64,000 nucleotides of DNA from an uncultured Bacteroidia bacterium (GTDB lineage Bacteria > Bacteroidota > Bacteroidia > Bacteroidales > UBA932): the NCBI GenBank assembly GCA_902797435.1, contig CADBSV010000044.1:117110-181109 (forward strand). Reading direction: 5' to 3'. The notes under the pieces are model-generated. The model was given only the letters and a program-made list of their open reading frames with translations, had not been told where the DNA came from and ran no database searches. Below, in pieces: positions 1-64,000 of the stretch; position 1 is the first letter of the stretch; each line of letters starts with the position of its first letter. The translations under genes and the position numbers were made by a program.

Positions 1-2
1 CG

Positions 3-122
3 GACCTGGCAGGTCCTCAGGCGGTCGCGAATGTTGTCACAAGCAGCGAAGTGAAGACTGTTCTGGGACTTTATACAAAAAGTACAGTAACGGTTACGGG
101 TCAAATCATAGAGTTTTATTGA
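3..122 (+). CDS. C-terminal end of an unknown protein (partial)
   Basis: The window opens inside a reading frame that runs for 39 codons to a TGA at 120-122. The visible peptide alternates hydrophobic and Ser/Thr residues (TKSTVTVTGQIIEFY at the end), as in a beta-sandwich or barrel strand. It lies 1 nt before the next gene, so the two may share a transcript. The family cannot be recognised from this fragment. Confidence 0.5.
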   Translation, partial: DLAGPQAVANVVTSSEVKTVLGLYTKSTVTVTGQIIEFY

Positions 123-123
123 T

Positions 124-807
124 ATGCGCAAGATTATATTCCTTATTGCCCTCTTTCTTGGAATGGGCGTTTCCGCCCTCGCCCAGAAGACCGTAGAGTA
201 TGACGTCTTCAAGATGAATGACGGCCGTTCATACAAGGGAACGGTAACGGAGGAGACGGATAATTACATCAAGATTTCGACGCTTGAGAATGTAGAAAGG
301 GTGCTGTACAGAAGCGACATCGTGTCCAAGGGCACGGAGTCGGTCCTTGTGGCGGAATCGGTTTCCACTCCGGCCCGGCCGTATGTGGAGCCGGCCAAAT
401 TCAGTGTCGGCATCGGGGGCAGCATGTATAATGCCTATCTGGGAGGATCATACCGGTACCATGTAAAGCCGATTCCCGGCTTCTATGTCATGCCCGGCTT
501 GTACCTCGCTTCGTATCAGCTTTATACAGTTACCATGGAAATCCCCGTGGACTTCGGCTTCAGGTTCGAACTTGACCCGGGCTTCCTTGCCGTCATGCCT
601 TATGCGGGACCGTGCTTCTCCTGGTATATCCCGCACTGGAGCCAATTTGGCGTCAATGCCGGAATAGCATTCGAGTTGCTGTCATCGGGAATCCGGATTG
701 ATTTGGGCGGTTCCAGCACGGCGACCAATTATCAGGAGAACACCCCGAGCGGTTTGGAGAGATTCTCCCGAGCAGATTTCTATATCGGGTTATCCTATAT
801 GTTCTGA
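124..807 (+). CDS. Putative outer-membrane beta-barrel protein
   Basis: The 227-residue protein has a clear signal peptide (residues 1-21, cut after SALAQ). A short N-terminal segment (about 25-75, NDGRSYKGTV then LENVERVLYRSDI) resembles the small beta domain that precedes many Bacteroidota barrel proteins. Residues 90-227 are alternating polar and aromatic strands rich in Gly, Tyr and Phe, ending in an aromatic-rich strand (YIGLSYMF) as outer-membrane barrels do. The ATG is 1 nt after the upstream stop. I recognise no specific family; the outer-membrane location is inferred from the signal peptide and strand pattern. Confidence 0.65.
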   Translation: MRKIIFLIALFLGMGVSALAQKTVEYDVFKMNDGRSYKGTVTEETDNYIKISTLENVERVLYRSDIVSKGTESVLVAESVSTPARPYVEPAKFSVGIGGSMYNAYLGGSYRYHVKPIPGFYVMPGLYLASYQLYTVTMEIPVDFGFRFELDPGFLAVMPYAGPCFSWYIPHWSQFGVNAGIAFELLSSGIRIDLGGSSTATNYQENTPSGLERFSRADFYIGLSYMF

Positions 808-862
808 TCCGAATGTCCTAATCACAAGCAGCCCGGCTCACTTTTGCAGTCCGTTTTTATAA

Positions 863-3301
863 GTGAAGAAAAGTTTGAAGAGTAAAGTATTAATCCTGCT
901 GCTGATACTGGTCGGCGCCCCGTACATTCTTCTTGCCCAACAGGGCGTGAAGAGGTTTACGGTGCATGGTTATGTTACCGACGGCCAGTCGGGAGAGACT
1001 ATGATATATGCGGGAGTGGCCTGCGGACGGGAAGGGACAGTTACAAACGAATTCGGTTTCTATTCCATCACCCTGCCTGAAGGGGAGAATGAGATTGTCT
1101 TCAGCTATTTGGGATATGAAACGGTGCGGAAGACAATTCTTCTCTCGGGAAACGTAGCCCTTAATGTCAGGATGAATCCCGGCGTCCAACTTGAAGCGTC
1201 CATGGTGACGGGCCGGTCCGGAACCGGTATTCATGCAACGAGGGCCGGTTCTGTGGAGTTGCCTAAGGATCTGATTAAAATTACCCCGGTGCTTCTGGGA
1301 GAGCCTGATGTGCTCAAGACCATCCAACTGTTGCCGGGCGTTCAGAGCGGAGCCGACGGATTTGCCGGTGTTTTTGTGCGCGGCGGCGGAGACGACGAGA
1401 ACCTGTTCCTTCTGGACGGAGTACCGCTCTATAATCCCTCGCACGCATTCGGGTTGTTTTCCGTGTTCACGCCCGAAGCTGTCAAGAAGGTCACTTTCTA
1501 CAAAAGCGATTTCCCTGCCAGATTCGCCGGCCGGACCTCATCGGTAGTAGATGTGCGCACCGTAGACGGCGACATGAATACCCTTCATGGAAGCGTAAGC
1601 GCCGGCCTCATCAGTGATAAATTCCATCTGGACGGCCCTATCCGTAAAGGCCGCACATCCTTTAGCATAACCGGGCGTGCGGTACATACTTTATTCCTGG
1701 CCCCTATCCTCAAGACAAAAGAGTCTGAAAACAATTACTATTTCTTCGACTTCAACGGGAAACTCAGCCATAAATTCTCCGACAAGGACAGGATATACCT
1801 GGGAGTTTATACCGGTCAGGACCACTTAAAGCAACATTCCTATTCTTCCTGGACCGAAGATGATTACAACTATCAACAGATAAACGTCAACTCTGCCGAC
1901 GAAATGGACATGGATTGGGGGAATACTTCGGCATCTTTCCGCTGGAACCACATCTTCGGTCCCCGCCTGTTCTCCAATACAACCGTTTTTGCCAACAGGT
2001 ATTCCGGAAACACGGCTTCCGTAGAAAGGACGGAGGAAATCTACGAAAACGGAGGTGTCAAGGTGTCCGGGAACAGCTACAGTTACATCTCCGGAGTTTT
2101 GGATTATGGGCTTAAGGCCGATTTTGAGTGGAATCCCCTTCCTGGGCATTCCGTCCGGTTCGGAGTTCAGGGCATCCGTCATCTGTTCCGTCCGGAAAGT
2201 ATCCTGACTACAGTGGAGACGAAAGACCCTGCCAGTCCGGCAATCGACACAACGAAGACGGAAAACATTCATTCCGACTTTGTAGGAGGCGAGGCAGGTC
2301 TCTATGCCGAAGACGACTTTGTCATAGGAAGCAGGCTTCGGATGAATCTCGGCGTGAACCTTGCCCTGTTCACCACGCAGGGGCGTTTCTATTTCCGTCC
2401 TCAGCCAAGGGTATCGCTCCGATACGATTTCGAAAACGGCTATGCGGTCAAGGCCGGGTATTCGAGGATGTCCCAGTATATTCACCGCCTGTCCACTACC
2501 GCCCTGACCATGCCGTCGGATAACTGGGTACCCATTACGCGGAACGTCCCTCCCCTCACTTCCGACCAGTTCAATGTCGAAGTCCTGTGGACCGGGCTCC
2601 CGGCGTGGGAGTTCTCGATGGGTGGTTTTTATAAAGCGACGGACGCCGTAATCGAGGCCCGTGACGCTACTGCTGCGCAGACGGGTGCTTCAGACTGGGA
2701 CAGGAATGTCGCCGTTGGAACGGGGCTATCTTATGGAGCGGAGGCTTTCGTCCGCAAAACCGAAGGCAGGACCACGGGGTGGCTGGCCTATACGCTGTCC
2801 AAAACTACACATGTGTTTCCAGACGGAAGCATCAACGAAGGGCGTCCTTTCCCATTCCGTTACGACAGGCGTCATGTCCTCGCCATTTGTGTAAACAGCC
2901 GCATAAGCGGGAATATAAGCCTGTCGGCCGTGTGGAACTTCGCCAGCGGACAGGTCGTGACTATGCCCACGCGCGTGTTGGCCTATTACGATGTAAATGG
3001 TGCTGCCCATACTGGTTTCTACATTCCGTCGAGGGGAAACTACCGGCTTCCTCCTGACCATCGGCTCGACATCAGCGCCAATTTCACCCGCCACACGAAA
3101 AAAGGGACAAGCGTGTGGAACGTCGGAGTATACAACGTTTACGCCCATAAAAACACCTTGTCCCTGGATTACGACCTGAAAGGTGACCTGTATGGGGTGT
3201 ATGTCGGCAGCGAACCCCGTGGCTATTATGCAAAACTCCAGGTGAAGAAATTGTCCGCCCTCATGCTCATCCCGTCTTTCAGTTACACTTATTCTTTCTG
3301 A
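863..3301 (+). CDS. TonB-dependent receptor with carboxypeptidase-like N-terminal domain
   Basis: This 812-residue outer-membrane receptor should import a ligand using TonB energy. In order it has a signal peptide (about 1-25), a carboxypeptidase-regulatory-like beta-sandwich (about 32-110, VHGYVTDGQSGETM and YSITLPEGEN), a plug domain (about 130-230, with KTIQLLPGVQ, FVRGGG and FLLDGVPLYNP) and a long barrel ending in the terminal phenylalanine of SFSYTYSF. The start is GTG at 863, directly before KKSLKSKVLILLL. The DUF4249 lipoprotein begins 2 nt downstream, the usual partner of this receptor type. The substrate is unknown. It is not a SusC: it is shorter and has no SusD next to it. Confidence 0.9.
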   Translation: MKKSLKSKVLILLLILVGAPYILLAQQGVKRFTVHGYVTDGQSGETMIYAGVACGREGTVTNEFGFYSITLPEGENEIVFSYLGYETVRKTILLSGNVALNVRMNPGVQLEASMVTGRSGTGIHATRAGSVELPKDLIKITPVLLGEPDVLKTIQLLPGVQSGADGFAGVFVRGGGDDENLFLLDGVPLYNPSHAFGLFSVFTPEAVKKVTFYKSDFPARFAGRTSSVVDVRTVDGDMNTLHGSVSAGLISDKFHLDGPIRKGRTSFSITGRAVHTLFLAPILKTKESENNYYFFDFNGKLSHKFSDKDRIYLGVYTGQDHLKQHSYSSWTEDDYNYQQINVNSADEMDMDWGNTSASFRWNHIFGPRLFSNTTVFANRYSGNTASVERTEEIYENGGVKVSGNSYSYISGVLDYGLKADFEWNPLPGHSVRFGVQGIRHLFRPESILTTVETKDPASPAIDTTKTENIHSDFVGGEAGLYAEDDFVIGSRLRMNLGVNLALFTTQGRFYFRPQPRVSLRYDFENGYAVKAGYSRMSQYIHRLSTTALTMPSDNWVPITRNVPPLTSDQFNVEVLWTGLPAWEFSMGGFYKATDAVIEARDATAAQTGASDWDRNVAVGTGLSYGAEAFVRKTEGRTTGWLAYTLSKTTHVFPDGSINEGRPFPFRYDRRHVLAICVNSRISGNISLSAVWNFASGQVVTMPTRVLAYYDVNGAAHTGFYIPSRGNYRLPPDHRLDISANFTRHTKKGTSVWNVGVYNVYAHKNTLSLDYDLKGDLYGVYVGSEPRGYYAKLQVKKLSALMLIPSFSYTYSF

Positions 3302-3303
3302 AG

Positions 3304-4350
3304 ATGAAAAGGATCACCATACCGTTTATTACACTGATTCTGCTGTTTTTAGCGGCCTCCTGCGAGGATGAGCTTCCCACGCCATCGGACGGGATGCAGG
3401 AGACGGTTCTTGTGCTCAATTCGTGGCTGAGTTCGGCCGATACGCTCCATTCCGTGACTGTGGTCGCAAGTTCCATTTCGGGAGGCTTGATTGAAGCAAA
3501 ACACATAGAGGTGAGCATATATGTCAACGGAACTCTGGCCGACCGGTCCGGGGCGGGGCTTGGTGATTCCGAAAACCCGACGAAAGAATATACGCTTAAA
3601 GCCCGGTTCTTCCCGGGCGATACGGTTGAACTTGTAGCGGAAGGGCCTTTGGGCCGGGCGAGTGCGAGGTCGGTAATTCCTCCCGCCCCCGTTATATCGG
3701 ATGTGAGTTTCGACGGACAGGTGGCAATGTATTATTACGAGTATGCGAACAGGGAGGAAGGGACCTTCGATGTGCTGCGTTTCAACATTCTTGACCCGCC
3801 GGGCCGGGGGAACGTTTACAAGATAAGCCTGTTCCGCGAATGCGATTATGTCCTTATTTCAGACGAACCTGACGACGATTATCCCTTCAGCAGCACGAGG
3901 CCTGTAGGTTGGACCCGCCATTTTCCCAGCGAACAGTTTGACGTTTACAATATGTTGGAGCCTGCCATGCAGGTGGACTGGGGCCGGGCCAATTACGCAA
4001 ACTCCCGTTTCAACCTCTTCACAGACCGCTCTTTTGACGGATCTCCCTACCGTGTTACCATCCTCTCGAAACCGGATGTGTATTACTCCTACAGCTGGGG
4101 AGGCCGAGAGACCTGGGCGATGAGGAGAAAAGCCACAATCCGGGCTGAAGCCATTTCCGAAGAAGCATACCGCTACTACACTGACGTGGAGTATGCGTCG
4201 GGCGGTTATTCAGTAATCCCGATGTTTTATGAACCACCGGCTTTGCCGTCGAATGTCGTGGGAGGAATAGGATTCGTCTGTTTTGCTTCGGCGGCCGAAT
4301 GCGGGGATTATGTCAGTGAAGAACTCTACGGCTGGAGGGGAAAGAGGTAA
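3304..4350 (+). CDS. DUF4249 family lipoprotein
   Basis: The 348-residue protein has a lipoprotein signal (residues 1-20, FLAAS-C20), followed by beta-rich sequence typical of DUF4249: LNSWLSSADTLHSVTVVASS near the N terminus, then KARFFPGDTVELVAEGP and a conserved Tyr/Asp-rich middle. It follows the TonB receptor by 2 nt and is probably co-transcribed. DUF4249 lipoproteins are regularly paired with receptors of this type, so a role as surface or periplasmic accessory in uptake is inferred. Its ligand cannot be read from the sequence. Confidence 0.8.
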   Translation: MKRITIPFITLILLFLAASCEDELPTPSDGMQETVLVLNSWLSSADTLHSVTVVASSISGGLIEAKHIEVSIYVNGTLADRSGAGLGDSENPTKEYTLKARFFPGDTVELVAEGPLGRASARSVIPPAPVISDVSFDGQVAMYYYEYANREEGTFDVLRFNILDPPGRGNVYKISLFRECDYVLISDEPDDDYPFSSTRPVGWTRHFPSEQFDVYNMLEPAMQVDWGRANYANSRFNLFTDRSFDGSPYRVTILSKPDVYYSYSWGGRETWAMRRKATIRAEAISEEAYRYYTDVEYASGGYSVIPMFYEPPALPSNVVGGIGFVCFASAAECGDYVSEELYGWRGKR

Positions 4351-4358
4351 TTGTAAAA

Positions 4359-4391
4359 TGAATCAGTTCCCAAGGAGGCCCGGCTGATTCA
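4359..4391 (+). terminator. Possible hairpin ending the receptor operon
   Basis: Perfect 8-bp arms TGAATCAG and CTGATTCA enclose a 17-nt GC-rich loop 9 nt after the DUF4249 stop. No U-run follows, so intrinsic termination is uncertain. The arms could instead be a protein site. Confidence 0.3.
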
Positions 4392-4465
4392 GTTGGGCCG
4401 CTTACGTATCGGACCGGAGGACACTTCACCTTTCCGTGAATATTGCAAATACTAGTGATGCGTTA

Positions 4466-4485
4466 ACATTAGTGGACACTAATGT
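4466..4485. promoter_or_regulatory. Perfect 20-bp palindrome, candidate operator of the AlbA_2 gene
   Basis: ACATTAGTG and CACTAATGT form perfect 9-bp arms around the dinucleotide GA. Further half-sites lie at about 4452-4457 (CTAGTG) and 4488-4493 (ATTAGT). It sits 60 bp upstream of the -7 element of the following gene, where an activator or a far-upstream repressor could bind. The regulator is unknown; the AlbA_2 protein itself carries a C-terminal helix-turn-helix and is one candidate. Confidence 0.5.
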
Positions 4486-4545
4486 GAATTAGTATTAAGA
4501 CAAAGAATCTCCTGAAAAGATTGCCGCCTTGAATGAAAATACTTT

Positions 4546-4553
4546 TAACTTTG
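4546..4553 (+). promoter_or_regulatory. -7 promoter element TAACTTTG before the AlbA_2 gene
   Basis: Exact match to the Bacteroidota TAnnTTTG element, 18 nt before the ATG at 4572. The leader contains TAGGAGA, one of the few Shine-Dalgarno-like stretches in the window. Confidence 0.7.
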
Positions 4554-4571
4554 TAGGAGATATTTCGCGAT

Positions 4572-6026
4572 ATGGATGAAAAAGGAATAAAGGCCATAAT
4601 CAGAGACATTCAAGCTTCGCCCACTGAGTGCGAATGGGTAGAGATTAAGCACAATAACGAGGACCCTGAGTTGATCGGAGAGTATGTCTCGGCCTTAGCG
4701 AACGGTGCGGCATATATGGGACAATCCCGAGGCTTTATGGCTTGGGGATTGGATGATAGTACGCATCAGGTAATTGGGACAAAGTTCAATCCCAAGACTG
4801 CCAAGTATGGAAATGAGGAACTAGAGAACTGGATATCCCGAGGACTGAGTCCGCGTATTGACTTTTCCTTTCAGGAGATAACCCTTCCTGAAGGCCGAGT
4901 TGTTGTAATGATGATAGATTCTGCCGGGAATACGCCGGTCAAGTTCAAGGGGACTGCGTTCATTCGTGTAGGTACATACAAAAAGAAGCTTGCCGATTAT
5001 CCTGAACGTGAAAGAAAAATATGGCAGAATACCCAGAACAGCTCCTTTGAAATGAAGATTGCGAAGTCGGCTGTATCTGCCGATGTGGTTTTGGAGCTGC
5101 TGGATTACTCCAAGATTTTCAGTTTGTTACACCTACCATTTCCTGATTCGAAGACGGCAATCATTGATAAGTTGGTCGAAGAGCAGTTAATCGTCAGAAG
5201 GCAATCATGCTTTGACATCACAAATCTTGGTGCTATTCTGTTCGCAAATGATTTAAAACAATTTGAACTGCTGGCGAGAAAGGCTGCAAGGGTTATTTTC
5301 TACAAGGAGAATAATCGGATTAACGCCATCAAAGAACAAGTATGCGATAAAGGCTACGCTGTAGGATTTGAGGGGCTTGTTGACTATATCAGTGCCAATT
5401 TGCCCGTTAATGAGGAGATAGGGAAAGCTCTCCGCAAGGAGATACCGATGTATCCGCCAGTTGCCATTCGCGAGTTTGTGGCCAATGCTTTAATTCATCA
5501 GGATTTCTCCATAGGAGGTTCTTCTCCTATGATAGAGATTTTCTCAAATCGTATGGAAATTTCAAATCCAGGCAGGCCTTTGATTGATGTATTCCGTTTC
5601 ATCGATCATGCTCCAATTAGCAGAAATGAAAAGCTTGCCTCGCTGATGAGAAGGATGAATATATGTGAAGAACGAGGAAGTGGAATTGACAGAGCACTTC
5701 TGCAATGCGAGATTTACCAACTCCCCGCACCTGACTTCCAGAGTGAAGAGTTGTTTACTAAGGTGATTATGTTTGCCCCGATGACTCTTCGCCAGATGAA
5801 TAAAGAAGATAAACGCAGGGCATGCTATCAACACTGCTGCTTGGAGTATCTATCTGGGAAAAAGATGACCAATGAGAGTTTTAGAGGACGTCTCAATATC
5901 AGCGATGAGAATTACTCCATAGCATCGCGTATTATTTCTGATACTATTGCCGCCAAATATATCAAGTTAGACGATGCTACAGCCTCTTCTAAGAAATACG
6001 CGAGATACGTTCCGTTCTGGGTATAG
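4572..6026 (+). CDS. AlbA_2-domain ATP-binding protein, putative transcriptional regulator or defence-related
   Basis: The 484-residue protein belongs to the AlbA_2/HATPase_c_4 family. Residues about 15-135 form the AlbA_2 (Schlafen-type) domain (WVEIKHNN, ALANGAAYMGQSRGFMAWGLDD, FIRVGTYKKKL). Residues about 295-400 carry an ATPase fold like GyrB/HSP90, with REFVANALIHQDF (N-box), ISNPGRPL (G1) and EERGSGID (G2). The last 70 residues look like a winged helix. Codon use is visibly more A/T-rich than its neighbours, and it stands alone between a receptor operon and hutI, which suggests horizontal acquisition. Known family members act as regulators, and several sit in defence islands; no partner gene is present here. 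Its role is therefore open. Confidence 0.8.
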   Translation: MDEKGIKAIIRDIQASPTECEWVEIKHNNEDPELIGEYVSALANGAAYMGQSRGFMAWGLDDSTHQVIGTKFNPKTAKYGNEELENWISRGLSPRIDFSFQEITLPEGRVVVMMIDSAGNTPVKFKGTAFIRVGTYKKKLADYPERERKIWQNTQNSSFEMKIAKSAVSADVVLELLDYSKIFSLLHLPFPDSKTAIIDKLVEEQLIVRRQSCFDITNLGAILFANDLKQFELLARKAARVIFYKENNRINAIKEQVCDKGYAVGFEGLVDYISANLPVNEEIGKALRKEIPMYPPVAIREFVANALIHQDFSIGGSSPMIEIFSNRMEISNPGRPLIDVFRFIDHAPISRNEKLASLMRRMNICEERGSGIDRALLQCEIYQLPAPDFQSEELFTKVIMFAPMTLRQMNKEDKRRACYQHCCLEYLSGKKMTNESFRGRLNISDENYSIASRIISDTIAAKYIKLDDATASSKKYARYVPFWV

Positions 6027-6027
6027 T

Positions 6028-6047
6028 CTTATGTGACCGTCATGTGA
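6028..6047 (+). repeat. Phased direct repeat, copy A
   Basis: A 20-nt unit (CTTATGTGACCG then TCATGTGA) starts just after the AlbA_2 stop codon. It contains two ATGTGA hexamers exactly 11 bp apart (6031 and 6042). Copy B at 6095 differs at one position. Confidence 0.6.
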
Positions 6048-6094
6048 CTGAAGTTCTTCTATTTATCGCTAAATGATTGATATTCAGTATTGTG

Positions 6095-6114
6095 CTTATG
6101 TGACCGTTATGTGA
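6095..6114 (+). repeat. Phased direct repeat, copy B
   Basis: Second copy of the 20-nt unit, 67 bp after copy A, again with ATGTGA hexamers 11 bp apart (6098 and 6109). It lies 25 bp before hutI, where it could affect hutI transcription. It could also be a remnant of the insertion that brought in the AlbA_2 gene. Confidence 0.6.
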
Positions 6115-6138
6115 TTATGTTCAAATAACCGTTCAAAC

Positions 6139-7374
6139 ATGAAAACGCTTATTCGCAACATCGGCCTGCTGGCCGGCATCACCGACACTCCCCGAAAGGA
6201 GGGCGCAGCTATGAGCGAGGTCGGCTGCTTCCGTAATGCCTGGCTGCTCCTCGACGGCGACAGGATAGCCGATTTCGGCGGAGAAGTCGTAGAGGGGGAT
6301 GCCCCCTCTGCGGTAGACCGTGAGATTGACGCGGGCGGCGGAATGGTCCTTCCGGCATTCTGCGACTCCCATACCCATGTAGTGTGGGCGGGGAGCCGTG
6401 AATTGGAATTCGAAGACAAGATCCGCGGCCTTTCCTATGCCGAGATTGCGGCCCGGGGCGGGGGGATCCTCAATTCTGCAGCCCTGCTGCACGACACCTC
6501 CGAAGAAGAGCTTTACCGCCAGAGCCTTGCCAGGGTGAGGGAAGTGATGGCCAAGGGGACGGGTGCCATAGAGATAAAAAGCGGATACGGCCTTAACACG
6601 GCGGACGAACTCAAGATGCTGAGGGTCATACGCCGCCTTTCGCAGGAAGTGCCCGCTCTGGTGAAATCTACCCTCCTTGGCGCCCATGCCGTTCCTGCCG
6701 GGATGTCAAAGGAAGCTTATGTAAGGCTTGTCTGCTCCGAAATGATTCCTGCAGTCTCTTCAGAGGGGCTTGCCGACTTTGTGGACGTTTTCTGCGAAGA
6801 AGGATTCTTTTCTCCCACCGATACCAGGCGGATACTTGAAAAAGGCGCCGAGTATGGCCTCCGGCCAAAACTTCACGCAAATCAGTTGCACATAAGCGGA
6901 GGTGTACAGGCGGGAGTCGCCTGCGGGGCGCTCAGCGTGGATCATCTGGAACGTACAGGGGAGGCCGAAATCGAGTGCCTGCGCGGCACTGCAACCATGC
7001 CCACCATGCTTCCGGGAGCATCGTTCTTCCTTAGGGAACCATATGGCAATGCGTCCGGGTTTATCCGGGAGGGCCTTGGAGTTGCACTGGCTTCCGACTA
7101 CAATCCCGGCTCGTCTCCAAGCGGGGATATGCGTTTTGTGATGTCGCTGGGGTGCATACAGATGCGGCTCACTCCGGCCCAGGCCTTCAATGCCGTTACC
7201 ATTAACAGCGCCTATGCCATGGGCGTTAGCGAGGAAGCGGGCTCCATAGCCCGGGGGAAACTGGCGAATCTGATTCTCACTAAACAGGAATTCAATACCC
7301 CGGGAAGCATAGCATACCTGCACCAGACCCCGTTTATCAGCAGGGTTTTCCTCAAAGGGCGAGTCTTGGCTTAA
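6139..7374 (+). CDS. hutI: Imidazolonepropionase
   Basis: HutI hydrolyses 4-imidazolone-5-propanoate to N-formimino-L-glutamate, the third step of histidine breakdown. The 411 residues match the family length. The amidohydrolase metal motif is CDSHTHVVWAG (about 75-85), followed by GAIEIKSGYGL, STLLGAHAVP, LHANQLHISGG and ASDYNPGSS, which supply the remaining metal and substrate ligands. No hutH, hutU or formiminoglutamate gene is adjacent, so the pathway must be completed elsewhere. The stop overlaps the convergent S4-domain gene by 4 bp. No TAnnTTTG box is visible; GTTCAAA occurs twice just upstream. Confidence 0.93.
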   Translation: MKTLIRNIGLLAGITDTPRKEGAAMSEVGCFRNAWLLLDGDRIADFGGEVVEGDAPSAVDREIDAGGGMVLPAFCDSHTHVVWAGSRELEFEDKIRGLSYAEIAARGGGILNSAALLHDTSEEELYRQSLARVREVMAKGTGAIEIKSGYGLNTADELKMLRVIRRLSQEVPALVKSTLLGAHAVPAGMSKEAYVRLVCSEMIPAVSSEGLADFVDVFCEEGFFSPTDTRRILEKGAEYGLRPKLHANQLHISGGVQAGVACGALSVDHLERTGEAEIECLRGTATMPTMLPGASFFLREPYGNASGFIREGLGVALASDYNPGSSPSGDMRFVMSLGCIQMRLTPAQAFNAVTINSAYAMGVSEEAGSIARGKLANLILTKQEFNTPGSIAYLHQTPFISRVFLKGRVLA

Positions 7375-7748
7375 TCCAGCGCGTCCCAAAGGGCGTCAAG
7401 CGTGCGGCGGTCTTTCTTGGTGGGACGGCCGGCACCCTTGTCACGCGTTACGAAGAAGGTTTCTGCCGGAGCATGGAACTTCTCGAGTTCGCTCTCGGGC
7501 GTGATGTTCTCGGCATAATCGGGCACAAGCGCGGCTCCGACCCTGTGCCCGAGAGCCTGAATCACTCTGTAGCTCAGCTGGGCCGGCCCTTTGCGGACGG
7601 TAATCACATCGCCGGGTTTAACCTGTTTGGACGGCTTGGCGTTGACGCCGTTCACCTGCACCTTGTTCCCCTGGCAGGCGTCGGCGGATTCGCTCCGGGT
7701 CTTGAAAACCCTTATGCACCAGAGGTACTTGTCTATTCGCTCTTCCAT
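7371..7748 (-). CDS. hslR: RNA-binding S4 domain protein, Hsp15 family
   Basis: The 125-residue protein begins with an S4 RNA-binding domain (residues 2-65: RIDKYLWCIRVFKTRS, VNGVNAKPSKQVKPGDVITV), followed by the basic tail typical of Hsp15. In E. coli Hsp15 rescues 50S subunits that carry a nascent peptidyl-tRNA; the same role is assumed here. It is second in a two-gene operon: its ATG lies 16 bp inside the 3' end of the DJ-1 gene, so translation is probably coupled. It converges with hutI. Confidence 0.85.
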   Translation of the reverse strand: MEERIDKYLWCIRVFKTRSESADACQGNKVQVNGVNAKPSKQVKPGDVITVRKGPAQLSYRVIQALGHRVGAALVPDYAENITPESELEKFHAPAETFFVTRDKGAGRPTKKDRRTLDALWDALD

Positions 7749-8320
7749 GTGTCGAGATACAGTGCGTGGGAGACTTCTTCAAACTTTTCGGGGCGAACCT
7801 TGCGGACAATTTCGAGAGCGAAACTGAGGGCGTGGCCTGCACTGCGGCCGGTGATGATGCGCCCGCTGGTTATTGCCGGGCGCGGCTCGAACCTGGCTCC
7901 TGCCGCCTCGAGGGCGGATTCAAAGCCGTCGAAACAGGTAACCGTGGCTCCTGCGATTCCCTTGAGCTGGCTCAGCACCAGGCCGGGGGCGGCGCATATC
8001 GCAGCTACCGTTCCTCCTGCATCGTAATGCTCCTGCATAAGTCGGATGAGCGGCTTGCACGCCGCGAGGCTCTTGCTGCCTGGCATTCCGCCGGGGAAGA
8101 TGAGCACGTCCCTCTCTGTGGTGCCGGCATGGTCGGTGTCCTGCATGAACGGAAGACAGTCGTCCACGCTTACGGTGACCCTGTGAGAAGAGCATACGAA
8201 CGGTTCTTCGGCTATGCTGACCAGTTCGCTGCGGAGCCCTGCCCTGCGGAGGACGTCGTTTGTACCGAGGGCCTCTACATCCTCGAAGCCGTCTGCAAGA
8301 AAAATATAAATTCCTTTCAT
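7733..8320 (-). CDS. DJ-1/PfpI family protein
   Basis: The 195-residue protein has the DJ-1 fold, with the nucleophile elbow AAICAAPGLVL (Cys109) and the paired acidic residue Glu16 in DGFEDVEAL. Family members include glyoxalase/deglycase and chaperone-like proteins such as YajL and DJ-1; the exact activity here is uncertain. I take the ATG at 8320 (KGIYIFLADG follows). The frame stays open further upstream only because it runs antisense to the next gene, and it would have to cross that gene's promoter. It forms an operon with the S4 gene and is divergent from the isomerase-like gene, 42 bp away. Confidence 0.88.
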   Translation of the reverse strand: MKGIYIFLADGFEDVEALGTNDVLRRAGLRSELVSIAEEPFVCSSHRVTVSVDDCLPFMQDTDHAGTTERDVLIFPGGMPGSKSLAACKPLIRLMQEHYDAGGTVAAICAAPGLVLSQLKGIAGATVTCFDGFESALEAAGARFEPRPAITSGRIITGRSAGHALSFALEIVRKVRPEKFEEVSHALYLDTWKSE

Positions 8321-8334
8321 TGGAGAAAAAGCGT

Positions 8335-8342
8335 TATCTTCG
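8335..8342 (+). promoter_or_regulatory. -7 promoter-like element TATCTTCG
   Basis: Seven of eight bases match TAnnTTTG, 20 nt before the ATG of the isomerase-like gene, in the 42-bp divergent spacer shared with the DJ-1 gene. Confidence 0.5.
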
Positions 8343-8362
8343 TGAGCGTAAATATAAGAAAA

Positions 8363-9373
8363 ATGGAAGAAGAAAAAAAGCTCGTGCCGTTCAGGCTCTG
8401 CACACTCGAAGACACATATCCCTGGGGAAGCGAAATCTGGAATCTTGCCGACCTGGGCTGGAGGGATACCGCCGTACGGGACGGCTGGCTGGCCGGCAAT
8501 ATGATGGGCGAGGTGATGGAGACCTACCTCGACCGCATCACCGGAGACGGCGCATTCGACTGGTACGGGCTGCAGTTCCCCTTCTGTATCAAAACCTTGC
8601 ACATTGACGGCAGGATGCCCCTTACGGTTTGTCCCGATGACGAACTGGCAAGGGAGCGATACGATTCCCTCGGCAAGGAGAAGTTCTGGTACGTGCTGGA
8701 TGCAGCTCCGGGAGCCAAGGTTTTGGCTGGTCTTCGCCGCGACGTTTCCGCAGCAGGATTCCTCGCGGCCTGCGAAGACGGGAGCATAGAAGGTATTATG
8801 AACCAGGCTCCGGTAAAGGCCGGAAGCTACTATCATATTCCTGCAGGAACGCCTCATTGCCTCTTGGGAAAGGCTACGGTTCTGGAAATCAGCCAGTCGA
8901 GCGCACTCGATTTCAGGCTCTGCAGTTGGGGCCTGTCTTCGGAAGAAGACTACGGGCTCGGGCTCGTGGAGGCCCTCGATTTTGTGAATCTCTCCAAGTA
9001 TCCTGCGGAGGCGCTGCTTGGCTACAGTCTCGACGCCCGCAGGGAAGGCGATCCCGAAAACGTGAACCGGCTTGTGTCGCTGCCGCAGTTTACGGTGAGC
9101 CTCATCTCCCTTGCCGAACCTCTTAAGATAAGTGAGGGCGAAGGCAATTCGTGCGTCGCTTATTCATGCCTCAAGGGCGGGATGAACATCCAGCTTCCTC
9201 TGGACGAAGGCGGAAAAGCCGATTTTCTGAAAGTAAGTGAGGGTGAAACGGTGCTGGTGCCTGCCGAATGCGACGAATTCTTCCTGGTGCCCGTGGAACC
9301 CGGCACGGTTCTTCTCGAAACCATGATCGAGCCCCGTCCGGAGAAGGACTCCTACGTCGTCAGCGGACAATAA
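8363..9373 (+). CDS. Class I mannose-6-phosphate-isomerase-like protein lacking zinc ligands
   Basis: The 336-residue protein aligns along its length with class I mannose-6-phosphate isomerases (PFCIK, CPDDELARERYDSLGKEKFWYVLDA, HIPAGTPHCL). These interconvert mannose-6-P and fructose-6-P using zinc held by Gln, His, Glu and His. Here the usual QVHPDD reads TVCPDD (Thr88, Cys90) and the usual TEMW reads EKFW (Lys107), so three of four ligands appear lost; only His165 remains. It may be a catalytically dead or re-purposed cupin. The ATG at 8363 follows the divergent spacer. Its 3' end overlaps the convergent alr gene by 14 bp. Confidence 0.8.
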   Translation: MEEEKKLVPFRLCTLEDTYPWGSEIWNLADLGWRDTAVRDGWLAGNMMGEVMETYLDRITGDGAFDWYGLQFPFCIKTLHIDGRMPLTVCPDDELARERYDSLGKEKFWYVLDAAPGAKVLAGLRRDVSAAGFLAACEDGSIEGIMNQAPVKAGSYYHIPAGTPHCLLGKATVLEISQSSALDFRLCSWGLSSEEDYGLGLVEALDFVNLSKYPAEALLGYSLDARREGDPENVNRLVSLPQFTVSLISLAEPLKISEGEGNSCVAYSCLKGGMNIQLPLDEGGKADFLKVSEGETVLVPAECDEFFLVPVEPGTVLLETMIEPRPEKDSYVVSGQ

Positions 9374-10466
9374 TCCTTTCGATACGGCGGGGGACGCCGG
9401 TGAGAATCTCGTAGGGGATAGTGTCGAGTATCTGTGCCAGTTCGCCTATGGTCGGGTCGGCTCCGAAGATGGTGACCGTGTCTCCCACCTTACAAGGCAC
9501 TCCGGTAACGTCCAGCATGCACATGTCCATGCAGATGTTGCCTATTGTCCTTACCCTGTGCCCGTTGAGACTGAAGGATGCGGCGCCCCTTCCGAGGTGG
9601 CGGTTGATGCCGTCGGCATAGCCGCAGGGGATGGTGGCCGTAACGGTTCCTTCCGGTGCAATGTGTCCCCATCTGCCGTAGCCGATGGTGCCGTCTTCGG
9701 GGGTGAGTTTCTTGATCTGCAGTATCTTGACCTTCAGGGAAGCCACAGGGGAGAGCTTTACATCCGGCAGCGCGCTGATGCCGTAGATGCCTATGCCCAG
9801 GCGCACCATGTCGAACTGATACTGCGGGAAGCGCTCGATGCCGGCGGAATTGAGTATGTGCCACAGCGGCTTGTACCCGAGGGCTTTTCCGAGGGTTTCG
9901 GCGCCACGGCGGAACATTTCGATTTGTCCGAGGGTGAAACTGTCCTGTGAGGGGTCTTCTGCCACGGCCAGATGCGAGAAGCAGGAAACGACATGGACAT
10001 ACGGGCATTCCGCGATATAGGAGCACAGTTCGGGCAGTTCATCCGGCATGAACCCGAGGCGGTGCATTCCGGTGTCGAGTTTGATGTGCACCGGGAAGTC
10101 GCGTACTCCTTCGGCCTTGAGCACCTCTACGAGAGCTTTGAGCGAGGAGAGGTTGGGGATTGAAGGCTCCAGGCGGTAGCGAATCATTTCGGAGAAGAAA
10201 TCCGTTCCGGCGGTGAGCACCAGTATGGGGAGGGAGATACCTGCCTTGCGGAGTTCGATGCCTTCGACCGGCAGGGCTACGGCGAGGTAGTTCGCCCCTT
10301 CTGCCTGCATGAGGCCGGCGAACTCCACGGCTCCGTGTCCGTATGCATTGGCCTTTACCAGCACCAGAAGGCGCGTGGAAGGCTCAAGCAGCGAACGGAA
10401 ATACCTGTAGTTCTGCCTTGCTGCCGGCAGGCTCAGTTCCAGTCTCGAAAAATCGTCGTTACCCAT
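9360..10466 (-). CDS. alr: Alanine racemase
   Basis: Alr is a PLP enzyme that makes D-alanine for peptidoglycan. The 368 residues match the family. The PLP lysine is Lys38 in LVLVKANAYGHG, and the catalytic tyrosine is Tyr263 in TIGYGRWG, followed by IPCGYADG. I choose the ATG at 10466 (GNDDFSRLEL); an in-frame TTG 12 nt upstream lies inside the -7 promoter box and cannot be the start. It lies 32 bp after addA on the same strand but has its own promoter. Confidence 0.92.
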   Translation of the reverse strand: MGNDDFSRLELSLPAARQNYRYFRSLLEPSTRLLVLVKANAYGHGAVEFAGLMQAEGANYLAVALPVEGIELRKAGISLPILVLTAGTDFFSEMIRYRLEPSIPNLSSLKALVEVLKAEGVRDFPVHIKLDTGMHRLGFMPDELPELCSYIAECPYVHVVSCFSHLAVAEDPSQDSFTLGQIEMFRRGAETLGKALGYKPLWHILNSAGIERFPQYQFDMVRLGIGIYGISALPDVKLSPVASLKVKILQIKKLTPEDGTIGYGRWGHIAPEGTVTATIPCGYADGINRHLGRGAASFSLNGHRVRTIGNICMDMCMLDVTGVPCKVGDTVTIFGADPTIGELAQILDTIPYEILTGVPRRIERIIVR

Positions 10467-10475
10467 TGCAGAGTG

Positions 10476-10483
10476 CAAAAATA
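10476..10483 (-). promoter_or_regulatory. -7 promoter element TATTTTTG of alr
   Basis: Exact TAnnTTTG match on the minus strand, 9 nt before the alr ATG, in the short gap after addA. Confidence 0.65.
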
Positions 10484-10498
10484 ATCAATTCCCATGAA

Positions 10499-13300
10499 TT
10501 ATTGCACCGGCTCCACTTCGTCTTCCGGGACATACCAGAGCAGGCCTTCGACCTTTTTGTAGCCGAGTTTGCGGTAAAGGTCCATGTAGCGGCGGACCTG
10601 CCTGCGGTATTTGTCTTCGCGTGCACCGAACTTGTAGTCGATAACCAGGGCGGAGTCCCGGGAAAGCACAACCCTGTCGGGACGGTATTCGCTTCCGTCG
10701 GCATCGAACACCGCGGCCTCGTTGTTGCCTCCTCCCTTGAAGAAAGCGGGATGGGCGGCGATTCTCTCCTCAAGAAGCTCCCGCACACTGGCGGCGTGGG
10801 TTTTGTCGAGCCGTCCGTCCTGAACGGCGTCTTCAATCGCTCCCGGAAGGTCTTCGGGGCTCTTTATGCCGGCAAGTATGCTGTGGATCACGATGCCGCT
10901 CCGCCTTGCCGAGGCATCCATTCCGGTAGCCCCTTCGGGGCCGAAGAAGTCGGCCGCATCCTGTGATACACGGAGCCTGTCTCCCGGCTCAATGGTAACG
11001 TAGCCTGCAGGGAAGTCCAGCGTGCCTTCGGAAGGTTTGCGCCTCAGGCGGGAGAAATCGTACATGGCGCCCCGCGAACTCTCGGCCTGGCCGCCGCAGA
11101 AATCATAAAGGAGCTGGGAGTAGTCCTTGAAAGTGCCTTCGGTGCGTGTTTTCGGTGGATTGCAGGCTATTATGTGCAGGCAGCACCGTGCCCTCGTGAG
11201 GGCCACATAGAAGAGGTTGGTGCCATCCACCTTCTGCATCTGCTGCTCCTGTACGTAGTAATCGGAGAACAGGCTTTCGCCGCTCTTCTGATTGAGTTCC
11301 ACCGAATAAATGCCTGTGACTGCCGGGTCGAAGGGGGTGCCTGCCGCATCTAGCCAGCACCAGCGTTCGTTCGGCTTGTAGAGGCTCACTTTTTCGGCGT
11401 AAGGGAAAACCATGTATGGGAATTCGAGCCCCTTGGACTTGTGTATGGTGAGAACCGTTATGGCATTGGAGTTCTGCGGGGAACTGATGCAGCGTTTGTC
11501 TTCTTCCCAGGATTGGAGGAAGTAACGGAGGTTGTTGCCGTTCACTTCGCTCCACTCCCTTATGGTATCCATGAAGGCCTGGATAAAGAGGGTTTCATCG
11601 CGGAAGACATCGGGATACCCTGCCTTCAGGCCGCGCAGTATCTGCTCGCAGAGATCCACAAGGGAGTGATACTGCTGCGGGATGCAGACTCCGGCATCGG
11701 AAGAGATGAAATCGTTTATGGTGTCTTCCGGATTGTCTATGCACCCCAGCAGGCTCACGACTTTACGGACTATGAAAGAAGAACTAACCTTAAGCGAATC
11801 GTCCGATACGACGGGGTGACCGGCTGATAGCAGTTCGGCCGCAAGGGCTCCGCCTTCGGCGTTGTTGCGAACCAGCACGGCAATGTCTTCGTACCTGGCT
11901 CCGGCGGCGAGCGCCGCTTCTACCGAGCTGACAACCATTTCTGCCTCTTTTTCCTTCTCGCAGAAGGATACCCTCACGTAGCCGCCCTGCGTGTCATCGG
12001 AGAGCTCTTCCTGCTGAACGTCGGCATAGAGCTTGTCCAGTGAGAGGTTCCTTGCGGCGTAAAGGAAGAATTCGTTGTTGAATTCCACTATTTCCCTGCA
12101 GCTACGGCGGTTTTCCTTTCGGGAATCCACGCAGGCCGAAGGAAATTCCTGCTCCACCTTCTCGGCGAGTAGCCTCCAGTCCGAATCCCTCCAGCGGTAG
12201 ATGCTCTGCTTTACGTCGCCCACGATCAGCGATTCGTGCCCGGCGGAGTCGCTTTCCCGCAGCAGCGGCAGGAAATTCTCCCACTGCACGCCGGAAGTGT
12301 CCTGGAACTCGTCCAGCAGGAAATGCTCGTAACGCACGCCGAGTTTTTCGTACACGAACGGGGTGTCGCTGCCGGCTATTATGCGGCTCAGAAGAGTGTT
12401 GCTGTCGTCGAGGCAGAGGATGTTCTTTTCTTTGAGAATCTCTTCGAAACGAGCGAAGAACTCCCGTGCAAGGCCGAGGCTGAATACCTGAGGCTCAATG
12501 ATGCGGGCAGTCCTGTAAATCCTGTAGGGCTTGCCGAAGAGGTCCATGAAGGGGGTCCCCTCCGCCTCTTTCTGGAGAGATGCCTTGGGAAACTCTATGT
12601 CCTTGTACCATACGGTGTTGGCATAGCCGAGCCTTTGTTTTTCGGCATTTTTTCCGTTCATGGTGCCGAGCGCCTCCGCTCCGGCCTTGACGTCGGCTGC
12701 GAACTTCTTTATTATTTCCTGGCAGGAGGAGCGTATCTTAAGGAGCCTCTTCTTGTCGAATTCTTCGTCACCTATGCCGTGGGAGCGCCGCAGGGCCATG
12801 CGCTCGTCGCTGCGCAAACGCTTTCCCATATCGTAGAGGCTTCCTTCAACATTGGGACTGGCACCGCTTTCGAGTTTGTCGGACACGTTTTCCCGGAGCC
12901 ATCCGAGAATCTCTTTCTGGGCCTCGTCTGCTGTGAGGGAGTCGAGTATCCGGTCCATCGCCTCGGTTATAACGGAGTCGCGGTCGAGCTCAACCTGATA
13001 ATCGGCCACCTGGCCTATCTCCCTGGCGAAAGCCTTGAGGGCCCTCTGGAAGAACTTGTCTATGGTGCTTACCGAAAATGCACTGTAATCGTGCAGGATT
13101 TCGGTAAGCTTGTCCTTCTGTGCCGGGTCTTCGGAGAGATACTTGAGTATCCTCTCCTTCATTTCGGCGGTGGCCTTGTTGGTGAAAGTAACGGCCAGAA
13201 TGTGTCTGTAGTCGAGTTCGTTCCGCAGAAGACTGATGTATGTCTTGGCAAGGGTGTAGGTCTTACCCGACCCCGCGGATGCTTTGGTCACTTTTATCAT
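10499..13300 (-). CDS. addA: AddA-like helicase-nuclease subunit
   Basis: The 933-residue protein is a UvrD/RecB-type superfamily 1 helicase: Walker A ASAGSGKT (7-14), VTFTNKATAEMKERI, LLDEFQDTS (Walker B), VGDVKQSIYRWR, VLTIHKSKGLEFP and LFYVALTRAR. The C terminus carries a PD-(D/E)xK nuclease (RPDRVV, then ALVIDYKFG). With AddB it resects double-strand breaks for RecA loading. It is shorter than the roughly 1200 residues of Bacillus AddA. Its ATG overlaps the addB stop by 4 bp. Confidence 0.88.
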   Translation of the reverse strand: MIKVTKASAGSGKTYTLAKTYISLLRNELDYRHILAVTFTNKATAEMKERILKYLSEDPAQKDKLTEILHDYSAFSVSTIDKFFQRALKAFAREIGQVADYQVELDRDSVITEAMDRILDSLTADEAQKEILGWLRENVSDKLESGASPNVEGSLYDMGKRLRSDERMALRRSHGIGDEEFDKKRLLKIRSSCQEIIKKFAADVKAGAEALGTMNGKNAEKQRLGYANTVWYKDIEFPKASLQKEAEGTPFMDLFGKPYRIYRTARIIEPQVFSLGLAREFFARFEEILKEKNILCLDDSNTLLSRIIAGSDTPFVYEKLGVRYEHFLLDEFQDTSGVQWENFLPLLRESDSAGHESLIVGDVKQSIYRWRDSDWRLLAEKVEQEFPSACVDSRKENRRSCREIVEFNNEFFLYAARNLSLDKLYADVQQEELSDDTQGGYVRVSFCEKEKEAEMVVSSVEAALAAGARYEDIAVLVRNNAEGGALAAELLSAGHPVVSDDSLKVSSSFIVRKVVSLLGCIDNPEDTINDFISSDAGVCIPQQYHSLVDLCEQILRGLKAGYPDVFRDETLFIQAFMDTIREWSEVNGNNLRYFLQSWEEDKRCISSPQNSNAITVLTIHKSKGLEFPYMVFPYAEKVSLYKPNERWCWLDAAGTPFDPAVTGIYSVELNQKSGESLFSDYYVQEQQMQKVDGTNLFYVALTRARCCLHIIACNPPKTRTEGTFKDYSQLLYDFCGGQAESSRGAMYDFSRLRRKPSEGTLDFPAGYVTIEPGDRLRVSQDAADFFGPEGATGMDASARRSGIVIHSILAGIKSPEDLPGAIEDAVQDGRLDKTHAASVRELLEERIAAHPAFFKGGGNNEAAVFDADGSEYRPDRVVLSRDSALVIDYKFGAREDKYRRQVRRYMDLYRKLGYKKVEGLLWYVPEDEVEPVQ

Positions 13301-16122
13301 CTTCCGCAGATTTTTTTAAACTCGCACCACTGGCAGTCATCGGCATTCCGGGTTCTGTGCCAGGGGATTGAAAGGTCCCTTATCCCTTCCAGCGTTGCCG
13401 TCAGTGGAGCTTCAATGGCTTCTTCGAATTCTTTGCATCGGGGCGTTTCCTTCACGTCCTCCACGAACAGGCGCCGGGCGGGGTAGATGCTGTTCAGAAG
13501 CTTGCGTCCTGCGGCCTCGCTTTCCATCATCCTGTCGTAGAGGTAAATCTGGAGCGCAATGCCGGGGCGCTTGGCGTTATCGGCTCCGAACATGTCTTTC
13601 ACAACATTTCCTGCGTTGCTCTCGGAGATGTTCATCTCCTCGTCGGTCACTTTCCCCGTCTTATAGTCCACCACCCGCAACGTTCCGGGAGAAAAACTGT
13701 CTATCCTGTCTATATAACCCACGAAGGTGAACCCGCCGAGTTCAACCTTGCGGAACTGCTCCAGCCCGATTATCTTGAAGGACTGCAGCCCTTTTGCCTT
13801 GAGGAGGCCGCGGTCGATTTCGAGGATGCGCCTTACGTAACGGCATACGATTTCTTCATATACCAGGTTGCGTCCAGTGATTTCGGGGGCGCCGCCGAGC
13901 TGGAAAAGGATGCGGTCGCGCACTCGTCTGCGTATGTCTTCGGGGGAGTCGAGAATGGAATTTATGAGTTCAAGGCTTACGCTCGGAAGTGCCTTTAGCT
14001 TTTTCTCGTCGATTTCGTCCGGATTGTGGGAATAGAGGGCGTGCATCGTGGAGTGCAGCACGTTTCCGAGCATGCCGGCGTCGAGCGATTCCTGTATTTC
14101 GTCGGCCTTCCCGAGGCCTTCGATCGCAGAGTAGTAGAATGCCGCTTGGCAGTTGAGGTACTTCCGCAGCGATGATGCGCTGAGGTGGAAATCTTCCCCG
14201 GCCATTATGTCCAGATGCTCCTGAGTCTTAGGAATGCTGTCGGGAATCTGCATCCCCTTGATGGGTGAGCTGGCGATGTAACGGTGGACCTCGAAGCCGT
14301 AGAGCAGTTCAAGCTGCTTGATGTAGCGGCTTTCTTCCCCGCTGCGGCTCACTTCGGTGCGCGAATCCATAACGAGCCATACCTTCTTCGCCCTTTGCAG
14401 CAGGCGGTAGAAATAATAGGCCCAGATGGCGTCCTGGTATTCGTAGGTGGGGAGCCCGAATCCTTTGCGGAGCTCTGGAGGAATGAAGGAGGAAGCCACC
14501 GCCCTGCGGGGGAACATTCCTTCGTTGCACGAAAGGATTATGAGATTGTCAAAGTCGAGTGTGCGTGTCTCGAGAGGCCCCATTATCTGCAGCCCTTTAA
14601 GAGGCTCGCCGCTGAAGGGTACTGCTTCAGATGAGAGCAGCTGCAGCAGGAGTTTCCACCAGGTTTTGTCGGTTACGGGCGGATTTATGTCGGAGAATCT
14701 TTGCAGCACCTTCCAGCTGTGCATGGCGAATTCCAGTTCCATGGCCTTTTCGCTACGGCCGCGGAAGGCGTCGGCCAGAAGCAGGATGATGTTCCGGAGG
14801 TACCCGGCCTTGTCGGTGCATTTTCTGAAGACCGCCTGCATGAGGGGGCCGTCTCCGAAGTCTTCTTCGGGGATATAGAACTTGGCTGCTTTCTTTATGG
14901 AGTCCGCCCTTTCCTTTTCGGATTCGCCAAGAGCCGCCTGAAACACTCCGTTGGAGAACAGCGCCCACACCTGACGGTGATAAAAAGCCGTTCCCGCCGG
15001 GGTCTCGCGCGCGCCCTGCTGCAAGGCTCCCAGAAGGCTGAACATCCCTGCCCATTCGCTCCCTTTCATCGGATATCCCATTGTGACGTTTACCTCCCGG
15101 ATATCCTCCGGAATGCTGCTGAGGACAGGGATGAGGAGGCCTTCGTCGGGAAGGACTATGGCTGTGCGGATGTCTGCCGGAGCGCCTGTCCTCTCCAGGA
15201 TGGACGGCAGCTGCTTTGCCTGTCCAATAGCCGAAGGGACGCTCAGGACGTTGATTTCCGGCCTTCCGGGAGTCTCCTCGCCGGCAGCACTTGGAAGCGA
15301 CTGCCCGAACATCTCGATATTACGGGCCATGAAGAAGGATGACTTGTTCTTGGGGTCGCGTATCTCGGGGCTCGAAAAATCCCAGCAGAATTCTGCCAAA
15401 CCGGCTTTTTTCATTCGCGAGAGAAGTTTTTTCTCGCACTCGTTGAGGGCGTTCAGCCCGGTGAATACGTACCGGGTCCCTTTTTCGAAAACCCAGTCCA
15501 GAATATCGCTCACGCTCTCCCTGTCCAGCGCATCCGCAAGCTTGCGGTAGATGCCGCCCTCGTACGAAAGCCCCTCGTCGGCGAGGCTTTTCCCAAAACT
15601 GCGGTAGAGGGGCAGAAGAATGTTCCATACCTGCAGGAAGTCCCGTTTTATCTGCCCGTCCACGTTGAACTGGCCGAGGAACTCCTTCACGGCGGCCTGC
15701 TGGTCTTCGCTTAGGAACGAAAGATCCTGCATCTGCTTGAATTCCTCCACGTTCTTCCAGAGTTTCTGAGGATCTGCGAGGTATTTGTCCACATCGTCGA
15801 AATCGCTCAGTATCACCCCTCCCCAGTACAGGAAGTCGTCAAGGGACTCCGCCTTGGGATACAGGCTGCAATAGCATTTGTAGAGCGTGACTGTCTGCTG
15901 TATGCGGTCGGCTTTGTGGCTGCCGGAGAGCTTGCAGAAGAATTCGTTCATGGTGTAGCATTCAGGGGCCAGAATGGCCTCTTTTCTGGATGCTGCCATC
16001 TCTCCCAGGTATTTTTTAAAGAAAGCGATGGCCCTCTTGCTGGGGAAAACAAAACACAGGCGGCCGTTTGCGGGTTCGCCTGCGTAATAATGCTCTGCGA
16101 CTTGCCTAAGGAATTCTGTCAT
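13297..16122 (-). CDS. addB: AddB-like PD-(D/E)xK nuclease with iron-sulfur cysteines
   Basis: The 941-residue partner of AddA. The C-terminal nuclease has GYIDRID and LRVVDYKTGK. Four cysteines (about 658 in KYLNCQ, then 930, 933 and 939 in CQWCEFKKIC) match the spacing of the AddB 4Fe-4S staple. The N-terminal helicase-like part (RLCFVFPSKRAI) shows no Walker A, so ATP-driven movement probably rests with AddA. I choose the ATG at 16122 because it forms an ATGA overlap with the preceding stop, like the other joints of this operon; an ATG at 16143 is possible. Confidence 0.87.
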   Translation of the reverse strand: MTEFLRQVAEHYYAGEPANGRLCFVFPSKRAIAFFKKYLGEMAASRKEAILAPECYTMNEFFCKLSGSHKADRIQQTVTLYKCYCSLYPKAESLDDFLYWGGVILSDFDDVDKYLADPQKLWKNVEEFKQMQDLSFLSEDQQAAVKEFLGQFNVDGQIKRDFLQVWNILLPLYRSFGKSLADEGLSYEGGIYRKLADALDRESVSDILDWVFEKGTRYVFTGLNALNECEKKLLSRMKKAGLAEFCWDFSSPEIRDPKNKSSFFMARNIEMFGQSLPSAAGEETPGRPEINVLSVPSAIGQAKQLPSILERTGAPADIRTAIVLPDEGLLIPVLSSIPEDIREVNVTMGYPMKGSEWAGMFSLLGALQQGARETPAGTAFYHRQVWALFSNGVFQAALGESEKERADSIKKAAKFYIPEEDFGDGPLMQAVFRKCTDKAGYLRNIILLLADAFRGRSEKAMELEFAMHSWKVLQRFSDINPPVTDKTWWKLLLQLLSSEAVPFSGEPLKGLQIMGPLETRTLDFDNLIILSCNEGMFPRRAVASSFIPPELRKGFGLPTYEYQDAIWAYYFYRLLQRAKKVWLVMDSRTEVSRSGEESRYIKQLELLYGFEVHRYIASSPIKGMQIPDSIPKTQEHLDIMAGEDFHLSASSLRKYLNCQAAFYYSAIEGLGKADEIQESLDAGMLGNVLHSTMHALYSHNPDEIDEKKLKALPSVSLELINSILDSPEDIRRRVRDRILFQLGGAPEITGRNLVYEEIVCRYVRRILEIDRGLLKAKGLQSFKIIGLEQFRKVELGGFTFVGYIDRIDSFSPGTLRVVDYKTGKVTDEEMNISESNAGNVVKDMFGADNAKRPGIALQIYLYDRMMESEAAGRKLLNSIYPARRLFVEDVKETPRCKEFEEAIEAPLTATLEGIRDLSIPWHRTRNADDCQWCEFKKICGR

Positions 16123-16628
16123 CTCAGGTCGGTTATTATCCATGATTTGTCGAGGGAGGAGACGTCGAAGCGGAAAGCGTCCGCCGATGGCGTGGCTTCC
16201 TCCACTTTGATGCCGCTCGCCTGGAAATCGAAGTCCAGCCCTTCGCTTTCGCTCACTGCCGAGCAGTGGAGGGTGCTCCCGTCGAAACGGAAATCGCGAA
16301 CCTGTCCGGCATAGCTCTTTATCCTTTCCAGGATGGATGGACCGCTCTCCGAAACCACCACTTCCCTGGAGGCATTGTCAACCGTCCAGGTAGTGACTCC
16401 GTCGGAGTAGTTGTCGGTGCCGTTTTCTTTCAGGTGGAACATGTCTCCGCAAAGAACCGCAGTCCCGCTTCCCTTCATCGGGAAATCCCCGCGCAGGGAA
16501 TAGCTGTAGCTGCAGCTCACGGTGCGGCCTTCGCCGAGTATGGCAATGACGTCGCTGATGATGGCGCTCTGCCCCCAGGCGGAGATGCTGAGGACTGCAC
16601 AGACGGCTATTAGTAACGGTCTTTTCAT
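16119..16628 (-). CDS. LolA-like outer-membrane lipoprotein carrier protein
   Basis: The 169-residue protein has a signal peptide (1-19, ending AWGQ). The rest is a beta-rich half-barrel of LolA type: CSYSYSLRGDFPMKGSGTAVLCGDMFHL, then TTWTVDNASREVVV. LolA-like proteins carry lipoproteins across the periplasm, and in Bacteroidota a divergent member often sits next to ftsK, as here. Similarity is by pattern only, so the carrier function is inferred. It overlaps ftsK and addB by ATGA on both sides. Confidence 0.65.
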   Translation of the reverse strand: MKRPLLIAVCAVLSISAWGQSAIISDVIAILGEGRTVSCSYSYSLRGDFPMKGSGTAVLCGDMFHLKENGTDNYSDGVTTWTVDNASREVVVSESGPSILERIKSYAGQVRDFRFDGSTLHCSAVSESEGLDFDFQASGIKVEEATPSADAFRFDVSSLDKSWIITDLR

Positions 16629-19093
16629 TTCAGGTTGTCCAGTATGTTCTGAAGGTCTTCGAGGGTAGGTACAAGAACCGTGCGAGGTTTGCTGCCTTCC
16701 TGCGGGGATACGATTCCCGCCTTCTCGAGCTGGTCCATTACACGGCCGGCCTTGGCATAACCCATGCCCAGACGGCGCTGAAGGTCGGAGGTGCTGCCCT
16801 TCTGGGTGGAAACCACAAGCTGTGCGGCTTCCATGAAGCGCTCGTCAAGCTCTCCCACGTCGCCCACTCCGCCGCTTTCTCCGCTATCGCTCACGTCGGG
16901 CAGATAATACGGGGTGTTGTAGCTCTTCTTGTAGCCTTCCTGCTCTCCGATGAAATCCGTGATGGAGTCGATTTCCTCGCCGCTCACATAGCCGCACTGG
17001 ATGCGTTCGGTGTCGAGTCCTGCGCTCCAGAGCATGTCGCCGCGGCCGATCAGCTTTTCTGCTCCCGGTGCATCGAGGATGGTCATGGAGTCAACCCTGG
17101 AGGCGACCCTGAACGCGATGCGCATTGGGAAGTTGCTCTTGATGATGCCTGAAATGACATCTACCGAAGGCCTCTGGGTTGCGAGAATCACGTGTATGCC
17201 GGCAGCGCGGCCTTTCTGGGCCAGACGGATGATGGAGTTGGTGATGCTCTTGGATGCGGCCCGTACCTCGGGACTGCTGCCTATGGTCATGGTGAGGTCG
17301 GCGTATTCGTCAACCACCGCCACCAGATAGGGGAGGAACCTGTGGCCCTTTTCGGGATTGAGCTTGCGGGCCTTGTATTTCTCGTTGTAGAGGGTGAGCT
17401 TGTTTACGCCTGCATTGCTCAGCAGTTTATAGCGTTCGTCCATCTCTATGCAGAGGCTGCGCAGCACCTTCTCGGCGTCCTTGGGGTTCTTCACGATGGC
17501 CAATTCCTTTTCCTGCTCTTCGTCACCGGCGGTGGGAAGCACGGCGAGATAATGGTGAAGGAGGCTGTTGTAGGCGCTGAATTCCACCATCTTCGGGTCG
17601 ATGAACACGAACTTCAGTTCCGACGGATGCTTGCTGTAGAGAAGCGAGGACACGATGACGTTGAGCCCCACGCTCTTTCCCTGCTTCGTGGCGCCGGCGA
17701 TGAGCAGGTGCGGGGCGTCGGCAAGGTCGAACACCTTCACGTCCTGGGTGATGGTATAGCCAATCGCAACCGGAAGCTCGTATTTGCTGCTACGGAACGT
17801 GTCGCTGTTCAGAAGGTTCTTCAGCGGAACGATGCTCGGGGTGTCGTTGGCCACTTCGATTCCCACCGAGTCGGGAAGGGTGACAACGCGCACGCCCCTT
17901 GCCTTAAGACTGAGGGCTATGTCTTCCTGAAGCTTCTTTATTTCGGAAATCTTGACTCCAGGGGCGGGGTTTACCTTGTAGAGGGTTACGGTGGGGCCTA
18001 TGATGGCCTTCACGTCGGTTACCTCTATGCGGTAGGTCTGCAGGGCTGCGCGGATTTTGTTGTTGTTGCGGGTGAGTTCTTCGTTGCTTACCTCGCGCTT
18101 GGCTCCTGTATGGTCTTCGAGAAGGGAGATGCTCGGGAACTTGTACCAAGGAAGCCCTTCGGGCGGATCCATGCGGTTGTCAATAGGCTTCAGTTCCTTG
18201 ACCTCCTGCTCCAGGGTATCGTCGGTAACGACCTCTATCTTGATGTCATCATTGGCAGGTTGCTCTTCGGGAGGGTCCTGACCCTCCGGGGTTTCCTGCT
18301 CCTCGGGGTCTTTCTGATTCTCGGTGACTTCCTTCTCCTCGGGGGTTTTCTGTTCTTCAGGGGCTTTATGCTCCTCAGTGACTTCCTTCTCCTCGGGGGT
18401 ATTCTGTTCTTCAGGGGCTTTATGCTCCTCAGTGACTTCCTTCTCCTCGGGGGTATTCTCCGGATGCTCCTTTTTCGGGGCTTTTTCTCTTGGGGGCCGG
18501 TTCAGGAGTCCATACAGCCATGTGGTGAACCTCTTTGAAGAGAAGAACAGATAGACTATCAGAAGCAGCAGTGCGAATACCGGGGTCAGCCATTTGCCGA
18601 AAAGGTTGTCGGACCATTCTATGACCTGAGCTCCGAATTCTCCTCCAAGTCCGCCTCCGAAAGCATTCTGGAGACCGGACAGACTGCCGATGCATGCGAG
18701 GATGACGGAAGAAACGAACGCTCCGAAAACTGCAACGAGAGTGGTTTTGAGAAGGGAATAGTGCCAGCGTCCGGCGATGAGCCTCGCGCTCACGGCTCCA
18801 AGCACCACGAGCAGGGCAAGACTTCCGAGCCCGAACAGGCGGCATACCAGCAGATGGCCGGTCTTGTAACCGAGTTTTCCGGCAACGTTGCCGGCTGCCA
18901 CTCCGCTGTCCATCATGGCGGGATTGCTCAGCAGCGACATGTCTTCCTTCCAGTGGAAGAGATAGGATACTATCCCGAGCAGGACAAATACGGCGAGAGC
19001 CGCCACGAGCAGGCCGGCAATTTTGACGGCTATCGCCCGCTCGCTGTCATCCCATTTGCGCCAGAATGCCAGATTTTCCCAGAATTTTCTCAT
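16625..19093 (-). CDS. ftsK: DNA translocase FtsK/SpoIIIE
   Basis: The 822-residue septal translocase moves chromosome termini during division. There are four membrane segments in residues about 20-190, an acidic repeat linker (about 210-280), and a RecA-like motor with Walker A GATKQGKS (about 466-473) and Walker B VVDEYADL (about 592-599). A C-terminal winged-helix gamma domain (LQRRLGMGYAKAGRVMDQLEKAGIV) reads polar DNA signals. The linker holds near-identical 18-residue units built from TPEEKEVTEEHKAPEEQ. ATGA overlaps join it to DUF4290 upstream and the lolA-like gene downstream. Confidence 0.93.
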   Translation of the reverse strand: MRKFWENLAFWRKWDDSERAIAVKIAGLLVAALAVFVLLGIVSYLFHWKEDMSLLSNPAMMDSGVAAGNVAGKLGYKTGHLLVCRLFGLGSLALLVVLGAVSARLIAGRWHYSLLKTTLVAVFGAFVSSVILACIGSLSGLQNAFGGGLGGEFGAQVIEWSDNLFGKWLTPVFALLLLIVYLFFSSKRFTTWLYGLLNRPPREKAPKKEHPENTPEEKEVTEEHKAPEEQNTPEEKEVTEEHKAPEEQKTPEEKEVTENQKDPEEQETPEGQDPPEEQPANDDIKIEVVTDDTLEQEVKELKPIDNRMDPPEGLPWYKFPSISLLEDHTGAKREVSNEELTRNNNKIRAALQTYRIEVTDVKAIIGPTVTLYKVNPAPGVKISEIKKLQEDIALSLKARGVRVVTLPDSVGIEVANDTPSIVPLKNLLNSDTFRSSKYELPVAIGYTITQDVKVFDLADAPHLLIAGATKQGKSVGLNVIVSSLLYSKHPSELKFVFIDPKMVEFSAYNSLLHHYLAVLPTAGDEEQEKELAIVKNPKDAEKVLRSLCIEMDERYKLLSNAGVNKLTLYNEKYKARKLNPEKGHRFLPYLVAVVDEYADLTMTIGSSPEVRAASKSITNSIIRLAQKGRAAGIHVILATQRPSVDVISGIIKSNFPMRIAFRVASRVDSMTILDAPGAEKLIGRGDMLWSAGLDTERIQCGYVSGEEIDSITDFIGEQEGYKKSYNTPYYLPDVSDSGESGGVGDVGELDERFMEAAQLVVSTQKGSTSDLQRRLGMGYAKAGRVMDQLEKAGIVSPQEGSKPRTVLVPTLEDLQNILDNLK
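18270..18466 (-). repeat. 54-bp tandem repeat within ftsK
   Basis: Near-identical 54-bp units start at 18324 and 18378, a partial one starts at 18432, and a degenerate copy lies before 18324. The period is 18 codons, so copy-number change keeps the frame. The units encode an acidic, Pro/Glu/Lys-rich linker between membrane and motor domains. Confidence 0.85.
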
Positions 19094-19746
19094 TGTTTGC
19101 CCCTGTTCTTGTTCCTGAATTTACGGTTTCTGTTTTTGTTCTTCCCTGCCTGGGGGCCTTGTCCCGGGCGTGCGAATACTGCGTCCTGGGACACTTTCCC
19201 GAGCTCCAGCCCTTCCGGGACGGAGATCCTTCCTCCGGAGAGTTTTACTATGTCTTCGAAGATGGTTTCGTCGGCCACCGAATCCTTGTTCCAGATGAGG
19301 TACTGGGTGCGCATGTAAACGGCGAGATTGCGGAGAAGGAGCTCTTTGGTTTCGCCTTCAGGCTGCTCGCAGATGAGGTCGATGATGCGCTCGATGTTGC
19401 GCCCGTAGTGCATGGCCTTTATGGGGCTGTCTTTCATGGGAAGGGGGACGGGCTTTGTCTCCATCTCTTCCTTGACGGGGGAGGGCCAGGGGGAGTCGAT
19501 ATCGAGATCGTAGCCGGCTATCATGTAGAGATGGTCCCAGAGCTTATGTTCCCAGTTCTCCTGGGAGCGCACCTGGGGGTTGAGCACTTCCATCGTCTTT
19601 ACGACAGCCTTTGCCTGCTCGCTCCTTTTTCCCTTTTCCGGGATGTCCTTGAGACTCTCCACCATTTTGAGCACGCTGCGGCCGTATTCCGGCATTGCGA
19701 GCCTTTCGCGCCGGGTATTGTATTCGAGATTTATACTTTCTTCCAT
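19090..19746 (-). CDS. DUF4290 family protein
   Basis: The 218-residue protein matches DUF4290, a conserved Bacteroidota family (LEYNTRRERLAMPEYGRSV near the start, WEHKLWDHLYMIAGYDLDIDSPWP and HYGRNIERII). The tail is very basic (KNKNRNRKFRNKNRGK), which suggests binding of nucleic acid or ribosome. The function is unknown. I take the ATG at 19746; an in-frame TTG at 19755 falls inside the -7 box. It leads the ftsK-addAB operon, and its stop overlaps the ftsK start (ATGA). Confidence 0.85.
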   Translation of the reverse strand: MEESINLEYNTRRERLAMPEYGRSVLKMVESLKDIPEKGKRSEQAKAVVKTMEVLNPQVRSQENWEHKLWDHLYMIAGYDLDIDSPWPSPVKEEMETKPVPLPMKDSPIKAMHYGRNIERIIDLICEQPEGETKELLLRNLAVYMRTQYLIWNKDSVADETIFEDIVKLSGGRISVPEGLELGKVSQDAVFARPGQGPQAGKNKNRNRKFRNKNRGKQ

Positions 19747-19752
19747 AGAAGG

Positions 19753-19760
19753 CAAAGATA
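19753..19760 (-). promoter_or_regulatory. -7 promoter element TATCTTTG of the DUF4290-ftsK-addAB operon
   Basis: Exact TAnnTTTG match on the minus strand, only 6 nt before the DUF4290 ATG; a leaderless or nearly leaderless mRNA is predicted. Confidence 0.7.
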
Positions 19761-19783
19761 ATTAAAAAATCGCGCAAAATGAC

Positions 19784-19791
19784 TATCTTTG
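19784..19791 (+). promoter_or_regulatory. -7 promoter element TATCTTTG of the HPr-kinase-like operon
   Basis: Exact TAnnTTTG match, 7 nt before the ATG at 19799, in the 52-bp spacer shared with the divergent DUF4290 gene. Confidence 0.7.
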
Positions 19792-19798
19792 CGCTGAT

Positions 19799-20674
19799 AT
19801 GACAAGAAGTTATAGAGTAGCCGGACATATTTTCTCGTTCGACATCCCGGATGCCCACCCGCTGTGGGGTCAGCTGGCGCAGTACAGGCCTTTCGAGCTT
19901 CCGTCCGCCCAGCCTTCCCTGTTTACTGTGGAGCTGGTGGACAGCCAGCCCGAAATAACCATGGAAAAGGTGTACGGAGGCAGCGAGGAACCTCTCCAGC
20001 CGGTGGTTCTGCTGTATCGCGGCGGGGAATCTTGGGCGTTTGAAATGTCTCCCTGCCAGGGACGTCCGCTCTCGGGGCGGGCCGTGGCGGACAGGTCTTT
20101 CACACGGGCCAGGCTGCAGATTCTCAACCCTTCCGATGCACTTTTCGCGCTTAACAATGCCGCCATGCTCATGTTCGCATTCAGCACGGCATGCCTGAAA
20201 ACGCTCGAAATGCACGCCTCCGTCATCGTAAACGGCGGAAAGGCATACCTGTGGCTGGCAAAGAGCGGCACGGGCAAGAGCACCCATTCGAGGATGTGGC
20301 TGGAGAACATCCCCGGGAGCCGTTTGCTCAACGACGACAACCCGGTGATAAGGGTTATGGAAGACGGTCACGTGGAGGTGTTCGGGTCGCCCTGGAGCGG
20401 AAAGACTCCGTGTTACAGGAACGAACACTATCCGGCCGGGGCCATCTGCGAGATTGTGAGAAACTCCGAAAACCGCATTACACGGAAGACGATATTCTCT
20501 TCATACGCCCTGCTGTACTCTTCGAGTTCGGGCTTCAAATTCGATTCCGCAATGGCGGACGGGCTTCACGAAGCCTATGAGAAGACTGTGGCGGCGGTGC
20601 CCTGCTTCACCCTCGAGTGCCGTCCCGACGCCGATGCCGCGAGGGTGTCTTCCGAAACCCTCCTTGCCCTATGA
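19799..20674 (+). CDS. HPr-kinase-like protein of a putative peptide-modification operon
   Basis: The 291-residue protein resembles the C-terminal kinase domain of HPr kinase/phosphorylase. The P-loop is AKSGTGKST (154-162), followed by LLNDDNPVI (acidic motif) and GSPWSGKTPCY. It lacks the N-terminal half and full architecture of bifunctional HPrK, and no HPr gene is nearby. HPrK-like kinases of this kind occur in some lasso-peptide clusters, where they phosphorylate a precursor. Here it opens a four-gene run joined by ATGA overlaps with a peptidase, a PqqD-like protein and an exporter. A role in modifying a peptide is inferred from that company. Confidence 0.75.
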   Translation: MTRSYRVAGHIFSFDIPDAHPLWGQLAQYRPFELPSAQPSLFTVELVDSQPEITMEKVYGGSEEPLQPVVLLYRGGESWAFEMSPCQGRPLSGRAVADRSFTRARLQILNPSDALFALNNAAMLMFAFSTACLKTLEMHASVIVNGGKAYLWLAKSGTGKSTHSRMWLENIPGSRLLNDDNPVIRVMEDGHVEVFGSPWSGKTPCYRNEHYPAGAICEIVRNSENRITRKTIFSSYALLYSSSSGFKFDSAMADGLHEAYEKTVAAVPCFTLECRPDADAARVSSETLLAL

Positions 20675-21138
20675 CTCCAACCCGGATAATCCTGCCCAAC
20701 GAGGTAATGCTCGGAAGCGTCAAGGAACTCCTTGCCGAAGGCAATACCGTGGTTATCATGACAAAAGGATTGAGCATGCTTCCCTTCATCGAAGGCAAAA
20801 GGGACAGCGTCCTTCTGGAAAAGCGCGCCAGCGTATCTCCCGGAGACATAGTCCTTGCCGAAATCCGTCCCGGGTCCTATGTCCTTCACAGGGTGAGGGC
20901 TGTCACGGGCGGCGGGAAGGTGACCTTGCAGGGAGACGGCAATTACCGCGGGCAGGAGAGCTGCCTTGTGGGGAATGTCGTCGGCACCGTAAAGGCCATA
21001 CAGACGCCGGGCCGCCCCGACAAAGACCCCGCATCGGCTTCCGAAATGCGCCGCTGGCGCTTTTGGGCAGCCCTTCCGTCCTGGTTCAGGAGGTATTATC
21101 TTGCCATTTACAGACGAATAAAACACATTACTATATGA
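20671..21138 (+). CDS. S24/S26-type peptidase, Ser/His signal-peptidase-like
   Basis: The 155-residue protein has the signal-peptidase pattern: GLSMLPFI with the nucleophile Ser35, GDIVLAE, then VLHRV with His73 and VTLQGDGN. His in place of the general-base Lys is the pattern of the archaeal/ER and SipW types rather than bacterial LepB. There is no clear N-terminal membrane anchor; the C terminus is basic and aromatic (RRWRFWAALPSWFRRYY) and could lie on the membrane. It is coupled to both neighbours by ATGA. It would suit removal of a leader peptide, which is an inference. Confidence 0.75.
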   Translation: MTPTRIILPNEVMLGSVKELLAEGNTVVIMTKGLSMLPFIEGKRDSVLLEKRASVSPGDIVLAEIRPGSYVLHRVRAVTGGGKVTLQGDGNYRGQESCLVGNVVGTVKAIQTPGRPDKDPASASEMRRWRFWAALPSWFRRYYLAIYRRIKHITI

Positions 21139-21404
21139 GAATCAAAGAAGGTTTCAAGCTCCGTTCCCTCCTGGGGGAGCATATTGTTACCGGCGAAGGG
21201 CCTTCGCAGGTTAATTTCAACAAGATGGTTTCGCTCAATTCCACGGCCGCCTACCTTTGGGAAGCGGTGGAAGGAAAGGATTTTTCGGTAGAGGATCTGA
21301 AGAAACTCCTTCTGGACGAATATGAAGTGGATGAGCAGACGGCTTCCAAGGATGCCGCCGCCATTGCTGCCAAATGGGCAGAAATAGGGCTGACAGAGGA
21401 ATGA
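21135..21404 (+). CDS. PqqD-like RiPP recognition element protein
   Basis: This 89-residue protein has the PqqD fold pattern: LRSLLGEHIVTGEG, an N-terminal beta hairpin, then NSTAAYLWEAVEGKDFSVEDLKKLLLDEYEVDEQTASKD and a final helix. Stand-alone PqqD proteins bind leader peptides of ribosomally made, modified peptides and present them to enzymes. No core peptide gene is visible next to it. It is joined to its neighbours by ATGA overlaps at 21135 and 21401. Confidence 0.82.
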   Translation: MRIKEGFKLRSLLGEHIVTGEGPSQVNFNKMVSLNSTAAYLWEAVEGKDFSVEDLKKLLLDEYEVDEQTASKDAAAIAAKWAEIGLTEE

Positions 21405-23035
21405 GGCCGCTGAAGGACTGTTTCCGGGGGCTGATGAAAACCCTGTATCCGGTGCGCTGGAGGGTGCTTGTAAGCAGTCTCCTGGGGCTGGTGCAGGTGG
21501 CTCTTTCGCTGCTTTTCGTATGGTACAGCAAAAGGGTGGTTGACCTTGCCACGGGTGTGGCCGAAGGGTCTCTTCTCAGCGGGGTCTGCTTCTTTATCGG
21601 TATTCTGTTGCTGCAGATAGCCGTGCGCACCGCATCCCGTTACTGGGAGGGATATATAGTGGTGGAAGCCCAGAACCGGGGCCGTGCAGCCGTGTTCTCC
21701 AAGGTTATGCACAGCATCTGGAAGGGCAAGGACCGTTTCCACAGCGCCGATACCATCAACCGTCTCGAGGAGGACATTCGCGTGGTGGTCGATTTTATCT
21801 GCGTTTCCCTTCCCGGGGTGTTTGTCACCGTGTGCCAGTTCATAGCTGCATGCATCTTCCTTTTCTCACTTTCCCCAGAACTGGGCTGGATACTGGTGTT
21901 CATAATGCCTGTAGCAGTGATTGGAAGCCGCATGTTCTTCAGCAAGATGCGCTCCCTTACCAACGATATCCGCCATGGAGACAGCCTGGTGCAGGCCCAC
22001 ATGCAGGAGAATATCCAGCACCGCATAGTGGTTCGCACCATGGGAAGCACCGAAGATGTCCTGGAGCAGCTGGATGACATTCAGGACGACGTGCGCAGCA
22101 AGACCCTTGTCAGGCTCGGATACGCCGCCTTCTCACGCACTTTCCTGCAGCTCGGGTTCATGCTCGGCTATGCCGCGGCTTTCGTGTGGAGCATCTACGG
22201 GCTTAGCAAGGGCACCGTCACCTATGGCCTTATGACCGCATTCCTGCAGCTCGTGGGGCAGGTGCAGCGTCCGGTGGCCGATCTGGCTACACAGATACCG
22301 TCTTTCATCAGGGCCCTTTCGAGCCAGGACAGGCTCATGGAGCTCTCGGAGCAGATGCAGGAGCAGACGGGAGACGATATCCGACTCGAAGGAGCTCCCG
22401 GAATAAGGCTGGAGAACCTTTCTTTCCGTTACGAAGATTCTGCTGCGCCGGTGTTCGAAGGGCTCTCCTTCGATTTCCGTCCCGGAACGATGACCGCGAT
22501 CCTCGGCCCTACCGGCAGCGGGAAGAGCACCCTGGTGAGGGTGATAATGAACCTGCTCAAGCCATCGGAAGGCAGCGTAATGCTTTATGGCCCGGACGCC
22601 TGCATCCCTTCCGGCCCCGGCACGCTCTGCAATTTCATGTATGTCCCGCAGGGCAATTCCCTCATGAGCGGAAGCATACGGCAGAACCTGCTGCTTGCGG
22701 CGCCGGAGGCTTCTGATTCACAGCTCCTTGAAGCCCTGCACCAGGCTTCCGCCGATTTTGTAAAGGACCTCCCCGAAGGGCTCGACACCCTGTGTGCCGA
22801 AGTGGGGCAGGGACTGAGCGAGGGGCAGGCCCAGAGGATAGCGATTGCAAGGGCACTGCTGCGTCCCGGAGGAATACTCGTCCTCGACGAGGCCACCAGT
22901 GCGCTCGACGCCGAAACGGAGGCTGAACTTCTGGAGAACCTTGCGCGGAAATATCATGGCAGCAAGACCATACTCTGCATCACCCACAGGCCGGCCGCTA
23001 CCGACTATGCCGACCTGACCCTTAAAATGGCTTGA
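21401..23035 (+). CDS. ABC transporter, fused permease and ATPase
   Basis: This 544-residue half-transporter has six membrane helices (about 15-300) and an ATPase domain: Walker A GPTGSGKS (369-376), signature LSEGQAQR (Glu in place of the second Gly of LSGGQ) and Walker B ILVLDEATSALD. It has no C39 peptidase domain, so cleavage would fall to the S26-type peptidase two genes upstream. The ATG at 21401 forms ATGA with the PqqD stop; an ATG 27 nt upstream is less likely. It is the probable exporter of whatever the operon makes. Confidence 0.85.
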   Translation: MRPLKDCFRGLMKTLYPVRWRVLVSSLLGLVQVALSLLFVWYSKRVVDLATGVAEGSLLSGVCFFIGILLLQIAVRTASRYWEGYIVVEAQNRGRAAVFSKVMHSIWKGKDRFHSADTINRLEEDIRVVVDFICVSLPGVFVTVCQFIAACIFLFSLSPELGWILVFIMPVAVIGSRMFFSKMRSLTNDIRHGDSLVQAHMQENIQHRIVVRTMGSTEDVLEQLDDIQDDVRSKTLVRLGYAAFSRTFLQLGFMLGYAAAFVWSIYGLSKGTVTYGLMTAFLQLVGQVQRPVADLATQIPSFIRALSSQDRLMELSEQMQEQTGDDIRLEGAPGIRLENLSFRYEDSAAPVFEGLSFDFRPGTMTAILGPTGSGKSTLVRVIMNLLKPSEGSVMLYGPDACIPSGPGTLCNFMYVPQGNSLMSGSIRQNLLLAAPEASDSQLLEALHQASADFVKDLPEGLDTLCAEVGQGLSEGQAQRIAIARALLRPGGILVLDEATSALDAETEAELLENLARKYHGSKTILCITHRPAATDYADLTLKMA

Positions 23036-23060
23036 TCTTTGTACCTATCTTCAATACAGG

Positions 23061-24077
23061 ATGAAAACAATTTCGAAATACATTTTTGCAATGATGGTCT
23101 CGGGGCTCGTGCTCCTGCCCGGTTGCAAGAAAGACGACGAAGACAGCACGCCTGCGCTGTCGGGAAAACTCAGAATAACTTCGATTCCATCGTACGTCCT
23201 CAAGGGCGAGGTGTATCATATCACTGCTTCGGGGCTTTACAAGGGAAGCGACAGGGCGGACAGTCTTGTCGGGTACCGCTTGTACAATCCTTTGAAGTCG
23301 GCTTATGATACTCTTCGCAAAGAAGGCGAAAAGGGGCCGGCGGAGTATGATTTTGTGGTTTCGAGCGATTCTCTCGATTCTTTCTCGATAGGTGTTTACG
23401 CCTATGCGTCAGGCTATAGCGGCTCTTATGCATCGGGGACTTTTACGATAGTCAATCCTTCCCTTGACACTCTGAAAGGCTCTCTTCGCAGGCATCCTTT
23501 CCATTACGAGGTCAACACCTTCTTCTTCGATTCCCGCAGTTCGGACCCATACTATGCATCTTCCGATGCCTCAGGGGCATGGATGCTGCAGAATCTGGCC
23601 TGGGACGGCTCCGGCTACTCCTATGAGGAGGCGGAAGCTATGAATTACATCGCGGGAAGGTTCTACAACTGGGAAGAGGCAGCCACTGCCTGCCCCGCCG
23701 GATGGCGTCTTCCGTCCGATTCCGATTTTGTTTCCCTGGCCGGCACCGGAACGGCAGGGGAGACCATAAGCGGGGCCGCCGGAGCACTCAAGGGAAATGT
23801 ATATTTCAACGGCAGCGCAATGTGGCCCTACATCAGCAGTTCCATCGAAATGGACAACGGGACATTCTTTACCGCAATGCCATGGGGATATCTCACCGTG
23901 TCGGGCCCGCAGCTCAGTTTCAAGGGTTACGGCGAGATGGCGGTTTTCTGGACTTCGGATTCTCCGGATGCCGAAACGGCTCTGGTGAGGTACATGAGGG
24001 CCGATTCCAACGACATTTTCGTGCAGGCCATGGACAAGAAGTCCTTCTACGCTTCCGTCCGCTGCGTCAAAGAATAA
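23061..24077 (+). CDS. FISUMP-domain lipoprotein
   Basis: The 338-residue protein has a lipoprotein signal (residues 1-22, LLPG-C22). After a beta-rich N-terminal half comes a FISUMP domain (about 160-338): GRFYNWEEAATACPAGWRLPS, then FWTSDSPD and the closing SVRCVKE. FISUMP domains are common in surface lipoproteins of Bacteroidota and Fibrobacter; their function is not established. It begins 25 nt after the ABC gene, with a weak GATCTTTG box at 23034-23041, so it may or may not belong to that operon. Confidence 0.82.
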   Translation: MKTISKYIFAMMVSGLVLLPGCKKDDEDSTPALSGKLRITSIPSYVLKGEVYHITASGLYKGSDRADSLVGYRLYNPLKSAYDTLRKEGEKGPAEYDFVVSSDSLDSFSIGVYAYASGYSGSYASGTFTIVNPSLDTLKGSLRRHPFHYEVNTFFFDSRSSDPYYASSDASGAWMLQNLAWDGSGYSYEEAEAMNYIAGRFYNWEEAATACPAGWRLPSDSDFVSLAGTGTAGETISGAAGALKGNVYFNGSAMWPYISSSIEMDNGTFFTAMPWGYLTVSGPQLSFKGYGEMAVFWTSDSPDAETALVRYMRADSNDIFVQAMDKKSFYASVRCVKE

Positions 24078-24083
24078 ACGGCT

Positions 24084-25193
24084 TCACATCGAAGCTATGA
24101 TTTCGAGGGACCGGATCAGCCAGAAGGCGATCCGGTCCGTTGCTTTAATAAGGAAACCGGGCTCCGCTCCCATGATTTCCGCTCCGGTGCATGCAAGCCC
24201 GCATATCATGAGGGCGCTTGTGAGCGGCATGGAAATAAGGTTCGACAGGAGAAAGTACCTGGGGAAGGAATGGAAATGAATCCATGCCACCGGAGCGGTG
24301 AATGCCTGGCAGCTCAGCGACAGGGCCATGGCGTTCCATAAGCGGCGGAAAGGATCGAACCGGTCGGCAATGCGTCCTACGGAAGGATACCAGCCTTGCA
24401 GTGCCGGCAACAGCACGAAAATACCCAGCATGGCCAGATAGGAGAGCTGGAATCCGGCGGAGGAGATGACTGATGGTTTTGCGCAGAGCTGAATGATGAG
24501 CGCGGCGCACCAAATGTTCAGTGGTTCTTTCTTTCTGAAGGCCGTATTGCGGGATATTTCGGACAGGGCGATGAAGAGAAAGGCCCTTGTAATGGATGGA
24601 CCGGCTCCTGTCATAACTGTGTAGAAGCCGCAGAACATGACTGTGAGCGCGGAGCGGATGCGCCATGCCGCCGGGGTATTCCCCATGAAAGAAAGGAGCC
24701 TGCCGAGTGTCAGGTAGATGATTCCGAGATGCAGGCCGCTAAGGGCCAGAATGTGTGATGCTCCCGCTGCCCGGAAGGCCTTTACCATGGAGGCGCCGAG
24801 CCTGTCCCTCTGCCCGGTGAGCAGTGCCCGCAGCAGGGCTCCGCTGCTTTCATGGGGGAACGGAATCCGGGATATCGCCTGCGAAAAGCCCTGCAGCGCC
24901 CTTTCCGGAAGGGAAGCGGAAGTGCCTTGGCTGCCTGGCAGTTCCCACTGTGCAGCCCGGCACAGGGCTCCAAGCAAGAAGAAGAGCAGGGCCGTAAGGG
25001 CCGTGCTGCGGCCCTTGCGAAGGCAGACCGCAGCCAAGACCGCGGCGGCTGCGACAAGGCATGCGGCACCGGCTGCAGCCCGGAATTCCTGTGCTGAAGG
25101 CGCTCCCAACAGGGCTGCCGCGGCTCCTGCTCCGCCGGTGAAGGGGAGCGAAAGCTTCACTATATCTGCGGTTCCCTTTTCCATGGGCTTCAA
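24084..25193 (-). CDS. ComEC/Rec2-like competence membrane protein, short form
   Basis: The 369-residue polytopic protein carries the competence domain: LLTGQRDRLGASMVKAFRAAGASHILALSGLHLGI, then TGAGPSITRAF and GFQLSYLAMLGIF. Full ComEC transports one DNA strand inward and usually has about 600-800 residues, with an N-terminal OB domain and a C-terminal metallo-beta-lactamase domain. Both are missing here; the frame ends soon after the membrane core. A role in DNA uptake is therefore doubtful. It converges with the FISUMP gene (6 bp apart). Confidence 0.78.
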   Translation of the reverse strand: MKPMEKGTADIVKLSLPFTGGAGAAAALLGAPSAQEFRAAAGAACLVAAAAVLAAVCLRKGRSTALTALLFFLLGALCRAAQWELPGSQGTSASLPERALQGFSQAISRIPFPHESSGALLRALLTGQRDRLGASMVKAFRAAGASHILALSGLHLGIIYLTLGRLLSFMGNTPAAWRIRSALTVMFCGFYTVMTGAGPSITRAFLFIALSEISRNTAFRKKEPLNIWCAALIIQLCAKPSVISSAGFQLSYLAMLGIFVLLPALQGWYPSVGRIADRFDPFRRLWNAMALSLSCQAFTAPVAWIHFHSFPRYFLLSNLISMPLTSALMICGLACTGAEIMGAEPGFLIKATDRIAFWLIRSLEIIASM

Positions 25194-25235
25194 TATAGGC
25201 TGCTTCCCGTTCTGAATTGTGGTAAACGGGGGTGT

Positions 25236-25256
25236 AAAACGGAAAATTTCCGTTTT
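25236..25256. promoter_or_regulatory. Perfect 21-bp palindrome upstream of ackA
   Basis: Arms AAAACGGAAA and TTTCCGTTTT surround a single A. The palindrome is centred about 50 bp upstream of the ackA -7 box and 53 bp upstream of the comEC-like start. It is a candidate operator or activator site for acetate-pathway control. With no gene ending into it, a terminator is unlikely. Confidence 0.5.
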
Positions 25257-25293
25257 TGTGGAACATAAAATTTTAATATCGGAAAAAAGGGAT

Positions 25294-25301
25294 TAAATTT
25301 G
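25294..25301 (+). promoter_or_regulatory. -7 promoter element TAAATTTG of ackA-pta
   Basis: Exact TAnnTTTG match, 19 nt before the ackA ATG. Confidence 0.7.
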
Positions 25302-25320
25302 CGTAATTAAAAACTGCTCA

Positions 25321-26538
25321 ATGATAATACTTGTAATCAATTGCGGCTCTTCATCCATCAAGTACAGGCTTATGGACATGAAGGGCGATGATGTTTATGA
25401 CATCCTGGCCAAAGGAATTATAGAAAAAATAGGTCTCCCCGAGGGGATAAGCAACTATCAGGCTGCGGGGAAGGAAAAGATAACCGTAAACCTTCCTGTT
25501 CCCGACCATACCGTGGGCATGCAGCTCATCCTTGCCGACCTTGTGAGTCCCGAGCATGGAGTGCTCAAGAGTTTTGCTGACATCGAGGCGGTAGGTCACC
25601 GCATAGTGCAGGGAGCCGACTTTTTTGCCGGCAGCGCTCTCGTAAACGAAGACGTGCTGGAAAAGATTGAAATCTGCGCTGAGTTCGCCCCTCTGCACAA
25701 CCATGCCCATCTGCTCGGAATTCGCGCATGCCAGAAAGTGCTACCGGAGGTTCCGCAGGTGGTGGTGTTCGATACAGCCTTCCACCAGACGATGCCCGAC
25801 TACGCGTACATGTACGCCCTTCCTTACGAGTATTACAGCAAATACCATGTCCGCCGTTACGGCGCCCACGGCACTTCCCATAATTATGTTTCGCACGAGG
25901 GGGCCCGTCTTGCCGGGCTGGACATAAACGATTCCAGAATCATAACCTGCCATATCGGCAGCGGCTCTTCGGTGTGTGCGGTGCTCAACGGAAAATGCAT
26001 CGACACCTCCATGGGATTCACTCCTCTCGAAGGCATGATAATGGGAACAAGGTGCGGCTGCATCGACGCCAATATCGTTCCCTATATCATGAAGAAGGAG
26101 AACCTTACTCCCGATCAGATGACCGAGGTCATGAACAAGAAGAGCGGATTCATCGGCCTGAGCCAGAAGACTTCCGACGCCCGCGAACTCAATGTCCTTG
26201 CGGAAAACGGCGATGCGAAGGCCAAGCTCGTGTTCAAGAAGCTAACCTATGACATCGTAAAGCTCATAGGCTCCTATACTGCGGCTCTCGACGGTGTGGA
26301 CCTTATCGTATTCACAGCCGGAATAGGGGAGAACAACAGCCGTCTGCGCCGCCGCGTATGCGAACATCTCGGATACCTCGGAGTCAAGATAGATTACGAT
26401 GCGAATATGGCTGCGGCCGGGGTTGAAGCAATGATTTCTACTCCCGAATCAAAGGTAAAGGTGGCCGTGATTCCCACAGAAGAGGAACTCATGATCGCCC
26501 GCGACACCATGCATATAGTTTCAGCATTATACGAATAG
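25321..26538 (+). CDS. ackA: Acetate kinase
   Basis: AckA converts acetyl phosphate and ADP to acetate and ATP, the energy-yielding end step of fermentation. The 405 residues match the family. Motifs: VINCGSSSIKYRL (phosphate 1), DTAFHQTMP, RRYGAHGTSH, CHIGSGSSVCAV, FTPLEGMIMGTRCG and FTAGIGENNSRLR. Pta follows after 1 nt, so the two form the usual acetyl-CoA to acetate operon. A perfect palindrome stands upstream of its promoter. Confidence 0.97.
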   Translation: MIILVINCGSSSIKYRLMDMKGDDVYDILAKGIIEKIGLPEGISNYQAAGKEKITVNLPVPDHTVGMQLILADLVSPEHGVLKSFADIEAVGHRIVQGADFFAGSALVNEDVLEKIEICAEFAPLHNHAHLLGIRACQKVLPEVPQVVVFDTAFHQTMPDYAYMYALPYEYYSKYHVRRYGAHGTSHNYVSHEGARLAGLDINDSRIITCHIGSGSSVCAVLNGKCIDTSMGFTPLEGMIMGTRCGCIDANIVPYIMKKENLTPDQMTEVMNKKSGFIGLSQKTSDARELNVLAENGDAKAKLVFKKLTYDIVKLIGSYTAALDGVDLIVFTAGIGENNSRLRRRVCEHLGYLGVKIDYDANMAAAGVEAMISTPESKVKVAVIPTEEELMIARDTMHIVSALYE

Positions 26539-26539
26539 A

Positions 26540-27544
26540 ATGTCACTTATCGATCAGATTGTAGCGCGCGCCAAATCGAACAGGCAGCGCATCGTGCTCC
26601 CGGAATCCTTCGAGGAGCGCACGATTACCGCGGCAGACCGCGCCATCGCCGACGGCCTCGCTGACATCATTCTCATAGGGAACCGCGAAAAGGTGCTCGC
26701 CTATGCGGAGGAACTCGGGCTTGAGAATATAGGGAAGGCCACTATCATCGACCCGGAGACCAGTCCCAAGACCGAAGAATATGCCCAGTTGCTCTTCCAG
26801 CTCCGCCAGAAAAAGGGCATGACAATCGAAGAAGCGAGGCGCCTTGTGCTCAATCCGCTCTACTTCGGATGCCTTATCATTAAAAACGGCGATGCCGACG
26901 GGCAGATAAGCGGTGCCCTCTCCACTACCGGAGAGACTCTCCGTCCCGCCCTTCAGATAATTAAGTGCTCCCCGGGCATCACCTGCGTAAGCGGCGCAAT
27001 GCTGATGGTTACACAGGCTCCCGAATATGGCGAAAATGGTGTGCTTGTAGTGGGCGATGTGGCGGTCACTCCTGCTCCCGACGCAGGCCAGCTGGCCCAG
27101 ATTGCCGTCTGCACGGCCCGTACCGCAAGGAGCGTCGCAGGATTCTCCGATCCCCGCGTGGCTATGCTTTCCTTCTCGACGAAGGGCTCCGCAAAGCACG
27201 AGGTGGTGGACAAGGTGGTGGAAGCCACGGCCCTCGCCAAAGAGCTGGATCCGACCCTCAAGATAGACGGAGAACTTCAGGCGGATGCGGCCCTGGTGCC
27301 TTCCGTTGGCAAGAAGAAAGCTCCGGGCTCCGAGATAGCAGGCAGCGCCAACGTGCTCGTCTTCCCGAATCTCGAAGTGGGCAACATCTCCTATAAGCTC
27401 ATCCAGCGCCTTGGCGGCGCCGATGCAATAGGCCCCATCCTCCAGGGCATCGCCCGGCCGGTGAACGACCTCAGCCGTGGATGCTCTGTGGATGACATCT
27501 ACAAGATGGTGGCCATTACAGCCTGCCAGGCGATGGACGCCTGA
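26540..27544 (+). CDS. pta: Phosphate acetyltransferase
   Basis: Pta makes acetyl phosphate from acetyl-CoA and feeds acetate kinase. At 334 residues it is the short, single-domain form without the N-terminal regulatory domain of E. coli Pta. Motifs: RIVLPESFEERTI, SGALSTTGETLRPALQ, DVAVTPAPDAGQLAQIA, KIDGELQADAALVP and ANVLVFPNLEVGN. Its ATG is 1 nt after the ackA stop. Confidence 0.96.
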   Translation: MSLIDQIVARAKSNRQRIVLPESFEERTITAADRAIADGLADIILIGNREKVLAYAEELGLENIGKATIIDPETSPKTEEYAQLLFQLRQKKGMTIEEARRLVLNPLYFGCLIIKNGDADGQISGALSTTGETLRPALQIIKCSPGITCVSGAMLMVTQAPEYGENGVLVVGDVAVTPAPDAGQLAQIAVCTARTARSVAGFSDPRVAMLSFSTKGSAKHEVVDKVVEATALAKELDPTLKIDGELQADAALVPSVGKKKAPGSEIAGSANVLVFPNLEVGNISYKLIQRLGGADAIGPILQGIARPVNDLSRGCSVDDIYKMVAITACQAMDA

Positions 27545-27545
27545 A

Positions 27546-28673
27546 CTATTTCAGTCTGAAACCAAGCGCTGCGAGGGCTTCTTCCTCTTTGGCGGAGCCG
27601 TTCTGCAGTTTGACTGAGAAACATCCGAATTCCCTTCTGACGGGATAATCTCCCCGGAGCTTTTCAAAAAGTTCCGGGTTTTTTCTAAGACTCCTGTCGT
27701 CTTCCCGTACGTCATAGCTGTGGAGTACGGCTTCGCAGATGACCTGCCGGAAGGTCTTGCCGGCAGCGTCAATCCCTATTTCGAGGGCCTGTCTGGGGGC
27801 CGGGATGCCTTCTGGGCGCCAGCCTTCAAGCGGGAGGCCGAAAAATTTCGCCACGGCCTGTACGCTGGCGGCGGTGCCGTTTGCCTTGCCGTCGGCGCTG
27901 TAACCCGCTATATGGGGAGTGGCTATGGCAAGCAGGCCGAGAAGTTCCCTGTCCACCTGGGGTTCGCTTTCCCATACGTCCAGGACTGCGGCTTTGAGCG
28001 CTCCGGCCTTAAGGGAATCCTTCAGCGCATCGCCTTCGATCACGGCTCCCCGCGAGGAGTTGATGAGAATCTGGTTTTCCCGCAGAAGGGCGATTCTGCC
28101 GGCGTCGAAAAGATGCCGGGTCTTGTCGGGCCCGTTTTCGATGAGGGGCACGTGGCAGGTGATGATGTCTGCCTTCCGGATAATTTCGTCGAGGCTGACG
28201 AATTCCCCGGGGCCTTCCCTTCGAGCTCGCGGAGGGTCGCACTGCAAGACGTTCATCCCGAGCGCCCTGGCGGCGGAGACCACTTTCGAGCCAACGTTCC
28301 CTACGCCCACTACGCCGAGCGTAAGGTCTTCGAAACGCAGGGAAAAGCGCTCTGCAAGTACGCACAGGACAGATACGATATACTGCATGACCGAGCCGGA
28401 ATTGCAGCCGGGAGCATTGGTCCAGGCTACCTCGTGAGCGTCGCACCAGCGGGTGTCTATATGGTCGTAACCGATTGTGGCGGTTGCTATTATCTTTACT
28501 CCGGAACCTTCGAGGAGCTGCTTCCCGCAGGCCGTCCTGGTGCGGGTGATGATGGCGTCGGCGTCTTTTACGGTTTCGGCGTCAGTGTCCTTTCCGGGCA
28601 GATACACAACCTCGGCGTATGGCTCGAATACGCCCCTGAGGAAGGGAATCTTATCGTCGCATACGATTTTCAT
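27546..28673 (-). CDS. pdxB: 4-Phosphoerythronate dehydrogenase
   Basis: PdxB oxidises 4-phospho-D-erythronate in the DXP-dependent route to pyridoxal phosphate. The 375-residue protein has the D-isomer 2-hydroxyacid dehydrogenase fold: GVVGVGNVGSKV (NAD binding), INSSRGAVIEGD (catalytic Arg), and PHIAGYSADGKANGT with the catalytic His in the PdxB-specific context. The C-terminal dimerisation domain is present. The ATG at 28673 is chosen because KIVCDDKIPF is the family's start; longer frames run into the preceding gene. It follows the GHL10 gene by 7 nt on the minus strand. Confidence 0.92.
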   Translation of the reverse strand: MKIVCDDKIPFLRGVFEPYAEVVYLPGKDTDAETVKDADAIITRTRTACGKQLLEGSGVKIIATATIGYDHIDTRWCDAHEVAWTNAPGCNSGSVMQYIVSVLCVLAERFSLRFEDLTLGVVGVGNVGSKVVSAARALGMNVLQCDPPRARREGPGEFVSLDEIIRKADIITCHVPLIENGPDKTRHLFDAGRIALLRENQILINSSRGAVIEGDALKDSLKAGALKAAVLDVWESEPQVDRELLGLLAIATPHIAGYSADGKANGTAASVQAVAKFFGLPLEGWRPEGIPAPRQALEIGIDAAGKTFRQVICEAVLHSYDVREDDRSLRKNPELFEKLRGDYPVRREFGCFSVKLQNGSAKEEEALAALGFRLK

Positions 28674-28680
28674 GGTTGCT

Positions 28681-29838
28681 TCAGCGGTATATCTCGGCGG
28701 TGATGTAGTCGCGCAGGTCTTCCCGTTCGAGGATGTCCCTTGTCCGGAACCATACATGTCCGGAGGCGTACCAGCAGTCGCGGACCATCTCCACCTGCCG
28801 CCCGAACTCTTCTACGTTCCTGAATCCCGAATCGACCCTGCGCCTGTAGAATGAAGGATCGTGTTTGTAGGCCGCCAGTCCGATATACAGGGGTATTCCG
28901 TTCATGACGTTCTGCCATTCCCTGAGGACTTTCGGGAACGCTGCGAAATCGCCCCTGCCTATACTCCAGTACAACTGCGGGAGGATATAATCTACGCTTC
29001 CGTCACGCACCCACCTGCGCGGGTCGGCGTACAGGCGGCAGCTGTTGGAGACCCGCCCCTGCGGAGACACTCCGAAAACTGCGTCGGGGCGGACTGAATG
29101 CGTGGTTTCGTGAAGGGTCTTTACGATGTTGTCGATGTTGCTGTAACGCCATTCTTCGAGGGACTTTCCCTTGCCGTGCGCCGCATAGAGCGTGGAATCG
29201 TTCCACGCTCCGGGCTCGCTCCAGCCCCTGGTGTCCTCCTTGAGTCCGTCGGGGTAGAAGTAATCGTCGATATGGAGTCCGTCAACGTCGTAACGGGAGA
29301 GGATTTCCCTTGCCACGTCCGACAGGAACTGCACAACCTCCGGATTTCCCGGATCCAGATACTCGCGTCCGCGGTAGTTGTGCACCCATTCGGGATGCGA
29401 ATACTTTACCTGCGTGCGGGCCCTTTCGGTGGAGTCGCTGAGGCTGACCCTCAAGGGATTTATCCATGCGTGAATGGCCATCCCGTTCTCATGGGCTACC
29501 CGTACCGCGATGCTCAGGGGATCGAAGTAGGGGGACATGCCCTCCGCTCCCGTTAGCTGACGGCTCCATGGAAGGATGTCCGAGGCATACATTGCATCCA
29601 TCTCGCTCACCGCCTGGAAATAAAGGGTGTTGCAGCCCATCGCTGCAAGCTCGCGTATTGTTCCTATGAGGTCGGAGCGCTGCACGAAGTGGGAGCGTTC
29701 CCCCCGGGGCCAGTCGAGCCCGCCCACGGTGGCCAGCCATACGCCCCGCTGCTCTGAGGAGGGGATGCTGTCCTGTCTTTGCCTTGTGGCTTGTGGCAGA
29801 AGGGAGATGAGCGCTATCAGGATGGAAATGAGTTTCAC
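28681..29838 (-). CDS. GHL10 (DUF187) family glycoside hydrolase-like protein
   Basis: The exported protein has the GHL10 TIM-barrel pattern: RGVWLATVGGLDWP, LAAMGCNTLYFQAVSEMDAMY, HAWINPLRVSL, VDGLHIDDYFYP and DYILPQLYWSIG. Relatives act on bacterial cell-wall or surface polysaccharides; the substrate here is not known. I start at GTG 29838 (385 residues, signal peptide VKLISILIALISLLPQA) because a -7 promoter box lies at 29844-29851. The longer ATG start at 29868 would lie upstream of that promoter. It is divergent from cstA and precedes pdxB. Confidence 0.83.
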   Translation of the reverse strand: MKLISILIALISLLPQATRQRQDSIPSSEQRGVWLATVGGLDWPRGERSHFVQRSDLIGTIRELAAMGCNTLYFQAVSEMDAMYASDILPWSRQLTGAEGMSPYFDPLSIAVRVAHENGMAIHAWINPLRVSLSDSTERARTQVKYSHPEWVHNYRGREYLDPGNPEVVQFLSDVAREILSRYDVDGLHIDDYFYPDGLKEDTRGWSEPGAWNDSTLYAAHGKGKSLEEWRYSNIDNIVKTLHETTHSVRPDAVFGVSPQGRVSNSCRLYADPRRWVRDGSVDYILPQLYWSIGRGDFAAFPKVLREWQNVMNGIPLYIGLAAYKHDPSFYRRRVDSGFRNVEEFGRQVEMVRDCWYASGHVWFRTRDILEREDLRDYITAEIYR

Positions 29839-29843
29839 GAATG

Positions 29844-29851
29844 CAAAAATA
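29844..29851 (-). promoter_or_regulatory. -7 promoter element TATTTTTG of the GHL10-pdxB operon
   Basis: Exact TAnnTTTG match on the minus strand, 5 nt before the proposed GTG start. It decides the start in favour of GTG over the upstream ATG. Confidence 0.6.
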
Positions 29852-29883
29852 ACAAAAAACACTGCCATTCGGCAGAAAATTCT

Positions 29884-29891
29884 TATATTCG
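29884..29891 (+). promoter_or_regulatory. -7 promoter-like element TATATTCG of cstA
   Basis: Seven of eight bases match TAnnTTTG, 5 nt before the cstA ATG; a nearly leaderless mRNA is predicted. Confidence 0.5.
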
Positions 29892-29896
29892 TTGCT

Positions 29897-31375
29897 ATGA
29901 TTTCGTTCATTATTTCCATTGTGGCCCTCGTGCTGGGCTATCTCCTTTACGGAAAGTTTGTGGATAAGGTCTTCGGGCCCGATCCGTCCCGCAAAACACC
30001 TGCAATAACAAAAGCCGACGGCGTGGATTATGTTCCCATGCCGGCCTGGAAGGTGTATATGATCCAGTTCCTCAACATCGCCGGAACGGGGCCTATCTTC
30101 GGAGCCATAATGGGGGCTAAATTCGGTCCATCCAGCTATCTGTGGATAGTGTTCGGCTGCATCTTCGCCGGTGCCGTGCACGATTATTTCACCGGGATGC
30201 TCAGCATCCGCCACGGAGGGGCCGGACTGCCGGACCTTGTGCGTCAGTATCTCGGCAAGGGAACGAGTGCGGTTCTGCTGGTGTTCAGCATAGTGCTTCT
30301 CATGCTTGTGGGAACCGTTTTCGTTTATAGTCCCGCACTTATTCTTGGCGACATAGCACCGCTTTCGGCTACGGCGCGGACTTCCATCATGATTTGGGTG
30401 GGGATAGTGTTCGTGTACTACATAATCGCCACGCTGCTTCCCATCGACAAGATAATAGGCCGTTTTTATCCTGTATTCGCCTTCGCCCTGCTCTTTATGG
30501 CGGTGGCCCTGTGCGTGTGCCTGTTCATCAAATGGCCTTCGCTCCCGGAGGTGTGGAACGGTCTCGGAAACATGGGGGAGGCCACCGGTCTTCTGAAGGG
30601 ACAGCCCCTCTTCCCGTGTCTTTTCATAACCATAGCATGCGGTGCGATATCGGGCTTTCATGCCACGCAGAGCCCCCTCATGGCGAGGTGCCTCACGAAT
30701 GAAAAGATGGGCCGCCCCATATTCTACGGGGCAATGATCACCGAGGGTGTCGTAGCTCTCATCTGGGCCGCCGTGTCTTCCTATTTCTTCTTTGCCGGAG
30801 GAGCCGCCGAAGTGGGCAGCGACCTCACTGCAGCTGCACCTGCCGTGGTTACAAAGGTGTCAAGGAACTGGCTCGGCATTTTCGGAGGCATCCTTGCCAT
30901 ACTCGGTGTGGTCGTGGCTCCCATAACAAGCGGCGATACTGCTTTCAGGAGCGCCCGTCTCATTGTTGCGGATTTCGTCCACCTGGAGCAGAAAAAGCAT
31001 CTTAACCGCCTTGTAATAGCGGTTCCCCTGTTCGCTGTAGCCGCCCTGCTTCTTTGGTACAACATCGCCGATGAAAACGGCTTCAATACCATCTGGCGCT
31101 ATTTCGGCTGGGCGAACCAGACTCTTGCATGCTTCTCGCTGTGGACGGCGACCGCATGGCTTGTACTCAACAAGAAAGGCGCATATTATCTTATCACCAT
31201 GCTTCCGGCTGCTTTCATGACATCGGTCTGCACCACTTATATTTGTGTTGACAAGATAGGATTCCACATGCCGGCGGCCTGGATACCGTATATCGCGGTG
31301 TCGGTGTTCGCCATTGCGGTGGCGCTTTTCTATGTGCTTGCGGGAAAGAAGCTTACCTGCTCTCAAAGAAGCTGA
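29897..31375 (+). CDS. cstA: CstA-family peptide/pyruvate transporter
   Basis: The 492-residue polytopic protein belongs to the CstA family (MIQFLNIAGTGPIFGAIMGAKFGP, HDYFTGMLSIRHGG, CGAISGFHATQSPL, GDTAFRSARLI). E. coli CstA and YjiY/BtsT take up peptides or pyruvate, and members are induced on carbon starvation. It is shorter than the roughly 700-residue E. coli protein but has the whole conserved core. The ATG at 29897 is set by the promoter; the frame is open upstream only antisense to the GHL10 gene. The 3' end overlaps rsmD by 23 bp. Confidence 0.9.
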   Translation: MISFIISIVALVLGYLLYGKFVDKVFGPDPSRKTPAITKADGVDYVPMPAWKVYMIQFLNIAGTGPIFGAIMGAKFGPSSYLWIVFGCIFAGAVHDYFTGMLSIRHGGAGLPDLVRQYLGKGTSAVLLVFSIVLLMLVGTVFVYSPALILGDIAPLSATARTSIMIWVGIVFVYYIIATLLPIDKIIGRFYPVFAFALLFMAVALCVCLFIKWPSLPEVWNGLGNMGEATGLLKGQPLFPCLFITIACGAISGFHATQSPLMARCLTNEKMGRPIFYGAMITEGVVALIWAAVSSYFFFAGGAAEVGSDLTAAAPAVVTKVSRNWLGIFGGILAILGVVVAPITSGDTAFRSARLIVADFVHLEQKKHLNRLVIAVPLFAVAALLLWYNIADENGFNTIWRYFGWANQTLACFSLWTATAWLVLNKKGAYYLITMLPAAFMTSVCTTYICVDKIGFHMPAAWIPYIAVSVFAIAVALFYVLAGKKLTCSQRS

Positions 31376-31889
31376 AGTGTACGCGTCCGTACACCTTCTC
31401 CTTAACGAATAGCGGATGGCCGGCGAAGGAGTGTTCGCCGCCGTGCTCGAGTATGAAATAACGCTCGGGATGCAGTATGCCCGCACCCATCACTTTGTCG
31501 GGAATGGTTTCCAGACCTTCGAGAGCATAGGGCGGGTCGGCGAAAACTATGTCGAAGCGCTCCCTGCAGATGGGCAGAAAGTCGAAAACGTTCTGATGGA
31601 CAGCAACTACGGCGTCCAGCCCCAGGCGCGCTGCTTCCGTGCGGATGAAAGACGCGTTGTCCCGCGACATTTCGACGCAATATACGCGGGCGGCGCCTCT
31701 TGATGCGAATTCGTAGGAGATAGCCCCGGTGCCCCCGAAGAGGTCGAGCACTTTGAGGTCTTCGAATTCGTATTCGTTGTCCAATATGTTGAACAGGGCT
31801 TCCTTGGCGAAGTCGGTGGTCGGCCGGGCGGAGTAGCGGGGCGGAAGGTTTATGATGCGGCCTTTGAGTTTTCCTCCGATGATTCTCAT
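31353..31889 (-). CDS. rsmD: 16S rRNA (guanine(966)-N2)-methyltransferase
   Basis: RsmD methylates G966 of 16S rRNA in the assembled 30S particle. The 178-residue protein has MRIIGGKLKGR at the start, the SAM loop DLFGGTG (49-55), Glu73 in CVEMS, and the catalytic motif DPPY (118-121). Its ATG overlaps the DUF3822 stop (ATGA), the usual Bacteroidota pairing. It converges with cstA. Confidence 0.92.
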   Translation of the reverse strand: MRIIGGKLKGRIINLPPRYSARPTTDFAKEALFNILDNEYEFEDLKVLDLFGGTGAISYEFASRGAARVYCVEMSRDNASFIRTEAARLGLDAVVAVHQNVFDFLPICRERFDIVFADPPYALEGLETIPDKVMGAGILHPERYFILEHGGEHSFAGHPLFVKEKVYGRVHFSFFESR

Positions 31890-32368
31890 AGGGTCTCGAC
31901 CGACTTGAAATAGCGGTAAAGGTTCATCTCATCCTCGGCTCCGATGCCATGACGGAAATAGATGCAGGAAACCTCGGGGTTGAGCTGCAGTGATTTGAGG
32001 GCCAGGAAGATATAATACTCTGCCGTTGTGAAGTCGGGGGCTTCGTAGCTGTTGGCCAGCATGAGCGTCCCGCCCTGGGCTATACCGAGGAAAAGCCTGC
32101 CTTCTTTCCAGGTGGCCAGAATACGGTTGTATTCCCTGATTGAAGGAAGGTCCCGCAGGATGTACCAGAGTTCCGGCAGCGCAGTGACTCCGTCCGAGGG
32201 CACTGCATAGAGCAGCCATGCTTCGTACTGGGGCACTTCTACCGTCTTTACCACGTCGGCGTCATCCAAAAAGACAACTTCTCCGAGAGAATCTCTCGAA
32301 GAAGCCGGATTGTAGAAATGCGCCGGCACCAAAGTGCACTTTGGCGTAAGTAGGGATAATTCTTCCAC
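31886..32368 (-). CDS. DUF3822 family protein
   Basis: The 160-residue protein has the features of DUF3822, which sits before rsmD in many Bacteroidota: an N-terminal LLTPKCTLVPAHFY, a central beta-rich part, and ANSYEAPDFTTAEYYIFLALKSLQLNPE. The function is unknown; an actin-like ATPase fold has been suggested for related proteins, but no nucleotide motif is obvious here. The start is GTG at 32368, which shares one base with the upstream stop (TAGTG). Confidence 0.68.
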   Translation of the reverse strand: MEELSLLTPKCTLVPAHFYNPASSRDSLGEVVFLDDADVVKTVEVPQYEAWLLYAVPSDGVTALPELWYILRDLPSIREYNRILATWKEGRLFLGIAQGGTLMLANSYEAPDFTTAEYYIFLALKSLQLNPEVSCIYFRHGIGAEDEMNLYRYFKSVETL

Positions 32369-33060
32369 TATTCCCAGTTGCCCGCGTTGTTGTTAGGAGC
32401 GGTTACGGAACCGACCTGGAGACCCTCGAAACGGTTCTTTGCACGCTGGTCGGCGTCGAGATTGATGCGCAGCTGGTTGTCGAGCCCCTTGAGCAGGAGC
32501 TTATACGGCATGCGGGCCTCGAAGAGGGGAACGGGAACGCCGGAGACCATCTTGGTGACAGCTTCCATTTCGACAGGTGCTCCGCCGGAGAACGGGATGT
32601 ATTTGAGCGAGTCGAGCACGAGTTCGGGCCTGTCGGTGAAAATGGTATCTCTCACCGGGACCTTGCTCTCGATGGAGAATACGAGATTGTTGTCGCCGGC
32701 CTTGTAGAGCTCGAACAGCTGGGCGGGAGTGATGCGGCGGTTCTTATTCTTGACGGCCTGGGTGTGGGCTACGGCAAGGGAGTCGTCGAGACTGCCGATC
32801 TGGAGGACTACCGTCATGTTGCCGGTGTTGTAGAAGTTGATGAGGGAGTCAACGGTGCTGGTGAATCTGCCGTTGACAGCCTTATAGGCAACCTGAAGAG
32901 TGCGGATGTCCTTGAGACGCTGCACGCCTATGCTTTCGCGGTAGGCCTTCTGCTTGTTGAAGGCGACCGGTTTGTTGATGCTTCTGACAATTGCAACCGC
33001 GAGGATGACGCATATTACGGCGAGAACTACCTCGAGGATGACCTGCAATGATTTCTTCAT
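32368..33060 (-). CDS. Membrane-anchored hypothetical protein
   Basis: The 230-residue protein has one membrane segment (about 7-26, VILEVVLAVICVILAVAIV) and a soluble part facing the periplasm. The motif RLKDIRTLQVAYKAVNGRFTSTVDSLINFY, found just after the membrane segment, resembles pseudopilin-like N termini, in which a helix leads into a small beta domain. I do not recognise a named family. It is first in an operon with DUF3822 and rsmD and has its own promoter. Confidence 0.7.
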   Translation of the reverse strand: MKKSLQVILEVVLAVICVILAVAIVRSINKPVAFNKQKAYRESIGVQRLKDIRTLQVAYKAVNGRFTSTVDSLINFYNTGNMTVVLQIGSLDDSLAVAHTQAVKNKNRRITPAQLFELYKAGDNNLVFSIESKVPVRDTIFTDRPELVLDSLKYIPFSGGAPVEMEAVTKMVSGVPVPLFEARMPYKLLLKGLDNQLRINLDADQRAKNRFEGLQVGSVTAPNNNAGNWE

Positions 33061-33097
33061 ATCTTTTACTTTCTTTAGATTTCCGAATAAAACCCTA

Positions 33098-33105
33098 CAA
33101 AGTTA
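33098..33105 (-). promoter_or_regulatory. -7 promoter element TAACTTTG of the membrane protein-DUF3822-rsmD operon
   Basis: Exact TAnnTTTG match on the minus strand, 37 nt before the ATG at 33060. Confidence 0.65.
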
Positions 33106-33137
33106 GAAAAATGATTCTTCAAAAGCAATAATATTGT

Positions 33138-33145
33138 TAAATTTG
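33138..33145 (+). promoter_or_regulatory. -7 promoter element TAAATTTG of the DHH phosphoesterase gene
   Basis: Exact TAnnTTTG match, 15 nt before the ATG at 33161; it rules out the upstream TTG at 33134 as start. Confidence 0.7.
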
Positions 33146-33160
33146 CAAGACGAAAAGTTT

Positions 33161-34207
33161 ATGGAAATACTGTCTCAAAAAGAGTTGGATGCCTTCAGGG
33201 GGGCCGTTACCGCCTGCCGTCATGCCGCCGTCGTGGTGCATACCCATCCTGACGGAGACGCTATCGGAAGCGAGGTCGCGCTGTCCCGTTATCTGCTTTC
33301 AAAGGGGAAAAAGGTTTCGGCCATCTTCCCCGACAGCTTTCCCGGAACGCTTGCTTTTCTTGCAGAAGGGGAGCGTCTGATCGATGCGGCACTCTCTCCC
33401 GAAGAGGCAGCCGGAGCACTTTCCGCCTGCGATACCCTCTTCGTCCTGGATATGAACGCATTCCGCAGGGCTGAGGCTCTTGAACCTCTGCTTAGGGCGT
33501 GTCCGGCCGGAACGAAGGTTCTCATTGACCATCACCTCAACCCCTCTGCCGAAGACTTCGACCTGGTCTTTTCGCGCACCGACATCTCTTCGGCCAGCGA
33601 ACTGCTGTTCTGGATACTGCTGGGATGCGAAGGCGGCAATATCGCCGGGATTCCGGAAAAATCGCGTTACGCCCTCATGACGGGCATGACTACCGACACC
33701 AACAACTTCGCGAATTCGGTTTATCCCAGCACTCTCGAGATGTCATCCTTGCTGCTTGCCTCGGGAGTGGACAGGGACGGAATCGTGTCCAACCTGTATC
33801 AGCGCTACAGCGAAACCAGGATCCGTGCGTTCGCATCCCTTCTTGGAAGCGAGATGGCCATACTCCCGGGAGGCGTGGCATGCATTGTTGCCGACAGCGG
33901 ATTCCAGGAGCGCTTTCCTCTTGCGGAAGGGGAGACCGAAGGACTGGTGAACATTCCGCTTGGAATAGGCGAGGTGGGCATCAGCATCTTCGCCCGCTGG
34001 GGCGGAGACCATTTTCGCGTGAGCATCCGTTCCAAAAGGGGCTGGAGCGCGAACCTCCTTGCCCGCGACTTCTTCCACGGGGGCGGTCACGAACTGGCCG
34101 CCGGCGGCAAGATTCTGCTTCCGGAAGACATTGGCAGTGAAGCGGACGTGAGGTCTCATATCGCTTTCTGCGTGGCACAATTCCTGCAAAACAAAGACAA
34201 CAGATGA
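33161..34207 (+). CDS. nrnA: DHH/DHHA1 phosphoesterase, nanoRNase/pAp phosphatase type
   Basis: The 348-residue protein has the DHH family motifs HTHPDGDAIGS (metal site), LDMNAFRRAE, the signature DHHLN and TDTNNFANS. The C-terminal DHHA1 domain ends in RDFFHGGGHELAAGG. NrnA-type enzymes degrade 2-5 nt RNA fragments and dephosphorylate pAp; activity on cyclic dinucleotides or their products is also known in the family. The next gene overlaps by ATGA. Confidence 0.85.
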   Translation: MEILSQKELDAFRGAVTACRHAAVVVHTHPDGDAIGSEVALSRYLLSKGKKVSAIFPDSFPGTLAFLAEGERLIDAALSPEEAAGALSACDTLFVLDMNAFRRAEALEPLLRACPAGTKVLIDHHLNPSAEDFDLVFSRTDISSASELLFWILLGCEGGNIAGIPEKSRYALMTGMTTDTNNFANSVYPSTLEMSSLLLASGVDRDGIVSNLYQRYSETRIRAFASLLGSEMAILPGGVACIVADSGFQERFPLAEGETEGLVNIPLGIGEVGISIFARWGGDHFRVSIRSKRGWSANLLARDFFHGGGHELAAGGKILLPEDIGSEADVRSHIAFCVAQFLQNKDNR

Positions 34208-35178
34208 AAAAGATACTGATATTCCTTCTCGCTGCAGCCGCAGTGACTGTCTCCTGCGCCAGGGAAACGGCTTCCGATAATGAAGAACTGGAAGCTGAAG
34301 CCCTTGAGGCATACATGCAGAAGTATCATTCCGATGCTGTCCGCACGTCCCTCGGCGCCTACATCTTCCCCTCGGACGAGGTGCCCGGCGGCGGAGACGC
34401 CCTTTCCGACGAAAAGTACATCCGCATCAATTATACCATAACCGACCGCGACGGCCACTTCAAGAGCAGTACCCTTCGAGACGTCAATTCCGCAAACGGC
34501 AACTACAAGTCCGGCACCTACTATGGTCCGGTAATCTATTACAGGGCCGACGGCAATCTGCCCGACGGCCTGGAGGAGATGCTTTCGGGGGCGGGAACCG
34601 CTTTCGGGCCGATGAAGGCGGGAGGCACCAGGAAGGCGCTCATCCCTGGTTGGCTGCTCAGCGGCACCACTGCCGTCTATACGGTTACCCTTGTCGAGGC
34701 CTTCGATGAAACGGAAGTCTGGGAAAAGGATTCCCTTGCCCGTTTCATCCAGAAGAATTATCCTGATGCGGTGGAAGACGAACAGCTCGGAGGATGGTAT
34801 TACCTCACGACCAGGCCGGGCGAAGATTCCGAACCGCTCTCCTCGGACAGCGAGATATACTGCAATTATATCCTCAGGGACCTTTCCGGCAGGGTGATTG
34901 ACACGAACGTCGAAAAGGTTGCCAAGGACAACGGCATTTCCCGTTCTTCATATACTCCGCAGCTTATCAATTGGAACGAAGACTATACGAAGATAACCAT
35001 GTCGGGCAGCCAGAATGACGTGGTTGACGGATTTGCCAAGGCATTCCTGCACATGCACCAGAAAGAAGCCGGCATCGTCTTCTTCTGGTCCGGGCTCGGA
35101 TATCCTTCAGGCCATGGCTCGTCCATTCCCGCATATTGCCCTCTGCGTTTTGACATTGAGCTTGTAGATAAACCCTGA
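34204..35178 (+). CDS. Lipoprotein with two FKBP-type domains
   Basis: The 324-residue protein has a lipoprotein signal (MKKILIFLL to VTVS-C18), then two FKBP-like repeats. The first (about 35-165) closes with DGLEEMLS, MKAGGTRKALIPGWLL and YTVTLVE. The second (about 170-320) closes with VVDGFAKAFLHMHQKEAG and CPLRFDIELVD. Such lipoproteins assist folding in the periplasm, and related ones (GldI-like) occur beside DHH phosphoesterases in Bacteroidota. The second repeat departs from the FKBP pattern and may be inactive. It overlaps nrnA by ATGA. Confidence 0.75.
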   Translation: MKKILIFLLAAAAVTVSCARETASDNEELEAEALEAYMQKYHSDAVRTSLGAYIFPSDEVPGGGDALSDEKYIRINYTITDRDGHFKSSTLRDVNSANGNYKSGTYYGPVIYYRADGNLPDGLEEMLSGAGTAFGPMKAGGTRKALIPGWLLSGTTAVYTVTLVEAFDETEVWEKDSLARFIQKNYPDAVEDEQLGGWYYLTTRPGEDSEPLSSDSEIYCNYILRDLSGRVIDTNVEKVAKDNGISRSSYTPQLINWNEDYTKITMSGSQNDVVDGFAKAFLHMHQKEAGIVFFWSGLGYPSGHGSSIPAYCPLRFDIELVDKP

Positions 35179-35180
35179 CG

Positions 35181-36578
35181 ATGCCCGATAGAGTTACAGG
35201 AGCTCCGGTAGAACTCGGAACGAAGAGCATCGGGTCGCTGCTGCGTCAGTATGCCGTTCCCGGAATAATAGCCATGACCGCCACCAGTCTCTACAACATG
35301 GTGGACAGCATATTCATCGGCCATCTTCCCGGCAGCGGCGCCCTGGCCCTTTCGGCCCTTGGCATCTGCAATCCAATAATGAACCTCGGAGCCGCGCTCG
35401 GCACTCTCGTTGGAGTGGGCGCGTCCACCATAATGTCCGTAATGCTGGGGCAGCGCAATTACCAGAGTGCGCAGAAGGTGCTCAGCAACGAGATAACGCT
35501 GAACCTGATTCTCGGCGTCCTCTTCACCGCGATAGTGCTCATGTGGGAGAGGCCCATCCTTTATTTCTTCGGAGCGAGCGAGGCCACCATGCCGTTTGCA
35601 AGGCAGTATCTGACCGTGATAATGCTGGGCAATGTCATATCCCACATGTATTTCGGACTCAACAGCCTCATCCGTTCCTGCGGCAATCCCCGTATGGCGA
35701 TGCACCTCACCCTCTTTACGGTGCTCAGCAATACGGCTCTGGACCCTGTGTTCATCTATGTCCTTGACATGGGAGTGCAGGGGGCGGCGGTAGCCACAGT
35801 GCTCTGCCAGCTGCTCGCCCTCATCTACGCGTTGCTCTACTTCGGAAGGAAAGACGGAGTGGTGCATTTCGGCAGGCGCGTGCTCGAAATAGACTGGACA
35901 ATAGCAAGACGCTCGCTCGCCATCGGCATGGGGCCGTTCCTCATGAACAGCGCCGCCTGCATAGTTAACCTCTTCATCAATCAGCAGCTCAGGAAATACG
36001 GGGGCGACCTCGCCATCGGCGCCTTCGGAATCGTGGCCCGCTTCAGTTTTCTTTTCCTGATGGTTGTCATGGGCTTCAACCAGGGCATGCAGCCTATCGC
36101 CGGGTACAACTATGGCGCCCGCAAATACAGCAGGGTGCGCAAGGTGTATCTTCTCACTGCGGGATGGGCCACGGCTGTCTGCGTGGTGGGCTTCCTCGTG
36201 TCGGAGATTTTCCCGCGCGCTGCGGTATCCATTTTTACCGACGACCCCGCCCTGCTCGACCTCGCAAGCACCGGTTTGCGGAAAATGAACATTTCGTTCT
36301 GCCTGGTCGGGATGCAGATGGTTTCGACCAATTTCTTCCAGTGCCTCGGAATGGTGAACAAGAGCATCTTCCTGTCCCTTTCCAGGCAGCTTCTCTTCCT
36401 CGTACCGCTCGTCTATCTGCTGCCGCTCTGGTTTGGAGTTGACGGCGTATGGTACAGTTATCCCATCTCGGACGCCATTTCTTTCCTGGTTACAGGGGCA
36501 ATGATCGTCGCGTTGATGCGCAAGTTCTCTTCACTCAAGGATGGGGACGACCCGTCCATTCTCGGCAGTTCTATTTAA
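35181..36578 (+). CDS. MATE family efflux transporter
   Basis: The 465-residue protein with about 12 membrane helices matches the MATE family in two homologous halves: LYNMVDSIFIGHLPGSGALALSALGICNPI in the first and GFNQGMQPIAGYNYGARKYSRVRK in the second. It should expel a drug or metabolite with Na+ or H+ as counter-ion; the substrate is unknown. It begins 2 nt after the FKBP lipoprotein stop. Confidence 0.9.
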   Translation: MPDRVTGAPVELGTKSIGSLLRQYAVPGIIAMTATSLYNMVDSIFIGHLPGSGALALSALGICNPIMNLGAALGTLVGVGASTIMSVMLGQRNYQSAQKVLSNEITLNLILGVLFTAIVLMWERPILYFFGASEATMPFARQYLTVIMLGNVISHMYFGLNSLIRSCGNPRMAMHLTLFTVLSNTALDPVFIYVLDMGVQGAAVATVLCQLLALIYALLYFGRKDGVVHFGRRVLEIDWTIARRSLAIGMGPFLMNSAACIVNLFINQQLRKYGGDLAIGAFGIVARFSFLFLMVVMGFNQGMQPIAGYNYGARKYSRVRKVYLLTAGWATAVCVVGFLVSEIFPRAAVSIFTDDPALLDLASTGLRKMNISFCLVGMQMVSTNFFQCLGMVNKSIFLSLSRQLLFLVPLVYLLPLWFGVDGVWYSYPISDAISFLVTGAMIVALMRKFSSLKDGDDPSILGSSI

Positions 36579-36580
36579 TT

Positions 36581-37207
36581 ATGGAAAACACCACCATCAT
36601 TACCATTGGCCGTCAGTTCGGCTCCGGGGGGCTTCAGGTAGCAAGGACGATAGGGGAGATGCTCGCAATACCCGTGTACGACAAGGAACTCCTTGCCAAG
36701 GCGGCGGAGAAAAGCGGTTTCAGCAGCGAGTTCTTTGAACGCAGGGACGAAAAACGGGGCTTCCGCTTTTTCCAGAGCCTTTTCGGCGTCGGACGCTCGG
36801 TGGCTCCCAGCCAGGGTTACGGCCAGAATTACATCAACGATGACGACCTGTTCAAGATGCAGAGTTCCGTCATACGCGACATCGCCCAGAACGGTCCTGC
36901 AATATTCGTCGGGCGTGCATCCAACTACGTCCTGAGGGAAATGGACTGCCTGGATGTCTTCATAAGCGCACCCCTTCCCGTACGCATCCGGAGGGTCGCC
37001 GAACGCAGGGGACTCACCCCCGCCGAGGCCGAGGACCTTATCGTCAAGAAAGAGAAGGCCCGCCGGGACTTTTACGATTTCTTTACGTTCGGTTCCTGGG
37101 GGAACAGTTCGGAATACGACCTCTGCCTCGATTCCTCCATCCTCGGAATCGAGGGAACGGCAGGTTTCATTGTGGATTTCGGTAAGAAAGCGGGGCTTAT
37201 AAAATGA
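36581..37207 (+). CDS. Cytidylate-kinase-like family protein
   Basis: The 208-residue protein begins with ITIGRQFGSGG, the P-loop of the cytidylate-kinase-like family, then VYDKELLAKAAEKSG, IFVGRASNYVLR and RVAERRGLTPAEAEDLI. Members are putative nucleoside monophosphate kinases distinct from Cmk itself; the substrate is unproven. The ATG is 2 nt after the MATE stop and the 3' end overlaps the next gene by ATGA, so the three are one transcript. Confidence 0.83.
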   Translation: MENTTIITIGRQFGSGGLQVARTIGEMLAIPVYDKELLAKAAEKSGFSSEFFERRDEKRGFRFFQSLFGVGRSVAPSQGYGQNYINDDDLFKMQSSVIRDIAQNGPAIFVGRASNYVLREMDCLDVFISAPLPVRIRRVAERRGLTPAEAEDLIVKKEKARRDFYDFFTFGSWGNSSEYDLCLDSSILGIEGTAGFIVDFGKKAGLIK

Positions 37208-38496
37208 GGCGTCTGAGCAGAAAAGGCAAGGTTGTGTTCGGGACGGCGGGAGCAGTGTGCATCGTGCTGCTATGCCTGCTCATAGGCGCGCTCCCGGGAA
37301 AAGAGAAAGGCAAAAAGAAAACTCCCGGATACAGGATAAAGGGCCTCAATGCGGTGATTACCAACGAGTCCGGCCCTTCCGTTGAAAAGCTCGACAGGGA
37401 TATGCGCACCTTTATGCAGCGCTGGTGGATAAAAGGAATGTCGCTGAGCGTCATGCGGGGGGATTCCCTCCTTTATTCGAAAGGTTACGGCAAGGCGGAT
37501 GAAGACGTTCCCATGGGCCCCGGCAACATAATGAGAATCGCTTCCGTGAGCAAGCTCCTCACGGCGGCAGGCATCATGAAACTGCATGAACAAGGCCGGC
37601 TGAAGCTTTCCGACAAGGTGTTCGGTCCGGACGGAATCCTGAGCGACGCCGCCTATACCGAAGCGATAAAGGAAAAAGCCTATTTCGATATTACCGTGGA
37701 GCAGCTTCTGCGGCACGAGAGCGGCCTGTCGATACGGAGGGGCGATCCAATGTTCACCACCCGCGACATAATGAATATCTACCGTCTCGAGGAAGCTCCC
37801 GATCATGAGACGCTGGTGCGCCTGATGCTCGGAAGGCGGCTCGGGTACAAGCCGGGCTCCTCGCGGCAGTATAACAATTTCGGTTATCTGCTCCTCAGCA
37901 TGATAATCGAGAAGATTACCGGCGAAGACTATGAAAAATGGATGCAGGAAGAACTGCTCGAACCTGCCGGATGCCTCGACATGCATCTTGCCTACAACTA
38001 TTACGAGGACAGATATCCTAACGAGGTCCGTTATTATATGCAGGACAACGATCCTCTCGTGCCAGAATACAACAATTCCGCAGACAGCGTTGTGAGGTGC
38101 TATGGCGGCAGCGACGTCCGTTCCCTCGCCGGAGCCGGCGGCTGGGTGGCCAGTACGCCCGAAATCGCCCGTTTCGTAGCCTCCATCGACGCCGTTCCCG
38201 GAGTGAAGGACATTCTGTCCGTAAAGAGCATACGCGAGATGACGGCCCCTTATGAGAACCACAAGTACGGAATTGGATGGAGTGATGTGGGTGACAGCTG
38301 GATACGTACCGGTTCACTTGCCGGGACCAATGCCATCGTGTATCGTTTCCCGGACGGGGAGTGCTGGATAATGGTGTCCAATACGCACAACTGGAAGGGA
38401 CCCCGTTTTTCAAGGACGGTGAAGAATTTCGTGCGCCAGTGCAGGCAGCGCTACTCCGCGGCCCTTCCGCACCAGAACCTTTTCGATCTGGTTTAA
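37204..38496 (+). CDS. Serine hydrolase, beta-lactamase class C-like
   Basis: The 430-residue protein has an N-terminal membrane or signal segment (about 10-33) and the class C/penicillin-binding fold: SxxK as Ser114-Val-Ser-Lys117, YxN as Tyr223-Asn-Asn225, and a third motif TGSLAG near residue 368. Members include D-aminopeptidases, esterases and cell-wall enzymes; resistance to beta-lactams should not be assumed. It overlaps mazG by 4 bp at the convergent ends. Confidence 0.85.
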   Translation: MRRLSRKGKVVFGTAGAVCIVLLCLLIGALPGKEKGKKKTPGYRIKGLNAVITNESGPSVEKLDRDMRTFMQRWWIKGMSLSVMRGDSLLYSKGYGKADEDVPMGPGNIMRIASVSKLLTAAGIMKLHEQGRLKLSDKVFGPDGILSDAAYTEAIKEKAYFDITVEQLLRHESGLSIRRGDPMFTTRDIMNIYRLEEAPDHETLVRLMLGRRLGYKPGSSRQYNNFGYLLLSMIIEKITGEDYEKWMQEELLEPAGCLDMHLAYNYYEDRYPNEVRYYMQDNDPLVPEYNNSADSVVRCYGGSDVRSLAGAGGWVASTPEIARFVASIDAVPGVKDILSVKSIREMTAPYENHKYGIGWSDVGDSWIRTGSLAGTNAIVYRFPDGECWIMVSNTHNWKGPRFSRTVKNFVRQCRQRYSAALPHQNLFDLV

Positions 38497-39320
38497 AGAC
38501 TTTTCGCCTTGCCTTCGTCCCAGATGGCGTCCATCTCGGCGAGGCTCATTTTTCCGAGGTCCAGGCCACGCGCCGCGGCCTCGGTTTCCATATAGGTAAA
38601 GCGGCGCTGGAACTTGTCGCAGGCTTTTGCGAGGGCTACCGAAGGATCGACCCCGTAGAGGCGTGCCGCGTTCACGAGTGCGAACATGGCGTCTCCGAAC
38701 TCCTCTTCGGCATGGGCCTGGCTTACTTCGGAACTGCCGCTGCGTCCGGGGGCCTTGCGGACCTGTATCCCTACCGCCTCTTTAGCTTCGGCTATCTCCT
38801 CATCGACCTTAGGCCACACGTCGGCGGGCGACTCCCAGTCGAACCCGACTGCCGAAGCCTTGTCCTGCAGAATCCATGCTTTCTGCACGGGTTCGCAGCT
38901 CTTCGGCACTCCTTCGAGTATCGTTTTGCCGCTGCGTTCTTTCTTCTTGCGGAGTTCCCAGGCCTTGGCTACCTCTTCGGCGGTCATCGGACGGCCCGAA
39001 GCGTCTCCGAAAACATGCGGATGGCGGAATATCATCTTCTCGCACATGCCGCTGAGGACGTCTGCGATGTCGTATTCTCCCTTTTCCTCGGCAACCTTTG
39101 CATAGAAGAGCACATGAAGGGCAAGGTCGCCGACTTCCTTGCATAGGGCCTTGGAGTTGCCTTCGAGCACTGCGTCAGAAAGCTCGTAAACCTCCTCGAT
39201 GGTGAGCGGCCTGAGCGATTCGTTAGTCTGTGCGTGGTTCCATGGACATCCGTCACGCAGGGCGTCCATGACTTCGAGGGCCCTTGTAAAGGCCGCGATC
39301 TTTTCTTCCTTTGTGTGCAT
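38493..39320 (-). CDS. mazG: Nucleoside triphosphate pyrophosphohydrolase
   Basis: MazG hydrolyses (d)NTPs to monophosphates and pyrophosphate, limiting aberrant nucleotides. The 275-residue protein has two MazG helical domains: the first with CPWNHAQTNESLRPLTIEEVYEL and KEVGDLALHVLFYAKVAEE, the second with EEFGDAMFALVNAARLYGVDPSVAL. The EExxE and ExxD metal ligands are visible in the first. The ATG at 39320 lies 7 nt after a -7 promoter box; the longer open frame upstream is antisense to the CoA-transferase gene. Confidence 0.92.
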   Translation of the reverse strand: MHTKEEKIAAFTRALEVMDALRDGCPWNHAQTNESLRPLTIEEVYELSDAVLEGNSKALCKEVGDLALHVLFYAKVAEEKGEYDIADVLSGMCEKMIFRHPHVFGDASGRPMTAEEVAKAWELRKKKERSGKTILEGVPKSCEPVQKAWILQDKASAVGFDWESPADVWPKVDEEIAEAKEAVGIQVRKAPGRSGSSEVSQAHAEEEFGDAMFALVNAARLYGVDPSVALAKACDKFQRRFTYMETEAAARGLDLGKMSLAEMDAIWDEGKAKSL

Positions 39321-39327
39321 TATGCTG

Positions 39328-39335
39328 CAAAGATA
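39328..39335 (-). promoter_or_regulatory. -7 promoter element TATCTTTG of mazG
   Basis: Exact match on the minus strand, 7 nt before the ATG. It is 12 bp from the opposing -7 box of the CoA-transferase gene. Confidence 0.7.
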
Positions 39336-39347
39336 ACAAATAATGCC

Positions 39348-39355
39348 TATCTTTG
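39348..39355 (+). promoter_or_regulatory. -7 promoter element TATCTTTG of the CoA-transferase gene
   Basis: Exact match, 19 nt before the ATG at 39375, back to back with the mazG promoter. Confidence 0.7.
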
Positions 39356-39374
39356 CAGACCATATAATACCGAC

Positions 39375-40673
39375 ATGAAGCCGATAAACTTTGTCAGCGC
39401 CGACGAGGCCGTCAGCCATATCAAAAGTGGCAGCCATATCCATCTTTCCAGCGTCGCAAGCGTCCCTCACTGCCTGATTCAGGCACTGTGCCGCAGGGCC
39501 GACGCCGGAGATGTCCGCGACCTGCATTTCCACCATTTCCATACCGAAGGTCCGGCTCCTTACAGTGAAGAGCGTTATCAGGGCATCTTCTTTGACCAGG
39601 GTTTTTTCCTTGGACCGAATGTCCGCAGGAATGTTCAGGGAGGATGGGCCGATTATCTTCCCGTGCACCTGGGAGAGAGCCAGAAACTGTATCGCGAAGG
39701 GTATATCCATCTCGGAGCGGCCCTGGTGAATGTCTCGCTTCCCGATGAGGAAGGGCGCGTGAGTCTTGGCACCTCGGTTGACTGCAGCCTTGCAGCGGTG
39801 GAATCGGCCGACCTTGTGATAGGAGTTGTGAACCCCAACGTCCCCTTCGCATACGGCGAACTCATCCCGCTTGACCGTTTCGATTATCTTGTGAGCGACG
39901 ATACCCCGCTGGTGACGGCCGCCTTTGCAGAACCGACTCCCACGGAGGTTCTCATCGGGCGGAATGCCGCTGCGCTTGTTGAGGACGGCGACTGCATCCA
40001 GATGGGGATAGGAGCCCTTCCGAACGCCCTCGCGGCCCAGCTCGGCGGCCACAGGCACCTTGGCCTCCATACCGAGATGTTCGCAGACGGCCTTCTCCGC
40101 CTTATCAAGAGCGGGGTGATCGACGGCTCATGCAAGAAGATAGACACCGGGAAGGTGGTGGCGAGCTTCCTTCTTGGCAGCAGCGACGTCTATTCCTTCA
40201 TAGACCACAATCCTTCAGTTCTGATGAAGGACATCAAATATGTCAACGACCCGTGGGTGATTTCCCGCAATCCGCACATGAAGGCCATCAATTCCGCAGT
40301 GGAAGTTGACCTCACCGGGCAGATTTGCGCCGACTCCATAGGCACCCGCATCTGGAGCGGAACCGGCGGACAGCTCGACTTCGTAAAGGGTGCGGTGATG
40401 AGCGAGGGCGGAAAGAGCATAACCGCATTCGCCTCCCAGACCAAGTACGGCGGCAGCAAGATAGTGCCGGAACTGCATCCCGGAGCCGGAGTGGTGACCC
40501 CGAGGCCGGACGCCCACTGGATAGTCACCGAGTTCGGAGCCGTGGACCTTTACGGTAAAAGCCTGCAGGAAAGGGCCCGCCTGCTTATCAGCATCGCCCA
40601 TCCCGACCATCAGGAAGAACTCGACCGCGCCGCTTTCGAGCGTTTCGGCCCGCACTGGAACCTGGTCCGCTGA
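39375..40673 (+). CDS. Acetyl-CoA hydrolase/transferase family (4-hydroxybutyrate CoA-transferase-like)
   Basis: The 432-residue class I CoA-transferase has the catalytic glutamate in LHTEMF (Glu234), preceded by QMGIGALPNAL and followed by GQLDFVKGA and the C-terminal oxyanion region IVTEFGAVDLYGKS. Family members move CoA between acetate, butyrate, 4-hydroxybutyrate or succinate. With ackA-pta in the genome, a role in short-chain acid formation is plausible, but the acceptor cannot be told. It shares one base of its stop with the tcdA start (TGATG). Confidence 0.88.
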   Translation: MKPINFVSADEAVSHIKSGSHIHLSSVASVPHCLIQALCRRADAGDVRDLHFHHFHTEGPAPYSEERYQGIFFDQGFFLGPNVRRNVQGGWADYLPVHLGESQKLYREGYIHLGAALVNVSLPDEEGRVSLGTSVDCSLAAVESADLVIGVVNPNVPFAYGELIPLDRFDYLVSDDTPLVTAAFAEPTPTEVLIGRNAAALVEDGDCIQMGIGALPNALAAQLGGHRHLGLHTEMFADGLLRLIKSGVIDGSCKKIDTGKVVASFLLGSSDVYSFIDHNPSVLMKDIKYVNDPWVISRNPHMKAINSAVEVDLTGQICADSIGTRIWSGTGGQLDFVKGAVMSEGGKSITAFASQTKYGGSKIVPELHPGAGVVTPRPDAHWIVTEFGAVDLYGKSLQERARLLISIAHPDHQEELDRAAFERFGPHWNLVR

Positions 40674-41398
40674 TGAAACCCTGGCAGCAGCGCACTTCTC
40701 TTCTCCTGGGCCCTGACGGGCTCGGCGCCCTTGCGGCTGCACGGGTGCTGGTGGTCGGCCTCGGAGGGGTTGGAGCAGCTGCCGCTGAAATGCTCGCCCG
40801 TGCCGGTGTGGGGCACCTTACCCTCGTGGATTCCGATACCGTTGCGGAGAGCAACATCAACCGTCAGCTTCCGGCGCTCCATTCTACGGTAGGTCGTCTG
40901 AAGGCTGATGTGGTGGGGGAGAGGCTCATGGATATCAACCCCGAGCTCGACCTTCTTACCATACGGGAGTTCATCACCGAAGAAAACATCCCGTCCCTGC
41001 TCGGAAAAGACTATGATTACGTGGTGGACGCCATCGACACCCTCAGCCCCAAGATTGCCCTCATCCAGTGGTGTCTTGCCTGCGGGATTCCGCTCGTGTC
41101 GTCCATGGGCTCGGGAGCCAAGACGGATGCCACCATGGTGCGGATAGCGGATATCTCGAAAACCAGGATGTGCCCCCTTGCATACATGATACGCAAGCGT
41201 CTTCGCCATCTGGGGATAGAAAAGGGCTTTCTTGCCGTATTCTCGGAGGAGAGACCCGTGGAGGGAGCGATGGTAAGGGAGGAATCCCGCAACAAGCGGA
41301 GCAATGTCGGCACCATCAGCTATCTGCCTGCGGTTTTCGGCTGCGTCTGCGCCCAGACCGTAATTCTCGCTATTGCAGAAATAGCTGAAAATCGCTAA
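40673..41398 (+). CDS. tcdA: tRNA threonylcarbamoyladenosine dehydratase
   Basis: TcdA (CsdL/YgdL) cyclises t6A37 of tRNA to ct6A using ATP. The 241-residue E1-like protein has VVGLGGVGAAAAEMLARAG (nucleotide binding), LVDSDTVAESNINRQ (the Asp and Arg that activate ATP), YVVDAIDTLSPK and SSMGSGAKTDATMV. The ATG overlaps the preceding stop by one base, so translation is coupled. Confidence 0.9.
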   Translation: MKPWQQRTSLLLGPDGLGALAAARVLVVGLGGVGAAAAEMLARAGVGHLTLVDSDTVAESNINRQLPALHSTVGRLKADVVGERLMDINPELDLLTIREFITEENIPSLLGKDYDYVVDAIDTLSPKIALIQWCLACGIPLVSSMGSGAKTDATMVRIADISKTRMCPLAYMIRKRLRHLGIEKGFLAVFSEERPVEGAMVREESRNKRSNVGTISYLPAVFGCVCAQTVILAIAEIAENR

Positions 41399-41403
41399 CT
41401 TTG
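41396..41403 (+). promoter_or_regulatory. -7 promoter element TAACTTTG embedded in the tcdA stop codon
   Basis: The TAA stop of tcdA (41396-41398) supplies the first three bases of an exact TAnnTTTG element, 8 nt before the ATG of the next gene. Confidence 0.6.
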
Positions 41404-41411
41404 CAGGCTAT

Positions 41412-42527
41412 ATGGAACTTAGAGAAGTAAGCACCAGAAGGGACCTAAGGCGTTTTGTCGCTTTCCCGGACCGCCTCTACAAAGGCTGTCCGCAGTATGT
41501 TCCCGCCATGCATTCCGACCAGATGCACACTCTCACCAAAGATGCGGCCCTCGAGTATTGTATCCACAAGATGTGGATCGTTGAGGACGGCGGCAAGGTG
41601 AAAGGACGTATATGCGCGATGATAAATCCCCGTTACAACGAACGCTACTCCAAGAAGTGCGTGCGTTTCGGGTGGTTCGACTGCGTGGAGGACATCGCCG
41701 TGGCGAAACTCCTGCTGGATGCCGCCCAGCAGTGGGGAAAGAGCCAGGGCATGGACACCATACACGGCCCCCTCTTTTTCAATACGCTCGGCAAACAGGG
41801 CATGCTGGTGGAAGGTTACGAAAACGTGCCTCCCTTCAACTGCATTTACAACTACCCGTACTATGTGGAGTTCGTGGAGAAGCTGGGATTCCGCAAGGAG
41901 TGCGACTGGGTGCAGTACCGCATGCATTCCCAGCTCGGGGTTCCCGATAAGGCGAAGAGGGTTGCGAAACTGGTTCAGCAGCGCTACAACCTTCATTTCG
42001 GGAGCCTGGACAAACTCAAGAAAGACAAGGCTCTCGTGAGGAGTTTCTTCCATGTCTATTCCGATTCCTTCAAGGACAACGTGTATAATTTCATCCCCTT
42101 CACGGAAGCCGAAATAGAACAGGAGGCCAAGGCCATAGTTCCCTTCATAAACGACCGCAATTCGGTTGTGGTGCTGGACGAGCATGAAAACATAGCGGCT
42201 TTCGGAATCTGCACTCCCAGCTTGAGCAAGGCCCTGCAGAAGGCGGGGGGACACCTCTTCCCGTTCGGCTGGATTCATATCCTCAGGGCAAAGAACGACT
42301 TCTCCCTCATGGACCTCATGATAAACGGCGCGGTGCCCGAGTGGCAGAACAAGGGCGTGAGCGCGATATACTACCAGAAGATGGCGGAGAAGGCCGTGCA
42401 GTATGGTTATGGCGACAGCATTTCCAATCCCCAGATAGAAAGCAACAGCGCCGCAAACATCTGGAGCGCCTACCCCGACCACAGTCTCTATATGCGCAGG
42501 CGCTGCTACATAAAGGAAATCAGATAA
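41412..42527 (+). CDS. GNAT-like acyltransferase family protein (YghO-like)
   Basis: The 371-residue protein belongs to a large-format GNAT-like family common in Bacteroidota: [19 protein letters not shown] near the start, [57 protein letters not shown], then [25 protein letters not shown] and [15 protein letters not shown]. The fold suggests acyl transfer, but no substrate is known. The prfA gene follows after 1 nt, which may mean shared expression rather than shared function. Confidence 0.75.
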
Positions 42528-42528
42528 T

Positions 42529-43620
42529 ATGGCAAACGAAAATACATTGCTGGAAAAGGTGCTTTCGCTGCAGGACAAGTTCGCATCCCTGCAGGAGCAG
42601 CTGTCGAGCCCGGAAGTGATGGCCGACATGAAGAAATATGTCCAGCTGAACAAGGACTACAAGCAGCTCGAACCCATTATCCAGGCGGGGCTCGAGTACA
42701 AGAAGGCCGTGGAGAATCTCTCCTCCGCCAAGGATGTGCTGATGAACGAGAGCGATCCGGACCTCAAGGAAATGGCCCGCGAGGAGATTTCCGAAATCGA
42801 AGGGAAACTCCCCGACATGGAGCAGAACATCAAACTGCTGCTCATTCCTGCAGATCCAGAGGACGGCAAGAACGCCATCGTGGAGATCCGCGGCGGTACC
42901 GGCGGCGACGAGGCTGCAATCTTTGCAGGCGACCTTTTCCGCATGTATCAGCACTATGCCGAAATCAAGGGCTGGAAACTCGAGGTTACCGACCAGAGCT
43001 TCGGCACTTCCGGCGGTTACAAGCAGGTTGTTTTCAAGCTCTCGAGTCCCGACGGAGTTTACGGTACAATGAAGTACGAAAGCGGAGTGCATCGCGTGCA
43101 GAGGGTGCCCCAGACCGAGACCCAGGGCCGCATACAGACATCCGCCGCTTCGGTGGCAGTGTTCCCCGAGGCGGGTGAATTCGACGTGGAGCTCAACCCC
43201 GCGGATATCCGCAAGGACCTCTTCTGCGCATCCGGGCCGGGAGGACAGGGCGTGAATACCACTTATTCCGCCGTCCGCCTCACCCACATCCCCTCAGGAA
43301 TAGTGGTGCAGTGCCAGGAGGAACGCTCCCAGATAAAGAATACCGAGAGGGCCATGGAAGAGCTCCGCACCCGTCTCTACAACATGGAGTACCAGAAGTA
43401 CCTCGACGGGATCTCGGCCAAGCGCAAGACCATGGTGTCCACCGGTGACCGCAGCGCCAAAATCCGCACCTACAATTATCCCCAGGGCCGTGTTACCGAC
43501 CATCGCATCGGCTGGAGCATGTACAACCTTCCTGCATTCATGGACGGAGACATCCAGGAATGCATAGACCAGCTCCAGATCGCCGAAAACGCAGAGCGCC
43601 TCAAGGAATCCGGGGAATAA
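42529..43620 (+). CDS. prfA: Peptide chain release factor 1
   Basis: RF1 ends translation at UAA and UAG. The 363-residue protein has the catalytic GGQ at 238-240 ([12 protein letters not shown]) and a PxT codon-reading motif (Pro194-Gln-Thr196 in [14 protein letters not shown]), which marks RF1 rather than RF2. No frameshift site is present, as expected for RF1. The ATG stands 1 nt after the GNAT-like gene. Confidence 0.95.
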
Positions 43621-43623
43621 TGA

Positions 43624-44871
43624 TCAGACTTTTCTGAAGGCGACGCAGGCGTTGTGCCCGCCGAATCCGAAACTGTTGCTTATACCTATGGTGGCCTGGA
43701 CCTTCAGCGCCTTGTTGGGGGTGTAGTCGAGGTCGCATTCCGGATCGGGGTTGTCGAGGTTGATGGTGGGAGGAATGATACCTTCTTCCAGCGCCTTTAT
43801 CAGTGCGATGGCCTCGGCCGTTCCCGTTGCTCCGAACATGTGTCCGTGCATGCTCTTGGTGCTGGATATGTGCGCCCTGTGCGCCTCCTCCTCGCCGAGG
43901 GCGAGTTTGATGGCGTTTGTTTCAGCGACGTCGTTGAGGTGGGTTCCCGTGCCGTGGGCATTGATATAGAGCACGTCTTTTCCGGGCTGGAATCCGGCCT
44001 GCTCAAGCGCGATGGCAATGCAGCGCGACTGGGTGCTGCCGTCCGGACGCGGAGCAGTGGCGTGGTATGCGTCGCAGGTGCTGCCGTATCCTACCATTTC
44101 GGCGTAGATGTGCGCTCCGCGCGCAACGGCGTGCTCCCACTCTTCGAGCACTATTACGGCTGAACCGTCTGCCATTACGAAGCCGCCGCGGTCCTTGTTG
44201 AAAGGAAGGCAGGCGTGCTTGGGGTTCGGCTCGGTGGTGAGGGCCCTGCTGTTGGCGAAGCCTGCGATGCCGATGGGAACCGCCGCTTCCTCGGCGCCGC
44301 CCACTATCATTGCCTTCGCGTAGCCGTGACGGATTGCCCTGTAGGCCTCTCCCATCGAGTGGGAAGAGGTTGCGCAGGCCGTCTGTATGTTCAGACAGCT
44401 GTTCTGGGCTCCGAATCGGATTGCAATCTGCCCGGCCGCCATGTCGGCTATCATGCTGGGAACGAAGAGGGGAGAAACCCACTTTCCGGTGGGTTCTTCA
44501 AGGATGCTCTTGACATTCTGCATTATGATGTCGAACCCTCCGACGCCGGAAGATACGATGGTGCCGAGGTCTTCGGATGCTATATTTTCGCCGGTGACAA
44601 GCCCGCTGTCCTTCATTGCCTGCACCGCCGAAGCCATGGCGAACACTGTGAAGTGGGCCTGCTTGCGCACGAACGGAGCAGGAATGTCGAAGTCTTCGGG
44701 ATGGAAATTGCGTATTTTGCCTGCAATCTTTACTGCAAAGCCGTCGGTTGGAAATTCTGTGATGTAATCTATTCCGCAGACACCTGCCTTGAGGTTCTGC
44801 CAGAAGGTGGGAACGTCGTGTCCTATGCAGGAGATGACTCCCAGCCCTGTAACTGCTACCCTTTTATCCAT
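43624..44871 (-). CDS. fabF: 3-Oxoacyl-ACP synthase II
   Basis: FabF elongates acyl-ACP in fatty acid synthesis. The 415-residue protein has the Cys-His-His triad: Cys166 in TACATSSH, His306 in HGTGT and His344 in KSMHGHMFGATG, plus the closing NSFGFGGHN. No acpP is adjacent, so it may be one of several synthases in the genome. The ATG at 44871 lies 8 nt from a -7 box. It converges with prfA, 3 bp apart. Confidence 0.93.
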   Translation of the reverse strand: MDKRVAVTGLGVISCIGHDVPTFWQNLKAGVCGIDYITEFPTDGFAVKIAGKIRNFHPEDFDIPAPFVRKQAHFTVFAMASAVQAMKDSGLVTGENIASEDLGTIVSSGVGGFDIIMQNVKSILEEPTGKWVSPLFVPSMIADMAAGQIAIRFGAQNSCLNIQTACATSSHSMGEAYRAIRHGYAKAMIVGGAEEAAVPIGIAGFANSRALTTEPNPKHACLPFNKDRGGFVMADGSAVIVLEEWEHAVARGAHIYAEMVGYGSTCDAYHATAPRPDGSTQSRCIAIALEQAGFQPGKDVLYINAHGTGTHLNDVAETNAIKLALGEEEAHRAHISSTKSMHGHMFGATGTAEAIALIKALEEGIIPPTINLDNPDPECDLDYTPNKALKVQATIGISNSFGFGGHNACVAFRKV

Positions 44872-44879
44872 AGCGGGGG

Positions 44880-44887
44880 CAAAGATA
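44880..44887 (-). promoter_or_regulatory. -7 promoter element TATCTTTG of fabF
   Basis: Exact match on the minus strand, 8 nt before the fabF ATG and 13 bp from the opposing LytTR promoter. Confidence 0.7.
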
Positions 44888-44900
44888 CGAATTAATTCAT

Positions 44901-44908
44901 TATATTTG
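44901..44908 (+). promoter_or_regulatory. -7 promoter element TATATTTG of the LytTR gene
   Basis: Exact match, 21 nt before the ATG at 44930. AGGAGA lies at 44917-44922, one of the few Shine-Dalgarno-like sites in the window. Confidence 0.7.
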
Positions 44909-44929
44909 CGTTTTACAGGAGAATGCCCG

Positions 44930-45808
44930 ATGAATCTGGGAAGCAAGATACCGTCCTATCTTACAGGGAAAACACAACTGGCTGCTACAGTGGTGTTTGC
45001 GGCCCTGTTTGCGATAGTGGTGCTGCTTGTGACCGTCTATTATGACAGCCATAACTGGTTCACCGTGGGGCCCACCGCAACCTTTGGCTATACCACCGCT
45101 TTCATCCTGGCTTCCATAACCTTGATAGGCGTGAGCAAGCGCCTGATGTACAGGGCCGCAGAGTCGTTCAGCCTGGACTGGCGCAGCTATATACTCTGGA
45201 ACCTTGCCGAGGTCGCCGTTATATCCCTGCTCTATACGGCCATCACGGCCCGCCTGAGGGAACTGGAACTCATAGACATTCCGGATATAGGCTTCTGGGG
45301 GACCCTCTGCAGGAGTTTCCTCATCTCCCTTATCCTCATAGGCATCCCTTACCTGATAGCGGGTCTGTATTATGCCGTGCAGGACAAGAACAACACCATC
45401 CGGCTCCTGAACTACGGCAACGTGGTTACCGATTCCGAGCCGTCCCCGCTCGAAAGGGAGAAGGTGACGCTCTTCGGTGACGACGGCCTTATGAGGCTCA
45501 GCGTCAGCCTCAGGAACATCTACTATATCGAATCCGACGACAACTACATAAAAGTCTGGTATTCAGCTTCCGACGGCGAAGTGAAGCAGTACATGCTCCG
45601 CTGCCGTCTCAAGACAGTCGAAGAAAGTTTTTCAGGCAGCCCGCTGGTGCGCTGCCATCGCAAATACATCGTCAATCTCATGAGGGTGGATATCATCTCC
45701 CGCGAGAAAGACGGATACTACGTAAAACTGGACCTCCCGTCGTCGGATCCCATTCCGATTTCCAAGACCTACTCGGAGCAGGTCCTTTCAAGATTCAATT
45801 CACGCTGA
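44930..45808 (+). CDS. Membrane-bound LytTR-family transcription regulator
   Basis: The 292-residue protein has four membrane helices (about 18-165), then a C-terminal LytTR DNA-binding domain (about 195-290): RLSVSLRNIYYIESDDNYIKVWY, RCRLKTVEE, LVRCHRKYIVNL. There is no receiver domain, so it would act as a one-component regulator that senses at the membrane. An upstream ATG at 44923 is out of frame; 44930 is the correct start. The DUF4293 gene follows by 2 nt. Confidence 0.85.
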   Translation: MNLGSKIPSYLTGKTQLAATVVFAALFAIVVLLVTVYYDSHNWFTVGPTATFGYTTAFILASITLIGVSKRLMYRAAESFSLDWRSYILWNLAEVAVISLLYTAITARLRELELIDIPDIGFWGTLCRSFLISLILIGIPYLIAGLYYAVQDKNNTIRLLNYGNVVTDSEPSPLEREKVTLFGDDGLMRLSVSLRNIYYIESDDNYIKVWYSASDGEVKQYMLRCRLKTVEESFSGSPLVRCHRKYIVNLMRVDIISREKDGYYVKLDLPSSDPIPISKTYSEQVLSRFNSR

Positions 45809-45810
45809 TT

Positions 45811-46188
45811 ATGTGGCAAAGAATTCAGACCCTTTATCTGGCAGTGGCCCTCGGACTGGTTGCGACGATGTTCTGGCATGTGGACTTCCTCTGGTGGCTC
45901 ATCCTTCTGGGAGTCGTGACTTTCATGCAGGTCGTGGCGCTGCTCGCATACAAGTACTACCTTTTCCAGATGCGTACTGCCGTGATAGCTGCGATAATGC
46001 TTCTCGGCCTTCAGGCATGGATGGCGGTGGCGTATTTCACCTGGGGCGAGAGGACGGCGTTCAATATCACCGCGGTTTTCCCGGCAGTTGCTGCGATCCT
46101 CGATTTCCTTGCGGCGAGGGGCAGCTTTTCCGATGCCATGCTGGTTCGTAACTCCTCCCGCCTTCGTTCGGGCAAAAGAAAACATTAA
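45811..46188 (+). CDS. DUF4293 family membrane protein
   Basis: The 125-residue protein has four membrane helices and the family's start MWQRIQTLYLAVAL, with a basic cytoplasmic tail (RSGKRKH). DUF4293 is confined to Bacteroidota and has no known function. It lies 2 nt after the LytTR gene and 12 nt before the nucleoside phosphorylase gene, so the three are probably co-transcribed. Confidence 0.8.
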   Translation: MWQRIQTLYLAVALGLVATMFWHVDFLWWLILLGVVTFMQVVALLAYKYYLFQMRTAVIAAIMLLGLQAWMAVAYFTWGERTAFNITAVFPAVAAILDFLAARGSFSDAMLVRNSSRLRSGKRKH

Positions 46189-46200
46189 AACAAGATAACT

Positions 46201-47070
46201 ATGAGAATTCCAGAATCAGAACTCATCATCAACGGCGACGGCTCGGCTTTTCACATCCATATGAAGCCGTCGGAACTGGCCGATACCGTTATGCTTGTCG
46301 GCGATCCCGGCCGCGTGCAGATGTTCGTTCCCTACTTCGATAAGATCGAGGCGCAGGGGCAGTCGCGCGAGTTTGCTTTCGTTACCGGCATTTATCGCGG
46401 CAAGCGCCTCACCGCCCTTTCCCACGGGATAGGCCCTGACAACATAGACATCGTGGCCACGGAGCTTGACGCCCTCGCAAACGTGGATTTCGAAACCCGC
46501 GAGGTGAAACCTCAGCACAGGCGCCTTACGCTGATACGCATCGGCACGTGCGGAGCCATCCAGCCGGAGATACCGCTGGGGGCCTTCCTCTGCAGCCATA
46601 TCAGCATCGGTACCGACGGAATGTTCAACTGGTACGCAGACCGCGACAAGGTTTGCCTGCTGGATTTCGAAGAGGCCTTCAAGAAGCATTGCGGCTGGAA
46701 CAAACATCTTTCCGACCCTTATTTCGTGCGCGCTTCGGAGCGTCTCGTAAAGCTCTTCGAGCCTGTTACGCTGAAGGGTATGACAATCTCTGCCGGAGGT
46801 TTTTACGGCCCCCAGGGACGCGTCGTACGCCAGGGACTCGCCATGCCCAATATGCTGCAGGACTTCGAGACCTTCGAATACAAGGGCTACAAGGTTACCA
46901 ATTTCGAGATGGAAGGAGCGGCCCTTGCCGGAATGGCGGCCGGTCTGGGACACGATGCCATCACCATCTGCTGCGTAATTGCGCACCGTTACCTCAAGGA
47001 TGCCAACACCGACTACAAATCCCGCGTGGCGGAACTTGTAAAGCTTGTGATGGACAAGGTCACTGAATAA
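46201..47070 (+). CDS. Nucleoside phosphorylase (uridine phosphorylase-like)
   Basis: The 289-residue PNP/UDP-family protein has MLVGDPGRVQMF, SHGIGPDNIDIV, RIGTCGAIQPEIPLG (phosphate loop) and NFEMEGAALAGMAAGLG (ribose contact). It should split a nucleoside with phosphate to a base and ribose-1-phosphate. Uridine is the likely substrate by family, but purines cannot be excluded. Its stop directly abuts the stop of the convergent Clp N-domain gene. Confidence 0.87.
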   Translation: MRIPESELIINGDGSAFHIHMKPSELADTVMLVGDPGRVQMFVPYFDKIEAQGQSREFAFVTGIYRGKRLTALSHGIGPDNIDIVATELDALANVDFETREVKPQHRRLTLIRIGTCGAIQPEIPLGAFLCSHISIGTDGMFNWYADRDKVCLLDFEEAFKKHCGWNKHLSDPYFVRASERLVKLFEPVTLKGMTISAGGFYGPQGRVVRQGLAMPNMLQDFETFEYKGYKVTNFEMEGAALAGMAAGLGHDAITICCVIAHRYLKDANTDYKSRVAELVKLVMDKVTE

Positions 47071-47586
47071 TCAGGAAAAGACCTCTTTCGCAGGATAGAA
47101 AATACTCAGGAGGCGGTTAAGCTCTTCCGAAGAAGGCAGCCCGGCGTTTTCAGGAGCCGTGCTGCTTTTCTTTGCATACTCCCTTATGACGCGGATTCCG
47201 AGGCCGTGGGAGCGGAGATACTCGCCGCACCATTCTCCGGGAGCGTCGCAAAGGGCCGCGAGCAGATGCACCGCCGCCGGGTCGCCGCCTTCGCGTATGG
47301 CCTCCATTATGGCCATGTTGGAGATGTTGAGGGCGCTGCGGGTGAAAGCTATGCTGTCCTGCTCGCCGTAGGGGATGCCGCTTTCGTGGAAAACCCTGGC
47401 GTCGATGTCGGATTTGAGCTTCGCGGGGTCCAGTCCCGCACGGGACAGGAAATCCATGGCTGAACTGCTTCCGTGCCGTAAAATGCCGAGCAGCAGATGC
47501 TCCGGGGCTATGGAGCGGCATCCTGTGCGCATGGCCTCGTCCCTGGAGTAGTCGAAAATCGTTATTAACTCGTCTGTAAGTCGCAT
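47071..47586 (-). CDS. Stand-alone Clp N-terminal domain protein
   Basis: The 171-residue protein consists of the double Clp N repeat (residues about 4-145): AMRTGCRSIAPEHLLLGILRHGSSSAMDFL and SNMAIMEAIREGGDPAAVHLLAALCD. There is no AAA+ ATPase domain. In ClpA/ClpC this domain binds adaptors and substrates; a free copy could be an adaptor or decoy for ClpC/ClpB, which is inference. It is divergent from gyrA, 58 bp away. Confidence 0.82.
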   Translation of the reverse strand: MRLTDELITIFDYSRDEAMRTGCRSIAPEHLLLGILRHGSSSAMDFLSRAGLDPAKLKSDIDARVFHESGIPYGEQDSIAFTRSALNISNMAIMEAIREGGDPAAVHLLAALCDAPGEWCGEYLRSHGLGIRVIREYAKKSSTAPENAGLPSSEELNRLLSIFYPAKEVFS

Positions 47587-47596
47587 AGTTTCGTTG

Positions 47597-47604
47597 CAAA
47601 ATTA
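47597..47604 (-). promoter_or_regulatory. -7 promoter element TAATTTTG of the Clp N-domain gene
   Basis: Exact match on the minus strand, 10 nt before its ATG and 12 bp from the opposing gyrA -7 box. Confidence 0.65.
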
Positions 47605-47616
47605 GTAATATTTTGC

Positions 47617-47624
47617 TATATTTG
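47617..47624 (+). promoter_or_regulatory. gyrA promoter with -7 element TATATTTG
   Basis: Exact TAnnTTTG match, 20 nt before the gyrA ATG, with a -33 TTG at 47594-47596 exactly 20 nt upstream. The -33 sequence abuts the Clp N-domain gene's -7 box, so the two promoters overlap. Confidence 0.72.
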
Positions 47625-47644
47625 TAGGCTTATAATAAAGACTT

Positions 47645-50179
47645 ATGGACGAAGAGATAATCAAGGAAGAATTGAAGGGCTATATCGAGCCCGTAGAGAT
47701 AGATCACGAGATGCGGAGCGCCTACATCGACTACTCCATGTCGGTGATTGTTTCCAGGGCGCTGCCCGATGTGAGAGACGGTCTGAAACCCGTTCAGAGG
47801 CGTGTCCTCTTCGGAATGGACGGACTGGGTCTCAGCTTTGGCGGCCAGACGAAGAAGTCGGCCCGTATCGTAGGTGAAGTGCTCGGTAAGTTCCATCCGC
47901 ACGGCGACAGCAGCGTGTACGACGCCATGGCGCGTCTGGCCCAGCCCTGGAACCAGCGTTACCCGCTGGTATGGGGTCAGGGTAACTTCGGCAGTATGGA
48001 CGGCGACCCCGTGGCAGCCATGCGATACACCGAGGCCAAGCTCGCGAAGATGGCGGAAGACGTCCTTGCCGACCTTGACAAGGATACCGTTGACATGACG
48101 CTCAACTTCGACGACAGCCTGGAGGAACCGACGGTGCTTCCCACGAAGCTGCCCCTGCTGCTGCTCAACGGCTCTTCCGGCATCGCCGTGGGTATGGCTA
48201 CCAACATGGCTCCCCACAACCTCGGCGAGGTCTGCGACGGCATCTGCGCACTCATAGACAATCCCGATATCGACACCGAAGGCCTCATGCAGTATATCAA
48301 GGGGCCGGATTTCCCGACCGGAGGCATCATCATGGGCCGTCAGGGCATCGTCGATGCCTACAATACCGGCCGCGGAAGGGTCGTGGTGCGCGCAAAGACT
48401 GACATCGAAGTCAACGACCGCGGGCAGGAGACCATCGTAGTCACCGAGATACCTTACATGGTTAACAAGAAGGAGATGCTGGAGCGCATCGCCCAGATGG
48501 TCGAGGAAAAGAAGATAGAGGGAATAACTTACATGAACGACGAGACTTCCCGCGAGGGGGTGCGCGTCATATTCCGTGTAAAGCAGGGGGCCAACACCAA
48601 CGTGGTCCTCAACACCCTTTTCAAATACACCGCCCTCCAGAGCAGTTTTGCCATCAACAACGTCGCCCTGGTGAACGGCCGTCCCCGCACGCTCGGCCTC
48701 AAGGAAATACTTCAGAATTTCGTCGATTTCAGGCATGAGGTGGTGGTGCGCCGCACCAAGTTCGAACTCGAAAAGGCACGTCGCAGGGCGCATATCCTTG
48801 AAGGCCTGCTCAAGGCGATAGACATCATCGACGAAATCATAGCGACCATACGCGCCAGCAAGGGTGTGGACGAGGCGAAGGCCGCCCTCGTCGCCAATTA
48901 CGGTTTTACCGAGATCCAGGCGCAGGCTATCGTGGAAATGAGGCTCCGTCAGCTCACCGGCCTCGAGCGCGAAAAGCTCCAGGCGGAATTCGACGACCTC
49001 GAGAAGTTCATCGCCCGTTGCGAAGAAATACTTGCCAGCACCGAGCTCCAGCTTGGTATCGTAAAGCAGGAGTGCCAGGAGATGAAGGACAAATACGGCG
49101 ACCCCCGCCGCAGTGAAATCAGTCTCAGCGCTGAAGAATTCAACCCCGAAGACTTCTATGCCGACGAGGACGTGGTCATCACCATCAGTCATCTCGGTTA
49201 CATCAAGCGCACGGCTCTTACGGAATTCCGTACCCAGAACCGCGGCGGCAAGGGCGTAAAGGGAGGAAGCACCCGCGACGAAGACTTCATAGAGCATATC
49301 TATGTGGCCAACATGCACTCTACCATGCTCTTCTTCACCAACAAGGGCATGTGCTACAGGCTCAAGGTTTATGAACTCCCGGAAGGGGTCCGTTCCAGCA
49401 AGGGCCGTGCGGTTCAGAATCTGCTTCCCATCGAGCAGGACGACAGCATCCGCACATATCTTAACGCCGCCCATATCGAGGACGAAACCTATACTGAGAG
49501 TCATTTTGTTACGCTCGTCAGCAAGAAGGGCGTCATCAAGAAGACTTCCCTCACCGAGTATTCCAACAAGCGCAGCCGCAACAAGGGTATCAAGGCCCTT
49601 ACGATACGCGAAGGCGATGAACTGCTCGACGCCGTGCTCACAAACGGAAACGAAAACATCATGATCGCCTGCCGCGAAGGCCGCTGCGTGCGTTTCGAAG
49701 AGAATCAGCTTCGCGCCATGGGCCGCGGTGCCAGCGGAGTGCGCGGAATAAGTCTTTCCGAACAGGACGAAGTGGTGGGAGTAATAACCTATGACGCCTG
49801 CGCCGAAGACGCATCCGCACACACCGTGCTGGTAGTGAGCGAGAACGGCTACGGAAAGCGCTCCGACCCCGAAGACTACCGCCTTACCCATCGCGGAAGC
49901 AAGGGAGTCAAGACCATCAGCATCACCGACAAGACGGGCTCCCTGGTGGCCATCAAGAACGTGACCGAGGCGAACGACCTGATGATCATCACCCAGGCCG
50001 GTCTTACCATCCGCATGTCGGTGGCCGATATCCGCGTCGCAGGGCGTGCAACGCAGGGGGTCCGCCTTATCAACATAAATGAAGGAGACCGCATTGCAGC
50101 CGTGAGCGTGGTGGCCGCCCAGGAGGCCGAAGAAGAGAATGGCACGGAAAGTGCAGAACCCGATACTGACAACAATTAA
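47645..50179 (+). CDS. gyrA: DNA gyrase subunit A
   Basis: GyrA is the DNA-cutting subunit of gyrase. The 844-residue protein has the catalytic Tyr128 in AMRYTEAK. The quinolone region [10 protein letters not shown] has Ser89 and Asp93 at the positions of E. coli Ser83 and Asp87, so no classical resistance change is present. The GyrA box QNRGGKG stands at about residue 533 and keeps the wrapping function of gyrase rather than topoisomerase IV. The TPR gene follows by 12 nt. Confidence 0.96.
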
Positions 50180-50191
50180 CCGCATACCCGT

Positions 50192-51541
50192 ATGAAAAAG
50201 ATTCTTATCGCATTGGCACTCATAGCCAGCGTACAGATCGCCGGAGCACAGCAGCAGGTGAAAAGCATCAGCGCTGCACGCTCTGCAGTTGAAAAAGCCC
50301 GCAAGAGTGCCGATGATCCCAAGAAAGCCGCCAATGTGGCTACTTGGCTCAAACTCGGCAAAGCTTATATGGAGGCCTACGCCGCTCCTCAGGGAAACGG
50401 TTGGCTTGGCGCTGCCGAATCCGAACTCAATATCGTGATGTCGCAGGACAAAATCCTCGGCACCCGCGAAGAAGTCCTCGGGGGCAACACCTATCTCGTA
50501 AAGTCTTATGCGACAGCCGATTATTATTTCAACGGAAACGGCGTCCTCTCCATGATAAAGGTGACTAAGCCTGTTTTCGAAAACTGTCTGGACGAGGCTC
50601 TCGGCGCCTATAAGAAGGCTTATGCCGCCGATACCAAGGCCAAGAAGACCAAGGATATATCCGAAGGAATCAAGAGCGTGAGCGAGAAATATGCCGACGA
50701 GGCCTATAACAGCTACACTTTCGGCAATCTCAAGGCTGCTTCCGAGATGTTCGAGAAGGCTGCTGCTGCTTCTTCCGAAGCTCCGTATGCCCAGCTCGAC
50801 ACCAATTCCCTCTACAATGCCGGTTTTACCGCCTGGATGGAGGCGAACACTCTCCAGGGAGATGAGGCTTCTGCATGGTTCACACGCGCCCAGGGCTTCT
50901 TCGCCGAAGCGCTTGCCGTAAAATACTACGGTGAAGACGGCGAGGTGTATGCCAAACTTGCCGATGTGGCCGAAAAGCTCGGAGACAAGGAAAAGAGCAA
51001 GGATTACCTCGAAGAGGGCTTCACCGCCTTCCCGCACAGCCAGAGCATTCTCGTAGGGCTCATCAATTATTATGTCTCCAGCGGAGACAACCCGGGCCGC
51101 ATCTTCGAACTCCTCGACCTTGCAAAGCAGAACGAGCCCAACAATGCCTCTCTCTATTACGTCGAGGGCAACATCCACGAGAAACTCGGCGAAGAGGCCG
51201 AGGCCATAGCAGCCTACGACAAGTGCGCCGAAATCAACCCCAGGTACGAATATGGCTACATAGGCAAGGGTATCCTCCTCTATAACAAGGCTGTTGACCT
51301 TCAGGAGAAGGCCTCCAACGAGATGGACGATGCCAAGTACATGGCCCTCGTAGCTCAGTTTGAAGAAGTTCTCAAGGGCTGCATCGAGCCTTTCGAAACC
51401 GCTTACGGTCTGAGTGCCGACAGCACGGTGAAGGTTTCCATAGCAGAGTATCTGAAGAATGCCTGCTTCCGTTTCCGCACCGACGAGGTCTATCAGGCTA
51501 AGTACGATTTATACAAGAAAGTAGTTGACGAGTCCAAGTAG
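50192..51541 (+). CDS. Exported tetratricopeptide-repeat protein
   Basis: The 449-residue protein has a signal peptide (1-20, IAGAQ) and several helical repeats of TPR type, clearest at about 245-275 (VYAKLADVAEKLGDKEKSKDYLEEGFTAFP) and about 320-350 (LYYVEGNIHEKLGEEAEAIAAYDKCAEINP). The repeats suggest a periplasmic scaffold. A TPR protein downstream of gyrA is a common arrangement in Bacteroidota. No specific partner can be named. Confidence 0.83.
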   Translation: MKKILIALALIASVQIAGAQQQVKSISAARSAVEKARKSADDPKKAANVATWLKLGKAYMEAYAAPQGNGWLGAAESELNIVMSQDKILGTREEVLGGNTYLVKSYATADYYFNGNGVLSMIKVTKPVFENCLDEALGAYKKAYAADTKAKKTKDISEGIKSVSEKYADEAYNSYTFGNLKAASEMFEKAAAASSEAPYAQLDTNSLYNAGFTAWMEANTLQGDEASAWFTRAQGFFAEALAVKYYGEDGEVYAKLADVAEKLGDKEKSKDYLEEGFTAFPHSQSILVGLINYYVSSGDNPGRIFELLDLAKQNEPNNASLYYVEGNIHEKLGEEAEAIAAYDKCAEINPRYEYGYIGKGILLYNKAVDLQEKASNEMDDAKYMALVAQFEEVLKGCIEPFETAYGLSADSTVKVSIAEYLKNACFRFRTDEVYQAKYDLYKKVVDESK

Positions 51542-52607
51542 CACTTTCACCGCTTACCTCAAGGCCGCAGTTCTCTCTGCGGCCTTTTTGGCTTTCCCGC
51601 CGGTTTCTAAGGCGCAGTTGCGGCTGCCGGAGGCTGTGACGCCGCCCCTTCATTCAGAAGATACCGTAAGGGTGGTTTTCCTCGGCGACCTGATGATGCA
51701 TACGCGCCAGCTCTCCTACGACAGCAGGGATTTCCTGAAAGAACTGGAGCCGCTCCTGTCCGGGGCCGACCTTGTCGTGGGCGGTGCGGAGTTTACGCTT
51801 GCCGGGCCTCCATACATGGGCTATCCCCGTTTTTCCGCTCCGGACAGTTATGCCGTGAACCTCAGGGAATCGGGAGTGGACGTGCTCATGCTGGCAAACA
51901 ACCACATCCTGGACCACGGTCCGGGAGGGCTTTCCCGCACCATCGCGAAAATAGGGGAACCGTGGTGCGGAGCGGGGGAGGACAGCCTTTCGTTTGAAAG
52001 GCACAATCCGCTTGTAGTGAGGGTCCGGGGCATAAGGCTGGCCCTCGTCAATTTTACCTATGGTACGAATCTCGGCTCCGACAGACCCTGGCCGAAGGTC
52101 GCCAGGATGGACAGGAAAGAAGTTGCCCTTCAGATGCAAAGGGCCTGCTCTGCAGCCGATTTTACGGTCGCGCTTCCGCATTGGGGAGTCGAATACGAGC
52201 TCATTCATTCCTCTTCACAGGAAGACTGGGCGGCTTTTCTCGTGGATCAAGGCGCAGGAGCCGTAGTGGGCGCCCATCCGCACGTGGTTCAGGATACGGT
52301 CCATATCTCGGGGGTTCCTGTCATTTATTCCATGGGCAACGCCGTATCCAATATGAGTGCTCCGAACACCCGTCTTGCCCTGTCGGTGGAACTTCCTCTC
52401 GTGCAGGAGAATCCTTCGGGAAAAGTGCGCCCGCTGGAGCCTGTGCTGCATTTTCTCTGGTGTACCCTTCCCGGAAAACTGAAGGACGGGTATGCGACGG
52501 TGGAAGTCGCCAGGTTCCTCGGACGCAGGGACCTCTGGAAAGACCCCGCAGACTATGACAATATGGTAGCGACGTACAAGAGAGTATTATCCGTAACCGG
52601 AATATGA
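51525..52607 (+). CDS. CapA-family (poly-gamma-glutamate synthesis-like) phosphoesterase
   Basis: The 360-residue protein has the CapA calcineurin-like fold: VVFLGDLMMH, GAEFTLAGPP, MLANNHILDHGPGGL and GAGAVVGAHPHVVQ. It has a signal peptide (about 1-30). The start must be TTG at 51525: the preceding codon in this frame is TAG and no ATG or GTG follows before the signal peptide. It overlaps the TPR gene by 17 nt and is joined to phoH by ATGA. CapA-like proteins without capBC are widespread and of unknown role. Confidence 0.8.
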   Translation: MTSPSSTFTAYLKAAVLSAAFLAFPPVSKAQLRLPEAVTPPLHSEDTVRVVFLGDLMMHTRQLSYDSRDFLKELEPLLSGADLVVGGAEFTLAGPPYMGYPRFSAPDSYAVNLRESGVDVLMLANNHILDHGPGGLSRTIAKIGEPWCGAGEDSLSFERHNPLVVRVRGIRLALVNFTYGTNLGSDRPWPKVARMDRKEVALQMQRACSAADFTVALPHWGVEYELIHSSSQEDWAAFLVDQGAGAVVGAHPHVVQDTVHISGVPVIYSMGNAVSNMSAPNTRLALSVELPLVQENPSGKVRPLEPVLHFLWCTLPGKLKDGYATVEVARFLGRRDLWKDPADYDNMVATYKRVLSVTGI

Positions 52608-53536
52608 AAAAGACAATAAACATGAAGGTGACCAGCCCGGTTGAGATACTGGGCCCGGGAAACCGTATCCTCAATGAGTTCTGTTCCTATTTCCCCGGCC
52701 TCAAGGTCCATGACAGGGGAGTGGAGATTTTCCTGGACGGCCCTGAGGAGCAGGTGCTGGATTTCGAGAATAAATTCGCCCGCCTGGTAGAGCTCCGCGC
52801 CCACAAGCCGAGCCTTACGGTTTACGACGTGGAAGACATCTTCAGCGGCGAGCTCCGGGACAGCCTGGCCATAAGCGGCAACTCGGTTATAGTCCATACC
52901 ACCGACGGCAGGCCCATAAGGGCGCGCAACCTCAATCAAGAGCTGATGGTCAAGGCCTATTTCTCCGGTGACCTCCTCTTCGCTACCGGCCCTGCCGGCA
53001 CGGGGAAAACCTACATAGCCATCGCGCTGGCGGTAAGGGCCCTGAAAAACAGGGAGATAAAGCGCATCATACTAACTCGTCCGGCGGTCGAGGCAGGCGA
53101 AAGGCTGGGATTCCTTCCGGGCGACCTCAAAGACAAGCTCGACCCCTATCTGCAGCCGCTCTACGATGCCCTCGAAGACATGATACCCACCCGTCGCCTT
53201 CAGGATTTCATAGCCAGTGACGTTATCCAGATAGCTCCTCTTGCATATATGCGCGGCCGTACCCTCGACAGGGCGTGCGTGATTCTCGACGAGGCGCAGA
53301 ACACCAATATGGGGCAGCTCAAGATGTTTCTTACCCGAATGGGCAGCAACGCCAAGTTCATAGTTACCGGAGATGCCACCCAGGTTGACCTTCCACGCAG
53401 GGATGACAGCGGGCTTCTCAGGGCAATCAAACTGCTCGAGGGCATCAAGGGGGTTTCGGTGGTGCGTTTCGCAAGTTCCGACATAGTCCGCCATCCGCTG
53501 GTGACGAAAATTGTGAAGGCATTCGAAGACCAGTAA
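52604..53536 (+). CDS. phoH: PhoH-like ATPase
   Basis: The 310-residue cytoplasmic ATPase has an N-terminal KH-like part (about 8-90), Walker A GPAGTGKT (129-136), ILTRPAVEAGERLGFLPGDL, Walker B CVILDEAQN and VTGDATQVDLPR. PhoH proteins are linked to RNA metabolism and stress, often near ybeY, which is not present here. It overlaps the CapA-like gene by ATGA. Confidence 0.9.
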   Translation: MKKTINMKVTSPVEILGPGNRILNEFCSYFPGLKVHDRGVEIFLDGPEEQVLDFENKFARLVELRAHKPSLTVYDVEDIFSGELRDSLAISGNSVIVHTTDGRPIRARNLNQELMVKAYFSGDLLFATGPAGTGKTYIAIALAVRALKNREIKRIILTRPAVEAGERLGFLPGDLKDKLDPYLQPLYDALEDMIPTRRLQDFIASDVIQIAPLAYMRGRTLDRACVILDEAQNTNMGQLKMFLTRMGSNAKFIVTGDATQVDLPRRDDSGLLRAIKLLEGIKGVSVVRFASSDIVRHPLVTKIVKAFEDQ

Positions 53537-53543
53537 TTTTTGT

Positions 53544-53551
53544 TATTTTTG
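53544..53551 (+). promoter_or_regulatory. -7 promoter element TATTTTTG of the SPOR lipoprotein gene
   Basis: Exact match, 6 nt before the ATG at 53558, in the 21-nt gap after phoH; a nearly leaderless transcript is predicted. Confidence 0.65.
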
Positions 53552-53557
53552 TAGATT

Positions 53558-54085
53558 ATGAAAACAGAGCGGATAATAATCATGGCGTTGGCCGCAACCA
53601 TTTCTCTGAGCGCATGCACCCAGGTGAAGGACTTTCTGCGTCGCGCTGCAGGGCGCCCCACCAGCGAAGAAATCGCGCTGAAGAAGGCCCGTATCGAAGT
53701 GGAAGAAGCGGCACATCAGGCAAGGCTCGACTCGCTTCGCAGTTATCAGAAAGCTCTGGCAGATTCGCTCGAACTGCTCGACCGCATCAAGGCCTCGCGC
53801 ACAATGATGATGACGGCAAGCAGCGTCAGGGGCATGTCCCGGAATGCTCTCAGCTATAGGTATTATGTGGTGGTGGGTACGTTCGGCACTCCGTCCAATT
53901 CGAAGGCTCAGGCCTCCAGGGCTTCGGCCGCGGGCTACACCGCCACCGTCATTCCTTTCAACAATGGCTTTTCCGCAGTGGGGCTTGACGGAACGGACCG
54001 TCTTCAGGCTGCCTGGGAAAGGCTTCAGAAGATAAAAACCGAAAGTTTCTGTCCGAAAGATGTCTGGATCCTCATCAATGAATAG
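53558..54085 (+). CDS. SPOR-domain lipoprotein
   Basis: The 175-residue protein has a lipoprotein signal (SLSA-C20), a charged helical stretch (about 35-80, probably coiled coil) and a C-terminal SPOR-like domain (about 100-172: YYVVVGTFGTPSNSKAQASRASAAGYTATVIP). SPOR domains bind denuded glycan strands at division sites, so a role at the septum is inferred. Its 3' end overlaps the next gene by 8 nt. Confidence 0.8.
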   Translation: MKTERIIIMALAATISLSACTQVKDFLRRAAGRPTSEEIALKKARIEVEEAAHQARLDSLRSYQKALADSLELLDRIKASRTMMMTASSVRGMSRNALSYRYYVVVGTFGTPSNSKAQASRASAAGYTATVIPFNNGFSAVGLDGTDRLQAAWERLQKIKTESFCPKDVWILINE

Positions 54086-55283
54086 GCTGCTGCTTATCCT
54101 GGCAATGCTTCTGCTGCAGGCCCTTTCCCTTTCAGGACAGGGCTACGCCGCTCTTTTCGAAAGCGAGACGGCGGCATCGATGCGGGAAGCATCCGCCGTC
54201 CTTGCCGGTGCCGGTGAGAAGGAGGCTGCCGATTATGTAAGGGAAGGATTCCGTTCGAGAGGCCTGGACATCCTCGACAGCCCCGACGACAGGAGTTTCG
54301 GCATCCTCAGCCGCCGCGGCGACACTACCGTATGCCACAATGCGGTAGCATGGATAAAGGGTTACGACAGATCCCTGTCGGGAAAATATATAGTGGTTGG
54401 CGCTCCCATAGAGGGCAATGCCTCCGGTCTTGCAATTCTGCTGGAACTTGCCCGCAAGCTCAGTACCAACAGCGTCCTCCTGCGAAAGAGCGTCGTGCTT
54501 GCAGCGTTCGGAGCCGCATCGGAGAACAATGCCGGCTCTTGGTATTTCCTCAACCGTTCCTTCGCCGCAGATGCCGCCAACATAGAATCGATGGTGGACC
54601 TCTTCCAGTTGGGAGACGGAGGACGGGGCTTCTATGCCTATACCGCTTCCAACGCCGACCTCGACGCCAGGATAGACAATCTCGCCGCAACTCTTCAGCC
54701 CGTAAAACCGGAGAAGACCACCGCGGAGCCGGCCGTCTCGGACCACAGGTCCTTTTATGCGAAGGAGATTCCTTCGGTGATGTTCACTTCCGGCGATGTT
54801 CCGAAGTTGGCTCCGCACGCAGAGGATCCCGCATTCGACTGGATGGAGCGTGAACTCGAGTACATCTACAATTTCGTTATTTCGCTCTCTGAAGGGAATG
54901 CCCCGTCATTCTCTCCGGTTACCGAGCAGCGCTTGAACGCATCCTCCGACGCCGTGCCGTGGAATGACTGTGACGTGAAGCCGTCGTTCATGAACAATTA
55001 CAATCCTTCGGTATTCCTTCAGAAATGGGTATATACCTATCTGAAGTATCCTCAGTATGCAATAGACAACGGCATACAGGGCAAGGTGCTGGTGGATTTC
55101 ATAATAGATACGCAGGGGAAAGTACGTGATGTGAGAGTTCTCAAAGGAGCACACCCGTCACTGGACGCCGAGGCCGTTAAAGTGATCGAGGCGTCACCGT
55201 CCTGGAAGCCGGCCAGAGTGCGCGGCCGCAGGGTGAATTGCGAAATGTCCCTGTATGTAGAATTCAGATTGAAGAAAAGATAG
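54078..55283 (+). CDS. M28-like pseudopeptidase fused to a TonB C-terminal domain
   Basis: The 401-residue exported protein (signal peptide 1-22) has an M28 aminopeptidase fold at about 30-285 and a TonB C-terminal domain at about 305-400 ([37 protein letters not shown]). The M28 metal ligands are mostly absent: the usual HxD site reads GAP (108-110), DDNASG reads EGNASG (112-117), and the catalytic EE is replaced by AS in FGAASEN (about 144-150). Only SDH (His223) survives. It is therefore probably a binding protein, not an enzyme. The ATG at 54078 is chosen for its signal peptide. Confidence 0.75.
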
Positions 55284-55285
55284 CT

Positions 55286-58018
55286 ATGGATTACGATTTC
55301 CGCAGAATTGAGAAGAAATGGCAGGAATACTGGGCTGCCGAAAAGATTTACAAGGTTGAAGAAGATCCTTCCAAGCCCAAGTTCTACGTGCTCGACATGT
55401 TCCCGTATCCTTCGGGAGCAGGTCTGCATGTGGGACACCCGCTTGGCTACATTGCCAGTGACATCTACTCGAGGTACAAGAGGCTCAAGGGCTTCAATGT
55501 GCTTCATCCTATGGGTTACGATGCATTCGGCCTGCCTGCGGAACAGTATGCCATACAGACGGGGCAGCATCCCGAAGTCACCACCGACAAGAACATTTCC
55601 CGTTATCGCAGCCAGCTCGACCGCATAGGTTTCTCCTTCGACTGGGACCGTTCTTTCCGCACCTGCGATCCGGATTATTACAAGTGGACGCAGTGGGCGT
55701 TCCTCAAGATGTTCGGAAGCTGGTACAACCCCTCCCTTGGCAAGGCCCGTCCCATAGCCGAACTGGTGGAGGCTTTTGAAACCACCGGGTATGACGGCAT
55801 AACTCCCGAAAAGTGGAAGTCATTCTCCGAGAAGGAAAAGAGCGATGTGCTTATGAACTACCGCATTGCGTATCTTGGAGAGACGAGCGTCAATTGGTGC
55901 GAGGGCCTTGGCACGGTGCTCGCCAACGACGAGGTGAAAGACGGCCTCAGCGTGCGCGGCGGCTATCCTGTAGTGCAGAAAAAGATGGCCCAGTGGCAGC
56001 TTCGCGTCTCCGCTTATGCGGAGCGGCTGCTGGAGAGCCTTGATTCGCTTGACTGGACCGATTCCCTCAAGGACATGCAGCGCAACTGGATAGGGAAGAG
56101 CGAGGGGACGGAGATGGTGTTCGACACTGTGTGCGAAGGCCGTCATCTGCCCGTCACCATCTTTACCACCAGGGCCGATACCGTCTTCGGCGTCACTTTC
56201 ATGGTGCTCGCTCCCGAAAGCGAACTCGTGCCTCAGCTCACATCTTCCGGGCAGAAGGAGGCAGTGGAGGAGTACCTCCGGTATGCATCCCGCAAGACGG
56301 AAAGGGAGCGCCAGGCCGAAACCAAGAATGTTACCGGAGTGTTCACCGGCGCCTATGGAATAAATCCTCTCACCGGAGAAAAGATACCGATCTGGATATC
56401 CGAATACGTTTTGTCGGGATATGGAACCGGCGCCATCATGGCGGTTCCGGCCCATGACAGCCGCGACTACGCGTTCGCCCGCAAGTTCGGCCTGCCCGTG
56501 ATACCGCTCATCGAAGGGGCTGACGTCTCGGAGCAGAGTTTCGACGCCAAGGAGGGGATAATGATGAATTCCGGGTTCCTTGACGGAATGCCGGTAAAGC
56601 AGGCCATCGAGGCGGCCAAAGACTACGTTGAGGCTCATGGAATCGGCCACAGGAAAACCAATTACAGGCTGCGCGATGCGATTTTCTCGCGTCAGCGCTA
56701 CTGGGGCGAGCCTTTCCCCATCTACTACAAGGACGGCATCCCCACTCCGCTTCCCCAGAGCGAACTGCCTCTGCGTCTTCCCGAAATAGAGAGCTTCAAG
56801 TCCGATCATGGCGAAGCTCCGCTGGAGAGGGCTAAAAACTGGACCTATAAGGGATACCCGCTGGAAACCAGCACCATGCCCGGATTCGCGGGGAGCAGTG
56901 CCTACTATCTCCGCTACATGGATCCTCACAACAGCGAGGAACTCGTAGGGGCTGAAGCCGACCGCTACTGGCGTAATGTCGATCTTTACGTGGGCGGTAC
57001 CGAGCATGCCGTGGGGCATCTTATCTATTCCCGTTTCTGGAACAAGTTCCTCTTCGATCTGGGCTATGTTTGCGAGGACGAACCCTTCCGCAAACTTGTA
57101 AACCAGGGCATGATACAGGGCCGCAGCAATTTCGTCTATCGCAAGGTCGGCACCAACACTTTCGTAAGTCTCGGACTCAAGGACAAATACGAAACCACCG
57201 AGATTCATGTCGATGTGAACATCGTCCACAACGACCGTCTCGATCTGGAAGCCTTCCGTGCATGGCGCCCGGAATTCGCCGATGCGCAGTTTGAACTTGA
57301 AAACGGCGAGTACATCTGCGGCTGGGCCGTGGAGAAGATGAGCAAGAGCATGTACAACGTGGTGAATCCGGATGAAATCTGCGAAAGCTACGGCGCCGAC
57401 ACTCTCCGTCTGTACGAGATGTTCCTCGGCCCGGTAGAGCAGAGCAAGCCCTGGGATACCAAGGGAATTGACGGCGTGCACCGTTTCCTGCGCAAATTCT
57501 GGAGGCTGTTCTACGACAGGGAGAAGTTCCTTGTTACCGATACCAAGGCTTCGGCCGAGGAACTGAAGGCCCTTCATATACTGATAGGCAAGGAACAGGA
57601 GGATATCGAGAACTTCTCGTACAACACCAATATCTCGGCGTTCATGATAGCCGTAAACACCCTCACCGAACTGGGAACGACTTCCCGTGAGATACTCGAG
57701 CCTCTCGTAGTGCTTCTTTCCCCGTTCGCGCCTCACATTTCGGAAGAACTCTGGCATGCCCTCGGACACGACGGAAGCGTTACCAAGGCGGCATTCCCGG
57801 AGTACAACCAGGCCCTCACGGTGGAGAATACAGTAAAGTATCCCGTGTCTTTCAACGGCAAGATGCGTTTCACCGTGGATCTGCCAAAGAGCGCCTCCGT
57901 GCAGGAAGTTGAGGCTGCGGTAAGGGCCCTTCCCGATACGCTCAGATATGTGGGGGACAAGACCATAGTAAAAATCATCGTAGTGGCGGGACGTATCGTA
58001 AACATAGTGCTTAAATAA
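55286..58018 (+). CDS. leuS: Leucyl-tRNA synthetase
   Basis: LeuRS charges tRNA-Leu. The 910-residue class I enzyme has the HIGH motif as HVGH (48-51), the editing domain ([15 protein letters not shown]-type sequence around 290, and [16 protein letters not shown]), and KMSKS at 684-688. The ATG at 55286 is 2 nt after the preceding stop; the frame is open further upstream but [15 protein letters not shown] is the family start. The first YitT gene begins directly after its stop. Confidence 0.95.
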
Positions 58019-58975
58019 ATGATAAAGAACAAGTTCCTGAAAACTGTCTGGGAGTATCTGGTGCTGACCATCGCAACCTTCATCTTTACGGTGTCGTGGG
58101 AGGCATTCATGATTCCCAACGGAATGTCTGCAGGTGGCCTCATGGGCATTTGCACCATTACCGAGTTCGCCACCGGAGGTTTTTTAAAGGCGTCGGTGTC
58201 GTTCTTTATTATCAACTCGCTGCTGATTCTTCTCGCCGTGCTGGTTTTCGGGATAGGATTCGGATTCAAGACCATCTACTGCATTGTGATGTCGTCCGTC
58301 TTCCTCTGGCTGGTTGACGACTGGAGTTTCCTGCATTCGATTCCCGGTAATTTCCTGTATGTGGAGGACAAAACGCTGGTGCCCATCATCGCAGGTGTGT
58401 TCGAATCGCTCGGCATAGGTTTGGCTATACGCTGCGGAGGCAGTACCGGCGGGACCGATATCATTGCACTTATAATCAACAAGTACTGGCCGGTGTCCCT
58501 GAGCGGTGTGTTTTTCATTACCGATTTCGTGGTAGTAATCTCACAGCTGCTTCTCCGTCCCGGGTTCGGTTCCTACACAGGAGACCCGAAGACCTTCAAC
58601 GACGTGATTTACGGTATCCTCGAAATAGTGACCTTTGCCGTGACGATAGACTTGTTCACCATCGGAGGACGCAACAAGATGCAGCTGCTGATATTCTCTG
58701 AAAAGTACGAGAAGATAGCAGATTATATATGCTCTCACATGGAAAGGGGAGTAACCGTGCTGAAGGCGCAGGGCTGGTACACCCGCAAAGACCGCAACGT
58801 GCTTCTGGTGCTCCTTACCCGCCAGGAACTGTCGGGACTCAACCGTGCGGTGAACGCCATCGATCCGAAGGCTTTCATGAGCATTTCCAATACGTCTGAG
58901 GTGTACGGGGAAGGGTTTGAGCAGATAAAAGCGGGAAAAATCAAATTGGACTTGAATCATAACAAGGAAAACTGA
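58019..58975 (+). CDS. YitT family membrane protein, first copy
   Basis: The 318-residue protein has five or six membrane helices (YitT core, with MIPNGMSAGGLMGI and RCGGSTGGTDIIALIINKY) and a C-terminal DUF2179 domain (about 235-305, GVTVLKAQGWYTRKDRNVLLVLL). YitT proteins are inner-membrane proteins of uncertain transport role. It directly abuts leuS and is followed after 1 nt by a paralogue. Confidence 0.88.
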   Translation: MIKNKFLKTVWEYLVLTIATFIFTVSWEAFMIPNGMSAGGLMGICTITEFATGGFLKASVSFFIINSLLILLAVLVFGIGFGFKTIYCIVMSSVFLWLVDDWSFLHSIPGNFLYVEDKTLVPIIAGVFESLGIGLAIRCGGSTGGTDIIALIINKYWPVSLSGVFFITDFVVVISQLLLRPGFGSYTGDPKTFNDVIYGILEIVTFAVTIDLFTIGGRNKMQLLIFSEKYEKIADYICSHMERGVTVLKAQGWYTRKDRNVLLVLLTRQELSGLNRAVNAIDPKAFMSISNTSEVYGEGFEQIKAGKIKLDLNHNKEN

Positions 58976-58976
58976 T

Positions 58977-59933
58977 ATGGCTGCCGTCAAAAGAAGTCTT
59001 TTTGTTACAGTAAAGGAATACGCCCTCATCACCCTCGGCGTATTGTGCTATGCGCTGGCCTGGATAATCTTCCTCATCCCGAACAATCTCGTGGGCGGGG
59101 GAGTTACCGGCGTAGGCTCAATCATTCAGTATGCAACCAACGGCGTAATCAAAGTCGGGTACAGCTACTTCGCGATCAATGCCATCCTGCTTGTGATAGG
59201 GATGATAACGCTGGGCAAGAGTTTCGGGGCAAAGACCGTTTTTGCAGTCATTGTGGCAACCCTTACCTTCAACTTCGGAGGAGCTCTGGTACCGGCTGCC
59301 CTCGTCAAGTCGCTGGCGCTCGATAACGGCGTCCTCATGAGCGTCATAATGGGCGGTATGCTTTCCGGATTCGGAATCGGCCTTACGATGTCACAGGGCG
59401 GCAGCACCGGCGGTACCGATATCGTGGCGCTCGTGCTCAACAAGCGCAGGGGCATTTCGCCGGGAAGGATGATCCTGTGGCTTGACATAGTGATCATAGC
59501 TTCTTCCATTCTCGTCCCTTCGTACAAGCCGGACGGCACCCTGATGGCTTTCACCGACAAGGTGATGGTGGTAGTCTATGGTTACATCCTCACCGCCGTG
59601 GTGAGCATCACCATCGACAGCACGCTTGCGGGTTCGAAGCAGAGCGTCCAGCTTTTCATCAATTCCAAGCATTATGAGGAGATTGCAAGGGAAATCGCCG
59701 AAGAATTCCATCGCGGAGTCACCGTTCTCAACGGTCAGGGATGGTTTTCCAAGGAAGATGCCCACGTGCTCATGGTCCTTACCCGCAAAGTGGACCTCAA
59801 TCCGCTTCTCAGGAGCATAAAAGCCATTGACCCGCAGGCTTTTATATCCGTATCCACCGTAACCGGAGTATATGGTAAGGGATTCGAGGCCATAAGCAGT
59901 AAAACTTGGGGTAAACAGAGAAAGAAATCTTAA
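58977..59933 (+). CDS. YitT family membrane protein, second copy
   Basis: This 318-residue protein has the same length and domain order as the preceding one: membrane core with LIPNNLVGGGVTGVGSI and MSQGGSTGGTDIVALVLNKR, then a DUF2179 domain with GVTVLNGQGWFSKEDAHVLMVL. The two are clear tandem duplicates that have diverged. They could form a heteromer. A GC-rich hairpin follows 30 bp after its stop. Confidence 0.88.
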   Translation: MAAVKRSLFVTVKEYALITLGVLCYALAWIIFLIPNNLVGGGVTGVGSIIQYATNGVIKVGYSYFAINAILLVIGMITLGKSFGAKTVFAVIVATLTFNFGGALVPAALVKSLALDNGVLMSVIMGGMLSGFGIGLTMSQGGSTGGTDIVALVLNKRRGISPGRMILWLDIVIIASSILVPSYKPDGTLMAFTDKVMVVVYGYILTAVVSITIDSTLAGSKQSVQLFINSKHYEEIAREIAEEFHRGVTVLNGQGWFSKEDAHVLMVLTRKVDLNPLLRSIKAIDPQAFISVSTVTGVYGKGFEAISSKTWGKQRKKS

Positions 59934-59963
59934 GATTCTTCAAAAAAATATTTTTGGGTTTTA

Positions 59964-59994
59964 CCCCCGCATTTACCACAGGAAAGTGCGGGGG
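59964..59994 (+). terminator. Hairpin terminator after the gyrA-to-YitT run
   Basis: Perfect 8-bp arms CCCCCGCA and TGCGGGGG around a 15-nt loop, followed by TCTTGTTATCTT. The T-rich tail is weak but the GC stem is strong, and it marks the end of a long co-directional run. Confidence 0.65.
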
Positions 59995-60037
59995 TCTTGT
60001 TATCTTGCGGCACACAGACAATAACCAATCGTAGCTT

Positions 60038-61030
60038 ATGAAAAAGAAAATTGCCAAAACTCTGCTCCTGAGAGTGTCTTCTCCTCTTGTCCTGCTGGTC
60101 CTGTGCTCCGTATCGATGGCAAGGGGAGACTTGTCCGCGAAAGTGTTGTGCGCTTACCTTATCGCCTCCTCCTCAATACTGCTTTTCTATCCTCAGAGTT
60201 ACGAAACTGTGGTCAGGTCGGTTCCTTATGTGGCGGGCCAGGCGGCGCTGTACGTGGCGGTTGCCCTCTCTCCCTTTTTTGCGGGGAACGAGTGCCAGAT
60301 GATGGTGCTCGCCTGCATACCGGGGCTGATAGCCTATACGGTAATGCGGGCGGTGGAAAAATATGGCAATGTGAAAGTGCTTTTCCGGGTGGATGCAATC
60401 TGGTGTGCCGTGGAAGAGGGAAGCCGCATGATATACTTGATGGTCCTCGGGATACTGTCGCTATCCGCCCTTACCGCATGCAGGTTCGAAGCTCCGGCAT
60501 GGGTGTTCTTCCTTCACGTCTTTCTGCTGATAATATATCTGGCCCTGAGTTATATGCGGGCCTACAGCGGCCGCACTTTCCTGATAGGGCTGGAACGGGA
60601 GAAGGCCATCCGGAGGGTGATTCAGGGGAATCTGCGTTCTTCGCCCGAATACGGAGGCCCCGACGACCACATGAACATGATATACGGCAAGGTGCTGCGT
60701 TTCATGGAGAGTCACAAGCCTTATCTAAAGGAGAACTTCACTATTGACGAACTGGCACAGTCGGTCTTTTCCAACAAGCTGTATCTTTCGAGGGCCATCA
60801 ACTATTATTCGGGGCGTAACTTCCGGCAGTTCGTGAATTATTACAGGATAATGTACGCAACCTCCCTTATGAAGAAAGACCGTCATCTCAAAATGACGGA
60901 ACTTGCCTTCAAATGCGGATTTCACTCCGTGGTTTCGTTCAATATGGCGTTCAAACTTTATATGAACATGACGCCCAGCGCCTATTATGGCCTGCTGGCC
61001 AGCAAACAGGGGCTTGCCGTTACTGCGTGA
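60038..61030 (+). CDS. Membrane-bound AraC-family regulator
   Basis: The 330-residue protein has about five or six membrane helices in residues 10-180 and a C-terminal AraC double helix-turn-helix (about 225-325: FTIDELAQSVFSNKLYLSRAINYYSGRNFRQFVNYYRI, LKMTELAFKCGFHSVVSFNMAFKLYMNMTPSAYY). It would sense a signal at the membrane and bind DNA while anchored. The target is unknown. It converges with the pseudouridine synthase gene (11-bp overlap). Confidence 0.87.
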   Translation: MKKKIAKTLLLRVSSPLVLLVLCSVSMARGDLSAKVLCAYLIASSSILLFYPQSYETVVRSVPYVAGQAALYVAVALSPFFAGNECQMMVLACIPGLIAYTVMRAVEKYGNVKVLFRVDAIWCAVEEGSRMIYLMVLGILSLSALTACRFEAPAWVFFLHVFLLIIYLALSYMRAYSGRTFLIGLEREKAIRRVIQGNLRSSPEYGGPDDHMNMIYGKVLRFMESHKPYLKENFTIDELAQSVFSNKLYLSRAINYYSGRNFRQFVNYYRIMYATSLMKKDRHLKMTELAFKCGFHSVVSFNMAFKLYMNMTPSAYYGLLASKQGLAVTA

Positions 61031-61730
61031 CGGAGACTTTCCAGCTGTCCGGAACCGGGGCTGAGAGCTCCATTTCCTCCTTCCTTACGGGATGGATGAA
61101 GACGGTGCGCCATGAATGCAGGCAGATTCCTCCGTCGGGGTTCGAACGGGGTGCTCCGTATTTGAGGTCTCCCTTGATGGGACATCCAATGTGGGAAAGC
61201 TGGCAGCGGATCTGATGATGGCGCCCGGTGAGCAGTTCAACTTCTATCAGATGGTACCTGTCCGTGTCCCGTAGCAGCCGGTAGCGCAGCCTTGCGAGTT
61301 TTGCGCCTTCCCTGCCTTCGGAGGTGACGTAGCTCTTGTTCTGCTTTTCGTTGCGTGAAAGCCAGTCTTCGAGCATGCCTTCATCCTCCGGGGGGCGGCC
61401 GCAGCACATGGCCAGATATGTCTTGTGGACGTTTCCGTCACGGAACATTCCGGCAAGGCGTTCGAGTGCCTTGGAGGTTTTCGCGAAAACTACCAGCCCG
61501 CTCACCGGACGGTCGAGCCGGTGGGGGACCCCCATGAAAACCTGTCCCGGCTTTGAGTCCCGCTGTGCGATGAAAGATTTGAGCGTGTCGCTGAGCGGCT
61601 CGTCCCCGGTCTTGTCGCCCTGGACTATTTCCCCGGGCCGTTTGTTGAAAACGAGCAGGTGATTGTCCTCATAGACGATACGGGAAGCGATGTCACCATA
61701 CTCCACTGTGCTGAGCGCTCGGTATATCAT
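61020..61730 (-). CDS. RluA-family pseudouridine synthase
   Basis: The 236-residue protein has the RluA signature GVPHRLDRPVSGLVVFAKT, with the catalytic Asp73, and a C-terminal TGRHHQIRCQLSHIGCPIKGDLKYG. It has no S4 domain, so it is closer to RluA/RluC-type tRNA or rRNA enzymes than to RluD; the exact uridine is unknown. The ATG at 61730 lies only 4 nt from a -7 box. The frame stays open beyond it because it runs antisense to dnaK. Confidence 0.88.
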   Translation of the reverse strand: MIYRALSTVEYGDIASRIVYEDNHLLVFNKRPGEIVQGDKTGDEPLSDTLKSFIAQRDSKPGQVFMGVPHRLDRPVSGLVVFAKTSKALERLAGMFRDGNVHKTYLAMCCGRPPEDEGMLEDWLSRNEKQNKSYVTSEGREGAKLARLRYRLLRDTDRYHLIEVELLTGRHHQIRCQLSHIGCPIKGDLKYGAPRSNPDGGICLHSWRTVFIHPVRKEEMELSAPVPDSWKVSVTQ

Positions 61731-61734
61731 GACG

Positions 61735-61742
61735 CAAATATA
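61735..61742 (-). promoter_or_regulatory. -7 promoter element TATATTTG of the pseudouridine synthase gene
   Basis: Exact match on the minus strand, 4 nt before the ATG, the shortest distance seen here; a leaderless mRNA is predicted. Confidence 0.65.
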
Positions 61743-61743
61743 G

Positions 61744-61756
61744 TGACAATTTGTCA
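61744..61756. promoter_or_regulatory. Perfect palindrome TGACAATTTGTCA upstream of dnaK
   Basis: Six-base arms TGACAA and TTGTCA around a single T, 91 bp before dnaK and next to the divergent pseudouridine synthase promoter. It is a candidate heat-shock regulator site. Confidence 0.5.
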
Positions 61757-61767
61757 TAAACGGAGGG

Positions 61768-61784
61768 CTGGCACGCGATTGGTT
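61768..61784 (+). promoter_or_regulatory. Possible sigma-54-like promoter of dnaK
   Basis: CTGGCACG matches the -24 element of sigma-54 promoters and is followed 10 bp after its GG by GT instead of the usual GC. No TAnnTTTG box precedes dnaK. The start of transcription would fall about 50 nt before the ATG. Confidence 0.3.
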
Positions 61785-61847
61785 TATGCTTAATTGTCGC
61801 GTCCGGAAGGGCGCAGATACTGACAAAAAGATAAAAACAATATAATT

Positions 61848-63776
61848 ATGGGAAAAATCATCGGAATAGACCTCGGAACTACGAACAGTTGCGTGGCAGT
61901 GATGGAAGGCAACCAGCCTACCGTCATCATCAATAACGAAGGCGAACGCACCACCCCGAGCGTGGTGGCGTTCACGGCCGAAGGCGAGCGTAAAGTCGGA
62001 GCGCCCGCAAAGCGTCAGGCTATCACCAACCCCGGCAATACAGTGTTCAGCATCAAGCGCTTCATGGGCGAAAACTACGATCAGGTGAGCCGTGAGGTGG
62101 GCCGTGTGCCTTACAAGGTTGTCCGCGGCGAGAACAACACTCCGCGTGTGGATATCAACGGCCGCATGTATTCTCCGCAGGAAATCTCCGCCATCATCCT
62201 CCAGAAGATGAAAAAGACTGCCGAGGATTATCTGCGCCAGCCCGTAACCGAGGCTGTTATCACCGTCCCCGCCTACTTCTCCGATTCTCAGAGGCAGGCC
62301 ACCAAGGAAGCAGGAAAGATTGCAGGCCTCGATGTCAAGCGTATCATCAACGAGCCCACTGCGGCAGCTCTTGCATACGGCCTTGACAAGAAGAACAAGA
62401 ATATGAAGGTTGCCGTTTACGACCTCGGCGGCGGCACTTTCGATATAAGCATACTCGAACTCGGCGACGGCGTTTTCGAGGTCAAGAGCACCAACGGCGA
62501 TACGCATCTGGGCGGTGACGACTTCGATCAGGTAATCATCGACTGGCTTGCAGGAGAGTTCGCTGCGGAAAACGGCGGATTCGACCTCAAGAAAGACCAG
62601 ATGGCCCTGCAGCGTCTCAAGGAAGCTGCCGAAAAGGCCAAGATCGAACTCTCCAACCAGACATCCACCGAAATCAACCTGCCGTACATCACCGCGGACG
62701 CCACAGGGCCCAAGCACCTTGTGAAGAGCCTTACCCGCGCCAAGTTCGAAGCTCTCTGCGACAGCCTCTTCCAGCGTACCATGGAGCCTTGCCGCAAGGC
62801 CCTTGCAGACGCCCATCTTTCTGCCGGCCAGATTGACGAGGTCCTGCTCGTAGGCGGCAGCACCCGTATTCCCAAGATCCAGGAACTCGTGAAGCAGTTC
62901 TTCGGAAAGGAGCCCAACCGCAGCGTCAATCCCGACGAGGTGGTGGCAATCGGCGCCAGCATCCAGGGCGGCGTGCTTGCAGGCGATGTGAAGGATGTCC
63001 TTCTTCTGGATGTCACCCCGCTCAGCCTCGGCATCGAGACCCTCGGCGGCGTGATGACCAAGCTCATCGAGAGCAACACCACCATCCCGGTTCACAAGGA
63101 GCAGGTGTTCAGTACTGCGGCCGACAACCAGCCTTCGGTTGAAATCAGGGTCCTGCAGGGAGAGCGCCCCATGGCCAAGGACAACAAGCAGATCGGAGTC
63201 TTCCATCTGGACGGCATCGCTCCCGCCCCGCGCGGAATACCCCAGATTGAGGTGTCCTTCGACATCGACACGAACGGTATCCTCTCGGTTTCTGCAAAGG
63301 ACAAGGCTACCGGCAAGGAGCAGAGCATCCGCATCGAGGCCAGCAGCGGCCTGAGCGATGAGGAAATCAAGCGCATGCGTGACGAGGCCAAGGCCAACGA
63401 AGAGGCCGACAAGCAGGCGAAGGAACGCGTGGACAAGGTAAACAACGCCGACGCCCTCTGCTTCCAGACCGAGAAGAACCTCAAGGACTACGGTGACAAG
63501 ATACCCTCCGACAAGCGCAGCGCTATCGAAGCGGCCCTTAATCCTCTCAAGGAAGCTGTGAAGACCCAGAACCTTGCTGACATCGACAAGTATTCTTCCG
63601 AGCTCGAGCAGGCATGGCACGCCGCATCTGAAAGCATGAATGCCGGAGCGCAGGGAGGTCCCCAGGCAGGCCCGCAGGGCAGTGGTCCGTTCGGCGGCGG
63701 CCAGGGTGGTCCTCAGGGCGGTCCCCAGGGTGGGCCGGGTCCGGACTACGGCACGGGAAGTCCTGAAGAACAATAA
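61848..63776 (+). CDS. dnaK: Molecular chaperone DnaK (Hsp70)
   Basis: The 642-residue Hsp70 has the ATPase domain ([14 protein letters not shown] at 5-18, [28 protein letters not shown]), the linker [12 protein letters not shown], the peptide-binding domain and a helical lid. The tail (about 605-642) is rich in Gly, Gln and Pro and ends EEQ, not the common EEVD-like end. No grpE or dnaJ is adjacent. A palindrome and a sigma-54-like sequence stand upstream instead of the usual promoter, and a strong terminator follows. Confidence 0.96.
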
Positions 63777-63794
63777 TGGACTTCAGGTACAAAA

Positions 63795-63839
63795 AAGAGG
63801 CTGACTAAAAAGTGATTTTTAGCCGGCCTCTTCTTTTTT
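63795..63839 (+). terminator. Strong intrinsic terminator of dnaK
   Basis: A stem of about 17 bp with one wobble and one mismatch (AAGAGGCTGACTAAAAA against TTTTTAGCCGGCCTCTT), followed by CTTTTTT. It lies 18 bp after the dnaK stop. Confidence 0.88.
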
Positions 63840-63840
63840 G

Positions 63841-64000
63841 AATTTTGGCGTCGGAGACAGCCGCCCCTTCAGGCGGGCTGCAGTGAGCGAAACTGACGAA
63901 GTCCTGCCGGTAGTTGGACTCCCTTACGAAAAGGGTTGGTAGCGTTTTCGGGCGAAAATGCTACTGACCCGCTCTTTTGAATGGGGGTTGGTCGCAAAAA
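63841..64000. other. Hairpin-rich tract without a recognisable gene, cut by the window end
   Basis: After the dnaK terminator three hairpins follow in series: 63858-63880 (CAGCCGCC with GGCGGGCTG, one bulge), 63921-63935 (CCCTT with AAGGG) and 63939-63964 (12-bp arms GTAGCGTTTTCG and CGAAAATGCTAC, one G-T pair). No convincing coding frame or promoter box is seen. It could be a structured RNA, a repeat family member or the edge of a mobile element that continues outside. Confidence 0.45.

Follow-up and report, generated by a model that had tools for sequence, protein, structure and literature searches.

A Bacteroidales kinase, peptidase, PqqD and exporter operon that probably matures and exports the peptides of an LPP-like RiPP pathway

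The window, that is, the whole stretch of 64,000 nucleotides analysed here, carries four plus-strand genes joined by ATGA overlaps at 20671, 21135 and 21401. A FISUMP lipoprotein gene starts 25 bases past the last of them. Names in brackets point to the Bacillota lpp cluster discussed below.

19799..20674, + strand: HprK-like kinase (LppK-like), 291 aa; basis, TIGR04352 match below cut-off and invariant motifs
20671..21138, + strand: S26/SipW-like signal-peptidase relative (LppS-like), 155 aa; PF00717 and TIGR02228 below cut-off, invariant Ser35/His73/Asp89
21135..21404, + strand: PqqD-type RiPP recognition element (LppB-like), 89 aa; PF05402, with Asn35, Tyr63 and Asp73
21401..23035, + strand: ABC exporter (LppD-like) with fused membrane and ATPase domains; PF00664 and PF00005
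23061..24077, + strand: FISUMP-domain lipoprotein; PF09603, E 4e-20

The peptidase start was taken at the ATG at 20671, where the program's ORF list begins at the GTG at 20617, and the PqqD gene sits within a longer ORF of that list. The first-pass annotation had described these four genes, their motifs and the three overlaps, naming a kinase, a Ser/His peptidase, a PqqD-like protein and an exporter without a protease domain. The layout was confirmed in the window sequence and the identities by profiles or conserved residues. Its remark that no precursor is visible near the operon was also borne out: a search with the peptide family described below returned no precursor-like ORF anywhere in the window at E 0.1, and a precursor within or adjoining the operon was rejected.

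The kinase is a weak HprK relative, matching the NCBIfam model TIGR04352 (HprK_rel_A) with E 7e-5 and a score of only 22 bits where the cut-off is 200. It displays the motifs SGTGKST, NDD and GSPWSGK, and SGxGKST, N178, D180, G196, P198 and G201 were invariant in 20 aligned sequences. The peptidase is S24/S26-like (PF00717, E 6e-4; TIGR02228, E 2e-5; both below cut-off) and shows no membrane anchor by eye; all 19 relatives in its alignment keep Ser35, His73 and Asp89. Its AF2 model (pLDDT 93.7) matched LexA/S24 domains first and signal peptidases next, and a PDB sequence search gave nothing significant (best E 0.15). The PqqD protein, the one such protein found in this genome, matched PF05402 above cut-off (E 2e-14); D73 and Y63 were invariant and N35 was kept in at least 90% of 21 aligned sequences. 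The best structure matches of its AF2 model (pLDDT 88.9) were the lasso B1-leader complexes 5v1u, 5v1v and 6jx3, and nothing in the PDB was significant by sequence (best E 0.074). The exporter combines PF00664 and PF00005, lacks a peptidase domain and carries Walker A, LSEGQ and Walker B motifs; it scored 222 bits against TIGR02203 (MsbA), below the cut-off of that model. The FISUMP lipoprotein gene adjoins the operon in six close relatives (L032, L033, L036, L037, L038 and L049), and its product is possibly an accessory or surface partner.

The gene set recurs in related genomes. Among 57 loci with enough flank, the window included, 39 kept kinase, peptidase, PqqD and exporter all within 6 kb of each kinase, 33 of them in the order of the window; taken singly, the peptidase lay near the kinase in 48, the PqqD gene in 52 and the exporter in 42. 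Regular separation of the four genes, named by the first-pass annotation as an outcome that would refute it, was not met, with 18 of the 57 loci failing to keep all four. As these partners recur beside kinases that are mostly distinct (seven pairs with at least 90% identity among 68 compared), the set is not a chance grouping. All 29 named relatives belong to Bacteroidota, by title or look-up, in a search that reaches close relatives only. Animal guts are the source of many of them. A PF14907 nucleotidyltransferase (NTP transferase) lay within 6 kb of the kinase in 11/57 loci and occurred in 69/82 kinase-positive versus 4/117 kinase-negative genomes of the taxonomic family. It was not found in the genome of the window, a MAG that is 80% complete.

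The first-pass annotation had proposed a neighbourhood search for a small ORF that co-occurs genome-wide. This search, in which the small ORFs around the operons were all compared with one another, yielded a family of candidate substrates of 35-84 aa that combine a YxxP leader, a serine some 19 residues after its tyrosine and an acidic core; no Pfam or NCBIfam model matches it. A first loose regular expression for YxxP ORFs was dropped, its hits being mostly noise. The leader pattern extends beyond YxxP to E at +13, I/F at +16 and C/A at +17. Of 90 peptides found by profile, 89 have the serine at Tyr+18 to +20, as do 10 of the 12 identified ahead of lipoprotein genes in the genome of the window (six of the 12 also found by profiles), where serine content would predict about 25% per peptide. 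Such peptides lie near the kinase in some relatives: of 40 loci excised around it, 11 hold 13 peptides in all. This density does not serve as a test, since it was in these surroundings that the family was first recognised. A codon comparison of 12 peptide pairs gave small, mixed counts and was likewise not used.

Peptides and kinase co-occur. Within the family, peptides were found in 66/82 kinase-positive and 6/117 kinase-negative genomes (Fisher 6e-30), leaving 16 kinase-positive genomes without a peptide and six of the reverse kind as exceptions; without 11 genomes that served as model sources and one near twin, the counts were 54/70 and 6/117. Within the genus they were 14/15 and 0/4, six of the 14 positives standing behind the model and one being the twin. 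Across the order they were 11/18 and 4/277, or 9/16 and 4/277 without two model-source genomes. In a phylum sample (n=247), the sole genome with peptides besides the window's own (six peptides) was also the sole other one with close kinases (two); seven genomes with distant kinases yielded no peptides. Because of the kinship among the genomes, Fisher values overstate how independent they are, and the peptide family was discovered beside kinases. The earlier proposal that the substrate is encoded elsewhere is thus supported, the family being unlinked to the operon in this genome and co-occurring with the kinase.

The peptide genes also have a partner of their own. The window's genome holds about 12, and immediately downstream of each lies a gene for a fimbrillin-like lipoprotein. 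For the small ORFs of the family in general, the median gap to the lipoprotein gene is 12 bases, and some pairs overlap. A strict script for upstream peptides accepted 14 of its 23 lipoproteins; two of the ORFs (L264, L270) resemble the ends of longer genes, hence the count of about 12. In the control, 17 of 879 other genes passed the script, and six of these hits (L064, L069, L072, L093, L094 and L100) were peptide-family members. Pfam searches on 21 N-terminal lipoprotein stretches identified PF13149 (Mfa_like_1, 'Fimbrillin-like') in five (best E 1.5e-18), which ruled out an uncatalogued domain. On whole lipoproteins, Pfam at cut-off named only C-terminal parts (BspA LRR, BACON), NCBIfam named none of the 21, and a PDB sequence search with the lipoprotein-domain profile gave nothing significant. 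Membership of the FISUMP lipoprotein in this domain family was hardly supported (1.7 bits, E 0.013).

We propose, with a probability of about 0.82 and in the absence of biochemistry, that this operon encodes the core machinery which matures and exports the peptides of an LPP-like RiPP pathway in Bacteroidales. LPPs (Linear Polyphosphorylated Peptides) are RiPPs published from Bacillota in May 2026, and phosphorylation and cleavage of its own peptide were demonstrated for the Bacillota counterpart, the Paenibacillus alginolyticus lpp cluster (PMC13381572). By analogy with that system, from which binding, phosphorylation and cleavage are inferred, the PqqD protein would bind the YxxP leader of precursors encoded elsewhere in the genome, the kinase would phosphorylate the conserved serine about 19 residues after the tyrosine, and the SipW-like peptidase would cut the leader a few residues before that serine. 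The exporter would then carry the acidic core across the inner membrane. The PF14907 enzyme, present in most sampled kinase-bearing genomes, would probably elaborate the phosphate. The YxxP family thus supports the earlier idea of a set that modifies, cleaves and exports a peptide, with phosphorylation by the operon remaining an inference.

The small ORFs could instead be leaders that regulate the lipoprotein genes or couple their translation, unrelated to an operon whose substrate stays unidentified. Their short distance to those genes and the lack of a peptide near the window's operon fit this reading, but we consider it improbable. Among genomes with the lipoprotein domain, peptides occurred in 62/75 with a kinase versus 4/20 without (p 3e-7), a contrast that is weak in genomes with at least three such genes (43/48 versus 4/7, p 0.055). 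Two genomes rich in these lipoproteins (G183 and G189, with 13 and 14) have neither a kinase nor detected peptides, and YxxP is already known as an RRE leader motif. Still less probable is a capsule or exopolysaccharide module, in which kinase, PqqD and nucleotidyltransferase would modify a polysaccharide-linked product and not peptides. Five loci (L063, L064, L070, L072 and L073) do place these three genes in a cluster of glycosyltransferase and Wza/Wzc-like genes (named by eye), yet each also holds a YxxP peptide. A Wzc-like family (c16) lies near the set in only 6/70 loci, those five and L071, other neighbours being mostly unannotated. Capsule loci house Bacillota LPP loci too (PMC13381572). 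A decayed or tailoring-only lasso-peptide locus, with cyclase and B2 protease elsewhere, appears very remote. Paeninodin-like lasso loci typically contain HprK, PqqD and nucleotidyltransferase, and lasso B1 proteins are the best structural matches of the PqqD model; against this, an S26-like peptidase with conserved catalytic residues occupies the place of B2. Neither a macrolactam (Asn-synthetase-like) cyclase nor a B2 protease was present among the seven window proteins scanned, and no cyclase was noticed by eye in the printed loci.

Within the preferred reading of an LPP-like pathway, a fimbrillin-like lipoprotein gene usually comes immediately after the precursor gene, and we therefore infer, from gene order alone, that the peptide probably acts with, or on, its paired lipoprotein. 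This position of most substrates is a gene-level hint of the role of an LPP-type peptide. More speculatively, and with the odds somewhat against it, a single shared phosphopeptide factory might serve at least a dozen pairs of peptide and lipoprotein in each genome, its modified acidic products being matched partners (covalent cap, ligand or assembly factor) and not free antibiotics. If true, RiPP chemistry would here serve a structural purpose in the construction of the Bacteroidales cell surface. The findings add a peptide family that has no model in the two collections searched, and mining limited to clusters can miss pathways with unlinked substrates.

Among known systems, the PqqD of PQQ biosynthesis shares the RRE fold and PF05402, but its partners differ, and no PQQ gene occurred among the seven window proteins scanned. 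Paeninodin-like phosphorylated lasso peptides have in common with the Bacteroidales set the HprK kinase, the PqqD B1 protein and the nucleotidyltransferase, whereas the latter has YxxP, not WxxP, and an S26-like peptidase instead of B2 (PMC7533575, PMC13381572). LPP clusters share an HprK kinase, a SpI/SipW-like leader peptidase, a discrete RRE and an MsbA-like exporter, together with a YxxP leader and a serine close to where the leader ends; in neither set was a cyclase seen, and some loci have polysaccharide genes nearby. Likeness of the kinase rests on a weak family match and conserved motifs, and that of the exporter on PF00664, PF00005 and TIGR02203 below cut-off. LppS uses S29, H68 and D93 (PMC13381572), matched here by motif and order, not by direct alignment. 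In LppB, N33 and D70 hold YxxP, with Y60 also there (PMC13381572); the N35/D73 spacing agrees within one residue and Y63-D73 corresponds to Y60-D70, by spacing only. The LPP NTP transferase has its counterpart in most kinase-positive relatives, though none was found in the window's incomplete genome. The LPP precursor motif YxxPxVLxHQxIxFETxxS (PMC13381572) is not met in full: YxxP and the serine, one residue later, are kept, whereas HQ and FET are replaced. LPP precursors lie in or near their cluster, an arrangement not seen in the window, where the search found no precursor; in some relatives one lies near the kinase. LPPs are said to be restricted to Bacillota, and their final product and biological role are left unknown (PMC13381572). 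The Bacteroidales precursors, in contrast, are mostly unlinked, numerous in each genome and paired with lipoprotein genes, in a Bacteroidota host. The kind of pathway is thus already known, and what is new relative to LPPs is that the substrates are unlinked, multi-copy and paired with surface proteins, and that the phylum is not Bacillota.

The operon of the window lies at 19799-23035 on the + strand, where four genes are joined by ATGA overlaps at 20671, 21135 and 21401 and a lipoprotein gene comes next:

Gene 1, + strand: HprK-like kinase, first of the four overlapping genes
Gene 2, + strand: S24/S26 (SipW-like) peptidase, no membrane anchor visible
Gene 3, + strand: PqqD-type RiPP recognition element (RRE)
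Gene 4, + strand: ABC exporter without a peptidase domain
Starting 25 bases after the exporter gene: FISUMP-domain lipoprotein

The kinase is 60-73% identical to its nearest named relatives, from Bacteroidales, and one PqqD protein was found in the window's genome, a MAG of 1.87 Mb that is 80% complete. The residues of the machine are conserved: the peptidase keeps Ser35, His73 and Asp89 (19 aligned sequences), the kinase its SGxGKST motif and related positions (20 sequences), and PqqD keeps Tyr63 and Asp73, with Asn35 in at least 90% of 21 aligned sequences. The best matches of the PqqD AF2 model are lasso B1 proteins crystallised with leaders, while the peptidase model matches LexA-type folds, with signal-peptidase folds lower. 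The window also encodes an FtsK-like protein (16625-19093) with tandem EEKEVTEEHKAPEEQ-type repeats in its linker, visible in translation.

The kinase was found in 82 of 199 family genomes, the window's own included. Named records contributed 29 further loci, every one Bacteroidota by title or look-up; many of these titles name gut or rumen samples, and some give no source. Seventy loci were read, including the window, and counts are based on the 57 whose flanks reach at least 2.5 kb upstream and 4.5 kb downstream. On the kinase's strand and no more than 6 kb away, we found the peptidase in 48 of these loci, PqqD in 52 and a similar ABC exporter in 42; 39 loci have all three near the kinase, and 33 retain the order kinase-peptidase-PqqD-(nucleotidyltransferase)-exporter. 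Only seven pairs among the 68 kinases compared were at least 90% identical. The gene families flanking the operon differ between groups of loci, indicating that the gene set is a unit.

Some loci depart from this layout. In L088 and L090, from two genomes of one genus (G034 and G052), the kinase reads as the C-terminal part of a single ORF of 725-728 aa whose N-terminus appears IspG/GcpE-like by eye. At L047:7248-7974, two ORFs named by eye as RelB/DinJ-like and PIN-like stand between peptidase and kinase, which suggests a toxin-antitoxin insertion. At L049:7577-8572, the peptidase gene is flanked by two PqqD copies, as though a single machine carried a pair of recognition elements.

The first-pass annotation had proposed a phosphorylated-peptide system with its substrate encoded elsewhere. 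When small ORFs around the operons were compared, a peptide family emerged, taken here as the likely substrates. A profile of 13 members (match at E 0.02 or better) found these peptides in 72 of the 199 family genomes: 66 of 82 with the kinase versus 6 of 117 without it (Fisher 6e-30), or 54/70 versus 6/117 once the 11 model-source genomes and one near twin were removed. Within the window's genus the contrast was 14/15 versus 0/4. Across 295 genomes of the order, searched with a profile of 65 members and with a close kinase defined by our own cut of >140 bits, peptides occurred in 11 of 18 close-kinase genomes versus 4 of 277 others, one of these four having a distant kinase. Among 247 genomes of the phylum, one besides the window's own carried peptides (six), and no genome but these two had close kinases (two in the former); no peptides were detected in the seven distant-kinase genomes. 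The p values are indicative only, since the genomes share ancestry and do not count as independent. Substrate and machine are directly linked in another family of the order, where a peptide gene (L236:14846-14965) is followed after 42 bases by the matched part of the kinase.

The 92 peptide loci gave 94 rows, and dropping duplicates and one poor row left 90 unique peptides of 35-84 aa, with start codons of our choosing. Tyr and Pro are invariant because the filter demanded both, and the remaining consensus positions are biased, having been favoured by the profile that retrieved the peptides: Glu at Tyr+13 (76/90), Ile/Phe at +16 (81/90), Cys/Ala at +17 (76/90) and Ser at +19 (73/90), or anywhere from +18 to +20 (89/90). 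Less bias is expected in the 12 peptides that were read in front of lipoprotein genes of the window's genome (six also found by the profiles): 10 of them have Ser at +18 to +20, against roughly one in four predicted from Ser content. Every one of the 90 cores is net negative when counting begins 17 residues beyond the first Pro, and Trp falls within the last six residues of 53 peptides against 23 expected from shuffling. No Pfam or NCBIfam model hit more than one of 65 peptides (best E 0.02).

Most peptide genes are followed by a lipoprotein gene. For 75 of the 90, a lipobox protein starts about -70 to +500 bases from the peptide stop (median gap 12), the pairing script having favoured lipobox genes where several were in range; of the rest, 11 showed no gene after the peptide within the stretch read, and the other 4 were followed by a gene in which no lipobox was detected. 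A common N-terminal domain was recognised in 69 of the 75 (E <1e-3; profile built from the same 75 and rescored with default filters). PF13149 (Mfa_like_1) matched 5 of 21 lipoproteins tested (best E 1.5e-18), and the other 16 had no Pfam family at E 0.01, bar one weak stray hit. Judged by sequence, the domain is fimbrillin-like; that it might be of an uncatalogued kind was rejected on the PF13149 matches. Among 949 ORFs of at least 110 aa in the operon loci, nine carry the domain, eight with a peptide directly upstream, although several of those peptides themselves defined the family. The window's genome holds 23 domain lipoproteins at 23 places, three of them in the profile, and about 12 are immediately preceded by a clear YxxP peptide, versus 17 of 879 control genes (six of these 17 being family members themselves). 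In the few scanned, the C-terminal parts vary (BspA LRR, BACON), as if one surface anchor bore different tips.

The presence of peptides tracks the machine more closely than it tracks the lipoproteins. Of the 199 family genomes, 95 have the domain; peptides occur in 62 of the 75 of these with the kinase versus 4 of the 20 without (p 3e-7). Two genomes of the window's genus, G183 and G189, have 13 and 14 domain lipoproteins but no kinase and no detected peptides. However, among genomes with at least three such lipoproteins the contrast is weaker (43/48 versus 4/7, p 0.055).

The closest comparison is with the Linear Polyphosphorylated Peptide RiPPs (LPPs), described in May 2026 from Bacillota, to which their authors call them restricted (PMC13381572). 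There the set comprises an HprK kinase, an SpI leader peptidase that cuts only with the RRE, a discrete RRE holding YxxP by Asn33 and Asp70, an NTP transferase and an MsbA-like exporter; the leader reads YxxPxVLxHQxIxFETxxS, the kinase adds several phosphates to core Ser3, and the final product and its role were unknown (PMC13381572).

By inference from the Bacillota system, the most likely course of events is that the RRE would bind the YxxP leader, the kinase would phosphorylate the Ser near Tyr+19 and the peptidase would remove the leader just upstream of it. The exporter would then carry the acidic core to the periplasm, where the product may meet the lipoprotein encoded next after its own gene, a step inferred from gene order alone.

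Asn35 and Asp73 of the window's PqqD correspond to Asn33 and Asp70 of the LPP RRE (LppB) by a count of spacing only. The Ser of the leader motif is at Tyr+18 in LPPs and mostly at +19 in the 90 peptides read here. A PF14907 nucleotidyltransferase, similar to LppN, also follows the kinase, occurring in 69 of 82 family genomes that have it versus 4 of 117 without, although only 11 of 57 loci have the two genes within 6 kb of each other; none was found in the MAG of the window (80% complete). We do not file the Bacteroidales set as an LPP member, since it departs from LPPs in its phylum, in where the precursor gene lies and in the complete precursor motif; by inference, it would work like one. 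No LPP description beyond PMC13381572 was seen in the literature searched. The machine is of a known kind, and what is new, as far as that literature shows, is its presence in Bacteroidota, its unlinked multi-copy substrates and their pairing with fimbrillin-like lipoproteins.
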